Shown here piece by piece: positions 1 to 58,475 of a stretch of 58,475 nt of DNA. The stretch is taken from IMG/VR virus record IMGVR_UViG_3300003937_000086, positions 1-58,475 of that record; one strand, 5' to 3'. The notes beneath the pieces were generated by a model. The model was given only the letters and a program-made list of their open reading frames with translations, searched no databases and was not told the DNA's origin. The position numbers and the translations under genes are program-made. This DNA comes from a virus. The stretch's first letter is position 1, and each line of letters starts with the position of its first letter.

Positions 1-32
1 ATCATCAACAAAAAATTTAACGGGCTGTCTTT
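1..32. repeat. Terminal redundancy, left copy
   Basis: Exactly identical to 58444-58475, so the sequence closes into a circle of 58443 bp. This could reflect circular permutation of the packaged genome or assembly overlap. Confidence 0.95.
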
Positions 33-3000
33 CGGTCTTACCGGATACGGGATCGAAGTAAGTCCTTTTCGGTCGTTTACTGGTGTCAAGCTTCGCGTTC
101 TTTGGAGGAGCGAGCTTAGGGTAAGCGGTGTAGACCGCAGAAGCCACAAACTCTGACAGGGACTGCCGTGACGATTCAGACGGCATCGGCAAACCATAGT
201 TTACGTTGGGGTCGAGGTTAAGCGGGAAGCCGTGGCTGATCGCGAAGTCGATGAGCTTGTTAGCTTTCTCTTCTGCGTCAGGGCCACTGAAGGGAGGGTC
301 ATCAAACCTAAGTGTGCCTGACGACGGCCTTGAAGAATACCGCTTTGACTTAGACGGGTCGAATCCACGGCTGTCGCTGTTGGTGGAACTTATGTTGGTT
401 CTGGACTCACCTTGAAGGGAAACACCAACGGACTCTGCGTTAGTTTGTTCTTGGGTAAAGTCGATACTAGGACCGCCAGCGTAGTCTTTAATTTTTCTAG
501 GGGATTTACGACCGTAGTCAAAAGGAGTCTCGGCGGCTGGGACTGAAGGGTCTTCGATACCCTCAATTTTAAGAACCGTGGTATCCTCACTATTATTAAA
601 GTTGATATTCTGCTGGTTTCGGATGTTCTCGAAAGCGATCTCAACGTCAAGTGGGCTGGACTCGTTCAGGGACTGCAAGAACACCTCTGGGTCTACCTGC
701 TGGTCAGTAAATGTATCATCAGGAGTAGTGGGTGACTGTGAGGCAACTCTAAAGTTTTGTTCCTCCTCTGAGAGAGCCATGCTCTCCTGCCCAAGCTCTA
801 TTCTCCGTTGTTCGCGGACGGCGACCTCGGCTTCCCGCTCCTCCGCATTTTCAGGTAGGGTCGATTCGTCATCGAGTTTAGATATCTCTTGGGCGATCTC
901 CTTACTTCTTTTGGCGTTCTCTTTTCTCAGTAACGCCTGCTCAGTAATAGTTGACGACTCTGCGATTTCAGGTGCTGGTTCAGGCGCAGGCGCAGCCGCA
1001 CCACGACCCCTTGCACGGGTCATCATTATCTCACGAACCTGCGCGGCGGCGAGCGGGCTACCTGTTCCTTCAAGCTCAGAAGAAACTTGTTCAGCGAAAT
1101 CATTCATCACCCGAATACGCTGCTCTAGCTGATCCATCGGGGTCACACCTGCGAATCTTGCACCGGCCTGAATAGCGGGAACACCCGCACCGAGAATACC
1201 GCCAACTTGTGCGGCGTGCCACACCTGCTTCATCCTCTCAAGCATCGGCGTGTCCTGATTAAGTGCCACGTCTTCGACGAATGAATTGACTAACTGATCA
1301 ACACCTTCTTCAAAAGCTTCATCGACTACGTTCTTTACGATCTTCTTCCCAAGAGTAGCGGACCCATACTTCTTGATGGAGTCGTTCATTACTTTTGTCA
1401 TGGTTTTTTTGACGGTCTCATTAGTGATACCCCCCGTGTTACCCATTGCTTGTAAAAGCTTTTTAGATTCTCTAAAGGTCATGCCTTTAAGCAAGGCGTC
1501 CTCAACACCTCCGCGACCTATCAGACTGAAGCCAGAAGTGATCACACCTGTGATCGCGCCAGAGGTTAGGGCGAAGCCTAACGCCCTGTCATGAGCTTCC
1601 TCTTCGGTGAGGTTAGGGTCTTTACGTAGCTGGTTGTAAAGTGAGCCGTAGCTCATCGCTCCGCTGCGTGTGGCTGCTGGAACGAAGGTCGCGGGAACCA
1701 AACTAAACTTACTGGAGGCTGCTTTGTTAAATGCTTCAATAGCTTCGATGGTTTTAGCGCGGCCTCCTGTCTCTAACGACTCCCTGATAAGACCTTTAGC
1801 GGCCCTCTCTGCCACTTCTTCGTAACCTTCTTTCGAGCTAGCTCTAAGAACATTACTGGTAAGTGCTTTACCTAATCCCTTAGCGGTGAGCTGCGCTCCG
1901 CCTTTCGCGACACTTCTCACGGCCAAGTAACCCGCGCCAGCAGCACCGCCGGAAACTGAAGCTAAAGCAGCCGTAGCGGCTACGTCCACGATGAGAGGCG
2001 TAACGCTTTCGGTTACGTCTTGAAACAGGCCGTATTGCTCACCAAAAATCTGCGCGACCTCGCGGCGGTCAGACTGTCTCTGAGCCGCATTAGCGAGACC
2101 GTCTTTGGCCCAGTCCGCGCCCATAACAGCGGGAGCGATATACAGAAGGCTGGCGACAGAGTCCCAGACAGAGTAGGCGATCCCCTTAGCACTGTCCAAG
2201 TATTCATTGAAGTTCTCGTCCTTAGCGACGAACTCATCGAAGATGTCTAGGTCATCTCTTCCGGCCTGTCTGCCGGACACAAGAGCTTTCGCCCAGTCGT
2301 CACCGACGGCGGACTCAGACAGGAGCTTGCTGTAGCTCGCGAAGTTTTGTTTGAGAACCTGAACACGGTTATCGAGGAAAAGTTTTTTCTGCTGGGCAGT
2401 AAGTTCAGGATGAGCGGCAAGAGTATTAACCATGTCCTCTTCACGGGCAAAGACTGCGGGGTTCAGGACTGGGCCAAGAGCGGTCTTGTAAAGGTTCTTG
2501 CCTGCTTCAGACGGGTCTTGGTGTAGCTTAAACGCTCCGGTTCTAGCTCCCTCATTAATAACATGGGCTTCGTAAGCGGCGCGGACATCGTCGGGGCTGT
2601 AATTAGCTCCAGAACCGTTCAGCTTCTCAGTGACATACTCAATCGTGTCGTCAAAGGATTGGCGGCTAGCAATATAAATCCTCTTTTTCTTGGCGTTGCT
2701 CTCCTCCGATTCAACGCCAGCAAATGTCAATAGATCGCTAATTCCTCGCGTGACGGTCTCACCCACAGAATCAAAAGCATTCTGATCCTTTCTGGCGAGC
2801 TGGCGAGTGTGTCCGGTAACGTGTTCCGCGACTGAGGCGTCCTGTTGGGCCAACTCAGCGATGCCTTCGGTGATCTCCGCGATCTGCTTGAATTTGTAAA
2901 GTTTAACGTCAAGCCCAGCGACAGGAGAAAGAAGCTTTTGAGCTACCAGACCGTCTTTAAACGACACGCCTCCGATCTTGGAGGCTTTGATCGCCTGATT

Positions 3001-3591
3001 TACGGTCATGTTCTCGGCGGCGTCACCGACTAACAGTTCGCGCTCGCCAGTTTCATTAGTAACGTAAGCCATCGGAATCTGGTTACTCTCCACCAGATTC
3101 CTCTTAACCTCGTCGAATCGGCGGTTAACAACTTCTTCAGACTTTAGTTTAAGACCCGATACTTTATCTTGGTAAGGCTGGACAGTTCCACCAGCGGCGA
3201 CGACTTTCTCGCCTGCCTTATACTCAGTGAGGGTCATCCAGTCTTCGTCATCACTGTTCAGTGCTGCGCGAACATACTCAAACTTTTCCTCAAACGATGG
3301 CTCCTTGGTGGCCGTAAGAGCTTGAATGGCTTCTTCGTCTACTACACCTAGGTCAGCTAACTTAGAATTCAGTGACCCACTAATCTCTCCTTCAATACTA
3401 GGAGTGTAAGCCCCCTGTTCAAGGTAGCCCTCACGGATGTAATCCGAATACTGGACGTAGCTCTGAGGGTCAGCTTCGGTTAATTGATTCTCCTCTGACC
3501 AAACAGAAAAGGGTTTAAGTTCGGGCGGTTTAGGAGCCTCTGTGATCAGAGACTTATCAAAGTCGGTAAGGGAAGAATTCAAATCAGTCAT
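1..3591 (-). CDS. Giant polyvalent-type virion protein, N-terminal part (runs off the left edge, continues at 58443)
   Basis: The ATG is at 3591 and begins MTDLNSSLTDFDKSL. I read every codon down to position 1 and found no stop. Because 1-32 equals 58444-58475, the frame joins exactly onto the frame ending at 49132, giving a 4300-residue protein of which this piece encodes residues 1-1197. This part is mostly helical and charged. An Ala/Gly-rich hydrophobic stretch lies at about residues 527-560 (PLIVDVAATAALASVSGGAAG) and another near 650-670 (GAITGVITSGFSLIG), which could be membrane-active. Residues of about 850-1190 are low-complexity and acidic. There is no recognisable enzyme here. Size, position among structural genes and hydrophobic patches fit an internal or ejected virion protein of a podovirus. 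Family knowledge: phage polyvalent proteins carry a structural part plus several effector domains. The domain identity of this half is unknown. Confidence 0.85.
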   Translation of the reverse strand, partial: MTDLNSSLTDFDKSLITEAPKPPELKPFSVWSEENQLTEADPQSYVQYSDYIREGYLEQGAYTPSIEGEISGSLNSKLADLGVVDEEAIQALTATKEPSFEEKFEYVRAALNSDDEDWMTLTEYKAGEKVVAAGGTVQPYQDKVSGLKLKSEEVVNRRFDEVKRNLVESNQIPMAYVTNETGERELLVGDAAENMTVNQAIKASKIGGVSFKDGLVAQKLLSPVAGLDVKLYKFKQIAEITEGIAELAQQDASVAEHVTGHTRQLARKDQNAFDSVGETVTRGISDLLTFAGVESEESNAKKKRIYIASRQSFDDTIEYVTEKLNGSGANYSPDDVRAAYEAHVINEGARTGAFKLHQDPSEAGKNLYKTALGPVLNPAVFAREEDMVNTLAAHPELTAQQKKLFLDNRVQVLKQNFASYSKLLSESAVGDDWAKALVSGRQAGRDDLDIFDEFVAKDENFNEYLDSAKGIAYSVWDSVASLLYIAPAVMGADWAKDGLANAAQRQSDRREVAQIFGEQYGLFQDVTESVTPLIVDVAATAALASVSGGAAGAGYLAVRSVAKGGAQLTAKGLGKALTSNVLRASSKEGYEEVAERAAKGLIRESLETGGRAKTIEAIEAFNKAASSKFSLVPATFVPAATRSGAMSYGSLYNQLRKDPNLTEEEAHDRALGFALTSGAITGVITSGFSLIGRGGVEDALLKGMTFRESKKLLQAMGNTGGITNETVKKTMTKVMNDSIKKYGSATLGKKIVKNVVDEAFEEGVDQLVNSFVEDVALNQDTPMLERMKQVWHAAQVGGILGAGVPAIQAGARFAGVTPMDQLEQRIRVMNDFAEQVSSELEGTGSPLAAAQVREIMMTRARGRGAAAPAPEPAPEIAESSTITEQALLRKENAKRSKEIAQEISKLDDESTLPENAEEREAEVAVREQRRIELGQESMALSEEEQNFRVASQSPTTPDDTFTDQQVDPEVFLQSLNESSPLDVEIAFENIRNQQNINFNNSEDTTVLKIEGIEDPSVPAAETPFDYGRKSPRKIKDYAGGPSIDFTQEQTNAESVGVSLQGESRTNISSTNSDSRGFDPSKSKRYSSRPSSGTLRFDDPPFSGPDAEEKANKLIDFAISHGFPLNLDPNVNYGLPMPSESSRQSLSEFVASAVYTAYPKLAPPKNAKLDTSKRPKRTYFDPVSGKTERQPVKFFVDD

Positions 3592-3627
3592 AGCTGAAGA
3601 GGTTTGTGTTGTGTTGTTTGGTGGAGT

Positions 3628-4653
3628 TTAACTATTGTTGAGGGTCTCTATTGTGCTTGCCTTTTTAGGCTGGCCGTATTGTCCGAGAATTGTCTGTTGC
3701 TCTAAGACTTTCGCAACGGTTGACCGGAACAGATCTTTTGTATTCGCATTTTCTACGGCTTCTCGATTCACCGCAATACCAGACCTCCTCATGACATCAA
3801 CATAAAGCTCTTGAAGTGTTATTTTGTCCTCTTCCTTGAAGTTAAAGCCCTCGGAGACTTTGTCAACAATCTGCTGGATGTCGCCGCCAGCCTTTGGTGC
3901 GGTCATATTTTCCCATTGATTCTGCGTGGACTTGGTAGTCATGCTCCTTAAAGCACTTTCATCCGATTTATAACGAGCGGCTACTTTAGCTATAGCCGCC
4001 GAATTGGCCGCTGCTGTCAATTTATCAGATTCCGCTTTCGTTTTTGCGTCCTTTGCGTCTTTAAACACGTCAGATAGTTCGATGTAGGATTGCTCTGCGT
4101 CGTCAACTACGGGTCCGGCTGCTGCTCTTGTTTGTTCAGTAGCCCCCTGTTGAGCGAGCATAGTCATAATGCCAAACTTGCGGGACTCCGCTTTCTCTGC
4201 TTCGCGCTCTTCTTTTTCTTGGCGGATGCGATCCACGTTAAGTGAATTATTAGCAGAGGTGAAAAGAGTCCCGATAAGCGGGTTGTGTTGCATGGAAGGA
4301 GCATACTGCATCTGAAGACCGAGCAAATCCTTGGTCGCGGTATACGAATCCTTTTCAGGATCATTCGTAATGGCGTCGAGCTGACTCATGAGGTCGGGCA
4401 GCTTTTCCATGAATTCTAGCTGGGACTTAGCCTTCTGTCGAGACTGCGCCAGACTGAACTTCTGCGTTTCATAGGCTAGGTCTTGCCTCTGCATTGACAT
4501 AGCGTGCTGCTCTATTTTCATAGTCTGCATACGCATAGGCATCAGGACATCCTGACGATACTTCATCGATTGGTCAAAACCTCTTTCGCCAGCGAGCATT
4601 GGGAAATACTGCTGGCGTAGTGGGGCGATATCTTGGTTGTAGTCGATAGCCAT
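3628..4653 (-). CDS. Putative internal virion protein, helical, 341 aa
   Basis: Begins MAIDYNQDIAPLRQQYFP and is rich in Gln, Lys, Glu and Met with long predicted helices (residues of about 40-90 and 155-260), no signal peptide and no cysteine. It lies immediately downstream of the 365-aa repeat protein (8-bp gap) and 36 bp upstream of the giant protein start, so the three probably form one leftward transcript. In podoviruses the genes just before the large internal protein often encode smaller core or ejection proteins, and this one has the right composition. I recognise no family motif; the assignment rests on context and composition. Confidence 0.6.
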   Translation of the reverse strand: MAIDYNQDIAPLRQQYFPMLAGERGFDQSMKYRQDVLMPMRMQTMKIEQHAMSMQRQDLAYETQKFSLAQSRQKAKSQLEFMEKLPDLMSQLDAITNDPEKDSYTATKDLLGLQMQYAPSMQHNPLIGTLFTSANNSLNVDRIRQEKEEREAEKAESRKFGIMTMLAQQGATEQTRAAAGPVVDDAEQSYIELSDVFKDAKDAKTKAESDKLTAAANSAAIAKVAARYKSDESALRSMTTKSTQNQWENMTAPKAGGDIQQIVDKVSEGFNFKEEDKITLQELYVDVMRRSGIAVNREAVENANTKDLFRSTVAKVLEQQTILGQYGQPKKASTIETLNNS

Positions 4654-4661
4654 TTTAGTGG

Positions 4662-5759
4662 TTACTTGTAAGATTGGTTAGATATCGGCGGGTAACCGAA
4701 TTCCCCAAATCTATTCCAGTTATCCATAGGATCTCTAAGATCTTTAATCGAAGATTTTGAATCTTCTTTTTTTTCTTTTTCTGTGATCCCAAGACCACTG
4801 GTAATGTTCTGGAAAAAACTTTTTGCGCTGTCGGCATAAGCCTTATCTTGCCTTTGGGCTTCTCTCCCAGCCTGAAGTTTCTGAGCCATTCTCTGATTCC
4901 TCAATTCAGGCGTGTCGATTCGCGGCTCTCCCATACGCACAAGCTCTCTCTGCATTGCCATCTCGCCTGCTTGTTTGGTATGTCCTCTACGGAAGAGCCT
5001 GCGCTCTGCATTACGATACTTAGTACTCTCAGGGCTGACTGTTGTTGCTGGTGTGGATCTTTGATTCGCAGTGAGTCCTTGGCTCAACGCTCCACCACTA
5101 CCGAATTTGTAGCCGGAGTCATTAGACCGAATATCCATTGCTGTAAGAGGTGAACCATAGTTAGCCTCATATATAGCGCGATTAGTAGCTTCTTCAGGCG
5201 ATGAAAAACTTGTACCTTTGATTTTGTTTTTAGCCATCGCTGAGTCAAATGCTTTGCCAGACACACCTTCGTATTTACCAAGTTCTTCTTTTGCTTTATT
5301 TAAAGTTTCTGTCGTTAGCTTACCGGCTCCTGAGAGTTTCTTGAGTTCGTCCATATACTCATACCTCATGGGAGACCCCGATGGCTGAATTTTGTTTTTT
5401 GCCATCGTCGAATCAAACAATTCAGGAGACACACCCGCATACTTATTAAGGTCTTCTTTCTTTTGATTGAATATTTCAGGGGTTAGCTTACGCCTCTTTG
5501 CGAGGCTTTTCATTTCGTTGAACGTATCAAGCCTCACGTTTGAAGGCTTAATTTGCTGTTCAGTCATCGTGTCATCAAATGCTTTGCCAGACACACCTTC
5601 GTATTTACCAAGTTCTTCTTTCGCTTGATTTAATACGTCGGGGGTTAGTAAACTCTTATTTGAGCGTTTTTTTAGCTCATCGAAGAAATCTTTTCTCATG
5701 CCTGAAGGGTCAGGCGCATACATACCGTACTTGTTGAAGTTATCGCTAGGGTCTCTCAT
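4662..5759 (-). CDS. Virion-associated protein with three internal repeats, 365 aa
   Basis: Residues of about 20-180 contain three copies of a unit of about 53 residues: a DELKK-type helix, LTP/LTT, a KEEL-KYEGVS core, an FD-TM segment and an IKPS/IQPS end. Copies one and three are almost identical even in DNA (5578-5633 versus 5248-5303), implying recent duplication or recombination. The N-terminal motif RDPSDNFNKYG is echoed at the C-terminus by RDPMDNWNRFG (about residue 340), so the protein is bracketed by a repeated short motif. The middle third (about 180-330) is Arg/Gln-rich and helical. It sits in the minus-strand block with other internal virion candidates. No known family was recognised. 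Confidence 0.6.
   Translation of the reverse strand: MRDPSDNFNKYGMYAPDPSGMRKDFFDELKKRSNKSLLTPDVLNQAKEELGKYEGVSGKAFDDTMTEQQIKPSNVRLDTFNEMKSLAKRRKLTPEIFNQKKEDLNKYAGVSPELFDSTMAKNKIQPSGSPMRYEYMDELKKLSGAGKLTTETLNKAKEELGKYEGVSGKAFDSAMAKNKIKGTSFSSPEEATNRAIYEANYGSPLTAMDIRSNDSGYKFGSGGALSQGLTANQRSTPATTVSPESTKYRNAERRLFRRGHTKQAGEMAMQRELVRMGEPRIDTPELRNQRMAQKLQAGREAQRQDKAYADSAKSFFQNITSGLGITEKEKKEDSKSSIKDLRDPMDNWNRFGEFGYPPISNQSYK
5248..5633 (-). repeat. Coding direct repeat (two near-identical copies)
   Basis: The roughly 56-bp block that encodes the KYEGVSGKAFD core occurs at 5248-5303 and again at 5578-5633 with about one base difference. A diverged third copy lies between them (around 5410-5470). The near identity at the DNA level points to recent unequal exchange within the 365-aa protein gene. 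Confidence 0.85.
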
Positions 5760-5789
5760 AGTTGTTCTGCGGTTAATTAATTTAGGAGG

Positions 5790-6083
5790 CTACCAGAGGT
5801 GCTTGCAGGCCCAGTGGCGTGCGGTTGTCTTGTCTTTAGCGGTTTTGCAGTTGTGTCTGGCCCTGAAATTAGCCCGACGCTTTGGGTTCTTGTGCTTTGT
5901 AAAATCGCTGTAATCACGATGTCCATACGAGACTTTCTTGATTTTGTCCCCTTCCTTGCCTAACACGACAAATTTTTTTTTCGACCCTTTCGGGGCGCGT
6001 TTAGGCTTATTAAAGCCAGCGAACGTCTCGCCGTGGTATTGGATACGGCCAGAGGGGAGCCGCTTGAATCGTTTATTCGCCAC
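5790..6083 (-). CDS. Small basic phage protein, DUF5754-like, 97 aa
   Basis: Encodes a Lys/Arg-rich protein with the central motif KFVVLGKEGDKIKKVSYG, then FTKHKNPKRRANFRARH and the C-terminal end TARHWACKHLW. I recognise this pattern from a family widespread in aquatic phages and phage-like elements (DUF5754); its biochemical role is unknown. Cys and His residues (HNC, WACKH) near the C-terminus could bind metal or nucleic acid. It lies between the large terminase and the internal virion genes on the same strand; in related phages it also neighbours head or packaging genes. The family name is from memory. Confidence 0.7.
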   Translation of the reverse strand: MANKRFKRLPSGRIQYHGETFAGFNKPKRAPKGSKKKFVVLGKEGDKIKKVSYGHRDYSDFTKHKNPKRRANFRARHNCKTAKDKTTARHWACKHLW

Positions 6084-6135
6084 AGGCAGAAGATACAGGT
6101 TTTAGGAACAAGTGTCAATCTTCGGGATTCGGGGC

Positions 6136-6214
6136 AAAAAAACTTTTCTCCCAGACCTTTAGTACCCCTCTATTTATAAAGGAGTACTAAGAGCCTCAGA
6201 GAAAAGTTTTTTTT
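6136..6214. terminator. Long inverted-repeat hairpin element, copy A
   Basis: An A-run plus CTTTTCTC at the left mirrors GAGAAAAG plus a T-run at the right, with inner partly paired segments around a TATTTATA centre. The right end overlaps the terL stop codon (6213-6215). With A and T tracts on both sides it could act as a bidirectional intrinsic terminator after terL. It is the inverted counterpart of two further copies at 41635-41715 and 41755-41831. Confidence 0.7.
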
Positions 6215-8003
6215 AGCTGATCAGACTGGTGTCGGGATTATTGAGCGCACCACTAAGACTTTTAATCGTAACCTGTTTCCTGAACCCCGCATCCTTCTCG
6301 TCTTTCGGGGGGTCGATGGCCACTAGCCCCATACGCTGGCGAGCGCAATCGAGAGCCAGAAACGCAGCATCTGCCAAGTCTGGACTGCGGCCAAACCGTG
6401 CCTTGAACTCTGGTTTCGACTCGATCTTCACTCTCAGCGTGCCTGTTCCCTTCGTCATGTCGTAGTTTCTGGCACACATTTCCTGTGCGAGATCCGATGA
6501 TACACCGTAAATTTGCTTAGTTCTCAGCAGTTCCTTGCCCACGAACCAGAGTTCGGAGACCCTATTCGTGTAGAGTTCGGCTCCGGTAAGCTGGCTGTTC
6601 TGGCTCACACGCTTGTCGGAAGCTTTCCCACCGAACGTCACCCGCATGAAGGAACTCTCCCACTCACCAGCCAGAACGTCGCAGAACGGCGCACCCGCTC
6701 CGGTCGAGTCGAGTGCCACGTTGTTAGCAGATATATTGCGGCGTTTACAGTGGTCAATAATCTGGTGGACGATCTGGTAGGTTCGGGGAACAGCTTTATT
6801 AGTGGCGTCGTCATTTAGGTGGATTGCCTCTCCCAATTTACATACATACTGACCGTTTCGGGCGTATCCGACTTCGGCGGTATACATAATAGTCCGGTCG
6901 CCCCCGTTGGTGAAGGCCGGATCTATTCCAGCCACCGCCGTCGGTTTTTCGGCCCAATCGACCTCGCCCATCGCGCCACCTTTGGTAAGCTCTGCCTCAG
7001 AGTAGATTCCGGTTGTCTCGTCTGAATCAAAGAAGACGGCGCGAACCATCCTCATATATCCTCTGGACTCCGGCCCCAATAACGCCCTGTCTTCCGCCAG
7101 CTTCTCAGCGGTAGGTAACCAAGGATACTTAACCTCTCCTAAAGTAATGTTGGGACTCCGCTCACCGTCCAGCCGGAGATAGTGGCCGTTCCATTTAGTG
7201 GCCCACCGGTCAGCGGTCTGCGTATCGACGGACTCCCAGCCCTTCTTCGGCTCCGACCAGACGCCGAAGGCATCAAATCGGCTATTTGGGTTGGACATTC
7301 CGATCATTTGGAAAAACGGGTTTTTCGACAGGTTAGTCAATCCAGCCTGCAAGATCGCCTCACTAAGCTCAGAAAGCTCGTCACCGATCATGATCACGCG
7401 CTTTTGCTTGATTCCGATGAATTTTCCGATGGCTTCTCTCGTCTTAGATTTTTCCGCTGCGATAAGAGAAAGACCAGCCCTCTCGATAAGAGTGCCGTTC
7501 TCATCCACATACGCAGCGTTTCCTATTGAATCCCGTATCTTGATCGGCGCACCGTCGATCACGGACAATAGAGACATTACTGAACCCCAGATCCTCTTTC
7601 GTGCTTCCCGTAGCGTGGTAGAGGTCATCAGGACTAGTGTATCGCGTGGCTGAGATAGCCACTGGATGATGCCCCATGCGGCCATCGTGTGTGACTTTCC
7701 GCTACTGGCTGACCCGCCAACCGCCAGATACTTGTGCTTAATAGCAGCCCGAATCATTTGTTCCGCCCAAGGATGGCGGACCATCATATGCTCTGGTAAA
7801 TCGTCGCGGTTCCAGAGTTCGTCGCAGACTCGCCAGAAGTAGAACTCCTTGGCCTTGTCGTTCGGGTGGTGCGCGAAACCGTAAAGTAAAGCGGTAAGGA
7901 GACTGGTGGGCTGGATCATTAGACCGCCCACGTCCATTTTCTTGGATTGTGGATCGATGCGCGGCTCTAGAACGCGCTTGCGCTTGTCTGCTTCTGAGGG
8001 CAT
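6213..8003 (-). CDS. terL: Terminase large subunit, 596 aa
   Basis: ATPase-nuclease that drives DNA into the prohead. The N-terminal ATPase has a Walker A-like GGSASSGKS (residues 96-104) and a Walker B VIMIGDE ending near residue 209, followed by a coupling-type MSNPNS near 236-241. The C-terminal RNase H-like nuclease shows AGIDPAF with Asp361, ALDSTGAG and a late SPDLADAAF carrying the third acidic site. Length is normal for the family. I chose ATG 8003 (MPSEADKRKR) rather than the longer frame to 8066, because the extension would overlap the divergent small terminase gene and reads like its antisense. The stop lies inside the hairpin element at 6136-6214. It is separated by only 10 bp from the divergent start of the small-subunit candidate. 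Confidence 0.93.
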   Translation of the reverse strand: MPSEADKRKRVLEPRIDPQSKKMDVGGLMIQPTSLLTALLYGFAHHPNDKAKEFYFWRVCDELWNRDDLPEHMMVRHPWAEQMIRAAIKHKYLAVGGSASSGKSHTMAAWGIIQWLSQPRDTLVLMTSTTLREARKRIWGSVMSLLSVIDGAPIKIRDSIGNAAYVDENGTLIERAGLSLIAAEKSKTREAIGKFIGIKQKRVIMIGDELSELSEAILQAGLTNLSKNPFFQMIGMSNPNSRFDAFGVWSEPKKGWESVDTQTADRWATKWNGHYLRLDGERSPNITLGEVKYPWLPTAEKLAEDRALLGPESRGYMRMVRAVFFDSDETTGIYSEAELTKGGAMGEVDWAEKPTAVAGIDPAFTNGGDRTIMYTAEVGYARNGQYVCKLGEAIHLNDDATNKAVPRTYQIVHQIIDHCKRRNISANNVALDSTGAGAPFCDVLAGEWESSFMRVTFGGKASDKRVSQNSQLTGAELYTNRVSELWFVGKELLRTKQIYGVSSDLAQEMCARNYDMTKGTGTLRVKIESKPEFKARFGRSPDLADAAFLALDCARQRMGLVAIDPPKDEKDAGFRKQVTIKSLSGALNNPDTSLIS

Positions 8004-8013
8004 AATTAAGTTG

Positions 8014-8655
8014 ATGTCTGAAAAACCTATAAGAGAGTGCGAGGCCGAAGCCTTGCGCCTTAACAAAGAAGGTTACAGTAATAGTGCGATTGGTCAACAC
8101 ATTGGGGTCCACCGCAATACAATTCGTAAATGGCTGAAGAAGCACGGAGTCGCTGCGAAGGTGAACGGGGACACGTCGGACGGTAAGGTTCTCGACAACC
8201 TGATCCAAAACACAAAAGTCAAAGACGAACACCTGAAACCGGACGACGACAAAGACCAGCTTAAAGAAGATATTGAGGAACACTTTAACGAGACGGTTAG
8301 TTCGGCCATTGTTGAAGAACGGTTCCGAGCGTCGAAAGAAGAGGATGTTACCCTTAACGAGATCGCGGAGGCGCAGAACTCACCCGCCGACAAATACCAG
8401 CACTACGTAGCCGCAGCCGGAATTAAGTTACTGCGTGACTCGATGAAGACCCTGCGTGGGCCAAGAACAATCCGCGAGATGTCTGAACTCGACCAGCTTA
8501 TCAGACGTAACTTGGGTCTTAACGCGAAGACTGGCGGAGGCAGTAGTAAGATGCAGATCGATATTTCTATCCTCAACAACTCCAAGGCAGACAAAGGAGG
8601 AGGGGCAATAAAACAGAAAAAAACGATTGACGCAGAGACCGGAAAAGAGATTTAA
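8014..8655 (+). CDS. terS: Terminase small subunit candidate, 213 aa
   Basis: Starts at ATG 8014 (MSEKPIRECEAEALRL). Residues of about 10-45 form a homeodomain-like helix-turn-helix: SNSAIGQHIGVHRNTIRKWL. Many phage small terminases open with such a fold that recognises the packaging site. The rest is acidic and helical with a Lys-rich C-terminal tail after a GGGSSKM linker, compatible with an oligomerising subunit. It lies head to head with terL, which supports the packaging role but is an unusual orientation. It heads the plus-strand early block, so a transcriptional regulator with the same HTH remains an alternative. Confidence 0.65.
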   Translation: MSEKPIRECEAEALRLNKEGYSNSAIGQHIGVHRNTIRKWLKKHGVAAKVNGDTSDGKVLDNLIQNTKVKDEHLKPDDDKDQLKEDIEEHFNETVSSAIVEERFRASKEEDVTLNEIAEAQNSPADKYQHYVAAAGIKLLRDSMKTLRGPRTIREMSELDQLIRRNLGLNAKTGGGSSKMQIDISILNNSKADKGGGAIKQKKTIDAETGKEI

Positions 8656-8665
8656 TACCGTCACA

Positions 8666-8896
8666 ATGTTTGAAGACCGCGAACCCGAAGTAGGGGCAAG
8701 GTTCATTACCCGCGTAGATGAGGGTTCTGATTTCCGATTTCCTGTCGATACCGCCGACGGACTATGGTATCGTGTGAGACCGTCAACGGCTCGCGAAGTG
8801 TTCTACCTGCAATCGTTGCCAAAAGGGATCAGGGTTCTTGTGCCAGCGGAGGGCGACGGCCTACTGATCAGAGGAGATTCAATACCAGTAAAATGA
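8666..8896 (+). CDS. Small conserved-looking protein, 76 aa
   Basis: ATG 8666 gives MFEDREPEVGARF. Acidic, about half beta-prone, with no transmembrane segment and no recognisable motif. The stop overlaps the next start (ATGA at 8893-8896), so it is translationally coupled to the DUF1599-like gene. A start at 8627 is possible but would overlap the end of the HTH gene by 29 bp. Function unknown; the context is nucleotide and DNA metabolism. Confidence 0.55.
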   Translation: MFEDREPEVGARFITRVDEGSDFRFPVDTADGLWYRVRPSTAREVFYLQSLPKGIRVLVPAEGDGLLIRGDSIPVK

Positions 8897-9291
8897 AACC
8901 CGAAACCCTATTCCGTCTCCACGAAGAGACGTGCAAGAAAACGCTCGACATCATGCGTGCGAAGAACAGCGACTACTGCGGCGGCACTGAGACCGTAGAC
9001 GCGCTCGCTAATTTCAAGTCAGCTAAATCGTTAGGACTCCATCCGGTTACCGGATTGCTGCTGAGGATGCAGGATAAACTGATGCGGATTAAGTCGTTCG
9101 TGAACGACGGTCAGTTACAGGTAGCTGGCGAGTCAGTAGACGACGCCTGTGAAGATCTTGTGAACTACTCGATTCTTGCGAAAGCTCTCCTCACTGAGGA
9201 ACGGGATGAACACTGCGAGACGTGCGATGGGCCTGTGGAAGATGACTGCGACAATATGTATTGTCCTGAGTATATCCCCACCCAATTATAA
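8893..9291 (+). CDS. DUF1599-like protein, 132 aa
   Basis: ATG 8893 overlaps the preceding stop. The pattern KKTLDIMRAKNSDYCGG, then ANFKSAKSLGL, LLRMQDKLMRI and a late VDDACEDLVNYSI matches the DUF1599 layout as I remember it: all-alpha proteins linked in phages with nucleotide or modified-base metabolism. The conserved acidic residues in the last helix (DDACEDL) resemble metal-binding positions of MazG-like pyrophosphohydrolases, but I cannot show activity. The C-terminus has an unusual Cys cluster (HCETCDG and DNMYCPEY) that may bind zinc and is not typical of the family. Confidence 0.65.
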   Translation: MKPETLFRLHEETCKKTLDIMRAKNSDYCGGTETVDALANFKSAKSLGLHPVTGLLLRMQDKLMRIKSFVNDGQLQVAGESVDDACEDLVNYSILAKALLTEERDEHCETCDGPVEDDCDNMYCPEYIPTQL

Positions 9292-9305
9292 CTCCTAAAA
9301 TACAA

Positions 9306-9794
9306 TTGATCGTCGGAGTAGACAACGGACTAGATGGCGGACTCTGCGCCATATCGAAACACGACGGCAGTCTCATCGATAAAATCCGTATGCCTACTCT
9401 CCAGATGTCGAAGAAAAAAGAAATCGACATCCGTAAGGTCCATCAATGGATAATGGATCTAAACACCCCCTTTATCTTTGCGGTCGAGGAACCGCTAGCT
9501 CACGCGAAAAGTAGCCAAGCGGTTCGGTCAATGGCGATCTCGTTCGGTAAGCTAGTCGGCATGGCTGAGTCCCACGACTACGAAAACATAATGCGTGTGT
9601 CAGTCCACAAGTGGCAGAAGGTCATGCTGGGCAGAGTTCCTAAAGGTAGGACTAAGGAAGTTGCATTGGAGCTAGCGAATCAGTTAGAGCCATCGGAGAA
9701 CTGGCTGGCTAATAAACGATGCCGGACGCCGCACGACGGCATGATCGATGCTTACCTTATTGCCCGATATATTTGGGGTGGTAAAAAAAGTTGA
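9306..9794 (+). CDS. RuvC-like Holliday junction resolvase, 162 aa
   Basis: RNase H-fold nuclease predicted to cut branched DNA produced by replication and recombination. The first strand carries VGVDNGLDGGLC with catalytic Asp, the second acidic motif is FAVEEPLAHA (about residues 57-66) and the last is TPHDGMIDAYLIARY, whose HDxxxDA pattern is the usual RuvC/YqgF C-terminal site. Length fits phage RuvC-like enzymes. The start appears to be TTG at 9306, since no ATG or GTG precedes the first beta strand. It lies between the DUF1599-like gene and the helicase in the plus-strand replication block. Confidence 0.8.
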   Translation: MIVGVDNGLDGGLCAISKHDGSLIDKIRMPTLQMSKKKEIDIRKVHQWIMDLNTPFIFAVEEPLAHAKSSQAVRSMAISFGKLVGMAESHDYENIMRVSVHKWQKVMLGRVPKGRTKEVALELANQLEPSENWLANKRCRTPHDGMIDAYLIARYIWGGKKS

Positions 9795-9849
9795 AATTTT
9801 TCTGGACGTATTGCCAGACTTCAATTATTTGTCTGTTCATAGACAATAA

Positions 9850-11142
9850 ATGAAGACGTTATATCCGAAACAACAAGACGCGCTCGACTTCTTCCTAGCG
9901 AAGCACAAGTTGAATTTAAACTCACTCGACACTAGCCATGTCGGGACGGGCAAGACAGTAGTAGCCGCTCATCTGGCCAAAGCTTTGAATAGACCTGTGG
10001 CGGTCTTGTGTCCGAAGGCGGTGATACCGTCATGGCAACGCGAACTTAAAGAGACTGGCATCGAGCCGCTCTTCGTCCTCAACTACGAGAAGATCAGAAC
10101 GGGCCGAACGGACTTCATGTCCAAGCGCGGCAAGAAGATCATGACATGGAACCTGCCTAAAAACACATTAGTGCTGGTGGATGAGGTTCACAGATGCAAA
10201 GGGCCGTATACGCAGAATGCTCAACTGCTGGTGTCGTTAGTGGCACAAGGCTACTCGATCCATGCGATGAGTGCGACTGCCGCCGAAGACCCAACCGAGA
10301 TGCGGCCAATCGGATACGCATTAGGTCTGCACAATCTCAACAAAGCGGAGGGCGGTGTCAAAAGTTGGTTCGGCTGGATGATGCAATACGGCTGTTCCCA
10401 AAACCAGTGGAATGCATGGGAGCTTCGTCGTAAGACCAAACTCAGTGATCTTAATAAGGTCATGTATGGGAAGAATGTTAAGCGGCTCACGGTTGATGAC
10501 TTCCCTGATTCCTTTAAAGCGAATCGTGTATTCGTGGAGCCGATTGCGTTCGGCTCTGCTGCCAAGATCGCGAAGGCTTATAAAGACCTCGACATCACTC
10601 CTGAGATCATCACGAACCTTTTAGAGAATGGAACCGTTGAGGACAGTGATTGGGTTCTGGTCAATCTGTTACGCGCTCGCCAGCTAGCCGAGTCGCTGAA
10701 GGCCAAAGACATGGCAGACATGGCGAAAGACCATGTCGAGCAGGGCCACAGTGTTGTGCTGTTCGTGAACTTTACGGAGACGGCCCAGACACTACAGCAG
10801 TTGTTGGACTGCCCCGCTATCGTTGGTGGTCAGTCCGCCGAAGAGCGGCAACAGATCATCGATGATTTCCAAGACGATACGGAACACGTCATCGTGGTCA
10901 ACATCGCCGCTGGCGGAACCGGAATCTCGCTGCACGACATCAACGGTAGTAGGCAGCGGATCTCATTGATCTCGCCCACGTTCAATGTCAAAGACCACCT
11001 ACAGGCATTGGGTCGTATCCATCGAAACGGCGCGAAAAGCGACGCCATCCAGAAGATTTTAGTTGCCAGCGATTCGATAGAGGAACACGTTATGCGTGTT
11101 GTCGAAGAGAAGTCGGATAACCTGAACACGCTACATCAATAA
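9850..11142 (+). CDS. SF2 (SNF2/DEAD-like) helicase, 430 aa
   Basis: ATP-dependent DNA translocase or helicase. Residues 29-37 contain a Walker A variant SHVGTGKTV; motif II is VDEVH at 110-114, followed by SATAA (motif III-like). The second RecA lobe ends with a motif V-like region NIAAGGTGISL and motif VI QALGRIHRNGAKS. The order of motifs and the arginine-rich motif VI match SNF2-type phage helicases. Length is short for the family but both lobes are present. It lies 55 bp after the resolvase gene and 22 bp before the HNH gene; the pair suggests recombination-dependent replication or branch processing. Confidence 0.85.
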   Translation: MKTLYPKQQDALDFFLAKHKLNLNSLDTSHVGTGKTVVAAHLAKALNRPVAVLCPKAVIPSWQRELKETGIEPLFVLNYEKIRTGRTDFMSKRGKKIMTWNLPKNTLVLVDEVHRCKGPYTQNAQLLVSLVAQGYSIHAMSATAAEDPTEMRPIGYALGLHNLNKAEGGVKSWFGWMMQYGCSQNQWNAWELRRKTKLSDLNKVMYGKNVKRLTVDDFPDSFKANRVFVEPIAFGSAAKIAKAYKDLDITPEIITNLLENGTVEDSDWVLVNLLRARQLAESLKAKDMADMAKDHVEQGHSVVLFVNFTETAQTLQQLLDCPAIVGGQSAEERQQIIDDFQDDTEHVIVVNIAAGGTGISLHDINGSRQRISLISPTFNVKDHLQALGRIHRNGAKSDAIQKILVASDSIEEHVMRVVEEKSDNLNTLHQ

Positions 11143-11164
11143 TGAGCAGACTAAGGAACATGAT

Positions 11165-11713
11165 ATGAACGAAAAGAATAAGATTAAAAATATCATCCTC
11201 GACTATTGTGAGGGTGACACCGATAAGTATTGGCTTGAATTCCCAAGAGATGATCTTCCTGAAATGGTTGAGAAGATTAAGGAAGCAGTTCTTCATGAGT
11301 TTGAGGATGTGGATCAAATGGATTTCAGCGATCTCCTAAAACTCTGCACCGGATGCAAGGAGACGTTGCTGAAGACCGAATTCAACAAGGATGCCGAAAA
11401 GGAAGACGGGTTGCAGACGCAGTGCCGGAAGTGTAAGCACGCAGCCCAGCGTAGAGACTACCTCAAAAAGAAAGACGTGTATATCGAAAGGCAGAGGAAA
11501 AGGCGCAAGGCCGAGCCTGAGAAAAAGCAAGCGAACGAAGCCGTTCGTCGGGCTATCCGAAAGGGTGTTCTTGTCAGGCCCGAATCTTGCACCGAGTGTG
11601 GGCGGTCCCACATGAGGATCGAAGCGCACCACCACAAAGGCTACGCCAAAGAGGATCGCCTCAACGTAGTATTCCTATGCACATCATGTCACCGCGCAGC
11701 AGAGAATTCATGA
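11165..11713 (+). CDS. HNH endonuclease-like zinc protein, 182 aa
   Basis: The central part has a CxxC pair (CTGCKETLLKTEFN and CRKCKHA), a common zinc-ribbon leader of phage HNH proteins, then a long basic helix. The C-terminal HNH fold reads CTECGRSHMRIEAHHHKG, LNVVFLCTSCH, giving two CxxC zinc pairs and the HH catalytic region. The first 60 residues are acidic and unrelated. It may be a free-standing homing-type endonuclease or a packaging or replication nuclease; placement inside the replication block favours the former. The stop overlaps the next ATG (11710). Confidence 0.75.
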   Translation: MNEKNKIKNIILDYCEGDTDKYWLEFPRDDLPEMVEKIKEAVLHEFEDVDQMDFSDLLKLCTGCKETLLKTEFNKDAEKEDGLQTQCRKCKHAAQRRDYLKKKDVYIERQRKRRKAEPEKKQANEAVRRAIRKGVLVRPESCTECGRSHMRIEAHHHKGYAKEDRLNVVFLCTSCHRAAENS

Positions 11714-11904
11714 AGATAAAGAAAAAGAAATTAGTTAAATACCTCAAAGAATGGGCCAAGGTCAGCGAGAAAGACGCTGAACAATACAGCGAGTCCGGCG
11801 ACTTCTCACGGGCATACCAGTCCATTATTATTGCGGACTTCATTAAGGACGATCTCATCGACGGGATTGAGTATGACTTCAATAACGATTTAAATGGACA
11901 CTAA
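11710..11904 (+). CDS. Small helical protein, 64 aa
   Basis: ATG 11710 overlaps the HNH stop (ATGA), so translation is probably coupled. The protein is a Lys-rich N-terminus (KIKKKKLVKYLKEW) followed by an acidic helix (SEKDAEQYSESGDF) and an acidic end. No family recognised. Its end overlaps the next start at 11894. The tight overlaps on both sides are the main evidence that it is translated. Confidence 0.5.
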   Translation: MKIKKKKLVKYLKEWAKVSEKDAEQYSESGDFSRAYQSIIIADFIKDDLIDGIEYDFNNDLNGH

Positions 11905-12241
11905 AAAACAAATTAAGGGTCTCACCAAATACAAGCGGAACATCGTCGAAAAAGTCTGCTCGCTCGTCGCCGAGGAGTTCTCGGTAGACGAAGAAGACCT
12001 CTTCAAAAAATCCAGAGCCTTCCGATACTCTACTCCTCGATCAGTTGCGGCGGGACTGCTGCGGGTGAACTACGGAATCCAGTATCAGATCCTCGCGGAC
12101 TATTTCGGATACGTCTCGCATAGTAGTATCATCCACGCTGTTAAATCGGTAGACCATAAAATAAAAACTGATCCTGAGATCAGGTCTATTATCCGAAATA
12201 TCTTGAAGAGCGTCGCTAAAGAAATTAAACCTAGTTCTTAA
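11894..12241 (+). CDS. Stand-alone DnaA domain IV-like DNA-binding protein, 115 aa
   Basis: The sequence follows the C-terminal DnaA-box binding domain: a helix with VCSLVAEEFSVDEEDLF, then STPRSVAAGLLRVNYGIQYQ, ILADYFGYVSHSSIIHAVKSV. The last segment aligns with the DnaA signature G-R-D-H-S-T-V-x-H-A, with V-S-H-S-S-I-I-H-A retained. There is no AAA+ domain. It may bind host-type DnaA boxes, recruiting or blocking the host initiator, or act at a phage origin. It lies between the HNH/helicase genes and the DUF2800 gene in the replication block. Confidence 0.75.
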   Translation: MDTKKQIKGLTKYKRNIVEKVCSLVAEEFSVDEEDLFKKSRAFRYSTPRSVAAGLLRVNYGIQYQILADYFGYVSHSSIIHAVKSVDHKIKTDPEIRSIIRNILKSVAKEIKPSS

Positions 12242-12258
12242 CTTTTTACTTAAACATT

Positions 12259-13356
12259 ATGAGTAACCAACCAGACCACCAAAGCAGAGGACACGCAGAG
12301 TTCTCTCCGTCGAGCCTGAAGTATGTAGCCGCCTGCGCTGGCTACCAAGGCCGAGACGGCACGTCACCCGCCGCTGAGATGGGGACGAGAATCCATGAGG
12401 CTCTTGAAGTCTTCGACCCTTCTGCACTCCACACCGAACAGGAACATGAGATCTACGAGCAGATCGTTAAGATGGAGCAGGACTTCATGGATAACTTCGA
12501 CGAGATCGAGGAAGAGCTTAACGAGATCCAAGTTGAGGTTGCCCTAGACGGCACTGAGACATGGGGAACCTGTGACCGATTCTTGATCCTCAAAGGAGGA
12601 AAACGAGCCGTCATGTCTGATTACAAAACCGGAATCAGTATCATCGACCCGCCCGAAAAGAACTGGCAAGCGAAGGCATACACGACCGGAGCGTTCCAGA
12701 AGTATCCCGACATCAAAGAGATCGTTTTTGCGTTTTATGTGCCGCAGCACAATGCGACGCTGCACCACACGTTTACGCGAGATGACCTACCTACTCTGGT
12801 CGAAGACCTTAGCCGAGTCATCAAGGCTGGCGAAGAAGTCAGACCTAAGTGGGAGTCAGGCACACCTGAACTGGAGGAATGCACCCCGACTCAGTATTGC
12901 CGATTCTGTAGGCATGAAGATACCTGTCCCGCACTAGGTGGTCTCGTTATCAGTGTGGCTAAGAAACTCGATACCACTCTACCGGACATCGATCCGACTG
13001 ACGTTGATAATCCGGCCAGACTCTCTGAGCTATACAACATAGCGAAGATCGTGGAGAACTGGTCGATGTCGATTAAACGTAAAACACTCGACGCCCTCAA
13101 AGACGGCGAGCAGCTTGACGGTCTTAAACTCCGCTCGATGGGTAGGACTAGAAAGATCTCCGATAATGCGACTTTTGTAAAAATCGCAAAAAAACATGGA
13201 ATAGATCTGGACACTCTGCTGGATCAAGTTAACTTCCCCCTCGCCAAGGTTGCTAAGAAAGCAGGAGCCGACAGCAAACAACCTTTCCTCGACGAATGCA
13301 CAGATGCAGGAATCGTAGAAACATCAGACGAGCGGCACTGTGTCGCGACTCAATAA
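12259..13356 (+). CDS. DUF2800-type RecB/Cas4-like PD-(D/E)XK nuclease, 365 aa
   Basis: The N-terminal part has MGTRIHEALEVF (His of the Cas4/RecB core), then TCDRFLIL and MSDYKTGISI, the D...DYK nuclease signature, and WQAKAYTTGAF, the QxxxY motif. A Cys cluster follows near residues 213-225 (PTQYCRFCRHEDTCPAL), which could hold an iron-sulfur cluster as in Cas4/AddB. This combination matches DUF2800 phage proteins, which are usually followed by an ssDNA-binding partner, as here. The likely role is end resection in recombination or replication. It lies 17 bp after the DnaA-like gene. Confidence 0.8.
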   Translation: MSNQPDHQSRGHAEFSPSSLKYVAACAGYQGRDGTSPAAEMGTRIHEALEVFDPSALHTEQEHEIYEQIVKMEQDFMDNFDEIEEELNEIQVEVALDGTETWGTCDRFLILKGGKRAVMSDYKTGISIIDPPEKNWQAKAYTTGAFQKYPDIKEIVFAFYVPQHNATLHHTFTRDDLPTLVEDLSRVIKAGEEVRPKWESGTPELEECTPTQYCRFCRHEDTCPALGGLVISVAKKLDTTLPDIDPTDVDNPARLSELYNIAKIVENWSMSIKRKTLDALKDGEQLDGLKLRSMGRTRKISDNATFVKIAKKHGIDLDTLLDQVNFPLAKVAKKAGADSKQPFLDECTDAGIVETSDERHCVATQ

Positions 13357-13377
13357 ACCAAACCAATAATTGATATT

Positions 13378-14034
13378 ATGGCTAAAACCCAAAAGCAAGA
13401 AGTCGTTGCTGCTGAGACCAACACTGGTCTCTCCACCAACGTAAGCGGAATCGAAATCGACGTAGAGGACATCGAGATTCCACGTATTAACGTCTGTCAA
13501 AAGATGTCTCAGTCTGACGCTCCAGTCGGATCGATTCTCTTCGATAAGACATACGAGATCGCCCCACCGGACACTCCGGTTAAGACGATCACCGTAGCTG
13601 CCCAGAAGGGCTGGCGGGAGAACATCCCTTTCGAGGAAGAGGATATCCCCCGCATCGCTTGGTCTAAATCCGAAGCCGACGCTATTGAAGCAGAGTCTAA
13701 TTGGGACATGACTGAGTTCGCCGAGATCACTCTCCTCATGCGCCAGCCTGAAGGTAGTGAAGAAGGCGATGCGTTCCAGTTGCCAATCGGCGACCACAAC
13801 TACGCATTGGGCAAGATCAACGTAGGGAAGAACGCATACCGTTCAACCTACAAGCGTCTTGCGACATTCGCGGCTCTCCAGTCTGGAGTTCCTATTCATA
13901 GCAAAGTTTGGAACTTCGTTTCTGAAGAACTAAGCAAGGGCAAGTATACTTGGTTTAATCCGTCACTCAGCGTGACTAAGGAAGAAACCGATGAGGATGT
14001 CATCGCCTTTGTTAAAAACTTTCTCGGAGCGTAG
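13378..14034 (+). CDS. Putative ssDNA-binding protein, 218 aa
   Basis: Follows the DUF2800 gene by 21 bp, where phages typically encode a single-strand DNA-binding partner. The sequence has an acidic N-terminus (EIDVEDIEIPRINVCQKMS), a beta-rich core (GSILFDKTYEIAP, TITVAAQKGW) and a second half with aromatic and basic residues (YRSTYKRLATFAAL), which fits an OB-like fold. It lacks the strongly acidic C-terminal tail of T7 gp2.5, although it ends with an acidic TKEETDEDV then a hydrophobic helix. Family assignment is by position and composition only. Confidence 0.5.
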   Translation: MAKTQKQEVVAAETNTGLSTNVSGIEIDVEDIEIPRINVCQKMSQSDAPVGSILFDKTYEIAPPDTPVKTITVAAQKGWRENIPFEEEDIPRIAWSKSEADAIEAESNWDMTEFAEITLLMRQPEGSEEGDAFQLPIGDHNYALGKINVGKNAYRSTYKRLATFAALQSGVPIHSKVWNFVSEELSKGKYTWFNPSLSVTKEETDEDVIAFVKNFLGA

Positions 14035-14036
14035 TT

Positions 14037-14225
14037 ATGACTGACCAAGAGAAAGAACAAAAAACCCGTGATCTCCTGCTTGAAGAGATCGCGATGCTCG
14101 ACGGCATGATCGCTGAAGTCGAGGATCAACTCTCGCAAGTCGGGAGCAACTTGAGAAAGTTGCGGGTAGTTCGGGAGGCACTCCAGCACGTTACTGGCGA
14201 GCAGACTGAATTGGAATTGGACTAG
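14037..14225 (+). CDS. Small coiled-coil protein, 62 aa
   Basis: Starts 2 bp after the stop of the putative ssDNA-binding gene. Nearly all helical and strongly charged, with heptad-like spacing from LLEEIAMLDGMIAEVEDQL onward, so it should dimerise as a coiled coil. No enzyme motif. It is the last gene before an intrinsic terminator at 14248-14297. Confidence 0.55.
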   Translation: MTDQEKEQKTRDLLLEEIAMLDGMIAEVEDQLSQVGSNLRKLRVVREALQHVTGEQTELELD

Positions 14226-14318
14226 GGATACTAGTAACACTAGTAGGATACAAGCCCACCGCAGAGTTTTTCAGTCTTTCCTTTGCGGTGGGCTTTTTCT
14301 GCTCACAAATATACTTAT
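14226..14318 (+). terminator. Intrinsic terminator before the DNA polymerase gene
   Basis: AAGCCCACCGC (from about 14249) pairs with GCGGTGGGCTT (about 14285-14295), and the stem is followed by a T-run (to about 14298). A short palindrome, ACTAG-TAACA-CTAGT, precedes it at about 14230-14245. It would end transcripts of the DUF2800/ssDNA-binding group and leaves only about 20 bases before the polymerase start, so the polymerase depends on read-through or a promoter inside this hairpin region. Confidence 0.8.
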
Positions 14319-16076
14319 ATGATTACATACGCATTAGATTTTGAAACCTACTACGACAAGCACTGCTCGATACGAAAGCTTGGCCCGTTAGGTTACTTTT
14401 CCCATTACGACTTCGACGCCTATATGGTGAGCGTTGTCGGAGATGACGGCTACGAATGGGTTGGCCACCCCGAAGATTTTGACTGGAACCTGCTTAACGG
14501 CAATATCGTTCTGTCACATAACGCATCATTCGATGAAACACTTTACCTATATGGGATCAACTGCGGTTGGTGGCCGGAGGTGAAACCAGCCGAGTGGCAT
14601 TGCACCGCCGACATGGCCGCTGCGGTCGGCTTGCCGAGATCGCTGAAGAACTCAACTGCCGAAGCTTTCGATCTGGAGATCTCCAAATCCACCCGCGATA
14701 ATATGTCAGGTAAGACGTGGGTGGGTATGACTAAAGAGTTCCAGAAGGAAGTAGAGGAATACGCCATCAAGGACTCCGTCCTCTGCCTCCGTCTATGGAA
14801 GGCTTATGAGTCTAAATGGTCGCAGTTTGAGCGGGACATCAGCGTCACGAACCGACGCATCGTCCAGAGGGGAATCCCGATTGACGTGGACGATCTACGC
14901 AAAGCTAAGGAGACCATCAACGAACTTATCTTTGAAACGGAGAAGGCGATTCCTTGGGCGGACGAGAAACCTTTACTTAGCCGTAAAGCGTTCGACGAAC
15001 ACTGCATCAATCTCGGCATCGAGCCACCTGCCTCTCTCGCTAAAACTGATGTAGATGCCCAGCGGTGGATACTGGCTCATGGTCACAAATATAAATGGAT
15101 CGAGGCCGTGACGAACTGGCGTCGTATCAACACGATCAAGAAGAAGCTCGATAGCTTCGACTGCGCGACAATGCCGGACAACCGATACTACGGCGGCATC
15201 ATGTATTTCGGCGGACACACCGGACGCTTCAGCGGTAGCGGCGGTAACCTTAATCTCCAGAACTTGCCGAGAGAAGGTATGTTCGGGGTCAATATGCGTA
15301 ACCTTATTACTGCACCTAAAGGTAAGAAGCTAGTCGTCGTTGACCTCTCTCAGATCGAAGTCCGCACTCTTTGCTGGCTATCGGGCGACCGAGATACGAT
15401 GGACGCAATCGAAGAGTCGGACGATATCTACGAAGCGTTCGCGATCCAGTTCGGACTGTGGTCTGAAGATAAAGGAGTCCTGAAGAAGGAGGACGCCAAG
15501 CTGAGACATAAAGTCAAGGCTCTCGTATTGGGCTGCGGCTACGGTGCGGGTGCAAAACGGTTCGCTGAGATGTACGATATGCCCCAGCAAGAAGCCCAAG
15601 ACGCTGTGGATCTTTACCGAACCAAGCTCGCTAAGGTTCCCCAATACTGGAAGAAACTCGGCAAACAAGTCGATAAAGCATACGACGTAGGTCGCCTGTC
15701 TCTGCCGCTACCGTCTGGTAGGTCTCTTAACTATGGGAATCTACGCAAGACTCTGGCTCAAGGACGCATCCAGTTTGTTTCCAGCATCAACCGGAACGGC
15801 CAGAAACGCATCATGAAACTATGGGGTGGAGTCCTCGCTGAGAATCTCTCACAGGCTCTGGCCAGAGATATTTTCAGTTTCATGATGTTAGAGATCGACA
15901 AGGCTGGCATAGACATTATCTTCCATGTTCACGATGAAGTGATCTGCGAGTGTGACGAAGCCGAAGCCGAAGAAACCCTACAAAAAATTACTCAAATTAT
16001 GTCCACTCCTCCTGAGTGGATTAGCGATATCCCTCTGGATGCGGAGGGAGAAATTCTAACCCAATACCAAAAATAA
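14319..16076 (+). CDS. DNA polymerase, family A, 585 aa
   Basis: Replicative polymerase with proofreading domain. The exonuclease begins with ALDFETYYD (Asp7, Glu9), then LSHNASFDE (exo II) and later EYAIKDSVLCLRLW (exo III-like). The polymerase domain has motif A VVVDLSQIEVRTL (about residue 344), motif B in the region KVKALVLGCGYGAGAKRF (about 396-412) and motif C FHVHDEVICE (about 537). Length is in the range of compact phage PolA enzymes. I prefer ATG 14319 (MITYALDFETY), because the longer frame from 14283 would run through the terminator stem. The stop overlaps the primase-helicase start, so the two are coupled. Confidence 0.92.
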   Translation: MITYALDFETYYDKHCSIRKLGPLGYFSHYDFDAYMVSVVGDDGYEWVGHPEDFDWNLLNGNIVLSHNASFDETLYLYGINCGWWPEVKPAEWHCTADMAAAVGLPRSLKNSTAEAFDLEISKSTRDNMSGKTWVGMTKEFQKEVEEYAIKDSVLCLRLWKAYESKWSQFERDISVTNRRIVQRGIPIDVDDLRKAKETINELIFETEKAIPWADEKPLLSRKAFDEHCINLGIEPPASLAKTDVDAQRWILAHGHKYKWIEAVTNWRRINTIKKKLDSFDCATMPDNRYYGGIMYFGGHTGRFSGSGGNLNLQNLPREGMFGVNMRNLITAPKGKKLVVVDLSQIEVRTLCWLSGDRDTMDAIEESDDIYEAFAIQFGLWSEDKGVLKKEDAKLRHKVKALVLGCGYGAGAKRFAEMYDMPQQEAQDAVDLYRTKLAKVPQYWKKLGKQVDKAYDVGRLSLPLPSGRSLNYGNLRKTLAQGRIQFVSSINRNGQKRIMKLWGGVLAENLSQALARDIFSFMMLEIDKAGIDIIFHVHDEVICECDEAEAEETLQKITQIMSTPPEWISDIPLDAEGEILTQYQK

Positions 16077-18271
16077 TGACCTACAGATATTTGCGTAACC
16101 TACGCGACAGCAAAGCCCAGAAAACAAGCGAACTCGATAACCTTAATCTAAAGAAACCATCATTTAAGAATAAAGCGGACTACCGAGAATGGTGCAGTAA
16201 CAATAATACTGACCACGTATTCTATTCTTGTGTCGAAGGACGCGCCCCATCAAAACGAGTCAGCAACGACAATCCGGTTCACAAAATCCACGGTGTAGTA
16301 GCTGACTACGACTCACCCCTCGATTGGAAATCTTTTCGGAATAAGTTGGCCAACGCTTGTGTGGGTATACCACTCCCCACGTGGGCTAGCCGAACTCAAA
16401 GTGGTTACCTCCGACTAGTTTGGGAATTTGATTCGTCCATACCGATTGACCCCTCTATGTATGACTCGTTCATGGGTTATATCAACAAGTCGCTGAAGAT
16501 GGATAAACTCTTTGCTGGTTTCGATAAGACTTCATTAAAACCCAATCAATATTTTGAGTTAGGTGAAGACTGGATTAAAACAGGAGACGAGATCCCGACA
16601 GACGTGGTCCATGCCTGCCTGTCTAAGGCTGTGTCATCAAAACCGCCGGAATCTTCAGATACATCGGTTCCCCTAGACGTGGTTGCACCGGAAGTCGAAT
16701 CCCGATTCCCGAACCGCTGGTTCGGTGAGTTTGAAGTAGGAGCCAGAGGCCCGTTGTTCTGGATCGATGATGGAATCGACCGAGACGGTTGTCAGGTCGT
16801 GGAGGACGGCGTTGTGTGTTACAGCGACCGTGCTGGTAAAGGGTTCATGAGTTGGGGAGATATCTTCGGCGGTTCGTTCGTCAAAGACTACGAGACCAAG
16901 AAGCTGTCTACCCTACTCGACGAGTACTGGTTCAATGGTAAGACCTTCTTCAAGCTCCTATACGGAAACGCCGTGTCGATACCGAAGGAGCAACTCCTGC
17001 TAGAGCTTCGGCAAGCGGGGTTCTCTGTCAGGGTCAGGAGAGGTAGGGCGATCAGCGAGGTGGAGGAAGCTCTCCTCACGGTGAGCAACAACAACCGTAT
17101 CGACGAGATCGCACCTGTTGTGTTCTCAAGCGAACGTATTGTGTCCTACAATGCTACCCGTATTCTCAACTGCTCTAACCTAGTTCCGGTGGAGCCAGAC
17201 TCAGACGGAGATCCAGCCAAGTGGCCGTTCCTGCACCAATGGCTGAATCAGCTATTCGCGAATAGCTCAAAGAACTCCGCCTTAGATTATTTTTACTCAT
17301 GGATGCAGCGTTTCTACACTGCGGTTTTGGATAGGGTTCCCTTACAGGGACAAGCTCTGCTGCTGGTCGGGCCGACAGGTCGCGGCAAGTCGCTATTGTC
17401 GAACAAAATTATCAGTGGCCTTGTAGGGGGTTTCTCTGATGCGTCTGACTACCTGTCAGGTCAGACGAAGTTCAACAAAGACTTAGGTCGTGTCGCCTCA
17501 TGGGTTATTGACGATACGACCTCAGCAGCTAGCTTTCAAGACCAGAGACGTGCGACCGAACTGCTCAAGCGTGCGGTAGCCAATCCAAGAGTCGAGTATA
17601 TGGCCAAGTATGCGGACGCCATGTCTATTCCTTGGACAGGTAGAGTTATTCTGTCGCTGAACATGGACGCCAACTCGCTGTCAGTGATCCCGTCTCTGGA
17701 TACCAGTAACCGCGATAAGCTCATGGCTTTGTTGATTAGCAATAAGTCCACTAATAGTTTTCCGGCTAACTCTCAGCTAGAGGCTACCATCGAACAAGAG
17801 CTGCCGCACTTCGGTAAGTTCCTGCTCGACTGGAAGGTTCCCAAAGAGGTCGAGGACGTTGGTCGGTTCGGTGTGCAGTCATTCATCGACCCCACCATCG
17901 CGGACGCCGCTTACGACAACAGTAGTCGCAGTTCCATCGCGGAGTTGGTCGAGTTCTTCGCCAAGCGTTGCCGTGAGATTCACCCTGACATGGGTAAATG
18001 GAGCGGGACTCTGACTGAGTTTCAGGTGATGGTGCATGAACTAAACAACGGTCGTGACGTTGGTTCTTCCCGTAATCTGGAGTTCTGCCGACGAGGCATG
18101 ATCACTCTGGAAGAAGCTAGTCGGGTCAATAACAAGATCCGTCCCGTCATGTCCCAAGGACAGGGCGGCGGTAAATTATGGAGTATTGATCTCAGCGAGA
18201 ATTACGATATAGGTTATGCAGCGGATGACAAACGAGGACATTCAGATAAAGAGGCAGGAGCTTTGCGGTGA
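16076..18271 (+). CDS. Primase-helicase (D5/VirE-like), 731 aa
   Basis: Predicted to unwind and prime at the replication fork. Residues of about 60-140 contain VHKIHGVVADYDSPLD and SGYLRLVWEFDSSIP, resembling the acidic strand and core of archaeo-eukaryotic-type primases. The ATPase lies at about 420-560, with Walker A LVGPTGRGKSLL (about 430), Walker B ASWVIDDTTSA and a sensor-like segment RVILSLNMDAN. This order fits the superfamily 3 or VapE/D5-type helicases encoded beside phage polymerases. Its ATG overlaps the polymerase stop. The last 55 bases overlap the next small gene. The primase activity is an inference; the ATPase call is firmer. Confidence 0.8.
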   Translation: MTYRYLRNLRDSKAQKTSELDNLNLKKPSFKNKADYREWCSNNNTDHVFYSCVEGRAPSKRVSNDNPVHKIHGVVADYDSPLDWKSFRNKLANACVGIPLPTWASRTQSGYLRLVWEFDSSIPIDPSMYDSFMGYINKSLKMDKLFAGFDKTSLKPNQYFELGEDWIKTGDEIPTDVVHACLSKAVSSKPPESSDTSVPLDVVAPEVESRFPNRWFGEFEVGARGPLFWIDDGIDRDGCQVVEDGVVCYSDRAGKGFMSWGDIFGGSFVKDYETKKLSTLLDEYWFNGKTFFKLLYGNAVSIPKEQLLLELRQAGFSVRVRRGRAISEVEEALLTVSNNNRIDEIAPVVFSSERIVSYNATRILNCSNLVPVEPDSDGDPAKWPFLHQWLNQLFANSSKNSALDYFYSWMQRFYTAVLDRVPLQGQALLLVGPTGRGKSLLSNKIISGLVGGFSDASDYLSGQTKFNKDLGRVASWVIDDTTSAASFQDQRRATELLKRAVANPRVEYMAKYADAMSIPWTGRVILSLNMDANSLSVIPSLDTSNRDKLMALLISNKSTNSFPANSQLEATIEQELPHFGKFLLDWKVPKEVEDVGRFGVQSFIDPTIADAAYDNSSRSSIAELVEFFAKRCREIHPDMGKWSGTLTEFQVMVHELNNGRDVGSSRNLEFCRRGMITLEEASRVNNKIRPVMSQGQGGGKLWSIDLSENYDIGYAADDKRGHSDKEAGALR

Positions 18272-18452
18272 GTTCTGGTTAGACCTGCGTGAAGCGATAG
18301 AGGCTGTGGGGGGAGACCCATCTACCATAGACCTCTACGCGGATGCCCCGCTGAGTGAGTTTATCGAACTCGTCGCGCCAAACGGAATAAGGCCCATCTT
18401 TAAAAATACGGGTCATATTCACCACAAAAAACTACCGCCGGAGGAAGAATGA
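18225..18452 (+). CDS. Small acidic protein, 75 aa
   Basis: Overlaps the end of the primase-helicase gene in another frame. Alternative ATGs are at 18216 and 18225; I give the second (MTNEDIQIKRQELCGEF) without strong evidence. Helical first half (WLDLREAIEAVGG), then an acidic and Pro-containing end. Its 3' end overlaps the convergent PD-(D/E)XK gene by about 20 bp, so this is the boundary between the plus-strand replication block and the minus-strand lysis block. Function unknown. Confidence 0.5.
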   Translation: MTNEDIQIKRQELCGEFWLDLREAIEAVGGDPSTIDLYADAPLSEFIELVAPNGIRPIFKNTGHIHHKKLPPEEE

Positions 18453-18950
18453 CTCGAAAGCGTCGGGCCGACGGGTCTTCTTAATCTCGATATTGTATCC
18501 GTCGGCCTTGAAGCGGAACCCGTCTTTGTCGTGAGTCCCTCTCTTGTTGAATCGTTTTTTGTGGATGATCGTCTTCTTGGGCGTCCACCCACAGAGCCAC
18601 ACCTTCCGTAGACCTTTGTGGACTCGCATGAAGAAGTATACGTCGGCCTCAAACTTGCTGAACTTAGTGCTGACTACTGAGGCGTTGTATTCCAGCTTAG
18701 GTGGGGTGTTGCAGCTCTTAGCCTTAACGTCAACCTTGAGACCTTTGTATTCGTAGTCGTGGGTGTAGGACTTGTCGCCGACGTAGTCGAACTGCTTGAA
18801 GGTATTCTCGAAAGCGACCTCACCTAAGAAGCCTGTCATGTTGCCTTTGCCGTTCGTGAACGATGTCCTTAACTCTCCTAAAGCGTCGGATCTCCGGCAC
18901 GCTTCCGCGACATCTTCAGGAGTAGGTTTGTATAGTATGAATCGACTCAT
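18432..18950 (-). CDS. PD-(D/E)XK nuclease-like protein, 172 aa
   Basis: Residues of about 38-80 carry the core of a restriction-endonuclease fold: MTGFLGEVAFENTFKQF (Glu helix), then YEYKGLKVDVKAKS, where VDVKAK is the D-x-K half of the active site. A later WLCGWTPKKTI strand fits the fold. Total size matches small phage nucleases with no extra domain. It could be a recombination nuclease, a host-DNA degradation enzyme or a DNA-end processing factor. It lies convergent to the replication block and overlaps the next upstream gene by 4 bp. Confidence 0.7.
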   Translation of the reverse strand: MSRFILYKPTPEDVAEACRRSDALGELRTSFTNGKGNMTGFLGEVAFENTFKQFDYVGDKSYTHDYEYKGLKVDVKAKSCNTPPKLEYNASVVSTKFSKFEADVYFFMRVHKGLRKVWLCGWTPKKTIIHKKRFNKRGTHDKDGFRFKADGYNIEIKKTRRPDAFESFFLRR

Positions 18951-19228
18951 GATTTGCGCTTACGCGCTTTCTTCAGGAGCCTTTTTTTGCTCCTGTATCT
19001 CGCAGTCTTCTCCGCGATCTTCTTAGGCTGCTTGACGTGCTGCTTGCCTTTCCGCATACCTTTCCGCTTCTTGCGACTGGTTCGGGCATATTCCTCGTCA
19101 GTCAAAGCCTCACGCGCAGCCTTTGGCAAATATCGCTCTCCCGTTTTGAGTGAAGGCTTTCCAGACTTGGTTCCCCATTTCTCATCAGTCCAATTATCGA
19201 GAGATTTTTGTGAAGCTTTCTTAGGCAT
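18947..19228 (-). CDS. Small basic protein, DUF5872-like, 93 aa
   Basis: Begins KASQKSLDNWTDEKWGTKSG, continues with TGERYLPKAAREALTDEEYA and ends in a very Lys/Arg-rich tail. I recognise this layout as the DUF5872-type family known from large DNA viruses and aquatic phages; function is unknown, though the charge suggests nucleic-acid binding. The stop overlaps the start of the nuclease-like gene and its own start overlaps the stop of the next upstream gene. The family name is from memory. Confidence 0.65.
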   Translation of the reverse strand: MPKKASQKSLDNWTDEKWGTKSGKPSLKTGERYLPKAAREALTDEEYARTSRKKRKGMRKGKQHVKQPKKIAEKTARYRSKKRLLKKARKRKS

Positions 19229-19404
19229 TAGTAACCGGATTGGGGTTTAGATCGTTTACGGATAATCTTCTTAGCCTTCTTCTTGGTAGACGGCTTAGTG
19301 TGGCCGTAGCCTTTCTTCTTCATGGCAAGGTGCTGCTCGTAGGTGTTAGCCTTGTAGCCTTTACCAGACTTATCGTACATCATGTGTGGTTTAAAATCCT
19401 TCAT
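19228..19404 (-). CDS. Tiny basic protein, 58 aa
   Basis: I choose ATG 19404 (MKDFKPHMMYDKSGKGYKA) because it overlaps the upstream stop in a TAATG junction; a longer frame up to 19473 would overlap the 59-aa gene almost entirely. The pattern MYDKSGKGYKANTYEQHL, then MKKKGYGHTKP, is a small-protein type I have seen beside structural genes of aquatic phages. The C-terminus is Lys-rich. Function unknown. Confidence 0.6.
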   Translation of the reverse strand: MKDFKPHMMYDKSGKGYKANTYEQHLAMKKKGYGHTKPSTKKKAKKIIRKRSKPQSGY

Positions 19405-19583
19405 TAGTCTCTGTATCCTCCTCCGTTTTTCTTGTATCTTGCTGCTAATAGCTGTGCTTTTCGTGCGGACCATTGGCCAGCTTTACCGCCTTTGGTTCCG
19501 GCCTTGATTGAGTTAAATAAACGCTTCCTCATCGTAGGCTTCGTGTAGTTGCCTGCCTCGTTGACCTTTGATTTCTTTTTCAT
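19404..19583 (-). CDS. Tiny basic protein, 59 aa
   Basis: Read directly from the minus strand: starts ATG 19583 and stops TAA 19404-19406. The motif KVNEAGNYTKPTMRKRLF, then KAGTKGGKAGQWSARKAQLL, is highly conserved in my memory of marine and freshwater phage genomes, where such proteins follow one another in small clusters. Strongly positively charged, with no cysteine and no transmembrane segment. It overlaps the metallopeptidase gene upstream by 4 bp and the 58-aa gene downstream by 1 bp. Function unknown. Confidence 0.75.
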   Translation of the reverse strand: MKKKSKVNEAGNYTKPTMRKRLFNSIKAGTKGGKAGQWSARKAQLLAARYKKNGGGYRD

Positions 19584-19867
19584 TTTAGGCGTTTAAGGAT
19601 TCGTTCGTAGGCTGGAAAGAAGACCTCGTCGATGCATCGGACACAGGCTTCCTCTTCAAAGTTCTCGCAGAACGAGATACCAGCGATGTGGAAGGCGGCG
19701 TGTAGCATTTCATGACGTAAGGTCGGGATGATTTCGTGTTCTGGTAGCTTGTTGTGTAACTGGATTATCCGCTTCTCATGAAGATACTGACCGTAACAGT
19801 CCTCTAACTCAGTCTTGTGGATCTTGATCCGCTGACCTGCAATCGTGACTGATTTTAGGGATTTCAC
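19580..19867 (-). CDS. Small zinc metallopeptidase-like protein, 95 aa
   Basis: Carries LRHEMLHAAFHIAG at about residues 50-63, a clear HExxH zinc motif, followed by FEEEACVRCIDEVF, where the EEExC segment is a plausible third ligand. Size and layout resemble the SprT/ImmA-like minimal metallopeptidases that phages encode. It could process a phage or host regulator, but no target is visible. It is encoded between an HNH protein and two tiny basic proteins with 4-bp overlaps on both sides. Confidence 0.75.
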   Translation of the reverse strand: MKSLKSVTIAGQRIKIHKTELEDCYGQYLHEKRIIQLHNKLPEHEIIPTLRHEMLHAAFHIAGISFCENFEEEACVRCIDEVFFPAYERILKRLK

Positions 19868-20079
19868 TTCTTGGATCTGTTACTTGATTTACTGAGTAGT
19901 TGTAAGTTCCCGCGTGAGTTGTTTCTAGGATTACCATCTTTGTGGTCAACGTCCTTGCCCTTGACCCGCTTGCCTAAAAGCCTCTTCATCTTACGGCGTG
20001 CGCCATTACGGCTAGCCCGATTCTTTTTCTGCTCCGGCTTGCTGTGGTAGTTATCGTATTCTTTTTGGTAGTTCCTCAT
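19864..20079 (-). CDS. HNH endonuclease, minimal, 71 aa
   Basis: Basic N-terminus then KGKDVDHKDGNPRNNSRGNL, matching the phage HNH family pattern with D-H and N-N-x-x-x-N-L, and ends QLLSKSSNRSKK. This is the short form that phages carry as a nuclease or packaging accessory. It overlaps the endolysin gene by 4 bp upstream and the metallopeptidase gene downstream. The same genome also carries a second HNH protein at 11165-11713. Confidence 0.8.
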   Translation of the reverse strand: MRNYQKEYDNYHSKPEQKKNRASRNGARRKMKRLLGKRVKGKDVDHKDGNPRNNSRGNLQLLSKSSNRSKK

Positions 20080-20729
20080 GGGTTGTTAAAGTAACTGACA
20101 ATCGCCTGTGCGTATACGTCGGCCAGTAGTGAGTGCTTTGCGTCAAAGAGAACCCATTCCTTTGGGCAGCTACCGAAGAAAGGTTCGCAGATCACGGCTG
20201 GTGGTGGCACGCTCCTCAAGAACCCGCCCCCGCGACCGCCCGATTCAATCGCCTTAATCCCTCTGTCCGACTGCACCTTAAAGGTCTCGGCGTGGGCTTC
20301 GCGGAAACACTCAGCCAGACGGCGACCGTTGTTGCTGGTGTGGTAATGTAAATATTCGTAGCCCTCTGCTTTCGAGCTTGAGTAACTGTTGAAGTGCAGT
20401 TCAATCGCGATGTCGCACTTCTCCTTCGCGACGCTCTCACCCAACCAGTTCATCGAACCGCTGTAGCTATCCGACGGGTAGTCATCGAACACAACGGATT
20501 GAATCCCTTGGTGGCGCAGGTGGCTCTTCAGCAGGTCTGCGACCTTCTTGTTGTAAGTCCACTCGGTCACACCTCCGACTGATACTGCGCCTTTATCGCC
20601 TATTCGACTGTGTCCCACACAGATGGCTACCTTCTTGAGATTCTTAACCTTCTTACGCTTTACGGCTTTAGCCGCTCTGTAAGCGGCTACAAGTTCTAGG
20701 ATCTTGTCGAGTATCTGGCTTGGACTCAT
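20076..20729 (-). CDS. N-acetylmuramoyl-L-alanine amidase (endolysin), 217 aa
   Basis: Peptidoglycan amidase of the Amidase_3 type. Zinc ligands are visible as CVGHSR (His), VTEWTYNK (Glu) and IELHFNS (His), with catalytic Glu in VICEPFFG near the end. Residues 1-30 are a Lys-rich helical leader with no classical signal peptide, so export probably relies on a holin. It lies directly downstream of the spanin-like pair in a minus-strand lysis cassette with 4-bp overlaps. Role: degrades the cell wall at the end of infection. Confidence 0.88.
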   Translation of the reverse strand: MSPSQILDKILELVAAYRAAKAVKRKKVKNLKKVAICVGHSRIGDKGAVSVGGVTEWTYNKKVADLLKSHLRHQGIQSVVFDDYPSDSYSGSMNWLGESVAKEKCDIAIELHFNSYSSSKAEGYEYLHYHTSNNGRRLAECFREAHAETFKVQSDRGIKAIESGGRGGGFLRSVPPPAVICEPFFGSCPKEWVLFDAKHSLLADVYAQAIVSYFNNP

Positions 20730-20962
20730 TTACCGATGATGATTGCGCGACGGTATGAATAATCGCTGTGAAACTTCTGGCCTCGTCCTTTTAGCTGGCC
20801 TTCTTTAAACTGATACGTGACGCCCTCAACCAGCGTCACCGTCGGAGGGTCGAGCAATGCGCTCTCGTTCAAACTTGAGTCGTTTCGCCAAGCGTTCGAT
20901 CCGCAGCTTGGCAGCAGGAGAGCCATCAGCGGCAAGCTCATCAATGTCGTCTTCCAGTTCAT
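20726..20962 (-). CDS. Lipoprotein, outer-membrane spanin (Rz1-like) candidate, 78 aa
   Basis: N-terminal signal with a lipobox: MNWKTTLMSLPLMALLLPSC, where Cys20 would be lipidated. The mature part is short, polar and starts with GSNAWRND. The gene begins inside the upstream spanin-like gene in another frame (overlap 20826-20962) and ends at the endolysin start, the classical Rz/Rz1 arrangement. It lacks the Pro-rich stretch of lambda Rz1, so the call rests on lipobox, size and nested position. Confidence 0.65.
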   Translation of the reverse strand: MNWKTTLMSLPLMALLLPSCGSNAWRNDSSLNESALLDPPTVTLVEGVTYQFKEGQLKGRGQKFHSDYSYRRAIIIGK

Positions 20963-21035
20963 AAACGTATGTCCTTTGTTTGAGACCGACGTAAGCTATG
21001 TATGCCTTAGCTGCTGCGGTCAGTAGTTTGATCAT
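20826..21035 (-). CDS. Inner-membrane spanin (Rz-like) candidate, 69 aa
   Basis: N-terminal segment MIKLLTAAAKAYIAYVGLKQ is a short, weak transmembrane anchor, followed by a charged helical region (YELEDDIDELAADGSPAAKL, RIERLAKRLKFERERI) that could be the periplasmic coiled coil. It overlaps the Rz1-like lipoprotein gene by 137 bp in another frame, which is the main evidence for a spanin pair. It is short for an i-spanin. If wrong, it is an unknown small membrane protein of the lysis cassette. Confidence 0.5.
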   Translation of the reverse strand: MIKLLTAAAKAYIAYVGLKQRTYVYELEDDIDELAADGSPAAKLRIERLAKRLKFERERIARPSDGDAG

Positions 21036-21451
21036 TTCTTCTCTAAAGGTCGTCTGTAGTAATACCCGCCTTCACCTTTAAAAATCTCAGAAAAATCTTT
21101 TTCGCCAGCTAGCGTATTCTTTATAGTCTTATGCGTCATCCCCTTTAAGAGCATTCCGTCGGGGGCGAAACTAGCTTGGTGTTTCAGCCACTCGCCTTTT
21201 AGACCTTTTTCTTTGTTTTCGGGATGCCATACCCAAGCTTCGTGCGCGTAGCCGAGTTCTTTTTCCGGTTGCTCTACGTCGGGTTGCCTTTCTGTAGGGT
21301 TGTCAGGTATTGGTGGTTTAGGTATGAGTAAAGGATACTTCTTTTTAAGCAACCTCCCGATAACTTCGTTATACCCTTTAGATTCAGGGTCGAAGCCAGC
21401 TCCTTTGTCAACAACCCGCGCCTCTACCCCTTTTTCAAATGAGTCGGACAT
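21032..21451 (-). CDS. Unknown protein in the lysis cassette, 139 aa
   Basis: Begins MSDSFEKGVEARVVDKGAGF; soluble, charged and Pro-rich in the middle (LLIPKPPIPDNPTERQPD), with an aromatic AHEAWVWHPENKEKG segment and a C-terminal GGYYYRRPLEKK. It overlaps the spanin-like gene by 4 bp and lies just after the holin candidates. The middle resembles proline-rich linkers of exported or wall-associated proteins, but no signal peptide is visible. Function unknown. Confidence 0.5.
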   Translation of the reverse strand: MSDSFEKGVEARVVDKGAGFDPESKGYNEVIGRLLKKKYPLLIPKPPIPDNPTERQPDVEQPEKELGYAHEAWVWHPENKEKGLKGEWLKHQASFAPDGMLLKGMTHKTIKNTLAGEKDFSEIFKGEGGYYYRRPLEKK

Positions 21452-21458
21452 TCCCTAA

Positions 21459-21638
21459 TCACTTATCCTTAGCCTTGAACACGTTGAGCGCGAGCCAGTC
21501 GATGACCTTGTAGGCTTTACCGATGAAGGTATCGTCCTTCGGTGTAGGGGTGAGGGCAGCGATAGCGGATGCGGCTGCGATGACGGCGGTAACAACCCCG
21601 AAGAGCTGTTCTTTGTTTTCGATGATGTAGTTAATCAT
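21459..21638 (-). CDS. Small membrane protein, holin or antiholin candidate, 59 aa
   Basis: Read from the sequence: ATG 21638 to TGA 21459-21461. A hydrophobic helix (LFGVVTAVIAAASAIAALTP) follows a short charged N-terminus and is followed by a Lys-rich soluble end (VFKAKDK). This one-helix type is common in marine phages next to lysis genes. The start overlaps the stop of the second membrane protein (ATGA), typical for paired holin/antiholin genes. Confidence 0.6.
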   Translation of the reverse strand: MINYIIENKEQLFGVVTAVIAAASAIAALTPTPKDDTFIGKAYKVIDWLALNVFKAKDK

Positions 21639-21817
21639 TTTTTCTTACGGTTACGGAATTTCTCAACTGCCGTTATAGCAGAGAGGACGGCGATGAACAA
21701 GCCGAGAAAAGTTGATAGAAGTTGGATGCCAGTATCGAGATCTTCAGGTAAGGTAGACATGAAAGCGATAGCGGAACCAACTATGCCGGATATGGGATGT
21801 GTGATGTGTTGGAGCAT
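21635..21817 (-). CDS. Small membrane protein, holin candidate, 60 aa
   Basis: Two hydrophobic stretches, GIVGSAIAFMSTL and LLSTFLGLFIAVLSAITAV, separated by an acidic hinge, and a Lys/Arg-rich C-terminus (VEKFRNRKKK): a typical small holin layout. It starts the lysis cassette, downstream of the serine-protease gene. Holins are too diverse to name by sequence; identity rests on topology and place. Confidence 0.6.
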   Translation of the reverse strand: MLQHITHPISGIVGSAIAFMSTLPEDLDTGIQLLSTFLGLFIAVLSAITAVEKFRNRKKK

Positions 21818-21848
21818 TGTAGTTCAGTAGGTTAGGTGTGTTGATCGG

Positions 21849-23012
21849 TTAGATCTGCGGGAATGTTGAGAAATCTGCTTCGGTAACTGTATAGTTTGTC
21901 GATACCCCTGCCTGCGTGTCAGCGGTCGAGATCATGGTGTTGATGTCTGAAATATAGTCTGCTATAGGAGTCCCCGATCCTGCACCACCAAACGTCCAAA
22001 CAGTTACAAGCACAAGCTCTCTATCAACAATTAGGAATGCGGGGTTACCGCTATCCCCGCTAATTTTATTCTCATGGAAAATGAGCCTGTTGGGGTCAGT
22101 GGGTGTCCGCATCCTACCACCGGAATTCCAGTCAATAATGAGAGCTTTCTCCTCTTGGTCTAACCCAAGGCAGGCCGTCTTGACCTGTTCATTAACTAAG
22201 TAGCTAGTGTAGTCGCTAGGCATCACATAGCAGGGCTTAATCGTATCTGGTAGGTCACTGTCTAAAGTATAGATCGTTAAGTCTGGGTGGTAGTTTGTAG
22301 ATTCTGGGTGTCGGGCTTTTCCGGCCACAGTGCGGTCATGAACCGTCCCGTCTTTCTCCACGAATCTCACCACTGCGCCCACAGAATACTCGTAGTGTGC
22401 CGCTCCAATGACGTGCCTTGGAGTCACCAGTGTCCCCGCTCTCTTGTGGCTACCGCTACTGTTCCAAGGGGACGCGCACGTAATATCTAGGTCTCCACAC
22501 CACAAATCAGGGTTTCTGACATAGGTGGAACTCGCGTGATCCTGAGATGTGAATATCTTCCCGTTGACCCCCATGCTCATAGACTCATCCAGCAAGTCGT
22601 CGATTTGCTGAGAGCAATGAGTAGATAAAGAGATTTGCGGCTCAAGGTCAGGCAACAGGTCTTCGTCTTCGGGTTTCAAAGAGAGCCATTCAAGTTCAGT
22701 AACGATGGATAGTTCTCCTTGCTCAATATAAGGCTGGAGCGCAGAGAGATCATCAGAGGTCACTCTCCAAGTCGCGAGTTGAAGCATTAGTTGACCACTT
22801 CCATCAGTAGTTGTCTGGAGATCCTCGGCTGGTGGTAGTCCGTGAAGAGTCGATGCTTTAGCACCGCCGATTGGGTAGCCTCGCGACTCGTCAACGTATC
22901 CATACAGTGCGGGATAGGCTTCCGGTGTGGCAAGAAAATAAAACCATCCGGTGTCCGCCTGATCTTGTTGCAACTCAGTGAGTGGTTCGTCGATGTAGTC
23001 TTCTTCGGGCAT
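21849..23012 (-). CDS. Chymotrypsin-like serine protease in the tail gene cluster, 387 aa
   Basis: The C-terminal half holds a complete trypsin-type triad: GTLVTPRHVIGAAHYEY (His), HPDLTIYTLDSDL (Asp) and ISGDSGNPAF (Ser, G-D-S-G). The N-terminal half (to about residue 170) is acidic and not recognised; it may attach the protease to the virion. No signal peptide is visible, so it is likely carried in or on the particle rather than exported. It is encoded between the lectin-fold fibre gene and the holin candidates on the minus strand. It may trim host surface or virion proteins. Phage chymotrypsin-fold enzymes are uncommon among tail genes. Confidence 0.8.
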   Translation of the reverse strand: MPEEDYIDEPLTELQQDQADTGWFYFLATPEAYPALYGYVDESRGYPIGGAKASTLHGLPPAEDLQTTTDGSGQLMLQLATWRVTSDDLSALQPYIEQGELSIVTELEWLSLKPEDEDLLPDLEPQISLSTHCSQQIDDLLDESMSMGVNGKIFTSQDHASSTYVRNPDLWCGDLDITCASPWNSSGSHKRAGTLVTPRHVIGAAHYEYSVGAVVRFVEKDGTVHDRTVAGKARHPESTNYHPDLTIYTLDSDLPDTIKPCYVMPSDYTSYLVNEQVKTACLGLDQEEKALIIDWNSGGRMRTPTDPNRLIFHENKISGDSGNPAFLIVDRELVLVTVWTFGGAGSGTPIADYISDINTMISTADTQAGVSTNYTVTEADFSTFPQI

Positions 23013-23015
23013 GGC

Positions 23016-24326
23016 TTAGTAGATTGAGCTTTTGGCGTTCAGGTAATCGCGCACCTTTGTTGCGTCCTCGTCGGTTAAAGCGTCGAACAGATATAACGCC
23101 TCAAGGTCGATGGAAGCGTTGGCGTTTCCGTCATAATTTCCACCAATAGTAAACTTCTCCGAAGACAATCCACTGAGGTCGAGAGATCTGGTTTTAGCAT
23201 CCGCATTGTTGACTTTGGAAACCTGCTCCCCATCAATAGCTTTTAATTCGTGTAGAATAACTCCTCTATCCGCATCATATGTTCCGTCATGCCCATCTCG
23301 GAAAGCGTTGTCGTAATACCAACCGACATCATCGGTGGTCGTCTGACGGATGGAGAATGCCAGACCTCGCGGATTATTGTAGTCGGTTTCGTCTGGATTA
23401 GTGGAATTGACGGCGAATACTCTGGAATATGTCTCGCTGCCATAATTAACGCTAAACGCCACGAACATATATCCTCCGCTGGTAAGCGTCTGGTTAAACA
23501 AACCACTCATGAAATTATCAGCACCGTCGAAGCGCAGGAACGGTCTACGAACAATGGTGGCGGCGTCTCTCGTCGTGCTGCCTTTGTTAATCGTGACGGT
23601 CTGCCCTGTCGAGCAGGCGAACGAGGACGCCTTGTGATCGCCGTCGGAGAAATCAATATCGAGGACGGAACTTCCGTCTATGCCATCCTTGAGGATTACT
23701 CGCTTCACTAACCCCGACAAAGGGTTTTGCGTCCCACCTCCTAATGAACCAACTTCAACGATAGACGTTCCTGAGCTTGGGGTATGGGCAGGAATAGTTT
23801 TATCCGCTCCTACCTGACTCCACGAATTGCCGTCGGTCGTTTCGAAAAACTGCACTCGGTCATCGCTGACCCTATGAGTGACTTTAAATCCCACAGCGTC
23901 AGACGATGGTGCGGCTGTCGATTCGGCATATTGTGAAGTCCTGTAAAACTGTAGTCTGTCATTAGTTTTTGTTCGTAAAATATAATTATTACTTCCCGTT
24001 CCCCATTTGGCAATAAGGGTCTCCTGCACCCCCGAGGTGTGTTCTCCAAACCATTGCATTTCCATGTCCCCCAAAATGTTCAGGTCTGTTTCGTTCGGGA
24101 CACTCGCATAGTTCCCACTCGCTCCTGACAGATACAAATGACCGTCACCAATCGGAACGTGCGCGCGGGGTTGCTTGGATGCCGTGGTCTGGGCCGCGTT
24201 TGGGCCTCCGCTCACTCGGTTCTCTAAGGAGGCGACAAGCTCAAGGTTTGACGCACTCTTGGCCAAGTCAGTAAGGATTCCCGCACTAGTGCTGGAGTTG
24301 GTCAGGGTCTGTAAGTTGAGTGCCAT
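23016..24326 (-). CDS. Tail protein with concanavalin/LamG-like fold, 436 aa
   Basis: An N-terminal region with NYASVPNETDLNILGDMEMQ, then YILRTKTNDRLQFYRTS, VGFKVTHRVSDDRVQFFETT and WSQVGADKT, follows the LamG/concanavalin A-like lectin pattern of beta strands. A second similar unit occupies the C-terminal half (PFLRFDGADNFMSGLF through KFTIGGNYDGN). Two lectin-fold modules in one protein fit a host-glycan binding tail fibre or spike. The stop is 3 bp before the protease start; start and stop are tightly packed with the upstream fibre gene. Confidence 0.7.
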   Translation of the reverse strand: MALNLQTLTNSSTSAGILTDLAKSASNLELVASLENRVSGGPNAAQTTASKQPRAHVPIGDGHLYLSGASGNYASVPNETDLNILGDMEMQWFGEHTSGVQETLIAKWGTGSNNYILRTKTNDRLQFYRTSQYAESTAAPSSDAVGFKVTHRVSDDRVQFFETTDGNSWSQVGADKTIPAHTPSSGTSIVEVGSLGGGTQNPLSGLVKRVILKDGIDGSSVLDIDFSDGDHKASSFACSTGQTVTINKGSTTRDAATIVRRPFLRFDGADNFMSGLFNQTLTSGGYMFVAFSVNYGSETYSRVFAVNSTNPDETDYNNPRGLAFSIRQTTTDDVGWYYDNAFRDGHDGTYDADRGVILHELKAIDGEQVSKVNNADAKTRSLDLSGLSSEKFTIGGNYDGNANASIDLEALYLFDALTDEDATKVRDYLNAKSSIY

Positions 24327-24329
24327 TGT

Positions 24330-26081
24330 TTAGAGATTGTCTGAGTGATGAGGCCAGTAGATGAGGCGTTTGATGTGGCCTATGTAGTTCGAGCCTATCT
24401 GAAGCAGGGATGATGTAAGAAGATTTCCATTATGTGTAGCTGTGACTTCAGTTTCTCCATTAAATGATCCTTTCATTGTAGTGCTATCGAAAGACACTGC
24501 TATTCTATGAAGAGCATTTGATTCAACATTATTGGACATTGTTAAAATATTAGCTCCATCATAGCTTCGAATGTTACTAAGATTTCCGTTACTGTAAATA
24601 ATCCTACGATTACTATCCCCTCCTCGTAATAGATACTGCTCGCCGACGGTAATATCTTTTGGAGTGAATTCTACGTAAAACGTTCCTTCACTGGTATTGT
24701 AGAAGTTCGTAAAGTCACTACCAGTAATGTCAAGATTATCAGCCGCTCGCGTCACCGTGCTTCCTGATGTGGGGATGTATGATGTGGCTACAGCGCCTTG
24801 TTCAAGCTGTGCGCCCCAGATGTAAACTCCGCTTGTTCCGTCTCCGGTGTAAGTAACATTACCACTGTCATCTAAAGGAGACACACCAACGTCCCAGCTG
24901 TAAGTTGACGCTTTTTGTCCTGTAACGGTAATTCGTTTCCAGCCATTCCCACAATCTTCAATAGAATGCCCATCCACTTGTGTGTTAGATGTGACTGTTC
25001 CTAATGCGCTATTACTGATTAAGTCGTAATCAACAGCAAAAAATTGATTTGTTAGGTGATAAGCGTAAATCCTTACTTTTGTTCGCTCACCCGCTTTAAC
25101 AAATATGGAGGACGAGTGGGATGTGCTGGCTGTTGTATTAGTGTTATTATTAGCTCTAAAAAGTTTAAGGCTATTTGTATTATCCTCAATTAGCTTGTAG
25201 GCGTTGGTGCTTGCGTCTGGTGCAGTAAATCCGCTCTGAACAGTGCAATTAGAAAGTGTTACGTCCTGACTAAAGTCCTCACTATTAACAACCAAGTTCG
25301 TCGCTGCTGGCTCAACCAGAATCATTGGCACTCTTGGCGCATATGTGGCTGCTGCAAAGTATTTCGGGCTTCCTGTTGTGTTAGCCACGAAGGAACTTGC
25401 GGTTGTACCTTCTTCAACTTGGGGCATTGCGATTTCTACAGATTCACCATTGATGGCGATTTGAGGACCGATAGGAATCGATGTGCTGTTGGCTGTAAAT
25501 GGCACTTCCACTCTGGACCAATCATTCGTAATCGTTACATCCGTCGCTGTACCTTCCACAGCATTTACATGCCTCATTCGGATAGTTCCAGTTCCAGAAA
25601 CTCTCCTAATATACATGGAGATAATATATTCCTGACCTACTACAGCAGGGCAATTAAAATACAAACTGGCGTTATTTTGCGTCCCAGTAATTACAACACT
25701 TGGCTGACCACTATAACCACTTCCTGCGACATCAGAAGAGCCGTTATTAACCCACCCACTAGAGAAGTCCGTATACTTAACCCGTTGAAACTTCGTCGGA
25801 GTCAACTCTTCACCCTGCACATGATCAACACGAACTGTATTCGGTGAAGCTGTTTGGATGTTCCCGCTCGCGTCAGTATACGTTGCTGTTCCCGCTCTCG
25901 TAGCCGTAATAATATCCAAGCTGGACGGATTCGCCGGATCAAGGTCAAGGGACTCGGAAGCAAGCGGGGCCATCATCGACTCCTGCATTTCGTATGCAAT
26001 AATCGGGTTGAGGGATAAGGGGTCGAAGGGGGAGAACGCTCTACCCCTACTAAGACCTAAACCGAGACCGAGCCGAGACAT
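24330..26081 (-). CDS. Tail fibre or head fibre with carbohydrate-binding modules, 583 aa
   Basis: After a Gly/Ser/Pro-rich start, two carbohydrate-binding type beta modules are visible: one with WSRVEVPFTANSTSIPIGP and MPQVEEGTTASSFV, and one with GVYIWGAQLEQGAVATSYIP then STVTRAADNLDI. That closing pattern (IWGAQLEQG-A-SYIPT) is characteristic of such modules in phage fibre proteins. The C-terminus resembles a LamG unit (QYLLRGGDSNRRIIYSNG). Role: surface-exposed adhesin. Four bases separate it from the 436-aa lectin-fold protein, suggesting one adhesion complex. Confidence 0.7.
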   Translation of the reverse strand: MSRLGLGLGLSRGRAFSPFDPLSLNPIIAYEMQESMMAPLASESLDLDPANPSSLDIITATRAGTATYTDASGNIQTASPNTVRVDHVQGEELTPTKFQRVKYTDFSSGWVNNGSSDVAGSGYSGQPSVVITGTQNNASLYFNCPAVVGQEYIISMYIRRVSGTGTIRMRHVNAVEGTATDVTITNDWSRVEVPFTANSTSIPIGPQIAINGESVEIAMPQVEEGTTASSFVANTTGSPKYFAAATYAPRVPMILVEPAATNLVVNSEDFSQDVTLSNCTVQSGFTAPDASTNAYKLIEDNTNSLKLFRANNNTNTTASTSHSSSIFVKAGERTKVRIYAYHLTNQFFAVDYDLISNSALGTVTSNTQVDGHSIEDCGNGWKRITVTGQKASTYSWDVGVSPLDDSGNVTYTGDGTSGVYIWGAQLEQGAVATSYIPTSGSTVTRAADNLDITGSDFTNFYNTSEGTFYVEFTPKDITVGEQYLLRGGDSNRRIIYSNGNLSNIRSYDGANILTMSNNVESNALHRIAVSFDSTTMKGSFNGETEVTATHNGNLLTSSLLQIGSNYIGHIKRLIYWPHHSDNL

Positions 26082-26088
26082 GATGCCG

Positions 26089-26331
26089 TTATACTTGGTT
26101 GTATGCGAGAACCTTGCCGGAGGTCAAGGCGAACGAAGTGATCTGACCGTAGATAACCGTTCCGGCAGGAATGGCGAATCCGGTCAAAGTCCCAGTCAGT
26201 TCGGGCCAAGTGATCGCGCTGAAGTTAGCTTCTTCCAGCACCTGAAGGGCGCAGAAATCGCCCGTAGCACTACTGGTTACGCACTCAGCTCCGTTCTGGC
26301 CGAAGGATTGTTTGTCGATATTGTTAGTCAT
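26089..26331 (-). CDS. Small virion-associated protein, 80 aa
   Basis: Beta-rich, no signal peptide: EEANFSAITWPELTGTLTGF, AIPAGTVIYGQITSFALTSG, KVLAYN. The motif PAGTVIYGQI resembles short surface-exposed phage decoration or fibre-base proteins. It lies between the adapter-like gene and the fibre gene in a tightly packed minus-strand operon, 3 bp from its upstream neighbour. Function unknown. Confidence 0.5.
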   Translation of the reverse strand: MTNNIDKQSFGQNGAECVTSSATGDFCALQVLEEANFSAITWPELTGTLTGFAIPAGTVIYGQITSFALTSGKVLAYNQV

Positions 26332-26334
26332 GAG

Positions 26335-27279
26335 TTAAATAATGTTTGGGGTGTTGAAATTGTTTCCGGCTGGTTTGAGGGTGACTTTAGGCTTCGCGGC
26401 CCCTCTGGTGGCGTCCAGTTCCTCATCGAGAAGCTGGCGGCAGATCGTCCAGTGATACTGGGCGCGTTCCAGATCGGCGTTGTCCTCCGCCAGCATACCC
26501 AAAAGTCCGTGCTTGATGACGTTCAGGTTGCCTAGATACATGATGTCGTCCTGCGTCAGGACTGGCTCCCATGCTCGTTTGAGCAGTAGTTTGACGTTCT
26601 TGACAGACGAATCGCTGTTGTGGAACCGGAATCGGCGGTAGCGAGCCACGCCGTCGCCTCTGATTATGGCTAGAGTTATCTCAGAATTATCTTCCTGATT
26701 TAAAGCGTATACTTCTACCCCTTCAGGGATGCCGTAGAATGATATAGATTTTACTTCCGTGATACTGTCTTCAGTCCACCCCGCTGAATAATCCGATAAA
26801 TCAGAGGTGAAGACCAAATCCGCGCCTGAATTGACTGCCGCGACAACAACTTCACCTTCAGTGGGTAAAGGGTTCGGGCTAGTGGTGGTGGAAGGCTCGC
26901 TAGAACGGAGAGCAATCTCATATCTGTCGTCTGTGAGAGTCCTTAGATCCTCTTTGGTGGGGTGAAACCCGTCGTCCACGATGCCGAAAATGGGCGCAGG
27001 TCCGTCACTGGCGTAGCCAGAGATCCGGTAATCATGCCACTGGGACTGCGCTTCTACCGGAGAGTTCTGCAACATAGCCCCTAATAGGCTGTCAGCGTGT
27101 TCGGGCAGCGTGAAATAGTCGTTTGTGGTCTCAATAGACCAGTCATACAGAAGATCCCGCCACATCCCCATAGCGTAGAGGCGGGGCATGACCATGTTCA
27201 ATTTCGCCACGATATCCTCATCGGGGCGGACATAGTCGGAAAGGGCTTTGGTTACGGCCTTGACAGTCAACGCTGGCAT
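26335..27279 (-). CDS. Head-tail adapter or tail tubular-type protein, 314 aa
   Basis: The first half (VKAVTKALSDYVRPDEDIVA, LNMVMPRLYAMGMWRDLLYD, YFTLPEHADSLLGAML) follows a pattern I know from podovirus neck/adapter proteins: a helical start, then W-R-D-L with an LP-x-x motif. The middle is beta-rich and the end is helical with a Lys-Pro tail. It lies between the fibre genes and the glycosyltransferases. Assignment is by family memory and position, not by a decisive motif. Confidence 0.55.
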   Translation of the reverse strand: MPALTVKAVTKALSDYVRPDEDIVAKLNMVMPRLYAMGMWRDLLYDWSIETTNDYFTLPEHADSLLGAMLQNSPVEAQSQWHDYRISGYASDGPAPIFGIVDDGFHPTKEDLRTLTDDRYEIALRSSEPSTTTSPNPLPTEGEVVVAAVNSGADLVFTSDLSDYSAGWTEDSITEVKSISFYGIPEGVEVYALNQEDNSEITLAIIRGDGVARYRRFRFHNSDSSVKNVKLLLKRAWEPVLTQDDIMYLGNLNVIKHGLLGMLAEDNADLERAQYHWTICRQLLDEELDATRGAAKPKVTLKPAGNNFNTPNII

Positions 27280-27342
27280 AGGCCGAATATAGTCGGGTTA
27301 GGACGGCAAGTCAATCACTGAGAAATAGGGATATTGCCTCCC

Positions 27343-27954
27343 TCAATGCCAACTACCCGCATAACCTGCGTCCACCCACGCATTTAAATTAGTCGGTTTT
27401 TTTTCAGAACATAATCTTGTGTAAGCTTTACGATCTGTAACCATCGTCAAATCCCACATCATAGCCCTAATAGACTCCCACCAAGCTTTTGGGCCTGTGA
27501 TGTGCCATACATTGCCTTTTGTTAGTAGCTCTTTATCCCTCAGTTGGTGTTTACAGACACACACCATCAGAGGATGTTGCGGTTCGGCCATCCAAACAAG
27601 GCCGTTAGAACACGCATGGGCGTGAGGGTTAGTTACAACCATAGTGTCAGTAGCGGATATAAAATTTAAAAAATCAGGTATATTATTGGGGATAACGTCA
27701 GTACCTGTCGCAACTCCCCCAATATCACGTAAGGCCAGCGCGAGGATTATGTCTGCCCTCATAGCGTGGCAATTACAGAGCGCAGTAACCTCTTTAAATT
27801 CTGGCCACCTCTCTGAAGCCGATTCATCGTCCCACAGAATTAAATCCCACTCTTCTGGTAGATCGGATCTCCATTTATCTCTATTTTTTTTAAATTCTTT
27901 AGGTAGTTCTGACTCCCCTTGAACCCACACTTGATGTAAAATTTTAACACTCAT
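27343..27954 (-). CDS. Glycosyltransferase, GT32/DXD sugar-binding type, 203 aa
   Basis: Transfers a sugar from a nucleotide donor. The pattern KILHQVWVQGESELP, then LPEEWDLILWDDESA and MRADIILALALRDIGG matches the DXD sugar-binding region family. The metal-binding motif, normally GG-x-x-x-D-x-D, reads GGVATGTDV here, so the first Asp is replaced by Gly; activity is uncertain. I choose ATG 27954 (MSVKILHQ), preceded by a GGTGA segment, over the TTG start at 27963. It overlaps the stop region of the GT25 gene. Its target is probably a virion protein encoded upstream. Confidence 0.75.
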   Translation of the reverse strand: MSVKILHQVWVQGESELPKEFKKNRDKWRSDLPEEWDLILWDDESASERWPEFKEVTALCNCHAMRADIILALALRDIGGVATGTDVIPNNIPDFLNFISATDTMVVTNPHAHACSNGLVWMAEPQHPLMVCVCKHQLRDKELLTKGNVWHITGPKAWWESIRAMMWDLTMVTDRKAYTRLCSEKKPTNLNAWVDAGYAGSWH

Positions 27955-27956
27955 AA

Positions 27957-28628
27957 TCACCAAAACATTGTTTTACTGACCCTGCCACTAATGTTCGACG
28001 AACCTTCCCGTTGACCTGCGATCCAGTCAGCCGGACAGTATACGTTCCAGTCTTTACGTCGGTGTGCTACTTCTAGCTGATGGTCAATATGCTTGTTTGT
28101 ATTCTTGTAGTCCGACGCATACGAGATGTGGCGGTATAAATCCGTGAAAATAGACTGATTAACCGCGTAGGCGTGCGTCCTGTTAATCGAGTTTCCAATT
28201 ATCACATTAGGGGAGTCTGTGACACTGTGGTTACGGCGGTGCTGGCCCCCTAAGTAGATCTGACCCCAGTCTTCTGGCACGTCTACCATGAACTCGTTAA
28301 GCCTCGATAACGGGTCATCTTTGAAGATGATATCGTCCTCCAGTATCAAGACGTTATTTAAAGTCATCATATGACGGTCGTCCCTGTCTTGGATGACATC
28401 TTCAAGGATTCGCTGGTGTGAACGTAGGCAACCCCACGCGCCTCTACCGGAACCCCAGTCAGCAGGATGGGTTACCCAGTCACCGATAATGGCTGGATAA
28501 TAATGAACCTTGTCATTATCCACCATTCCAGTTTCTTCTAAATGCTTCTTCGTCTCTTCAAGACGATCCGGTCTATGGGCGCAGTTGATCACGTAAACGC
28601 GGTCAAACCAGTCTGTTAGGTTTTTCAT
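27957..28628 (-). CDS. Glycosyltransferase family 25-type, 223 aa
   Basis: LPS-type galactosyltransferase family (GT25) pattern: DRVYVINCAHRPDRLEETKK, ending a donor strand, then GAWGCLRSHQRILEDV and NNVLILEDDIIFKD, where LEDD is the GT25 acidic motif. Also YLGGQHRR and a late KNTNKHIDHQLE. It overlaps the DXD-type glycosyltransferase gene downstream and the Ser-rich protein gene upstream by 4 bp, so it is translated with them. It could glycosylate a virion protein or modify host surface sugars. Confidence 0.85.
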   Translation of the reverse strand: MKNLTDWFDRVYVINCAHRPDRLEETKKHLEETGMVDNDKVHYYPAIIGDWVTHPADWGSGRGAWGCLRSHQRILEDVIQDRDDRHMMTLNNVLILEDDIIFKDDPLSRLNEFMVDVPEDWGQIYLGGQHRRNHSVTDSPNVIIGNSINRTHAYAVNQSIFTDLYRHISYASDYKNTNKHIDHQLEVAHRRKDWNVYCPADWIAGQREGSSNISGRVSKTMFW

Positions 28629-29032
28629 GGTTGTGCTTGTGCTTCTGATACTGATGAGAAACTTTTCTCGGAACCACTAGAGGAAGAGGAAGAGGACTCG
28701 CTGCTGCTGTCGCTGTCACTGCTGCTGTCGCTGCTGCAAGATGAACCACTAGTGGTGACGGTGATGGTGTATATAACGTCATTACCTGCGTAATCAAGCT
28801 CAATATACGTGTAATCACCTGCCGGATCGTCTTCGTCGGCGACGCCATCTCGCTCTACGTTACGGATGTCGTCGGTTAAAACCCAATTATCGACGCCGTT
28901 CCATTGTATGGTTCTAGAGCCTCCTCCCACTTCTTGATAAAGCGAGCCAGTCCATTCAAAATTAAAAGGGCCAGCTAGTACACCCCCGCCATCCTCAAAA
29001 TATGTGGCTTGTGCTTTACAAGGTAACGACAT
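28625..29032 (-). CDS. Virion-type protein with a Ser/Asp-rich C-terminal tail, 135 aa
   Basis: The first 95 residues form a beta-rich domain (AQATYFEDGGGVLAGPFNFE, WNGVDNWVLTDDIRNVERDG), then residues of about 97-130 are almost only Ser with Asp and Glu (SSCSSDSSSDSDSSSESSSS). The tail DNA is a repetitive AG/CT-rich tract. It lies directly upstream of the two glycosyltransferases and overlaps both neighbours, so the tail is a natural O-glycosylation substrate candidate. No signal peptide. Function otherwise unknown. Confidence 0.6.
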   Translation of the reverse strand: MSLPCKAQATYFEDGGGVLAGPFNFEWTGSLYQEVGGGSRTIQWNGVDNWVLTDDIRNVERDGVADEDDPAGDYTYIELDYAGNDVIYTITVTTSGSSCSSDSSSDSDSSSESSSSSSSGSEKSFSSVSEAQAQP

Positions 29033-30105
29033 TACTTTCTCGGATAGGCTGAGTTAATAAACTTCTCGTTAGCGATGAACTGCTCTTTGCTTCGCTCAGG
29101 CATATCGAGATGTTTAAATCCTTTACGTACTCCAGTCAACTTCAAAGTAACTTTTTTGGGTCTCAAGAAAGACAAAGGCCAAGCTGAGAGGATCACGTTG
29201 TTCTTTTCAACTACCGCTCCGACTGATCCGGCCCTGTCACCAGCTACGCCTGTAATGGTCATTGAGTCCGGCTCGCATACCGCCAAAAATCGATCATCGA
29301 TTCGGGTTACGGTTTTGGGGCCGACTACTTTAACGTCGCGCATCACGAACTCAAAGAGAACCTCGTTGGACTCCATTGTGAACAGCGCACCGTATCCTTT
29401 GTCATGCCAACCCATCGGCACGATTGCCGTTGATTTATCAGAGCCGGAATCACTAGAACTAGAACTAGAATCACTAGAATCAGAATCACTAGAATCACTA
29501 GATGATGATTCTGATTCTGATTCAGAAGAATCAGAAGAAGAAGAAGAAGAATCACATTTACCGTCAAACGCACTAATCCAGTATACGTCGCTACCTATGT
29601 CTTGTATTAAATTAGGGATGTCGTAGTCATCAACCGTGCCTATCTTTACGAAGAATTTACCACCATTCTGATTAGGCAGACTTTGCGACTCCGGCTCTTC
29701 CGGCCCGACTAGTTCACATTTTTCTACTGCGCCTTTGCAATTTGTTTCCCAATACAGGTAAACATTGCCGCGCCAGCCCAGAGTTATGTAATTGTATCTA
29801 GACCCTTCTTCGTCCTCAAAGTTAATGGGAACGTGTACCTCTGGGTTAGTTATTGATGTTTGCTCCTCATCATCATCTGTGTCAAACTTGTTTATTTGGG
29901 CAATTAGAGATCCGAAGTAAATATCAATCCCTGTAGGAGCGGGACGCATGGCAAAGGGGAACGGTTTATACTCTTGTGGCTGCTCTGAAGTCGTTATTTC
30001 GATGGGTATTTCATCGAAAGGAACCACATAGTCTTTGTTTTCCTGCGGCGCACTATTTAGTGAGACAGGTAAGCGGACATCAGATCTGGAAAACGGTTCT
30101 TCCAT
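29032..30105 (-). CDS. Virion-type protein with internal Ser/Asp-rich spacer, 357 aa
   Basis: The N-terminal domain (about residues 1-190) and C-terminal domain (about 235-357, with a beta-rich core and KKVTLKLTGVRKGFKHLD) are separated by a spacer of about 40 residues of Ser, Asp and Glu (29440-29560). The pattern repeats in the adjacent 135-aa protein. The gene's end abuts the start of that protein (29032). It belongs to the minus-strand virion operon, next to two glycosyltransferases. No known family; head fibre, spike or decoration roles are possible. Confidence 0.6.
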   Translation of the reverse strand: MEEPFSRSDVRLPVSLNSAPQENKDYVVPFDEIPIEITTSEQPQEYKPFPFAMRPAPTGIDIYFGSLIAQINKFDTDDDEEQTSITNPEVHVPINFEDEEGSRYNYITLGWRGNVYLYWETNCKGAVEKCELVGPEEPESQSLPNQNGGKFFVKIGTVDDYDIPNLIQDIGSDVYWISAFDGKCDSSSSSSDSSESESESSSSDSSDSDSSDSSSSSSDSGSDKSTAIVPMGWHDKGYGALFTMESNEVLFEFVMRDVKVVGPKTVTRIDDRFLAVCEPDSMTITGVAGDRAGSVGAVVEKNNVILSAWPLSFLRPKKVTLKLTGVRKGFKHLDMPERSKEQFIANEKFINSAYPRK

Positions 30106-30111
30106 CTAGCT

Positions 30112-31371
30112 TTATGGTGACTCTGGTGGTTTGTAAACTCTCGTAGTTTCTTTCAAGTAGCCTCCCCTAAACTTTTTAACAGTAGACGATACGATCAGAG
30201 AGTCGGGCCACACTGTGTGATTAGTTTCGGGGAAAAAATATGTTCCAGCGGTGTATTTATACGTCGCGTCTGCATTACCGTTAGTTACGTCCACGTTTAC
30301 ATTGCCATGTAGTGTCTCCCCGACCCGTAAATTAAAATAAGGGGTGGCTACCGCGATTGGTTCGGGCTGCATAGGCTCGTCAACAGCATCGGCAGTAACA
30401 TCGGCTTTCGACCAAGAAACCGTAACTAGGGCCTTACACGGGCCTCGATACGACCCTTTCTCGTATTGGACTTCAGGAACATGGGTTACCGCGCCTGACC
30501 TTTTTTCCCATTCGTCAAACCTAATAGGGAGTTTTAGAATCGGCGGGAAGAAGTAGTTAACAGTTGTAAAGTAGCTGAATGAGGGGGTAGTTTGGCCGTC
30601 AAAATTTACAACTTGTTGCTTTGTGACCGCATACCAGTTGTCCGAGAGTTGTTGCACCGTCCGTACGATTCCATAATCACTTAATTCCCAGTAAGGGCTA
30701 TCTGAGTTTTTTGCTACCGTCGAGATAGGGAATGATGCCCCATTTACTGAGACTTGCTCAGTCGCATACATCAGGGTCTGCTTCGTGTAGTTCGTCTTTG
30801 AGAAAAACTCGTCGTAGTCCAGCCGATACATGGGGACTTTCTTCACGTAGACCCGCTGCTCAACGACGTATAACCCGTTAAGCACCTTATCGTTTAGCGG
30901 GATCTGCTTACGCTGTGCCAGAACATACGTATCGGTTTTATTATGGTTAAGTTCATCGACCCTAGCGGATGAGGGGAACTTATCGACCGGAACATCAGGC
31001 ATGGTATCCCCCATCGCCGGAAGTTCTGGGTTAAACTCGCTACGACGGATCACGTAGTCCCGCGCCACGGCGTCGAACTTAGTTCCTCCAATGTCAGCTT
31101 CCGTATACGACCAGTTATCGTTGTCCTGATCTAGCTGGTCAGCAGCGTAGTAGTAACGGTAATACCGAGTCTGTTGTTTAGGATCAGAAGCCTCGACGTG
31201 GACCAGTCTGTGGTTTGGCCACTTCTTGGAGTCTGGGTGCTTGGTTCCGTATTCCGGTATGTCTGTTCCGACCCGCTCTGCGTCTACGGACTCAAAGAAT
31301 AGGATGTCGTTGACGTTCGGCGTAGGGAACGTGACGACTGACTGTCTCTGCGGTGATGGGTTAAGGGCCAT
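30112..31371 (-). CDS. Putative virion protein, 419 aa
   Basis: Beta-rich, with aromatic repeats (YYRYYYAADQLDQDND, YFTTVNYFFPPILKLPI, YKYTAGTYFFPETNHTV). No catalytic motif. Tightly packed (6 bp) before the 357-aa protein and 16 bp after the fibre-like protein, on the minus strand. Length and composition fit a tail spike, a connector or a large surface component. Not recognised as a family. Confidence 0.5.
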   Translation of the reverse strand: MALNPSPQRQSVVTFPTPNVNDILFFESVDAERVGTDIPEYGTKHPDSKKWPNHRLVHVEASDPKQQTRYYRYYYAADQLDQDNDNWSYTEADIGGTKFDAVARDYVIRRSEFNPELPAMGDTMPDVPVDKFPSSARVDELNHNKTDTYVLAQRKQIPLNDKVLNGLYVVEQRVYVKKVPMYRLDYDEFFSKTNYTKQTLMYATEQVSVNGASFPISTVAKNSDSPYWELSDYGIVRTVQQLSDNWYAVTKQQVVNFDGQTTPSFSYFTTVNYFFPPILKLPIRFDEWEKRSGAVTHVPEVQYEKGSYRGPCKALVTVSWSKADVTADAVDEPMQPEPIAVATPYFNLRVGETLHGNVNVDVTNGNADATYKYTAGTYFFPETNHTVWPDSLIVSSTVKKFRGGYLKETTRVYKPPESP

Positions 31372-31387
31372 ATCCGTTTATATCCGT

Positions 31388-32242
31388 TTAGGAGGTTGCG
31401 ACTTTGATGACGGCGAAGTTTATTTTTACGGTAGCTGCCACATTACCATTGCCGCCGTTTCTTACAGATATGCTACAATTGCCTGTTGTTGTTGCGGTAA
31501 CTGAAGCGTATAACTTGTCGTGACCGACTTGTAGTGACACAACAACAACATCGTTAGCTCCTATATGGGTATTGCTTAAAACAAACACGCTGGAGTCGTT
31601 AGCTGAGTATGTGTTCGGCACGCAGGTAATCACTCCAGAGGGGGCATCCAAGGTGACTCCTGTAGTAATACTGTTCTCTTGAGTCTCAGTGCCGCCGGAG
31701 GAGTACCCTAGATCTGCGCTGGCGAAGATGTTGGGTGCGGAGACATTCCCTGCTAATGCGGTAATGTCTCCGACAGTGGCTACCACGTCCCCGTCCGATA
31801 ACGTAACATCCCCGCTAGTTCCCACATCTCCGGCGGAACTAACGCTGAATTGGTCACTACTCCCAACTGCGAGAGTGGTAAAGTCACCAGCAGAACCAGA
31901 GACATTCCCGACTAAGGAGGTGATGTTTCCGGTAGAGACCGTAATGTCCCCGACAGAGACCGTAATGTCTCCGTCCGCTGCCGTAATGTCACCATCAGTT
32001 GCCACATCTCCGGCGGAATTAACACTAAATACGTTGTTATTCCCAACTGTAAGAGTGGTGAAGTCACCAGCACCTGCTGTTAGAGTATTAGCCTGAATGT
32101 TCGCTGTGCCATCACTACTCGTTGCGCTAGTAATCGTATTAGGGCCAGCTGCTCCTTCCGACCCCGCCAACAGTGTGAGAGAATAACTGGAATCAGTTAC
32201 AGTCAGACTGTGCCTAAGCGATTCTGTGATTTCTACGCCCAT
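31388..32242 (-). CDS. Fibre-like virion protein with repeats, 284 aa
   Basis: Residues of about 40-170 contain repeated beta-strand motifs built around SAGDVATDGDITAADGDITV, SVGDITVSTGNIT and TLAVGSSDQFSVSSAGDV. Such periodic G-D-I/V-T repeats form trimeric fibre shafts in phage tail or head fibres. The N-terminal part (ITESLRHSLTVTDSSYSLTL) is an attachment candidate; the end is a globular beta domain. It overlaps the 112-aa gene by 1 bp. Confidence 0.65.
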   Translation of the reverse strand: MGVEITESLRHSLTVTDSSYSLTLLAGSEGAAGPNTITSATSSDGTANIQANTLTAGAGDFTTLTVGNNNVFSVNSAGDVATDGDITAADGDITVSVGDITVSTGNITSLVGNVSGSAGDFTTLAVGSSDQFSVSSAGDVGTSGDVTLSDGDVVATVGDITALAGNVSAPNIFASADLGYSSGGTETQENSITTGVTLDAPSGVITCVPNTYSANDSSVFVLSNTHIGANDVVVVSLQVGHDKLYASVTATTTGNCSISVRNGGNGNVAATVKINFAVIKVATS

Positions 32243-32580
32243 TACTCAATAGTGATGCTAGTGATGCTGTCTTCAACGAAAACTTTCCCGTAAATCAAAC
32301 GTGAGCGAGTGCCTGAAGCGGTTCGGAAAAGATCCCACTCATAAGTCGTGTTACCATCTAACTTTAAGGTCTCGGTTTTAGATATCCCGACAACCACGTT
32401 ACCGCTATCGTTTGTCATAGCATCAAAATACGCGACAAGAGGTTTCCCTCCGCCGCGTCTAATCTCAGCTTTTAACTCGGAGGCGGCTAAAGTAACAGGC
32501 GCACCCGCCACACTGGCAGATAACGTAAACGAAAAATCCTCTCCGCGAGCTACTATGATATTATGCTTTGCTGCTGCCAT
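32242..32580 (-). CDS. Small virion protein, 112 aa
   Basis: Beta-sandwich-like composition: IIVARGEDFSFTLSASVAGA, LAASELKAEIRRGGGKPLVA, NTTYEWDLFRTASGTRSRLI, GKVFVEDSITSI. The pattern resembles a fibre-attachment or baseplate upper-fibre protein, in which such a domain precedes a fibre. It overlaps both neighbours, placing it in the same operon. Function is inferred from position only. Confidence 0.55.
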   Translation of the reverse strand: MAAAKHNIIVARGEDFSFTLSASVAGAPVTLAASELKAEIRRGGGKPLVAYFDAMTNDSGNVVVGISKTETLKLDGNTTYEWDLFRTASGTRSRLIYGKVFVEDSITSITIE

Positions 32581-32884
32581 CAGTCATTGCCTTTTCCACG
32601 GCGATGACGAAGTCTACCTTATCCGGCTTACCTTGTCCAGCGTCCGATTTCATCGGGCCACCATTGACCACGTAAGCGTGGACGGAGTCCAGATAGTCGT
32701 TGGCAAGGGTCATTTTTGACTGAACCCAAGCCTCAGTCATCCTCGGAGATCCGCAGCCGCACTGCTCCATGAGCTGTTCGGCGTTGGCCAGAATGTTGGA
32801 CAACTGCTGCTGGATCATCTCCAGATCCTTCTGAGAATCGTGGTGATGCTCAGAAGGTTCCTCGGACTGGTATACGGTGTTCAT
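32561..32884 (-). CDS. Small helical virion-associated protein, 107 aa
   Basis: A His/Glu-rich start (EEPSEHHHDSQKDLEMIQQQ) is followed by helices with MEQCGCGSPRMTEAWVQSKM and TLANDYLDSVHAYVVNGG, then a Gly/Lys/Asp tail. I have seen this size of protein with a CxCG motif in the structural clusters of aquatic phages, but I do not know its role. It overlaps the 112-aa gene by 20 bp. Confidence 0.55.
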   Translation of the reverse strand: MNTVYQSEEPSEHHHDSQKDLEMIQQQLSNILANAEQLMEQCGCGSPRMTEAWVQSKMTLANDYLDSVHAYVVNGGPMKSDAGQGKPDKVDFVIAVEKAMTDGSSKA

Positions 32885-32917
32885 TAGGGATTTCTGTAGA
32901 ATTGTAAAGTGAACTGA

Positions 32918-34549
32918 TTAGTTACCTACACGTTTTTTAAACTCTTCAAATTCATCCGGTTCAAGGACTTTCGGGAGGGGTTTATTGAGTCTGGCCCTAC
33001 GCGAGGCTGTTTCTTGCTCTAGTTTCTTAATGTAGTCTTCAGCAGAGGAATCACGAAATTCAGCGTATTCGGCTTGTCTGGCAGCTTGTTCAGCTTGTTC
33101 CGCTTGTCTGGCTTGTTCCGCTTGTCTGGCTTTTATGACTTGTTCGGCTTTATGGAACGGGTTTCGTTTGATTCGGAATGCTTCTGCTGCTGCTTCTGAT
33201 GCTGCTGCTGCGGCTTTCTCAGCGGCGGCTTCCGCAATGGCATCTTCCTCAGCGGCAACTTTATCAGCGGCGGCTTTCGCAATGGCAGCTTCTTCAGCGG
33301 CGGCTTTCGCAATGGCAGCTTCTTCAGCGGCGGCAATATATTCTGTCTCCTCAAGATATCCTTTTGGCGTATAATAACCGCCCCGACCTTCTCTATCACG
33401 GAAAAAATATTCACTGCCGTCATCAGGAAGTGGCGTAGTAGAGTTCTTGTTTTCGACTCTCCTTTTAGCTGCGGCCCTATTTTCCATTACTCTCTTTAAT
33501 TGCCTCGCTCGCTGACTTTCTTTGTATGCACTTCTGTTTTCGTCGTATACCGCCTGTTCTTCAGGAGACATGGCCGCATACCTTTTTTCTAACTCTCGTC
33601 GCCGCTCCCCTCCTCTCACTGCGGTATCAAGCCTAATCTGGTCTAAATCAGGTTCGCTAACATTAGCACCCGCATCCCTTAAAGCAGATACTGCGGCATA
33701 GATAGTATCAGCGGGTTCAAGGACGGACTTAACGGCTCTCAAAGCAGCGGTATCGTCGCCCATAGCATCGAAGTCGTCTTTGGCTCCTTGCTTCGCGTCT
33801 TCAGATATCGCCAGATGAGCGGCGTCTAAAACTGCTAAAGGGGCGGCTACTTTTTTAAGTATTTGTTTAGCACCTTTACCTAAAAGTGCTTTAGCTCTTT
33901 TAGACTTTGATTTGTCAGGACCAAGATCTATATCTTTTTCGGGCTTGAGCTTTGGTTTTTCGGGCTTGAGCTTTTCAATTTTAGGCTCAGGTTTGACTGG
34001 TTTAGCCTGCGTTTTAGCGGCTGGTTCCGTAGCAGACCTAGCCTGCATTTTCGCGGGTGGTTTTTTAGCTTGTTTAGCCTGCATTTTCGCGGCTGGCGGC
34101 TTTGCAGACCTAGCCTGCATTTTCGCTGGTTTTCTATTTTCTCCGATCTTTTTTGCTTGTTCTTTGATCTTATCTGCTTTTTTCCTAGCCTTTTCGTTTT
34201 TCCGTGCTTGCTCAGGGTTTCTTCTAGCTTCCTGCTCTCGCAGCATTCGCCGCCTCTCTGCTTTCTCTTTTTTGGTTTCTGGCTTACTTTTCTTTTTAAG
34301 GTCAATATCCTTGACAGTTTTTTTTGTAGGGGTTTTTTCAGCCTTCTTTTTTGCGGCTGGTTTAGCCTTCTTTTTTGCGGCTGGTTTAGCCTTCTTTTTT
34401 GCGGCTGGTTTAGCTTGTTTAGAATCACCAGCTTGGTCGCTTATCCGTTTATTTACAACCTCCATCCACGTCTTTTTTTCTTTCGGGCTTAGTTGCCCCA
34501 TCGAATTTTTAAGGGCGAGTTCTCTAGGTGTTAAATTATCGGCGGCCAT
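32918..34549 (-). CDS. Lys/Ala/Pro-rich protein, histone H1-like tail, 543 aa
   Basis: Residues of about 45-75 hold tandem copies of KPAAKKKA, and about 130-215 hold PAKMQARSAKPPAAK-type repeats, a composition like histone H1 or HU tails. DNA repeats underlie both (34343-34414, three 24-bp units). The second half is Ala/Glu-rich with coiled-coil repeats (EEAAIAKAAA, about 380-430). The C-terminal end is PKVLEPDEFEEFKKRVGN. It is encoded between the terminator at 34568-34600 and the 107-aa gene. A DNA-condensing or core virion protein is plausible; no family identified. Confidence 0.6.
   Translation of the reverse strand: MAADNLTPRELALKNSMGQLSPKEKKTWMEVVNKRISDQAGDSKQAKPAAKKKAKPAAKKKAKPAAKKKAEKTPTKKTVKDIDLKKKSKPETKKEKAERRRMLREQEARRNPEQARKNEKARKKADKIKEQAKKIGENRKPAKMQARSAKPPAAKMQAKQAKKPPAKMQARSATEPAAKTQAKPVKPEPKIEKLKPEKPKLKPEKDIDLGPDKSKSKRAKALLGKGAKQILKKVAAPLAVLDAAHLAISEDAKQGAKDDFDAMGDDTAALRAVKSVLEPADTIYAAVSALRDAGANVSEPDLDQIRLDTAVRGGERRRELEKRYAAMSPEEQAVYDENRSAYKESQRARQLKRVMENRAAAKRRVENKNSTTPLPDDGSEYFFRDREGRGGYYTPKGYLEETEYIAAAEEAAIAKAAAEEAAIAKAAADKVAAEEDAIAEAAAEKAAAAASEAAAEAFRIKRNPFHKAEQVIKARQAEQARQAEQAEQAARQAEYAEFRDSSAEDYIKKLEQETASRRARLNKPLPKVLEPDEFEEFKKRVGN
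33267..33335 (-). repeat. 30-bp coding tandem repeat (Glu/Ala/Lys)
   Basis: The block encoding EEAAIAKAAA is repeated about two and a half times in identical DNA, giving a potential coiled-coil or single-helix extension in the 543-aa protein. The repeat invites slippage and length variation. Confidence 0.7.
34343..34414 (-). repeat. 24-bp tandem repeat, three copies (Lys/Ala/Pro)
   Basis: Three consecutive 24-bp units begin at 34343, 34367 and 34391 and encode AKPAAKKK. They produce the histone H1-like basic tract near the N-terminus of the 543-aa protein. Confidence 0.85.
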
Positions 34550-34562
34550 GATAAACTTCGTT

Positions 34563-34600
34563 AAAAACCCCGCTACCCGTTTCGAGGGCAGGTAGCGGGG
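34563..34600 (-). terminator. Intrinsic terminator between head-region genes
   Basis: On the minus strand CCCCGCTACC (34591-34600) pairs with GGTAGCGGGG (34568-34577), followed by a T-run (A-run 34563-34567 on plus). It lies downstream of the 285-aa gene and before the start of the 543-aa gene. Its sequence is related to the terminator at 35496-35540. Confidence 0.85.
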
Positions 34601-34622
34601 CTTGGATTAGATATTAAGAATA

Positions 34623-35480
34623 TTAAGGATATTCACGATAAAACTGTAAAGCAAATTGGTTATCGGTCATTTCACCCATACCACCCCGCTCTGCAAGCAG
34701 AGACTTCATCTTCTCAAGCTTTCCTCTGTCCGTGCGGGACTTTGGATCGAATGAGGTTCCATGAGTATTCTTGAACAGAGCAATAGCCTGATCGCTGTAG
34801 TCCACTTCAGGAGCTGGCTCTGCACTTTCAGCCATCGCATCTGCTGCGTAATCACCTAAGCCACGCTCAGGTGCGCCAATTTCGTCAATCGTGCGGCCTG
34901 CCTCAGTGGCGATAAGCGGTTCTTTGCCTTTGCCTTTACGTTTAGATTTACGTTTAGCCTTACGTTCAGCCTTACGGTCAGATTTTTTATCGCGACCAGC
35001 AGGATATTCCTCAGAGCCTTCCATGAAGTCGAAGGAATCACCAAACTCTTCGTTACGAGACTGCATCTCTTCAAGAGTAGGGGTTTCCGCTGGTTGACCA
35101 ACTTCTCCTCCGACTGTTCCAAAGAGTTTATCAAATGCTTCGGTGTCATCCTGTTCAGCGTCCGCTAGCAGAGCTTCTTCGCGTGCGCGAGAATTCTGTT
35201 TCATAGTATTCATACCATCTCTTACCCTCGCTTTAAAGATGTCAGCTTCTTCGCGTGCGCGAGAATTCTGTTTCATAGTATTCATACCATCTCTTACCCT
35301 CGCTTCAAAAGAGTCAGGGGCTGATGCTCGCTTTTCGACGATATCAGAAAAAGAATCACCTTGTGCTGCTTCTTCTTCTTCTTCTGCTGATAATGCTGCC
35401 GCTCCGGTAGCTCCCATACCCGCGGGGTTCATCGTATTGTAGAACTTTAAAAATTCTTTAAATAACTGTTCTGTAGACAT
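34623..35480 (-). CDS. Acidic/helical head-region protein with internal duplication, 285 aa
   Basis: Residues of about 59-107 contain the segment FEARVRDGMNTMKQNSRARE followed 24 residues later by an almost identical copy, from a 62-bp DNA repeat. An Arg/Lys-rich tract (about 173-190) sits in an otherwise acidic protein. No known family. It lies between the 71-aa gene and the 543-aa protein gene, each separated by an intrinsic terminator, so its mRNA level may be set independently. It may be a scaffold, core or morphogenesis factor. Confidence 0.55.
   Translation of the reverse strand: MSTEQLFKEFLKFYNTMNPAGMGATGAAALSAEEEEEAAQGDSFSDIVEKRASAPDSFEARVRDGMNTMKQNSRAREEADIFKARVRDGMNTMKQNSRAREEALLADAEQDDTEAFDKLFGTVGGEVGQPAETPTLEEMQSRNEEFGDSFDFMEGSEEYPAGRDKKSDRKAERKAKRKSKRKGKGKEPLIATEAGRTIDEIGAPERGLGDYAADAMAESAEPAPEVDYSDQAIALFKNTHGTSFDPKSRTDRGKLEKMKSLLAERGGMGEMTDNQFALQFYREYP
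35172..35305 (-). repeat. 62-bp direct repeat, period 72 bp
   Basis: An identical 62-bp block occurs at 35172-35233 and 35244-35305, duplicating 24 residues in frame in the 285-aa protein. The exact identity indicates a recent tandem duplication. Confidence 0.9.
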
Positions 35481-35495
35481 AATAATTGTTTCCGT

Positions 35496-35540
35496 AAAAA
35501 AGAACCCCGCTGCCCGTTTTAGAGACAGGCAACGGGGTTC
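35496..35540 (-). terminator. Intrinsic terminator downstream of the 71-aa gene
   Basis: The minus-strand stem GAACCCCG (35533-35540) pairs with CGGGGTTC (35502-35509), extended by a further partly matched segment, with a T-run (A-run 35496-35501 on plus). It lies just downstream of the 71-aa gene, before the 285-aa gene. Its sequence and layout closely resemble the terminator at 34563-34600, suggesting they derive from one another. Confidence 0.8.
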
Positions 35541-35565
35541 ATGTTAAGTGAATCGGGATTCGGGG

Positions 35566-35781
35566 TTAAGACAAGTCAATTCCGAGTGAAATTGCGAATG
35601 CCTGAACGGTAATGGTTTTAACTTTCTGTTCCGAGGCATCGAATACTTGGATCAGGTCAGCTTTAGCGATTTCGGTAGGAGCGTTGGAATCTCCATTCAC
35701 CAGCGGTACGGGGGATGCGCCGCCAGAAGTTCCAGAAATTACCAGTTGTTCAACAATCGGTGCGTCGTCTAGTGTTGGCAT
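35566..35781 (-). CDS. Small acidic protein, 71 aa, head decoration candidate
   Basis: Begins MPTLDDAPIVEQLVISGTSG and is beta-rich (PLVNGDSNAPTEIAKADLIQ, QKVKTITVQAFAISLGIDL). It is the gene immediately downstream of the major capsid protein, with its own terminator after it, as small decoration proteins often are. No motif proves the role. Confidence 0.5.
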   Translation of the reverse strand: MPTLDDAPIVEQLVISGTSGGASPVPLVNGDSNAPTEIAKADLIQVFDASEQKVKTITVQAFAISLGIDLS

Positions 35782-35803
35782 AATTCTATAAGTGTTACGC
35801 TAA

Positions 35804-35837
35804 GTAATGTTCCCGAAACAGATTTCGGGAACATTAC
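35804..35837 (-). terminator. Perfect 15-bp hairpin after the capsid gene
   Basis: GTAATGTTCCCGAAA (35804-35818) and TTTCGGGAACATTAC (35823-35837) are perfect complements with a 4-base loop. It lies between the capsid stop (35851) and the next gene start (35781). There is no T-run, so it may be an mRNA stabiliser or processing hairpin rather than a terminator. Confidence 0.75.
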
Positions 35838-35850
35838 CTAACTAGATTAA

Positions 35851-37146
35851 TTAAGCAGCAGGGGTGCTGGAGTCACGCTTGAAGAGGATCACATAACCAA
35901 ACTCAGTCTTGATGGGCTTGGTTGCGCTGGCGAGAACACCACGGAAGAATCCGATGGAACCGTCAGGGTTGGTGATCTCATTGGCGATGTTCTTCCAGTC
36001 GAACTTACCACGGTAGTTGACAGGGTCGAAGCTGAGTCCGTTAGATCCGCTAAGTGGGTTAGGGATCTGAGCTTCGCAAACTTCAGGGTGAAGAACGAAA
36101 GCTGCTTCAAACGTAGCTGATTCGTAAGCTCCGTTTGGAGTCGCGATTCCGCTAGCGGAGACAGTGTAAGGCTCGACTGCCACAATAGCTGACCCGCTGG
36201 AAGTGGTGTCATCATTAAAGCGTGGAGCCAGATCGTCAACGAGGTGGTAGAATCCACGGAAGGACTTCTCCACACCAAGTGGGGCGATCAGGTCACTGAC
36301 CTTAGCGTTGTTGTAGCGAACGTCATCGCGGAATCCGGCCTCAGTCTGGAGCTGGTAAGAAGCCTCAGAAGAAAGGACGAGAGCGAAGACTGGGCGACCG
36401 TTCTCACGACCGTAAGCATTGCTACCAGCACCTGCGCGGACTTGTCGGAAATAGACTTTGTCCAGAACGGCGTTGGAGATGTTAGCAGTGATTTCAGCGT
36501 CGCCGACAGCTTCGCCGGAAGTTGGGGAACCTTCGTGGGTATCGGTAACGGCAGAGCCAGAACTCTTACAGACGAGTAAGTTAGCTGAAACCTTATCAAA
36601 CTCATCACGGTAGCGGGTCTCCCAAGTGTTGCGGGTGACCTGAGTCATGATGTCCATGATGGCACGGAGCTGGTCCTGACGGTGTGCGGCGAAGCGTAGG
36701 TCTTCAAGCGAGATGCGTGGAGACTCGATTACAGCACGCTCAAGGCTGAACGCTTTGAGCTTCTTGTTGAAATTAACAAACGAGCGTTTGTCGTCTGCGG
36801 CAGATGGTCCGCCAGTTCCGCGTCCACCTTGCACGTCTTGTGCGGCGTCATCGATCTGGCCTACAGGAAGGCTGGTAGCAGAAAACTGGTTTCCGACAGC
36901 CCCCCAGTCAGCTCCAACGGTTAAGGAACCGCCAGATGGTGTGTGGTTAGCAATTGCACGGTCATAAATGAGCGTGGTCTGTTGGTATCCCATTCCGTCA
37001 GCGAATGCGGACTGCTTAGTGAGGTCCAACCAAGGAGAGGTGTGGAGCGTGCGTGAGTAGATATCCTTGCCGATGCGGTTAGCTTCTTCGGCGAGGATCG
37101 TGTTAATAGCGGTGGTTCCATCGGAACCTACATCAAATGTAGACAT
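35851..37146 (-). CDS. Major capsid protein candidate, 431 aa
   Basis: I take ATG 37146 (MSTFDVGSDGTTAINTIL) over the longer frame to 37182. The sequence has features common in HK97-fold capsids: a helical N-terminal arm, an acidic Gly-rich segment (VGQIDDAAQDVQGGRGTGG), a central helix (EDLRFAAHRQDQLRAIMDI) and a C-terminal Pro/aromatic part (FDWKNIANEITNPDGSIGFF). Position between the scaffold-like gene and decoration candidate, followed by a hairpin and preceded by a duplicated regulatory element, supports the role. Length fits podovirus capsids. Confidence 0.85.
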   Translation of the reverse strand: MSTFDVGSDGTTAINTILAEEANRIGKDIYSRTLHTSPWLDLTKQSAFADGMGYQQTTLIYDRAIANHTPSGGSLTVGADWGAVGNQFSATSLPVGQIDDAAQDVQGGRGTGGPSAADDKRSFVNFNKKLKAFSLERAVIESPRISLEDLRFAAHRQDQLRAIMDIMTQVTRNTWETRYRDEFDKVSANLLVCKSSGSAVTDTHEGSPTSGEAVGDAEITANISNAVLDKVYFRQVRAGAGSNAYGRENGRPVFALVLSSEASYQLQTEAGFRDDVRYNNAKVSDLIAPLGVEKSFRGFYHLVDDLAPRFNDDTTSSGSAIVAVEPYTVSASGIATPNGAYESATFEAAFVLHPEVCEAQIPNPLSGSNGLSFDPVNYRGKFDWKNIANEITNPDGSIGFFRGVLASATKPIKTEFGYVILFKRDSSTPAA

Positions 37147-37479
37147 TGTTCTAAAATAATAAAGGTTTGCGCTTCCGGCCAACGGGGTCGGAAACTAAAA
37201 GAGTTTAGGACGAATCTCTTAGAACTATACAATGGCTAGAGCAACCGGAGTTTCTATGTGCTTTATCAGTCGTTTTTTAGAACTATTCAAAGGCTAGAGC
37301 AACCTAACTGATAAGAGAATCTTAACACCGTATGCCGATCTGTCAACGGGGTCGCTCAGACGTGAGAGCCGCCAGTATCAGCAGCGAAATAACGGCGAGT
37401 AGGGATGCCTCGTAGTAATCCATAACTAAAAGGGGCCAGCTTAATGCTGGCCCCTATATGTGAATTTAGGTAAATTTTA
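37147..37479 (-). promoter_or_regulatory. Gene-free region upstream of the capsid gene with a duplicated element and a terminator
   Basis: This 333-bp stretch has no credible ORF. It contains two copies of an approximately 28-bp element built around GGTTGCTCTAGCC and ATAGTTCTAA (minus-strand reading), at about 37220-37247 and 37278-37305, with 2-3 mismatches. Between it and the scaffold gene lies the terminator at 37431-37455. The duplicated element may be a promoter or operator that raises capsid expression. Confidence 0.55.
37427..37455 (-). terminator. Intrinsic terminator after the scaffold gene
   Basis: AGGGGCCAGC (37431-37440) pairs with GCTGGCCCCT (37446-37455); on the minus strand the stem is followed by TTTTAG. 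Located just downstream of the scaffold-like gene stop. Confidence 0.85.
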
Positions 37480-38637
37480 TTACACCGCGCCCAAAGCAGC
37501 GTTCACGCGCTCCTCAAAGCTCGCGTTGTCCGATACTCCGGCTCTGGTCATCGAGGCTTTCGTCTGACCAGACATCGCTGGCTCCGCATCCGTATACTCA
37601 GCTAGACGATCAGTCAGCGACTCGACTTCCTTACGCATCTCCAGATACTGCCTCACGACAGTCGGAAAAACTTGGGCCGATACCGCGTTGTAGGCATGGT
37701 CAACAGGGTGCATGACAGAGGGATCGGTCTCGGACGCCTTCTGCTGGATAGACGACATATCAAGGCCGTCGATTCCGCTAAGGAACGGTAGCTTCTGCTG
37801 GACACGCTCAACAACATTCCTTGTGATGTTCTGCCGAAGCTGGGCATTTTCCGCTGCGCTAGCGGCTTGCTGCCGCTCCTCCAACTGCTTTGCCTCTGCC
37901 AATGCAGCGTCGGCGTTAGAATAAAGATGTTCTCTCCGCTGCAAGATCGGATCGATGTCCTCCATGATCCGGTAGATCTTAGCCTTGTCCCGATCACTGG
38001 CGTTCGGCATAAGCTCAGATAACTGCTCTTCCTGTTCCTGCGGGTCGTCCAGCGACAGCACGTCGATCAGGGCGTCGGAATCAACCTCATACTTGTCGGC
38101 GATCTGGTCAGCCTGCTCTACAAGTGCTTCCAGTGGCTGCGATACCGCCTGATGGTAAGCAGGTGTCTGCTCCAGATTAGTCAAAGCCTGCTGCTGCTCA
38201 TACTGCGCGAGCCTCTCTTGTAGCTGCTCAACATCTTTATTCTCAACGAGTCCCGTCAGTTCCTGAATCTTTGACTGGTATTCTGTGGACTGCTGCCTCA
38301 ACATATCCAACTCAGAACGGTTTGTCTTCAACTCAGTCTTGAGTTCCTTGAAACGGTTTGCCGCTTTAGGAGTCCACTCGTCACCGATGTTGTCGGTCAG
38401 GCTCTCAATCGGATCTGTATCCTGAACCTCTGGTTCCTGCTCCACTAATTCTGATTCTGGTTCAGGGTCAGGGGTAGGGGGTTCGGGATCGGTGGTTGCT
38501 TGATCCATGTTCGCGAAAGCGGCTTCCAGTGAGGCTTCAAAGGAAGAGGGTTCAGCGGCGTCCGGCAAGGCGTCGATGTTAGTTGGTGCTTCTACGGCTT
38601 CGGTGGCCTCTACGGCTGCTTCTACAGGTGCGTCCAT
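37480..38637 (-). CDS. Scaffolding protein candidate, 385 aa
   Basis: Strongly acidic, Pro/Glu-rich N-terminal region, then long helical coiled-coil stretches (NRSELDMLRQQSTEYQSKIQ, EQLQERLAQYEQQQALTN) and a helical C-terminus with a Lys/Arg part. No enzyme motif and no Cys. Scaffold genes of phages typically lie between portal and capsid, exactly this position, with this composition. It overlaps the 98-aa gene by 16 bp upstream and is followed by an intrinsic terminator. Confidence 0.8.
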   Translation of the reverse strand: MDAPVEAAVEATEAVEAPTNIDALPDAAEPSSFEASLEAAFANMDQATTDPEPPTPDPEPESELVEQEPEVQDTDPIESLTDNIGDEWTPKAANRFKELKTELKTNRSELDMLRQQSTEYQSKIQELTGLVENKDVEQLQERLAQYEQQQALTNLEQTPAYHQAVSQPLEALVEQADQIADKYEVDSDALIDVLSLDDPQEQEEQLSELMPNASDRDKAKIYRIMEDIDPILQRREHLYSNADAALAEAKQLEERQQAASAAENAQLRQNITRNVVERVQQKLPFLSGIDGLDMSSIQQKASETDPSVMHPVDHAYNAVSAQVFPTVVRQYLEMRKEVESLTDRLAEYTDAEPAMSGQTKASMTRAGVSDNASFEERVNAALGAV

Positions 38638-38918
38638 TCGTCTGGTTGGTTGGTTTTAGTGTTGGAGGGCCGATGAGTCAGCTTCTCCAGATCATTAAAG
38701 GCGTCCCTGTATCCCGCATACCAAGCCAGTTTATGGCTGTTCGCTTGCGGGTCTGCATCCAACGACGTAACCGTTGGGCCAGAAGCCTCTTTCAAAATAG
38801 CAATAGCCTGCTGCAAGGTAGGGTCGTCGATGATCTCCTTGAGCCTTGTGACTGACTTTAAATCGTTGAACCAGTGTTCCAGTTTAATGGGAACCGTGGC
38901 TTTCTTTTTAGCTGGCAT
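38622..38918 (-). CDS. Small protein between portal and scaffold, 98 aa
   Basis: Begins MPAKKKATVPIKLEHWFNDL, mostly helical, with a mid-segment PTVTSLDADPQANSHKLAWY and a Gln/Asp end. Encoded between portal (1-bp overlap) and scaffold (16-bp overlap) on the minus strand, so expressed with them. Small proteins at this site in podoviruses often assist head assembly. No family recognised. Confidence 0.6.
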   Translation of the reverse strand: MPAKKKATVPIKLEHWFNDLKSVTRLKEIIDDPTLQQAIAILKEASGPTVTSLDADPQANSHKLAWYAGYRDAFNDLEKLTHRPSNTKTNQPDEWTHL

Positions 38919-41149
38919 TATTCTTGTTCACGAAACTTCAAGGCGGCTTGCGCGTCGCGGATCGCTTGCTCTTGGTCGAACTTCTGTTGCTTGATAGCCA
39001 TGTCTAGTTCAGCCTTCTGCTGCGTGATCTGCATATCGACTTGCGCCTTCTGTAGCTTCATGTCTACCTCAGACATCTGAGGCTGTCCAGCACCATCTTC
39101 AGAAATTTGCTGCTGCTGTTGCTGCTCTCTCTGAATCTTCTCCAACGCCTTCATGGTGTTGTTGATCGCCTCTTCAGCATACTGGAGAACCTGCTTGGCG
39201 TTTCCGACCACGGCCCCCAATGCAGGGTCACCGGATGCGTATTGGGCGGTCTCGGAAATGTGCTGGTAGAGTGCCTGCAACGCCGGAAGAACCTGCTGCG
39301 GGTCTGCTTGGCCTTCGTTGATGGCCTGAATGAACTGCTGCAACAGCGGGACGTGCAACTGCAAGTGCTGGCCGTGTAGCTCGCTGGAGACAACAGGAAC
39401 CTGCTGGCCCTGCTGCAACTGCTGGTTCTCAAGATACGCGATCTTGGTATCTACCGTCTGTCTCTCCGACTCTTGTGCCGGAACGTAGCGATCCGCGAGG
39501 TCGTGGCCGACACGAGTGCTAACGATGTCGCGAGTAAGGTTACGGCGACCAACGTCGTCGAATTGGCCACTAATCCCTTGAAGCTCGCGAAGCGAGACGA
39601 GTCTGTTTGCGTGCGATCCATTGCCAATGGAACGAACTGCTTTGGTCTGTGCGACATCTAATTTTTTAATGAATTCTTTCTCTACGCCCCGCTTCTCACA
39701 GCGGTCGAAGAAATCTTTAATCGCCGCGTCAGGCCGCTTGACCTGAACAATACGGCGGACCATCTCGCGCATCAGGCGAGTCCAACTTGAGTAGAATAGG
39801 TTAAGCGTTGAACCACTAATCCTTGTAGCGACATCCATGTCCGCTACCACCTGCATCTTGTTCTTGTATGGCGAGGTCTGGTTCGGACCATACGGCGACA
39901 TCGTATCAGTGTTGAGGTTCAACTGCTGAGTGAGATCCTGCAAGGCTGGCTGAACCGCTGTTCCTAAGTTCGGGATAGCCTTCTCGACGATCTTCACGTT
40001 CGGTGACATCACGGCATACGCTCCGTAGAACGTGAAGCTGAGTTCGTCTAGCGAGCGTTGGTTCTCCGGCTGGATCATAACAGCCGACGCCAGCATCGCG
40101 CCGTCAATCTGCTGACAGCGGAGCCTGTTACTGGTCTGGATGTGGGAGAAGATCCGCTGGCCGAGTCCTCTGATCGAATGATAAGTGCCGTTACTACCTA
40201 CTCCATAAGTGAAGAAGATATACGCCTGTTCAGGGGTATCGTAGCGACTGACCTTCTTGTAGAGGAAATCTTTAGGACTGGACTCAGCGGATATGTAATG
40301 ACTCACGCTACCGTCGATCTCGCGCACCCAGTAGTGCAGCACGTCAACGGTAGGGTTCTGGATGCCGGTGTAGAGATCGTTGTTCTTGATCTCTGCCTGC
40401 AACGCTTCGTAATCAGAGTAGGTGTTGCCGGACGTGTAGGCGCGGCCCGAGGTCTTGACGTTCTCCATCATGACCCGCTTGACCTCTTCGACGTTCCAGC
40501 CGACAGCCTTAGCGGCCTTCTCGTTCTTAATAAAGTGGTATAGTTCGTGTAGCTGATACTGGCGGCGTCCGACCGCGATATCGATTGAGTTCTCCGATGC
40601 CTGCGACTGGCGGGGAATCAGAATGTCAGCGAAGCCGCCGACGCGGAACTTCCAGTCTTCTGGAGAGTCAAAGTAGGCGACTCCTACTCCGTGCTTGATG
40701 AACTGTGTGCAGAGGCGGAGGTAGCTACTGTGGAACTCCGGCCAACGTCGGAAGAGATCCGTAAGCTCTTGCGCTACGATGTCCTCCTTCGGCCCTGCTT
40801 CGCTTCGCTCGCCTGTCGTAGCCTTTACCTCCACAAGACGCTCCAGAGAGGTGTAGAGGTCAACGTAGGCCGAAAGAGAGATATCCAGCAGACGCTGCGC
40901 CTCTCCGAAGTTCAGGTTGGTCTTGAGTCCCTGACCACTGGCCGCTAACTGCGATTCGTTGTAGGGTGCGACGCCGTCGAACATACTGTCGATCCGCGAG
41001 CGGTTCACGGCGGACTTCTCGTCTGCGCGGAGCAAGGTTGCAAAAATACCTACGGCGGCTTTTACATCCTTGAGACGTGTTTCGACAGGCTTACCCTTCT
41101 CATCGAGGCTCCCTAAGTCGAGGCCGTCTAAGTCAATTAAGTTTGACAT
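38918..41149 (-). CDS. Portal (head-tail connector) protein, 743 aa
   Basis: Start chosen at ATG 41149 (MSNLIDLDGLDLGSLDEKGK). The protein is long and helical with a stem region, ends in a Gln-rich coiled-coil domain (about residues 690-743, with a run of Q), and contains the segment DVATRISGSTLNLFYSSWTR before another basic helix, as in T7-type connectors (PF12236 as I recall it). The residues QTSPYKNKMQV just before it and the position before the scaffold and capsid genes also fit. Its C-terminal coiled coil is longer than in T7 gp8. Confidence 0.82.
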   Translation of the reverse strand: MSNLIDLDGLDLGSLDEKGKPVETRLKDVKAAVGIFATLLRADEKSAVNRSRIDSMFDGVAPYNESQLAASGQGLKTNLNFGEAQRLLDISLSAYVDLYTSLERLVEVKATTGERSEAGPKEDIVAQELTDLFRRWPEFHSSYLRLCTQFIKHGVGVAYFDSPEDWKFRVGGFADILIPRQSQASENSIDIAVGRRQYQLHELYHFIKNEKAAKAVGWNVEEVKRVMMENVKTSGRAYTSGNTYSDYEALQAEIKNNDLYTGIQNPTVDVLHYWVREIDGSVSHYISAESSPKDFLYKKVSRYDTPEQAYIFFTYGVGSNGTYHSIRGLGQRIFSHIQTSNRLRCQQIDGAMLASAVMIQPENQRSLDELSFTFYGAYAVMSPNVKIVEKAIPNLGTAVQPALQDLTQQLNLNTDTMSPYGPNQTSPYKNKMQVVADMDVATRISGSTLNLFYSSWTRLMREMVRRIVQVKRPDAAIKDFFDRCEKRGVEKEFIKKLDVAQTKAVRSIGNGSHANRLVSLRELQGISGQFDDVGRRNLTRDIVSTRVGHDLADRYVPAQESERQTVDTKIAYLENQQLQQGQQVPVVSSELHGQHLQLHVPLLQQFIQAINEGQADPQQVLPALQALYQHISETAQYASGDPALGAVVGNAKQVLQYAEEAINNTMKALEKIQREQQQQQQISEDGAGQPQMSEVDMKLQKAQVDMQITQQKAELDMAIKQQKFDQEQAIRDAQAALKFREQE

Positions 41150-41181
41150 ACTTGGCGAGTATATTGGTTTGGCGCGTAATG

Positions 41182-41622
41182 TCAATCATTGGGGTAAGCC
41201 TCCTCCATAATCTTCTCCATCCGCACCCAGTGGGCGCGACCATCTTCCGTCTTGAGTCGAACGTATTCTTTCTTACCGAAGTCCTTAGTATGTACTAAGA
41301 AGGGGTTTCCTCGATGGCGATTCCCAGTCTTCTGGAACTTCCAGACGGCTCCGTAAGGCGTTACCTTGTAATCGGGGTAGTCGGATACCACTACGAACTC
41401 CTCGTCTGGTAGACCGTGTCGGGCTACAGACGGGTTGCCGTGGTTTACCAGCCTGTATACGCCCTCGTCGTCAGTAACGTAAGAGTGGTGTTTAAGGTTG
41501 CTCCAATACCGCTTTAACTTCTTATCGGTTTTCAGGTTGTATACGTAGTCGTCATCAGTCAGGGCGTAATGGGACGCTCCTTCAATGGGTATCCAATTTT
41601 CGGGTATTATGTGTTCGGTCAT
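41182..41622 (-). CDS. NUMOD4-like DNA-binding protein, 146 aa
   Basis: Two copies of a homing-endonuclease DNA-binding motif appear: IPENWIPIEGASHYALTDDD, and FVVVSDYPDYKVTPYGAVW ending EYVRLKTEDGRAHWVRMEKI. The second follows the NUMOD4 pattern (W/VVSDYP-YKVT-YG-VW). No HNH or GIY-YIG catalytic core follows. It lies upstream of the portal gene and just downstream of the two hairpin copies. It could be a remnant homing-endonuclease binding module or an independent DNA-binding protein. Confidence 0.6.
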   Translation of the reverse strand: MTEHIIPENWIPIEGASHYALTDDDYVYNLKTDKKLKRYWSNLKHHSYVTDDEGVYRLVNHGNPSVARHGLPDEEFVVVSDYPDYKVTPYGAVWKFQKTGNRHRGNPFLVHTKDFGKKEYVRLKTEDGRAHWVRMEKIMEEAYPND

Positions 41623-41634
41623 GTCGAAAGTGGT

Positions 41635-41715
41635 AAAAAAAACTTTTCTCTGAGGCTCTTAGTACTCCTTTATATATAGAGGGGTACTAAAGGTCCAGAA
41701 GAAAAGTTTTTTTTT
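41635..41715. terminator. Long inverted-repeat hairpin element, copy B
   Basis: Inverted repeat with A-run plus CTTTTCT at the left and AGAAAAG plus T-run at the right. Inner arms contain CTTAGTACTCCT and GGGGTACTAAAG around a TATATA centre. Nearly identical to copy C and to the reverse complement of copy A at 6136-6214. Located between the 86-aa gene and the NUMOD4-like gene, as a bidirectional terminator could be. Confidence 0.75.
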
Positions 41716-41754
41716 CTGGATTTAGATGCTGTTTTTCCGGTAATCCATATCGGT

Positions 41755-41831
41755 AAAAAAACTTTTCTCTGAGGCTCTTAGTACTCCTTTATATATAGAG
41801 GGGTACTAAAGGCCCAGAAGAAAAGTTTTTT
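41755..41831. terminator. Long inverted-repeat hairpin element, copy C
   Basis: Same sequence as copy B apart from one substitution and shorter homopolymers; its right end overlaps the stop of the 86-aa gene. The tandem arrangement B plus C, separated by about 39 bp, may form one double terminator or a recombination substrate. Confidence 0.75.
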
Positions 41832-42090
41832 ATTGGGGTTTTAGTGCCGCTTTTCTAGCACGTCTTTTCTCCATGATTTTAGTCTTGTTTTTGCTGTAAT
41901 ACTCTTTGTTGTAACTACTTACACGTTTTTTAAACGCCTCATATTCCTCCGGTTCTAGGACTTTCGCCACCTCCAACTTTCGAGAGTAGCTGTATTTTGT
42001 CTTACGGTAATACTCATTTTGGTAGTCGAGCCTCTTTTCCCGATTCTTCAAATAGTATTCCTTCTTCTTTTTTGGGTCGTAGTTAGCCAT
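41830..42090 (-). CDS. Small basic protein with a shared C-terminal peptide, 86 aa
   Basis: ATG 42090 (MANYDPKKKKEYYLKNREKR) chosen over the TTG start at 42096. Strongly Lys/Arg-rich with a central segment KVLEPEEYEAFKKRV that matches the C-terminus of the 543-aa protein (KVLEPDEFEEFKKRV). Without an enzyme motif, it may bind nucleic acid and share a docking peptide with that virion candidate. It is the first gene after a promoter-like sequence and ends inside hairpin copy C. Confidence 0.6.
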   Translation of the reverse strand: MANYDPKKKKEYYLKNREKRLDYQNEYYRKTKYSYSRKLEVAKVLEPEEYEAFKKRVSSYNKEYYSKNKTKIMEKRRARKAALKPQ

Positions 42091-42095
42091 GCCCA

Positions 42096-42124
42096 ACTCT
42101 AGTCGAAAGCCAGACCCCCGTCAA
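42096..42124 (-). promoter_or_regulatory. Sigma70-like promoter candidate for the leftward late genes
   Basis: On the minus strand TTGACG (plus 42119-42124) and TAGAGT (42096-42101) are exactly 17 bp apart, with an A-tract just upstream of the -35 resembling an UP element. The start would fall almost at the ATG of the 86-aa gene, so its message may be leaderless. The -10 matches only four of six consensus bases. Confidence 0.4.
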
Positions 42125-42350
42125 TTTTTTTCTAAACACACATATATACATGATGGACTCCGTCCAAAAAGTCGAGACCTACCGGTGGCGTCTCCCGAAC
42201 CCCGAACCCCGAATCACTATCACTATCATCACATCACGATACCACGATGCGTGAATAGTGGAGAGGGATCAGGGAAGCGGGATTCATGATGAGGGGATCA
42301 GGGAATCAGGTGTCGGCGGATCAGCGAGGCGGCGCGGCTTTGATATGCAT

Positions 42351-42480
42351 CGGACTGGACTGGACTGGACTGGACTGGACTGGACTGGACTGGACTGGAC
42401 TGGACTGGACTGGACTGGACTGGACTGGACTGGGCTGGGCTGGGCTGGGCTGGGCTGGGCTGGGCTGGGCTGGGCTGGGC
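42351..42480. repeat. Pentanucleotide satellite: CGGAC plus 15 TGGAC then 10 TGGGC
   Basis: Twenty-six consecutive 5-bp units (130 bp): one CGGAC, fifteen TGGAC (42356-42430), and ten TGGGC (42431-42480). The change from A to G at unit position four is abrupt. Open frames across it are artefacts of the 5-bp period. Perfect arrays of this kind slip easily, so copy number may vary and assembly may be unreliable here. Confidence 0.95.
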
Positions 42481-42483
42481 CAC

Positions 42484-42519
42484 GCTTCCCGCTTCCCGCT
42501 TCCCGCTTCCCTGCTTCCC
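42484..42519. repeat. Heptanucleotide GCTTCCC repeats
   Basis: Four consecutive GCTTCCC units followed by one more after a single T, directly right of the pentanucleotide satellite. Together they form a strongly strand-asymmetric block. Confidence 0.85.
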
Positions 42520-42671
42520 TTATCCCGATTCTTGATTATCGAAAAAAGATTCGATTGTGCTTGCAATAGGTCAATTCCTTTTCTTGGCCCTCAGATGCGA
42601 TCTGAGAGCGTTTGCCCCCATCCGGCTACTGGTATTCAATTTCTTTTCAAAACGCGATCCTGAGCGATTCG

Positions 42672-42720
42672 CTGTTCTGTTGAACAGTGGAAAGGGTGTT
42701 CAAAACTTTGCCTTTATATA
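42672..42720. promoter_or_regulatory. Possible operator cluster and -10-like box
   Basis: Palindromic half-sites CTGTTC-TGT-TGAACAG (about 42672-42687), another TGTTC at about 42697-42701, then a TATATA box at 42715-42720. The half-sites resemble those bound by LexA- or repressor-type proteins, but no good -35 is spaced from the box and no repressor gene is adjacent. Weak. Confidence 0.25.
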
Positions 42721-43300
42721 GTGGTGTTTTTTGAGGGGCAGCCGGAACAGGAATAGCCGTTGAGTGGTAAGGGATTAGGGAGTTTGTCGAGTCAGAGGGA
42801 AAAGAAACTGAAGAATAGAGGAGAAAAGAAGTTGACCAGCAAACGAGATACGACTACCGTTGCGGCAGGTTGACGTGAGTCAGCCGCCCAGCAAGCTCCG
42901 AGAGCAACAGCCCAAGTTAGGCCAGTCTGGATGAGGAGGGGCAAGTGATCATGGATCGCCCCGCCAATCTCCTCTCTCCCGATTCCCCGTCGAGTCTGAG
43001 CCGCTACCAAGCCGCCACGATTAAGAGACCTTCGGATATCATGAGAGAAGAGAAACCGACCGCCAAAGGAAACCGACCATAACGCTACAGCGATGGAAGG
43101 ACCACAGCGGCCAGCGGCGCGAATGCCCCACTGGAAACCATAAGATCGGAGCAGCTCTAGAGAGGGTCCGGTCGGAGATCACACAGTGAGGGTCCGCCAC
43201 GATCCCGCCTCATTCAATCCGCCATGACCAAGAGAGAGCGATTGGATAGGGGCAAGCTGAACGAATGTTTGGAGGAGCGGATATAACCATGCAACTCACT

Positions 43301-43366
43301 AGCAGTCCCGCTTCGGCGGGGCATAGCTGACAGCCTCCGGCCAGTCCGGAAGCTGTCAGCTATGAA
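43301..43366 (+). ncRNA. Structured leader, copy 1 (two hairpins ending at a start codon)
   Basis: An exact 66-bp sequence that recurs at 43577-43642. First hairpin: CCCGC-TTCG-GCGGG with a UUCG tetraloop; then the linker GCATAG; then a second long hairpin AGCTGACAGC...GCTGTCAGCT with inner TCCGG/CCGGA. The ATG of the downstream gene (43362) directly follows the second stem, so folding could control translation. The only GGAAG Shine-Dalgarno-like bases lie in the second stem. Confidence 0.7.
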
Positions 43367-43568
43367 TGAACTAAATATTGAACTAACTACTGAGCAAATC
43401 AAGACACTGACCGATTCTGAGTTCTGGGATCACTACGGAATGATCGCCGAAGCCGCGACTCAATGCCCGCAATCAGGCATCTATCGATTCGATGTCACCG
43501 AGCTTAGACGCTTCCAGAATGAAGCACATCGCCGCCTATTGGAGTCGATGGCCCTTCCTAAAAAGTGA
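43362..43568 (+). CDS. Small protein of the accessory arm, 68 aa
   Basis: Starts at ATG 43362 directly behind leader copy 1. Acidic and helical (IELTTEQIKTLTDSEFWDHY, DVTELRRFQNEAHRRLLE); no motif recognised. It ends 69 bp before the start codon of the AAA ATPase gene, and the second leader copy fills that gap. It is probably the first gene of the same regulated set. It might be a small regulator or a component of the AAA/VWA module. Confidence 0.55.
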   Translation: MNELNIELTTEQIKTLTDSEFWDHYGMIAEAATQCPQSGIYRFDVTELRRFQNEAHRRLLESMALPKK

Positions 43569-43576
43569 ATCCTAAA

Positions 43577-43642
43577 AGCAGTCCCGCTTCGGCGGGGCAT
43601 AGCTGACAGCCTCCGGCCAGTCCGGAAGCTGTCAGCTATGAA
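43577..43642 (+). ncRNA. Structured leader, copy 2
   Basis: Identical over 66 bp to 43301-43366, including the UUCG-capped hairpin, the GCATAG linker and the long second hairpin that ends at the ATG of the AAA ATPase gene (43638). Perfect duplication 276 bp apart with different downstream genes suggests a portable cis-regulatory unit. Confidence 0.7.
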
Positions 43643-44741
43643 AGCAAACAATACCCCGACCGCCAATACGGTCGATCAGATAGAAGCGGTTGCCAAGGCC
43701 GCTCTCGCCTCAGATAACTTCCTCCGGATACTTGGCAGATCCGGAGCTGGTAAAACCACGCTGGCCGCCAAGCTGGCAAAGGCTCTCGGCATCGATGCCG
43801 ACCGTGTCAAACTGGTCAACTTCTCCGGCAGCTTGCCATCACAAGTGATCGGCCAGTTAATGCCCGATGCCGCCAGCCGCGAAAGCTGGCGGACCAAGCC
43901 GATTGACCTGCCGCTCCGGCAGGATGTCGGCGATGATCCATATCTCATCATTCTAGATGAGTTTGAAAGCTGGGAGCAAAGCATACAGTGTCTCTTTCAT
44001 GGATTGAAGTCGCCGGATGGCGTGCCGCGAGTCGGCAGTCATGAGCTTCCGAAAGGCACGTTCGTGGTCTTGACTGGCAATCGTCGGGAGGACGCCGCCG
44101 CCAGCAATACTGGCAAGGCTCCGATCGTCGGCAGATCGTCCTCCATCGAATGGCTCCCGACTGTCAAGTCGTGGGCCGATCACGAAGGTGAACGTGCCGC
44201 CGCAAGTCCGATAGCCGCCTTCCTTGGCTACGCCGCCAAGGCCGGATCGGAAGTCGCCGACTTCTTTTGTCCCGCCCCGCCGAAACCTTGGCGCGGCGAG
44301 CCTTACCCACAGCCCCGTGAATGGTCCGCCGCTCTCGCAGTGGAAGCCAGTCCGGCATGGCCAGCCGATCCGGCATTGCAGAATTTGATTCTGGCATCGA
44401 AGGTCGGCCAGTCCGCCGCCGATGCTTGCACGGCGTTCTTATCGCTGGCCAAGAAGATCTTGCCATTGATGGAGTCAATCCTGAAAGGCGAGGCATCACT
44501 GCCGACATCGCCGCAGGATCGATACGCCATCGCTCACTGTGCAATCAGGAGAGCGATTGACCTTGCCGGTAATGATCCGGAGGCCGCCGTTGCCGGTGGC
44601 CACCTCGATCCGATCATCGAGCGGGTATTACTCCCACTCGGACCGGAAATGAGAATCTGGTCCTTCTCCGCCGCCAAGGCGGCTGGCATACCATTGGAGC
44701 TTCACAGAGCGCAAGCTCAACTCCAGAACCTTAACCTCTAA
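43638..44741 (+). CDS. MoxR-type AAA ATPase, 367 aa
   Basis: Walker A GRSGAGKTT (33-41), Walker B IILDEFE (Asp107, Glu108) and sensor 1 VVLTGNRRED (Asn148) in canonical order. The C-terminal half is Pro/Ala-rich and helical. MoxR-type ATPases work with VWA proteins to activate or assemble targets, and a VWA protein is encoded two genes downstream. Base composition differs from the phage core: Gly/Ala/Pro codons ending in C and a visibly higher GC content suggest recent acquisition. Regulated by leader copy 2. Confidence 0.85.
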   Translation: MKANNTPTANTVDQIEAVAKAALASDNFLRILGRSGAGKTTLAAKLAKALGIDADRVKLVNFSGSLPSQVIGQLMPDAASRESWRTKPIDLPLRQDVGDDPYLIILDEFESWEQSIQCLFHGLKSPDGVPRVGSHELPKGTFVVLTGNRREDAAASNTGKAPIVGRSSSIEWLPTVKSWADHEGERAAASPIAAFLGYAAKAGSEVADFFCPAPPKPWRGEPYPQPREWSAALAVEASPAWPADPALQNLILASKVGQSAADACTAFLSLAKKILPLMESILKGEASLPTSPQDRYAIAHCAIRRAIDLAGNDPEAAVAGGHLDPIIERVLLPLGPEMRIWSFSAAKAAGIPLELHRAQAQLQNLNL

Positions 44742-44759
44742 TCTAGAAAAACCAATACC

Positions 44760-45647
44760 ATGAAAGAATTGAATTCAATACTAATTGCCAAGGTTTCCAC
44801 CGCGAAACCATCACTGACCCGCTCACTTCCGAAACAACTCACTGACCTCTGCCGCCGTGCCGGAGTCGATGAGGCGGAGGTCAACGCACCTTCCGTCAAA
44901 GTTGTGAAGTCGGAGCTGGTGAAAGAAGCCTTCAAACTAATTAACGGAATGACTCCGTTTCTCCGAAAGGGAAAGGTCGGCGTGACCGGAGAGCAACTCT
45001 CCAAAGGCTTGGCCGTTGATGAGATCAACGGCGCGACCTATATCAAGGCCGCCGATGTCGAGGGCATCCAGAAAGAGTTCGACGCCCGTAGGTCAAACCT
45101 CGACAAGCTCCTCGATCAGATCGGGAATCAATACGATTCCCTGATCAGGGAGCGACTGGCAGAGATCGGCAATCTCCGATTCGAGGTCGAAGTTCCAAGC
45201 CGCGAGGAATTCCTCGCCGACTTTGGATTCGACTTGGAATTCCGGTCGGTTGACAGTGGCGTTTCAAACGCCGTCCTCGATCAAGTAAGCGGCGAGGTCG
45301 CCGCCCGACTTCGGGCAAACAATGCCAAGGTGCAGGATGAATTCCGCGCCGCCCATGCCCAGCCGATCCGGACCTGCATTTCGGAGCTGACCGAAACCAT
45401 CGGCCAGCTTGTCGATGGCAAGCGGCTCCGGCAGGAGCGGCTCGACAAGGTCGTGGCCGCCGCCGCCGATATGCGTGAGCAAAATTGGCTTGGCCTGCCG
45501 GACCTCTCCGGTCTGGCAACCAAGCTTGAGGGGCTGGCAGCCAAGAAGGAAGACCTTCCCACTGCCGCCGATAGAGAGGCCCACGCCGACAAGGCAAAGG
45601 CCGTGAAGGCGGAGGCCGAAAACGTCCTCGCCGGATTTGGAATCTAA
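44760..45647 (+). CDS. Coiled-coil partner protein of the AAA/VWA operon, 295 aa
   Basis: Helical nearly throughout: IQKEFDARRSNLDKLLDQIG, AARLRANNAKVQDEFRAAHA, ADMREQNWLGLPDLSGLATK, with Leu/Glu heptads. No catalytic motif. It sits between the AAA ATPase and the VWA gene, with short gaps on both sides, as a third subunit would. A DUF3150-like protein occupies this position in some bacterial MoxR operons; I mention this as a possibility only. GC-rich like its neighbours. Confidence 0.6.
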   Translation: MKELNSILIAKVSTAKPSLTRSLPKQLTDLCRRAGVDEAEVNAPSVKVVKSELVKEAFKLINGMTPFLRKGKVGVTGEQLSKGLAVDEINGATYIKAADVEGIQKEFDARRSNLDKLLDQIGNQYDSLIRERLAEIGNLRFEVEVPSREEFLADFGFDLEFRSVDSGVSNAVLDQVSGEVAARLRANNAKVQDEFRAAHAQPIRTCISELTETIGQLVDGKRLRQERLDKVVAAAADMREQNWLGLPDLSGLATKLEGLAAKKEDLPTAADREAHADKAKAVKAEAENVLAGFGI

Positions 45648-45662
45648 GTAGAAACTGATAAT

Positions 45663-46959
<1,297 letters not shown>

Positions 46960-46973
46960 CAGAGGTCCAACAT

Positions 46974-47022
46974 TGCTCCCGCCTTCGGGCGGGGGCATAG
47001 TTGGATTGATCAAATCAATCCT
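46974..47022 (+). ncRNA. Structured leader, diverged copy 3
   Basis: CTCCCGC-CTTCGG-GCGGG hairpin, then the same GCATAG linker, then a second hairpin GGATTGA-TCAAA-TCAATCC whose stem sequence is completely different from copies 1 and 2. Retained architecture with changed pairing supports a functional RNA. It lies between the VWA gene and the HTH gene at 47045. Confidence 0.55.
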
Positions 47023-47044
47023 GCTAAAACCATAGACCAGAAAA

Positions 47045-47416
47045 ATGAATAAGACAAAAATAGATCCGGAGCGAGTGGCCGATGCCATCGCCCATCATTA
47101 CATCGAAACCGGCGAGGCAATCTTCGGCATCGATCTCGCGGAGAAACTCGGAGTCAGTCGATCCCGACTCGATCAATACATCGAGATCTCAGCCATCGCC
47201 GACATTAAAATGAAAGTGAACCCTGACACCGCGAGCCAAAGGCTACGGAAAAGCAGAGCGTATCTCCCGAAATTGCGGGACTTGCGGCGATACATTCTCC
47301 GGCAAAAAGAGGAGGTCATCCAAGACCTCATGAATGAAGTAGACAAATCCGATGATCGAGTCGCGCTCCCGATATGGCGAGTCGTGAATCAGTTACGTGA
47401 TAAACCAGAAAACTAG
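47045..47416 (+). CDS. Helix-turn-helix-containing small protein, 123 aa
   Basis: The N-terminal half contains FGIDLAEKLGVSRSRLDQYI, a helix-turn-helix-like arrangement, and is followed by a helical tail ending in a basic/acidic mix. May be a DNA-binding regulator of this arm, as it follows a leader of the same type as the AAA operon. It overlaps no neighbour; the next ATG is two bases after its stop. Confidence 0.55.
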   Translation: MNKTKIDPERVADAIAHHYIETGEAIFGIDLAEKLGVSRSRLDQYIEISAIADIKMKVNPDTASQRLRKSRAYLPKLRDLRRYILRQKEEVIQDLMNEVDKSDDRVALPIWRVVNQLRDKPEN

Positions 47417-47417
47417 T

Positions 47418-47651
47418 ATGAACCAATACCGATACACACAGACGGAGCTTCAATCGCTCCCACCGTCATTCGGCGGCAATAATGATTACGGTTGCGAGAC
47501 CGTCACCTGCTTCTCGCCCTCGCCTAAGAAGGCAGTCGCGATGGAGGGAACCATCACCCGCTCCCGTGAGGGAGTCGAGGGCGTCCCCGTCCTCTTGAAT
47601 GCGACCCTCGTCGCCCCCAACGGTCGAGTCGTTTTCGACCGTTGGGATTAA
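47418..47651 (+). CDS. Small protein, 77 aa
   Basis: ATG 47418, two bases after the preceding stop. It opens MNQYRYTQTELQSLPPSFGG and continues with NDYGCETVTCFSPSPKKAVA, then a beta-rich end (VPVLLNATLVAPNGRVVFDR). Two cysteines, no TM segment. Tight spacing supports translation coupled to the HTH gene. Function unknown. Confidence 0.5.
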   Translation: MNQYRYTQTELQSLPPSFGGNNDYGCETVTCFSPSPKKAVAMEGTITRSREGVEGVPVLLNATLVAPNGRVVFDRWD

Positions 47652-47666
47652 CCCTGAACTAATCCA

Positions 47667-47921
47667 ATGGATAATCCTATCGATACTATTAAACGGTTAA
47701 GACTATTCCGGCGACAACGTGAACTGGAGTGCAGATTCTCGAAAGAAGAGGCTCCCCATGTTGTCGATATTGTTTTACGCAATTTAATCGAGGAGGGTAT
47801 AATCGAAAGCGCGGATGATCTGGAAACGGTAGGGGCTTCGCTCACCGTCCGCTACACTACCCTGAACCCTGAACCAGTGCGCCCTGTAGATGATACAGGG
47901 CGCACCATTCAGGAGTCATGA
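47667..47921 (+). CDS. Small helical protein, 84 aa
   Basis: Basic N-terminus (IKRLRLFRRQRELECRFSKE) and acidic middle (HVVDIVLRNLIEEGIIESAD). The last codons run through a perfect 12-bp stem hairpin (47877-47905) in DNA. Its stop overlaps the next ATG (47918). Function unknown. Confidence 0.5.
   Translation: MDNPIDTIKRLRLFRRQRELECRFSKEEAPHVVDIVLRNLIEEGIIESADDLETVGASLTVRYTTLNPEPVRPVDDTGRTIQES
47877..47905 (+). other. Perfect 12-bp hairpin near the 3' end of the 84-aa gene
   Basis: GTGCGCCCTGTA and TACAGGGCGCAC are exact complements with a 5-base loop and lie inside the coding sequence. A strong mRNA structure just before two overlapping small genes could modulate coupling. Confidence 0.7.
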
Positions 47922-48034
47922 AGACTCTTATGAACAAAAAAAAACTGATGAAAATAACGAATAAACAACTCTTGGAGTTCGCGAAGACCCAAGACCCTCA
48001 AGACACGTTCGACCTTAACTCAAGCGACAACTGA
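47918..48034 (+). CDS. Tiny protein, 38 aa
   Basis: ATG 47918 overlaps the preceding stop (ATGA). Highly basic N-terminus (MKTLMNKKKLMKITNKQ) and an acidic end (DTFDLNSSDN). Function unknown; the coupling junction is the evidence for translation. Confidence 0.4.
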   Translation: MKTLMNKKKLMKITNKQLLEFAKTQDPQDTFDLNSSDN

Positions 48035-48079
48035 CTCGCCGCTCAGGCAGCTACTCAGTTGAGTGGCCAACGGCATGGG

Positions 48080-48268
48080 ATGAATGGATGGCATGACTTC
48101 GCTGTCTTCGGTGAGGATCTGGAATACACGAATGTATCTCCAGAGTATGCTCGCTGGTGTAAGTCGAGGCATGAAGAAGACAGAGATCAGAGTGACCACA
48201 CTCCTTTCGAGGACGCAGTCGAAGCTCTGGAATCTTTTGTTGAAAGAGAAGAAAACGAGCGTCGATAA
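48080..48268 (+). CDS. Tiny acidic protein, 62 aa
   Basis: Starts at ATG 48080 (MNGWHDFAVFGEDLEYTNVS); a TTG start at 48059 is an alternative. A Trp/Asp/His-rich start and acidic helix (FEDAVEALESFVEREENERR). Function unknown. The overlapping frame starting 48084 reads as Ser/Arg-rich noise and is rejected. Confidence 0.45.
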   Translation: MNGWHDFAVFGEDLEYTNVSPEYARWCKSRHEEDRDQSDHTPFEDAVEALESFVEREENERR

Positions 48269-48300
48269 TTTTAACCCTAAAACTAAAGAAACTAATACCA

Positions 48301-48432
48301 ATGAAAAAGAAACTAATAGACTGGCTCATAGGAGCCATCATATTCATCGCCTTTCTGGCGGTGATCGGAAACATCGAGGTGTTCCTCGAAAAGCAATTCC
48401 CAACCCCATACGACCTGAAGTCCGATGAGTAA
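48301..48432 (+). CDS. Small single-pass membrane protein, 43 aa
   Basis: Basic start MKKKLIDWL, then a hydrophobic helix LIGAIIFIAFLAVIG and a short tail ending YDLKSDE. Its end overlaps the start of the next small membrane protein (48425). The pair may form a membrane complex. Function unknown. Confidence 0.5.
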   Translation: MKKKLIDWLIGAIIFIAFLAVIGNIEVFLEKQFPTPYDLKSDE

Positions 48433-48568
48433 CCTAGAAATCGTCGGCCTGATTCTGGCCACGCCTCTGATCGTCATCGTCATCGCCGCGAGCATGATCA
48501 AATCGGAAGCTCGTCGCATCGAGAAACTCAAGGCCCGTGCCGATAGGAAGAAAGGGAGGAGGTCATGA
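48425..48568 (+). CDS. Small single-pass membrane protein, 47 aa
   Basis: N-terminal helix IVGLILATPLIVIVIAAS followed by a strongly basic tail (EARRIEKLKARADRKKGRRS). Overlaps the preceding gene by 8 bp and the following gene by 4 bp (48565-48568). Function unknown. Confidence 0.5.
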   Translation: MSNLEIVGLILATPLIVIVIAASMIKSEARRIEKLKARADRKKGRRS

Positions 48569-49005
48569 TCTACTTCACCGACACAAATCCCGACGAGGCA
48601 GCGAGCAATCTCTGCGACCGTCACCTGCGAAAGACCGTGAGATTCACCCAGAAAGTGTTCGCGGAAGCCGCTGAGAATCGCACACAGCACCGCGACCCGT
48701 ATATCCGGTGGGGCTGTTCAAGTCTCACGAACTTAAAATGGGTCGTTGAACATGGAAACGCGGCGGCTCATGAGCTTTACTATCGATTCCACAAACCCGT
48801 CCGCATCGAGGACAGCCTGCCTTTGATCAGGGCCAGAGAGAAGATGGACTCTCTGAGCCTCCCGCCCGTAGATCCTGATCATATCTTCTTTCCTGATGAA
48901 ATAGATAAGGTGAGGGAGTTTTACCGTTTAAAGGTTTTTCCAAATTCGAGATGGACAAGGCGGTATCCGCCTGATTGGATGCACCCGTCGCTTCTAGTGA
49001 AGTGA
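48565..49005 (+). CDS. Phage-type protein related to pyrimidine-dimer glycosylase-like families, 146 aa
   Basis: The opening MIYFTDTNPDEAASNLCDRH, the KTVRFTQKVFAEAAENR helix with RDPYIRW, and SSLTNLKWVVEHGNAAAHEL with YYRFHKPV resemble a phage family sometimes annotated as pyrimidine-dimer DNA glycosylase or DUF-type protein; its conserved N/W/EY-R-H positions are seen. It may protect or repair phage DNA. It ends the accessory arm and is followed by a strong terminator. Confidence 0.5.
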   Translation: MIYFTDTNPDEAASNLCDRHLRKTVRFTQKVFAEAAENRTQHRDPYIRWGCSSLTNLKWVVEHGNAAAHELYYRFHKPVRIEDSLPLIRAREKMDSLSLPPVDPDHIFFPDEIDKVREFYRLKVFPNSRWTRRYPPDWMHPSLLVK

Positions 49006-49022
49006 CTTGTTTATTCATAGCA

Positions 49023-49059
49023 CGAAGGAGGTAGGGAGAAATCCCTGCCTCCTTTTTTT
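49023..49059 (+). terminator. Intrinsic terminator ending the plus-strand accessory arm
   Basis: AGGAGGTAGGGA pairs with TCCCTGCCTCCT (one G-T pair), followed by a run of seven T. It directly follows the last gene of this arm. Confidence 0.9.
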
Positions 49060-49071
49060 GTGCCTAGAAAT

Positions 49072-49104
49072 AAGTGGGAAAAACCGCCCAGAAATTTCCC
49101 ACTT
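49072..49104 (-). terminator. Hairpin downstream of the giant gene
   Basis: AAGTGGGAAA (49072-49081) and TTTCCCACTT (49095-49104) form a perfect 10-bp stem. On the minus strand it lies 28 bp after the giant protein stop but lacks a clear T-run, so it could be a weak terminator or mRNA end hairpin. Confidence 0.5.
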
Positions 49105-49131
49105 ACTATCATAGGTTAATCCACGCAAGCT

Positions 49132-52100
49132 CTACTCAGATTCTGTAATAGGCCGGACAGGAATGTAGCGGTTGATCTTTGAGGCGTGGTCGTAGATCTG
49201 CTGCGCTCGCGCCCTGCCGTATTCATCAGTCCTTGGGTCGAGCAGACTCTCGATAATGTATTTGAACGACGGCCTGTCCATGTATCCTTTACTCAGTAGA
49301 GCGACCCGATCTCGACCCAGCTTCTTATCCTTCATCCCCTTGAGGAGGTCGGTGTTAGTGAGTCCGAGAGAGGCGAACCCTTTATTGATCCGCATCAGTT
49401 CGTAGTTAAGGAGGCGTCGATCCTCGATGTTCTCATCGATGATGTCCGCTACATCTCCGTCGCTCATAGGGACGTTACGCTTCACCGCGTTGAGTCCGCT
49501 CTTCACGTTGTTGAACCTATTGTTCAGATCCAGCAGGTATCGCGAATACTGTTTCTGGAGATCGACATCATGGATACGGAACGGCATCGCGCCGTCCATA
49601 ATCTCAAGAGTCATGCCCTTCAGAGATCCGGTTGCCCATCCCTCGAAAAAATCCTTACCGAGTCGCGGAGCGTATGCCTCCTTGGCGATGTGGCCTAAGA
49701 TCTTCGATCCGGCTTCCATCGGGCCATCGGCCCCCTTGTTCCAAATTGGTTTACCCGTTGACGGGTTAAGGTTTCGGCGTGCCTCAGACACTGCTCCCGA
49801 GAGGATCTGATCGTCTAAGTATTGATCCCTCACCAAGCCTAACGCGATGGCGGCCCCCGCTTCAGTGAACTCACCTCTGCGGATGTTCTCATACCCTCGC
49901 AGGAACGGATCGACCAGTAGCGAGTATGGATTGACGTAGGTCAGGTCAACCGACTTCAGCTCACCGTTCCATCTGTAATAGAAGAACGTATGCCCTCTGA
50001 GGTAATCTGGAATGGATGCACGCATTGCCTCGTCCTCCTCATCCCCGATGCCCGATAGCGCGGCGAGGACCATAGGGAGAGCGGAAGAAAGAACTCCTAT
50101 CGTTCCGATCATTGATCCCCTTCTCAGTTTACCTCTCTGAACCAGAACAGGGTTGCCGCTGGCGATCTCCTCACTGGCGAGCTTGAACGTGTTGATCACG
50201 ATCCGCGGAACCTCCATCTTGAATCGGATGAACGGGGCGAACAGCAGGCCGAGACCGGACTTCGTGAACGCTGCGACGGCTGGCGGTGCTTGGCTGTATG
50301 CCTGTGAGGTCATGACTACCTTGCGAGCGGCCAGACGTTTGATCTGCGTGTCGCTCATAGCGGCGAGGTTGTTGACCCCCACTTTGCCGTCCTTGACCGT
50401 GCTTGTGTCGGCGGCTTTTGCTTCCATCAGGATTGCCAACTCATGGTTGTAGTAGGCGATCTTGTAGGCGGCGTCGAGAGCGGCGGATAGATCCTGCGCC
50501 TTCTTCTCAATCATCGCTAGACCCTTAGTGACTTTATTGAGTTTCGTCTTTTCACCTAAGTCTTCGATCTGTTTCCTGATGCCGTCGGGTGTTACCTTAC
50601 CGTTCAGGAGGTCTTTCAGAACTCCGGCGCGGAGTTCGTCGCCCTTGATGTTCAGGCCGATAAGCTCATTAAGCTCTGGGTCAATCTCGCCGTCTTTGAA
50701 AGGTCTTAGGTCATAAGTTCCTTTCAACATTTCAGAGACCATCTTGTCGTAGCGGAAGAATCCCTGAGAGGTTCCGAACAATATGTTGCCGATCCCGTTA
50801 CGTAAGTAGAATCCGATGGAGCCTAGAGTCTTAGCTGCCATCGCCTTACCGCTAAGGTTAGCGGCTAAACCAACAGCTCCTTTAACAGCTTTCTCCGCTG
50901 TGTCGGCGTATCCCATCGAGAGGGAGTCCATGAGCGCAACGTCCAGAAGCTCTTTGAATTTACGATCTACCTGCATTCCTGAGAGGGGGTCGTTCTTACT
51001 CGGCGCACCCGATCTAGCGGCCTCAAAGTTAGCATACTTGGCGCGGCTCTCTGCGGTAGCTAACTTCTCTTTCACCGTGACCATGACGCCCGTGTCCTTG
51101 CCGTATTTCACCATTTGGTTCAGGAATGCCTGCTGCGACGCGATTGTCGCGACGGTCGAGTAAGTCCGAAGAATCAAATCGATACCGGACTCTGACCCGA
51201 TTTCGCCGAGAAGATTTCGGATCGCCTCCGGCAGCTCTTTACGGCGTCTGAGGTTGTCCTCAATCATCTTGTAACCTTTAGGCGTGGTCGTCGTCGAGTC
51301 TCTGCCGCCCTCCTCATACTGCATCAAGAAGGTGTTAAGCGAACCCTGCGCGTATGATCCATGTGGACTGCTTTGGTTCTCTCTTTCGAGGAGTATGCGA
51401 GCTTCAACCTTGGCACGCGACTCGTCCATGCCACCGTCAAACAGCTCCTTGGCCTTATTTTTTATGTATTGGTCCTCAAAGAACTCCATAGCGGCGTCCC
51501 TCACATCTTGGTAATCGGGATCTTCCCTCACCTTCTGGAGGTAAGACGAGTCGGTGAACATCCGGTAACTGCGGGTAATGTAGACTCCTCCGGTCTTAGA
51601 GATCTTGGCTCCAATATTTTTATCGAGGCCAGAAGCAACGAGTTTCTTCTGGAGCGGGATGATCAACCTCTGCCGTATGTCGATAATGTGAGCGGCTAGC
51701 TCTGGAGAGTCCTTAGCGAGGTCTCTCAGAGCGGTGTCGCGGTCGGCTTCCCTAGACTTGCGAGCATCTTCGTAAGCTTTATCGGTGGCTTCAGTTCTAA
51801 CATTATGGGCGAGTCCCTTTAAGGAGTCAGCTTGTTCGTCAGTGATCTCACCTGCTTTGCGCTTATTCTCTGCGTCGGCGTGTGCGTCGTCGTAATCTTT
51901 CTCGATAGCGTCAAGCACTTCATCAGTAACCATGTTACCTGTGTAGTGTCCCTGCGCGAGAGCGATCATTTCCATCGGCGCGTTTTCGTATCCGCCGTAG
52001 GTCTCCTTAATGAGTTTATCCATCTCCTGTTTATAGGCGACGACGTTAGCCTCAGTAAGTCGCTTGTAAGCGTCTCGGTTCTGAATCAATCGGCGGAAGG

Positions 52101-55100
52101 CTTCTGGAAGCTCGCCAGCGAACACATTATTCAGGAACTTCATGATGAAGTTCTGTGGCTTTCCGGTCTCGGTCTCGTATACAGGAATCTCAAGGAGATC
52201 GACCACTGCGGAGAAGTCTATGTTCGATCCTGTCTGCTGGCCGGACGGCGCGGCTGCGGCTGCGGCTGCGGTGGGGGCTGAATACAGAGGTAGTTTTACG
52301 GTCTCAACTCCCTCGTCCGCTTTTCTAAATATAAGTTCGCGTTGAGAAACACCAACGGACGGTGGGAAGATGCTGTCTTCCTCCGATTTTTTAATTGGAT
52401 CTGTGTTGCCGTCATAGGGGTCGGCTGCTTTTTTGGGGTTAGGTTTCTTAGCCGAGTAAACTACGTCTTTCCACAGGTTGGACTCACTCAGAACGTGGAC
52501 TACAGGTGTCTCACCCGAAGTGCTGCGTATAGAATATGGGTATGAGTCATGGAAGTCAGTCTCGACGGCTTCGACCTCTCCCTTCATCGAGAGAACAGCG
52601 TAAACCCGCCCAGATGCTTTCTTATCCATTTGCTGAAATTGCTGGAAGGTCTTGACCAGCGGCTCTGCAAAAAGATCTGCCATGCCCTGCATGACTGATG
52701 CCTGTGCGAGTTTGCCTTGAGGTATGTTACCTTTATTGTATAGGTTCTTGTCACCAGCCAGAAGATCAGCTATGTTCAAAGCCTGATTTTTCTTTTTATC
52801 GAAAGCAGCTTTTTCCTTTGGGCTGAACTTCTTCTGAACTTCCACTGTCGGCAGTTTCATGCTGTCAGCTATTGCTGACGATATCTGAGCGATAAAGGAA
52901 CCACGTTGTGGGAACACTGACTCTTCAGGGTGGAGATTCTTTTTCATCTCCTCTATGTTTTTAGCCAGTCCGTCTTTCAGCTTCAGTTTCCTTGAAAATT
53001 CTTTGATGGTGGTCGTCTCGACTCCTGTATCTTTGTCTTTCTTTTTAACAACTAATCTCTCTTTACTGGCGTTAACAATAGCACGGTTTACGACCGCCTC
53101 AGTGATCCCATACTTCTTGGGGTTCTTGGCTAGAGTGGCGAACAGGTTGACCGCTCCCGTAGCCATTGTTGTGGAGCTAAACATCTTCTCGATGGGAGCG
53201 GACGTGAGAGCCATCAGAATAGTTCCGTTGTTGCGCTTGGATATCTTGTTAAGGTTTTCCGCCATGTTCACGGCGGCGTCCTTGGTAGATGCCCAGAAAT
53301 ACCCTTGGTCACCGAACATGACTGGGTAGTAAACACCTCCCTTGCCGTCTACGACCTTATCGCCCTCGACCTCCAGTGTGCCTGCCATCGCGCCGTCAGG
53401 TTGGTGGAGCATGACGGCCATTCCCTCAAACTGGTCGAGGGATTGCTGTATCTTAATGTATCCGTTCTTGATCTTCTCGTAAAACTTCCCGTCTTCTTTG
53501 ACGTAGATGTGTTTGACTATGGGATCACTCGCACTGGCGATTTCTGGTGGGATCTCGGCGGGTGTAGTAGCACCAGCCACCGGAGCAGAGTAAAGGTTAC
53601 GGGTAGGTTTGAGTGGAGTAGGGTCTGATTGTTTTTCATCAATCAAACTCTTCATTGTTTCGTGAGCAGGAGGATCTACTTGTGGATCAACCTTTTCGTA
53701 TCTCGCACCCTTAACCCAGATCGCGAAGTTTTGAAATGGGTTTGTGCTTGATGAATCAAGGTTACTGACCATGACCATCTCATCAGCACCAACAAATTTA
53801 CTCTGTGTGTCGAAGACAGGCTTACCTGCGGTGTCTGTAGACACACGATACATATAGTTGCCCATTGCAGGATTGTATGACAGGGCATCCCACCCTTCCT
53901 TCATATCCGAAACATCAATATCTTCATTAGCAGATACTAGTTCCCCTGTCGGCCCACCGATTACATTCTTCGGACCCTGTGCATACACAACAGTTCCTTC
54001 AGGTATCAGAGAGTTAGGTGCTTTGTTTTTAAGTTGAGGGTTGGTCAACTTGAGGTCAGTCATGTTGATTGCTGAAGTTACTCCAGTTCTCTTTGCGGCA
54101 GTATTGATTGAGTCCAACACATCTATGAGTTTCATGTCACTTGTTAGCTCATACTTGCTGGCACTTCCTTTAGATAAGAAGTTCCTGTAGACAGTTTTGT
54201 TGAGGTTTGGGATACCTGCATTCTCCATGCGGACGTTGAATGCATTATACTTCGCACCACCGATCTCTAACGAGAAGGGCATTACACCCAAAGGATACTT
54301 CTCTAAGTCTGCTTGAGACTCTCTGCTTTTTCTGCCCAGCGTTATGTTGGTGTGAGAGAGTGTTACCTTAACATTCTTGTTTGGATTCTTCGCATCATCA
54401 AGAATCTGTTTAGGTAACCCAGCAGAGCCTCCAACGGATTCGCCGTTCACTAATTTACCTACTGCACTGTGGTCAGAAGGGATAGCCCCAGCGTTTGAAC
54501 CCCACCCAGATTGTAGTTTAGGTGGGGGTGGGAAATCCACCTCCGCCATATACTCAGCACCAGCCACCGGAGCAGAGTAAAGGATACTGCTTTTACTTTC
54601 ATCGAACCGCTGGCTAAGTGGGATCACGTTGCCGTTAGCGTCACGGGTGATAGGGTCTGCGGATTTGATTTGAGACGGGTCTCTAAATGCTATAGTGTTG
54701 GCTTCCTCTCCAGATGTCTCCTGTATCGTCATCGCGTCATACTTACTGAGAACAGCATCGACTACCTTGTCGTTCTCCCAGACAATATAACTTCCCCCCT
54801 CAATCATTCTCATCGTTTGGGGGAGGATCTCAGACTCTGACTTGACCCCGATGGACTCCATGATTTCATCAGAGAACTCCCTCCAATTAGATGGATCAAA
54901 TATTTTATTTGCACTAACGTAACCTTCTATTACACGTATACCCATCGACATCTGTGCCTGTATCATCGTCATCCCATCTAGCAAACCACGTTCAATTTCG
55001 GCTCTTTTTTCAAAGACCTCCTTTGAAAGGTTGGATGGAATGTCGTCCCCATACTCGGCACTTAGTTTATCAAACGCATCCTCAGCATATTCGTTACCCT

Positions 55101-58100
55101 CCTGCTTCGCAGCATCGATTCTTTTTTGAACGTCTGCTTCTGGATTTCTGTTTCCGCCATACCCACGGGGGTAAGTTTCCGCCATCTCACGATCCTTGGA
55201 AAAGTAGATTAGCTTGTTAATGTCTCTGTCACTCTTGAACTTATCAAACCGCTTCTTTGTGCCGTGATACAGCTTCATTAGTGGGTTATACCCCGCCTTC
55301 TTAGCAGCCTCATCAACCATGCGCTGCTGTGTCTCAACGTCACCGGATTCGACCGCCGCCATATACTCAGCGTCTTCTACCGGAGCAGACGCTAAACCAA
55401 CGAAGTCCTGATTCACGGTCCCGAACATCCTGAAAGCCTCCATCGGGTTTTCGGGATTGAACGCCATCTTCGTGGGCTGGCGGACGAAACCTACCTCGAT
55501 AGCTCGCATCTCAATAATCAACTTATTGAGGGCGATATCTGCTGCGGCTCCGATCTTTTTACGGTTGGCGACCCATCGGTTGATGATCCCCCTAAAGTAA
55601 CGATTCAGAATCCTAAGTAAGGAAGGCTTTGATTTCCAGAATTGGGTGTCGTCCTCAGTAGTGAAACCCCGTGTGACCTTCTGGAGGTGCATACGAAGTT
55701 TCTCTTCCGCCAACTGATACTTGGCGTCTGCGACCACTTGAGGGTCAGATGACTGAAGTCTCGCCAGCATGGTCGCAAGTCCACCTTCGTTTCCGACGAG
55801 GTATTCTTTAGCGATGTCCACGTAGTCTGAGTCAGAAAGACTGTTGATGTAATTCTGAATCTCTTCGTCGGTCAAGGCGTTGAAGCTGGCGTTATGGGTC
55901 AGCTCCTCGTTGATTATAACACCAGCAATTGCGCGTCCGGCGATATCACTAACGTCGCCTGTCTGGCTCAACATAACAGGCAGGTTGATGAAGATCGCTG
56001 AAGAATCAGGGTCCACAAAGGCAGCACTGCCGCCAGACTCAGTAGTGAGTTTTATGTCTATACCCACCGGAACCAGACCCCTGATGTAATTGTATAGTTC
56101 TCTTACTTTAGGTCGGTCTGCCTCTGGAACACCTTCAAGGAATCTCTCAGCATCTTCCACGTCTTTCTGACGCTTCGCTTCAAGACGTGCCTGCTCTGTC
56201 TCGCGCTGCATCTCGCGCAACGCCTCTGCCCTCTCCATCCGAGACTCGGTTTGGGCAACTGGTGAACTGTATAACGTCACTGCATTACCGATCTGACCGC
56301 CCAAAGCTTTGGCGTTGGTGGGCGTTGTCTTGCGGGTATTTCTACCCACGTCGATAACATCCCCAAGAGATTTTGCTACTTTTTTGGCGGCCCCTCTACC
56401 TACATTAGGGAACAGCATGGCTAGGTTAATCAGGAAGCGATCAAAGATTGAAACCTTGTCACGCTTGAGATCTCTAACGTGCTTCTGCACTTCTTCCGAT
56501 AACAAGAACTGAGCGGTGAACTCATTAAGATCGACAAGAGCGTTCTCAAGAGACGGAACGGGTCCGCTTCTTTCTTTCTGCGATTCGTAAGACTCTTTTG
56601 CGAAGTCGAAAACAGCGGATAACTGTTTAAGTGTAGTCTGGACTTGAGACGATTTCTCCGCGATTTGAGCCTCAGTAGCTGAAGTGGTATCAGAAATAAA
56701 TGCGTGGACGTATTCCTCAAGTAGTGTGTTGACGAGACCTCGACCGTTTCCAGATGTCACGTTGATAAACACAGTGTGCGAGCCGTCGTTCCCCTTGATG
56801 TATTTGCCTGCGATGTCGGCGGTTGTCTCCCCCAACACAAACTTAACCCCCTTGATCAAATCAGTGTCACGCAGAAGCAGGTCAGCTACGACTTTGTGAG
56901 ACGGGTTATCTGAATTTTTAGCGACCTCTTTAAGGGCTTTGATGACGCTGTCAGGGTTCCCACTCTCAAGACCCAGTCTCTCGATATCAGCCTCGTTCTC
57001 AGCCGTGATGGTTGCCCTCTCGGCGGCAGAGATGTTAGATCTCGATAGGTGGGTGCGGACTGCTTTAGTTAAAGCAATCATTGTGTTCTTCGCCTCGTCA
57101 ATAGAGATCTGTGTCCCCACGGCGTCAGTGAACAGAGCTTGGTATACCTTTACAGCATCAGAGTTCTCGTAGCTCGCACCGTCCGAGCGGGTTGCGAAGT
57201 TGACGAGAAGTAGAGCGTTAAGAAAATCTGTGCCGCTGGTCGAGAGTGCTTCATCCTCGATAGCGTCCACAAGCTTATTAACAGATGGTCTGGTGTCGCC
57301 GTTTCCAGATGACATCCATGAAGTAAACAGCCCGAACACGTCTTCAGCACTCGCGTTATCAACCATGCCCTTCATCTCAGGAGTGGGGTCGTTCAAGACC
57401 TCGTCAAGGATAATCTTGTTGACCTCTCTGCGTAAGTCTGGGCTGGTATTCACCGCCCCAATCGCGGTGTCTATCGCTCCAGATACTGCGTCACTTATAT
57501 CTTGTGGAGAAGCTAGTTCACCTTCAGGGTTACGCCCGAAGTTCGCGATCCACCCGCTTACTTTAGCGGTCCTGAACTCAGCGGGGGCTACGTCGAACGG
57601 GAGGGTGGAGACCGCTCTCTGTTCTCTAAGGGAGTTGGCGTCGTCCTGTTGCAACTTAAACCTATCGGTAGCTTTTCTAAGTAGCGTGTCGAAGGTAGGC
57701 GTCGCGTTGTTAGCGAAGTCAGGGTTGTTCTGGAGTTTCTGCTCTATGAACAATCCGAGAATCGTTTCGCTCGTAAGGTTGATGTTAGACTCTACTTTAA
57801 CAAAAGGTAGAAGTTTTTGGGCTGCTTGCTCTACATTTTTAGATCCTGTCTGGGCTACCAGCTCATCGAAGGGCGTGGTAGGATTGGTTCCCTGTCCGAA
57901 CTCTTTTACTTTTTCGCGGAGACTGAACAACTGTGCGTTGAACAAGAATTCTTGCTTGGCCGACTCTAACGCAGCGGCGCGGAACTCAAGATCAAGCTCA
58001 CCGCTGGGAGTTTCAAAGCGAGCTTGGATGGGCCGTGTCGTCTCGTCTCCGGTCTTCTCCAGCTCAAGAGCGAATCTATTGATTCTATTTTTAATGTCAG

Positions 58101-58475
58101 TAGTGCTACCAAAAAACTTTCCTTCTATGGGTCCGCCGTTTTCTGGGTCGAAGTCTGCGACGCCATTTGGTAGGGTGGCTGGCTTGAACGGGATACTGGC
58201 TAAGGCAGCAGCTCTCGCGTTGTTCGGCTCAATCGAACTCACGTCCCTCGCGTTACCGAGCTTAGACTCTAGCAGGCGACCGTCGGCGGTAGGCCCGACC
58301 ACGTCAGTAACCCTCCCGTCCTTGATTCGGATAGCGGGGTTGAGGTTTGCTCTATTGAAACTGCGGGGAACCTTAACGGTTTTAGCAGCCCTCAACATCT
58401 CAATAATAGAGATCGGGTCGTTATCGAATATGCCGTTACCACTATCATCAACAAAAAATTTAACGGGCTGTCTTT
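49132..58475 (-). CDS. Giant polyvalent-type virion protein, C-terminal part (continues from 1-3591)
   Basis: Frame-continuous with the ATG at 3591 across the circle junction; total 4300 residues. Residues below are full-length. About 1770: zincin-like LLEEYVHAF; about 2040: second zincin-like INEELTHNASF; both have E-E-x-x-H instead of HExxH. About 2250-2470: ADP-ribosyltransferase-like module with KLYHGTKKRFDKF, LIYFSKDREMAETY and IKSADPITRDANGNVIPL, the ART-PolyVal type. Modules at about 2490-2810 and 2820-3240 are not recognised. From 3250 on a long helical part with hydrophobic stretches ends in RPITESE. Five motif copies of the L-Y-S-A-P-V type separate modules at 1921, 2214, 2485, 2814 and 3250. 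Role: probably carried in the virion and delivered to the host. Confidence 0.88.
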   Translation of the reverse strand, partial: RQPVKFFVDDSGNGIFDNDPISIIEMLRAAKTVKVPRSFNRANLNPAIRIKDGRVTDVVGPTADGRLLESKLGNARDVSSIEPNNARAAALASIPFKPATLPNGVADFDPENGGPIEGKFFGSTTDIKNRINRFALELEKTGDETTRPIQARFETPSGELDLEFRAAALESAKQEFLFNAQLFSLREKVKEFGQGTNPTTPFDELVAQTGSKNVEQAAQKLLPFVKVESNINLTSETILGLFIEQKLQNNPDFANNATPTFDTLLRKATDRFKLQQDDANSLREQRAVSTLPFDVAPAEFRTAKVSGWIANFGRNPEGELASPQDISDAVSGAIDTAIGAVNTSPDLRREVNKIILDEVLNDPTPEMKGMVDNASAEDVFGLFTSWMSSGNGDTRPSVNKLVDAIEDEALSTSGTDFLNALLLVNFATRSDGASYENSDAVKVYQALFTDAVGTQISIDEAKNTMIALTKAVRTHLSRSNISAAERATITAENEADIERLGLESGNPDSVIKALKEVAKNSDNPSHKVVADLLLRDTDLIKGVKFVLGETTADIAGKYIKGNDGSHTVFINVTSGNGRGLVNTLLEEYVHAFISDTTSATEAQIAEKSSQVQTTLKQLSAVFDFAKESYESQKERSGPVPSLENALVDLNEFTAQFLLSEEVQKHVRDLKRDKVSIFDRFLINLAMLFPNVGRGAAKKVAKSLGDVIDVGRNTRKTTPTNAKALGGQIGNAVTLYSSPVAQTESRMERAEALREMQRETEQARLEAKRQKDVEDAERFLEGVPEADRPKVRELYNYIRGLVPVGIDIKLTTESGGSAAFVDPDSSAIFINLPVMLSQTGDVSDIAGRAIAGVIINEELTHNASFNALTDEEIQNYINSLSDSDYVDIAKEYLVGNEGGLATMLARLQSSDPQVVADAKYQLAEEKLRMHLQKVTRGFTTEDDTQFWKSKPSLLRILNRYFRGIINRWVANRKKIGAAADIALNKLIIEMRAIEVGFVRQPTKMAFNPENPMEAFRMFGTVNQDFVGLASAPVEDAEYMAAVESGDVETQQRMVDEAAKKAGYNPLMKLYHGTKKRFDKFKSDRDINKLIYFSKDREMAETYPRGYGGNRNPEADVQKRIDAAKQEGNEYAEDAFDKLSAEYGDDIPSNLSKEVFEKRAEIERGLLDGMTMIQAQMSMGIRVIEGYVSANKIFDPSNWREFSDEIMESIGVKSESEILPQTMRMIEGGSYIVWENDKVVDAVLSKYDAMTIQETSGEEANTIAFRDPSQIKSADPITRDANGNVIPLSQRFDESKSSILYSAPVAGAEYMAEVDFPPPPKLQSGWGSNAGAIPSDHSAVGKLVNGESVGGSAGLPKQILDDAKNPNKNVKVTLSHTNITLGRKSRESQADLEKYPLGVMPFSLEIGGAKYNAFNVRMENAGIPNLNKTVYRNFLSKGSASKYELTSDMKLIDVLDSINTAAKRTGVTSAINMTDLKLTNPQLKNKAPNSLIPEGTVVYAQGPKNVIGGPTGELVSANEDIDVSDMKEGWDALSYNPAMGNYMYRVSTDTAGKPVFDTQSKFVGADEMVMVSNLDSSSTNPFQNFAIWVKGARYEKVDPQVDPPAHETMKSLIDEKQSDPTPLKPTRNLYSAPVAGATTPAEIPPEIASASDPIVKHIYVKEDGKFYEKIKNGYIKIQQSLDQFEGMAVMLHQPDGAMAGTLEVEGDKVVDGKGGVYYPVMFGDQGYFWASTKDAAVNMAENLNKISKRNNGTILMALTSAPIEKMFSSTTMATGAVNLFATLAKNPKKYGITEAVVNRAIVNASKERLVVKKKDKDTGVETTTIKEFSRKLKLKDGLAKNIEEMKKNLHPEESVFPQRGSFIAQISSAIADSMKLPTVEVQKKFSPKEKAAFDKKKNQALNIADLLAGDKNLYNKGNIPQGKLAQASVMQGMADLFAEPLVKTFQQFQQMDKKASGRVYAVLSMKGEVEAVETDFHDSYPYSIRSTSGETPVVHVLSESNLWKDVVYSAKKPNPKKAADPYDGNTDPIKKSEEDSIFPPSVGVSQRELIFRKADEGVETVKLPLYSAPTAAAAAAAPSGQQTGSNIDFSAVVDLLEIPVYETETGKPQNFIMKFLNNVFAGELPEAFRRLIQNRDAYKRLTEANVVAYKQEMDKLIKETYGGYENAPMEMIALAQGHYTGNMVTDEVLDAIEKDYDDAHADAENKRKAGEITDEQADSLKGLAHNVRTEATDKAYEDARKSREADRDTALRDLAKDSPELAAHIIDIRQRLIIPLQKKLVASGLDKNIGAKISKTGGVYITRSYRMFTDSSYLQKVREDPDYQDVRDAAMEFFEDQYIKNKAKELFDGGMDESRAKVEARILLERENQSSPHGSYAQGSLNTFLMQYEEGGRDSTTTTPKGYKMIEDNLRRRKELPEAIRNLLGEIGSESGIDLILRTYSTVATIASQQAFLNQMVKYGKDTGVMVTVKEKLATAESRAKYANFEAARSGAPSKNDPLSGMQVDRKFKELLDVALMDSLSMGYADTAEKAVKGAVGLAANLSGKAMAAKTLGSIGFYLRNGIGNILFGTSQGFFRYDKMVSEMLKGTYDLRPFKDGEIDPELNELIGLNIKGDELRAGVLKDLLNGKVTPDGIRKQIEDLGEKTKLNKVTKGLAMIEKKAQDLSAALDAAYKIAYYNHELAILMEAKAADTSTVKDGKVGVNNLAAMSDTQIKRLAARKVVMTSQAYSQAPPAVAAFTKSGLGLLFAPFIRFKMEVPRIVINTFKLASEEIASGNPVLVQRGKLRRGSMIGTIGVLSSALPMVLAALSGIGDEEDEAMRASIPDYLRGHTFFYYRWNGELKSVDLTYVNPYSLLVDPFLRGYENIRRGEFTEAGAAIALGLVRDQYLDDQILSGAVSEARRNLNPSTGKPIWNKGADGPMEAGSKILGHIAKEAYAPRLGKDFFEGWATGSLKGMTLEIMDGAMPFRIHDVDLQKQYSRYLLDLNNRFNNVKSGLNAVKRNVPMSDGDVADIIDENIEDRRLLNYELMRINKGFASLGLTNTDLLKGMKDKKLGRDRVALLSKGYMDRPSFKYIIESLLDPRTDEYGRARAQQIYDHASKINRYIPVRPITESE
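52257..52287 (-). other. Module-boundary motif 5, L-Y-S-A-P-T-A
   Basis: Residue 3250; followed by an Ala run and a GQQTG linker before the C-terminal helical domain. Confidence 0.85.
53569..53595 (-). other. Module-boundary motif 4, L-Y-S-A-P-V-A-G-A
   Basis: Residue 2814; identical to motif 3 through AGA, then TTPAEIPPEIA, a Pro/Glu-rich linker to the next module. Confidence 0.9.
54547..54582 (-). other. Module-boundary motif 3, L-Y-S-A-P-V-A-G-A-E-Y-M
   Basis: Residue 2485; the most complete copy. It directly follows the IPLSQRF end of the ADP-ribosyltransferase-like module and leads into a Pro-rich linker (FPPPPKL). Confidence 0.9.
55360..55395 (-). other. Module-boundary motif 2, L-A-S-A-P-V-E-D-A-E-Y-M
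   Basis: Residue 2214 of the giant protein; a variant with Ala instead of Tyr but retaining SAPV and the trailing AEYM. It immediately precedes the ADP-ribosyltransferase-like module. Confidence 0.8.
56254..56274 (-). other. Module-boundary motif 1, L-Y-S-S-P-V-A
   Basis: Codes for LYSSPVA at residue 1921 of the giant protein, followed by a Gln/Glu/Arg-rich helix. First of five similar boundaries. Confidence 0.8.
58444..58475. repeat. Terminal redundancy, right copy
   Basis: Exact copy of bases 1-32. The reading frame of the giant protein is preserved across the join, which supports genuine circular continuity. Confidence 0.95.

Follow-up and report, generated by a model that had tools for sequence, protein, structure and literature searches.

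A portable two-hairpin RNA leader predicted to mask start codons between phage genes

Introduction

Why should two unlike phage genes begin behind the same leader, base for base? In a virus record of 58,475 bases (IMGVR_UViG_3300003937_000086, analysed over its whole length and called the window below), positions 43301-43366 recur at 43577-43642 with 66 of 66 bases identical, at an offset of 276 bases. The 58,475-base window holds no further copy within 3 mismatches, 0 being expected by chance. The original prediction took this exact duplication for a portable switch of translation, built from two hairpins, rather than for a terminator.

The proteins of the window include a family A DNA polymerase, a helicase, a PD-(D/E)XK nuclease and an amidase. 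Copy 1 of the repeat stands at the head of a rightward operon, with some 700 bases upstream that contain no likely gene, and leads into a gene of 68 amino acids (43362-43568, plus strand) that has no family match and in whose place relatives carry unrelated small genes. Copy 2 occupies the gap between this gene and one for a MoxR-like AAA ATPase of 367 amino acids (43638-44741, plus strand; PHROG 1297, E 3e-26; Pfam AAA_5), and a gene for a VWA-domain protein lies further downstream. Gene content and orientation suggest that the operon is an early one. A tandem duplication of both downstream genes was considered as an explanation of the repeat and rejected, the two proteins, judged by eye, being unlike beyond their first codons.

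The start-codon-masking phage leaders that we found described are one-offs. Here the leader is an interchangeable part, placed up to five times per operon in front of unrelated genes, in a genome nearly devoid of Shine-Dalgarno (SD) sequences, where accessibility of the start codon would be expected to be a main handle on translation.

Results

Two abutting hairpins close on the start codon

The fold of copy 1 consists of two hairpins on the plus strand. Hairpin 1 (43306-43321) is the UUCG-capped CCCGC/GCGGG hairpin that had been predicted, present in the fold as UCCCGC(UUCG)GCGGGG and backed by pairing and two-sided changes in relatives. Hairpin 2 (43322-43364), identified by fold and covariation, has a 19-position stem, CAUAGCUGACAGC...GCUGUCAGCUAUG, of which the start codon forms the final three bases. 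It had been called a long perfect hairpin ending at the ATG; the end is right, but 18 of the 19 positions pair and a single C-A mismatch interrupts the stem. Likewise, the repeat was said to stop at the start codon, and the ATG does close hairpin 2, but identity between the copies extends two bases beyond it (AGCTATGAA). A GCATAG linker between the hairpins proved to be misread: CATAG forms the 5' foot of hairpin 2, where CTATG is its partner, and the hairpins therefore abut with zero spacer. The two-hairpin fold has an energy of -44.7 kcal/mol, compared with -24.9 +/- 3.0 kcal/mol for shuffled sequences (z = -6.6).

By identity to copy 1, copy 2 has its hairpin 1 at 43582-43597 and its hairpin 2 at 43598-43640, also on the plus strand, the latter closing on the ATG of the ATPase gene. 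Immediately before them on the same strand (43566-43581) lie the stop codon of the first gene and a 13-nt spacer. This is the site of box A, a short sequence just 5' of hairpin 1 with the consensus CTAACAGCTAC, which is degenerate in the window (CCTAAAAGCAG).

A family of 18 copies in related phages

Relatives were reached through the ATPase, which led to two further virus contigs, both with the leader, and through the portal protein (49 loci). The ATPase orthologues in L125 and L126 have the two-hairpin leader at their starts too. With a covariance model built from five copies, 18 copies were located on 8 related virus contigs, each bearing 1 to 5 (window 2, G001 2, G002 1, G003 2, G004 5, G006 3, G007 1 and G011 2), and a second model (R2), built from all 18, recovered the same 18 with none extra at a convincing score. 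Homologues with covarying stems, which the original prediction had called for, were found in this way. Other early-operon proteins used as search seeds returned only contigs that were already known.

The ATG forms the 3' end of hairpin 2 in every one of the 18 copies. The genes behind them encode the ATPase in three phages, members of the p118 family (110-118 amino acids) in three others and small orphan proteins elsewhere; the downstream frames run to 60-370 codons in 17 of the 18 copies and to 11 codons in one. In this last case (L211, 656-760) another gene starts about 30 nt beyond the short frame, which could be what is left of a decayed cassette, or could encode a leader peptide.

Several candidate members were set aside. 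Model matches at G022, at G013 and at 46977-47033 were weak on inspection and were left uncounted; L128, L130, L132 and L221, the only contigs outside the phage group that pattern scans of viral contigs brought up, fail the covariance model and are attributed to chance; and among 119 stretches with palindromes from bacterial genomes, those read were AGCTGAYAGC-type or other palindromes that lack hairpin 1 or the ATG and are unrelated.

The element is absent from 42 of the 50 records of the phage group, several of them fragments and some with portals that are 94-97% identical; to judge by these 42 records, it is inessential to the lineage. Comparison with named phages and plasmids by blastn gave short chance-level matches only. 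Rfam 15 produced zero matches at gathering score over the whole window, and at a relaxed threshold the best match in 43200-43700 was at chance level, with 14.8 bits compared with a gathering score of 56. Literature searches found no description of this element, and we would class it as a new RNA family among start-codon-masking phage leaders. The portal protein had no match among named phages and zero matches in 392 genomes of one phylum (reached via a Planctomycetales MAG), and in 395 genomes of a second phylum (via a Saprospirales MAG) it had a single distant match, at 28% (1/395).

Compensatory change and a sense-strand RNA

The stems are kept while their letters change. In the alignment of the 18 copies, which was fitted to the structure, 96.7% of cells pair and two-sided change occurs at 12 of 25 pairs; in a plain, unfitted alignment of five copies the stems are also kept through letter changes, with 96-97% pairing. 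Covariation over the 18 copies is 0.310, as against at most 0.077 when the partner strand is slid and 0.148 +/- 0.013 in a shuffle control that ignores relatedness, yet several of the paired positions are filled by three or four kinds of pair. In helix 1, 100% of the cells of the five-sequence alignment and 99.1% of those of the 18-copy alignment are standard pairs; two-sided changes occur at 3 of its 6 pairs, and it takes the variants CCCGC/GCGGG, CCGCC/GGCGG and CCACC/GGTGG. In hairpin 2 the arm AGCTGACAGC is replaced by AGCTCACAGC, AGCTCTCAGC, AGCTATCAGT or AGCCTTCACC, with partners that match. In the minimum-energy folds both helices abut or nearly do so. The element measures 57-60 or 87 nt, in all reading phases, and this variation in length across phases excludes a coding leader or in-frame read-through.

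The hairpin 1 loop is usually UNCG, mostly UUCG or UCCG, and across the 18 copies there are 39 G-U cells compared with 13 A-C cells. From the loops, and from the surplus of G-U cells, we conclude that the element acts as a sense-strand RNA; the loop-type argument for RNA over DNA has also been applied to a different motif (PMC2864571). The same features weigh against an element acting as DNA, such as a mobile palindrome, a recombination site or a folded single-strand site between exchangeable cassettes. The sequence is indeed palindromic, repeated and located beside exchangeable genes, with leaders swapped across genomes, but UNCG loops and a G-U excess fit the RNA of one strand only, compensatory change preserves hairpin 1, every full-score copy is sense-oriented and ends at an ATG, and neither an integrase nor a transposase was seen among the adjacent genes scanned. 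We regard an explanation at the level of DNA as barely credible.

Some parts of hairpin 2 do not vary. CRUAGC/GCUAUG is invariant, one pair is G-U in 13 of 18 copies, and another is U-G or C-A in 16 of 18. The irregular conserved positions and the invariant bases could be recognition features of an operator at which a phage protein holds the stacked double hairpin shut and switches the leader genes together, in the manner of the MS2 coat protein or of T4 gp43 and RegA. One leader common to many genes resembles a regulon, and AUG-containing hairpins are classical operators. However, pairing with a fixed AUG accounts for the invariant bases as well, the remaining stem and loop sequence varies freely, and no candidate RNA-binding protein was found among the window proteins scanned, which leaves a bound operator as a real but minor possibility.

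The cost of opening the start site

Opening the region from -18 to +15 was computed to require 26.0 kcal/mol at copy 1 and 25.3 kcal/mol at copy 2. Over all 18 leader starts the cost is 19-31 kcal/mol (median 25.0). For 26 further starts in the window it is 0.9-16.9 kcal/mol (median 6.6), and the two ranges do not overlap. Opening energies were used in place of the mean probability that the AUG is unpaired, which separated genes poorly; the AUG alone can fray at a cost of 2-6 kcal/mol. On these computed energies, masking of the AUG by hairpin 2 is a well-supported prediction.

Starts of the window that lack the leader have A/C-rich leaders and are mostly open, and the element is an exception because the genome otherwise leaves its starts fairly open. 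The absence of a free SD sequence, correctly noted at the outset, is ordinary here, an SD-like motif being present at only 2 of the 29 starts checked. This suggests that the host initiates without SD pairing, and since the host is seemingly SD-independent, the rules of start-site structure known from Escherichia coli may not transfer to it.

In such a host the structure might conceivably help rather than hinder, the stacked hairpins bringing the 5' strand beside the AUG to aid SD-less initiation, as at T4 genes 38 and 25. The helices do abut or nearly so, and box A is thereby placed next to the AUG. Delivery of the ribosome in this way nevertheless appears improbable, in that the AUG lies within the stem, not 5-11 nt past its end, and the other phage genes start on unstructured A-rich leaders with no such element.

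Position between genes and exchange among them

That the repeat is not a terminator was borne out: the sense strand has no T run, and an open frame follows directly after every copy. Between 42400 and 43700 no intrinsic terminator was matched on the sense strand, the lone match being antisense, at hairpin 1, with a weak tail. Antitermination of the HK022 put type, in which the nascent two-hairpin RNA would bind RNA polymerase and terminators would be read through, is suggested by the similar size (about 70 nt), the two adjacent stem-loops, the early operon and one copy near its head. Yet an early operon has a single put site, whose distance from a gene is not fixed, whereas here up to five copies lie within 1.5 kb, and antitermination has no need of the AUG end found in 18 of 18 copies; we consider this reading highly improbable.

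The upstream stop codon precedes hairpin 1 in all 12 internal copies, by 7-15 nt in 11 of them and by 7-32 nt over the whole set, and the distance from this stop to the next ATG is 65-72 nt in 10 of the 12 (65-91 nt overall). Since the stop lies before hairpin 1, a terminating ribosome halts short of it and need not unfold it. The arrangement speaks against translational coupling by unfolding, as the upstream frame never enters the structure in any of the 12; such coupling is lost once the stop lies well 5' of the hairpin (PMC12548453).

The leaders have also changed places. Their likeness averages 0.73 within a genome and 0.73 between genomes, despite the identical pair in the window. Leaders G003a and G004-2 are 97% identical and G003b and G004-1 95%, while the leaders of the orthologous p118 genes of G003 and G004 are 81% identical; because likeness across genes exceeds that of the p118 orthologues' leaders, we conclude that leaders moved between genes. 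Standing before unrelated genes in 8 contigs, ending at the ATG, covarying and exchanged between genes, the leader has earned the description portable.

The description as a translational switch fared less evenly. Position and opening cost point strongly to a role in translation, but a switch with two states would involve box A, which is poor in both copies of the window and in some promoter-proximal ones. In such a switch, box A would pair with RTAGCT in the 5' arm of hairpin 2, extend hairpin 1 and free the AUG, and a ribosome on the upstream stop would cover box A and shut the gene. In 12 of 18 copies 5-6 contiguous box A pairs are possible, with the AUG-free fold 2.7-10 kcal/mol above the ground state; the stop codon, 7-15 nt before hairpin 1, sits atop box A; and the variant at 46950-47030 adopts the fold with the extended hairpin 1. 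On the other side, masking is preferred in the ground state, and the variable sixth pair shows no clear covariation while the other pairs cannot vary. If real, a toggle among three strands (box A, the 5' arm and the AUG arm), built on the stacked double hairpin, would be a regulatory RNA of a new class, used by phages of SD-less hosts, each gene of an operon being masked or open according to the ribosome or nuclease traffic on its neighbour and the part being traded between genes like a cassette. We think both this toggle and the simpler two-state switch unlikely.

Other structures of the locus

An intergenic structure after the VWA gene, at 46950-47033 of the window and 9360-9431 of L125, does not end at an ATG. 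Its UUCG hairpin is extended, with UCCAAC...GUUGGA in the window and UUCACC...GGUGGA in L125, an apparently compensatory change, and its second hairpin is GGATTGAT/ATCAATCC; it may be the leader in a variant form, with hairpin 1 extended. A second recurrent intergenic design consists of CCTGAACC, a strong hairpin and then ATTCAGG[AG]GTCA, with stems that vary, at 47870-47920 of the window, 9845-9900 of L125, about 7000-7040 of L133, about 2060-2120 of L210 and about 1705-1760 of L211. More distant phages have repeated intergenic hairpins of their own, among them GCTTAGTGCGTCCGCATTAAGC, TACCCCTTAAGGGGTA and CAGCAGCCTGCGCTGC (L171, 7400-7960; L165, 3100-3600; L215, 5340-6180), and it may be usual in this phage group for each lineage to have its own repeated structures between genes.

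At the operon head, a non-coding stretch of about 440 nt precedes copy 1 (42850-43290, plus strand) and gives a weak signal of structure (z = -2.4). Non-coding stretches of about 330-440 nt stand at the operon heads of L125 (5140-5610), L126 (5590-5925), L138 (8466-8830) and L210 (95-420) as well, and across the phages they are related, in two types, and possibly structured. Compared with Rfam they gave nothing above chance; they may be a separate structured RNA. Just 5' of the operon, at 42350-42480, are tandem GGACTGGACTGG / GGGCTGGGCTGG repeats, and L133 and L125 have different short tandem repeats at the equivalent position. Elsewhere in the window an unbroken open frame of 3088 codons occupies the minus strand at 49132-58398.

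Discussion

The repeat is probably an intercistronic module, portable between genes, that masks the AUG until hairpin 2 is opened or cut. Sequence and computation speak for the leader's structure, its fixed position at the AUG, its sense-strand nature, the masking energy and its portability; repression and a release step are our inference. Hairpin 1, a clamp capped by C(UNCG)G, and hairpin 2, with its roughly 19 pairs, would abut and could stack end to end. On an intact transcript a ribosome would have to open about 25 kcal/mol to bind the start, and downstream genes would be masked or strongly dampened within the polycistronic message. A ribosome finishing the upstream gene would stop 7-15 nt before hairpin 1, and the module would stay folded.

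The most economical release would be cleavage of hairpin 2, which together with hairpin 1 would offer about 25 stacked base pairs as an RNase III-like target. After the cut the AUG would lie exposed on a 3' arm without structure, and the upstream message would keep hairpin 1 as a shield for its 3' end. We favour RNase III-type cutting of hairpin 2 as the step that would open the gene, because this one step would explain both hairpins, the layout of one element per gene and the abutting helices. Release could otherwise come from the binding of a phage or host protein or from a refolding in which the 5' arm of hairpin 2 pairs with box A instead, and a protein operator and a box A toggle are the main alternatives to cutting. 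Among the window proteins scanned, neither a ribonuclease III nor an RNA-binding repressor was recognised. No sigma-70-like promoter occurs in 42400-43700; a phage late promoter may differ from sigma-70. The leader offers a natural test case for the control of initiation without SD pairing, and possibly a compact genetic part.

Several known systems invite comparison. In phage T7, RNase III sites lie between the early genes of one transcript. The leader resembles them in that hairpins stand between consecutive early genes, several per operon, and about two helix turns are present between genes (19 + 6 abutting pairs, in 12 intergenic copies), a likeness read from sequence; it differs in that the stem ends on an AUG, behind a separate UNCG hairpin. 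The operator hairpin of the MS2 replicase gene is an RNA element at or near the initiator. The operators of T4 gp43 and RegA are similarly at or near initiators, and RegA is one regulator of several genes (PMC3014915). RegA sites, however, are unstructured and A+U rich, whereas those described here are structured hairpins.

The putRNA of HK022 has two adjacent stem-loops in about 70 nt of an early operon (PMC9378689). By this description the leader is like it in its paired stem-loops and its size, and unlike it in having up to five copies per operon, each fixed at an AUG, with hairpin 2 free in sequence. T4 genes 38 and 25, with their split ribosome-binding sites, also have RNA structure at a phage translation start, but their hairpin lies between the SD sequence and the AUG and aids initiation, whereas here the AUG is in the stem and an SD sequence is absent.

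The closest likeness in start-codon masking is to T4 genes e, soc, 49 and I-TevI, where hairpins sequester the AUG or SD sequence; with its start sequestered, gene e is synthesized at about 100-fold lower levels (PMC3014915). As in gene e, the start region of a phage mRNA is tied up in a hairpin, here according to computed folds, and the start codon lies within a stable, conserved stem in 18 of 18 copies. Late promoters that lie immediately before the start of gene e relieve its block, whereas here no promoter was seen. The T4 leaders are single, while the element described here adds a second, clamping hairpin to an SD-less start and stands, as one family, before many genes.
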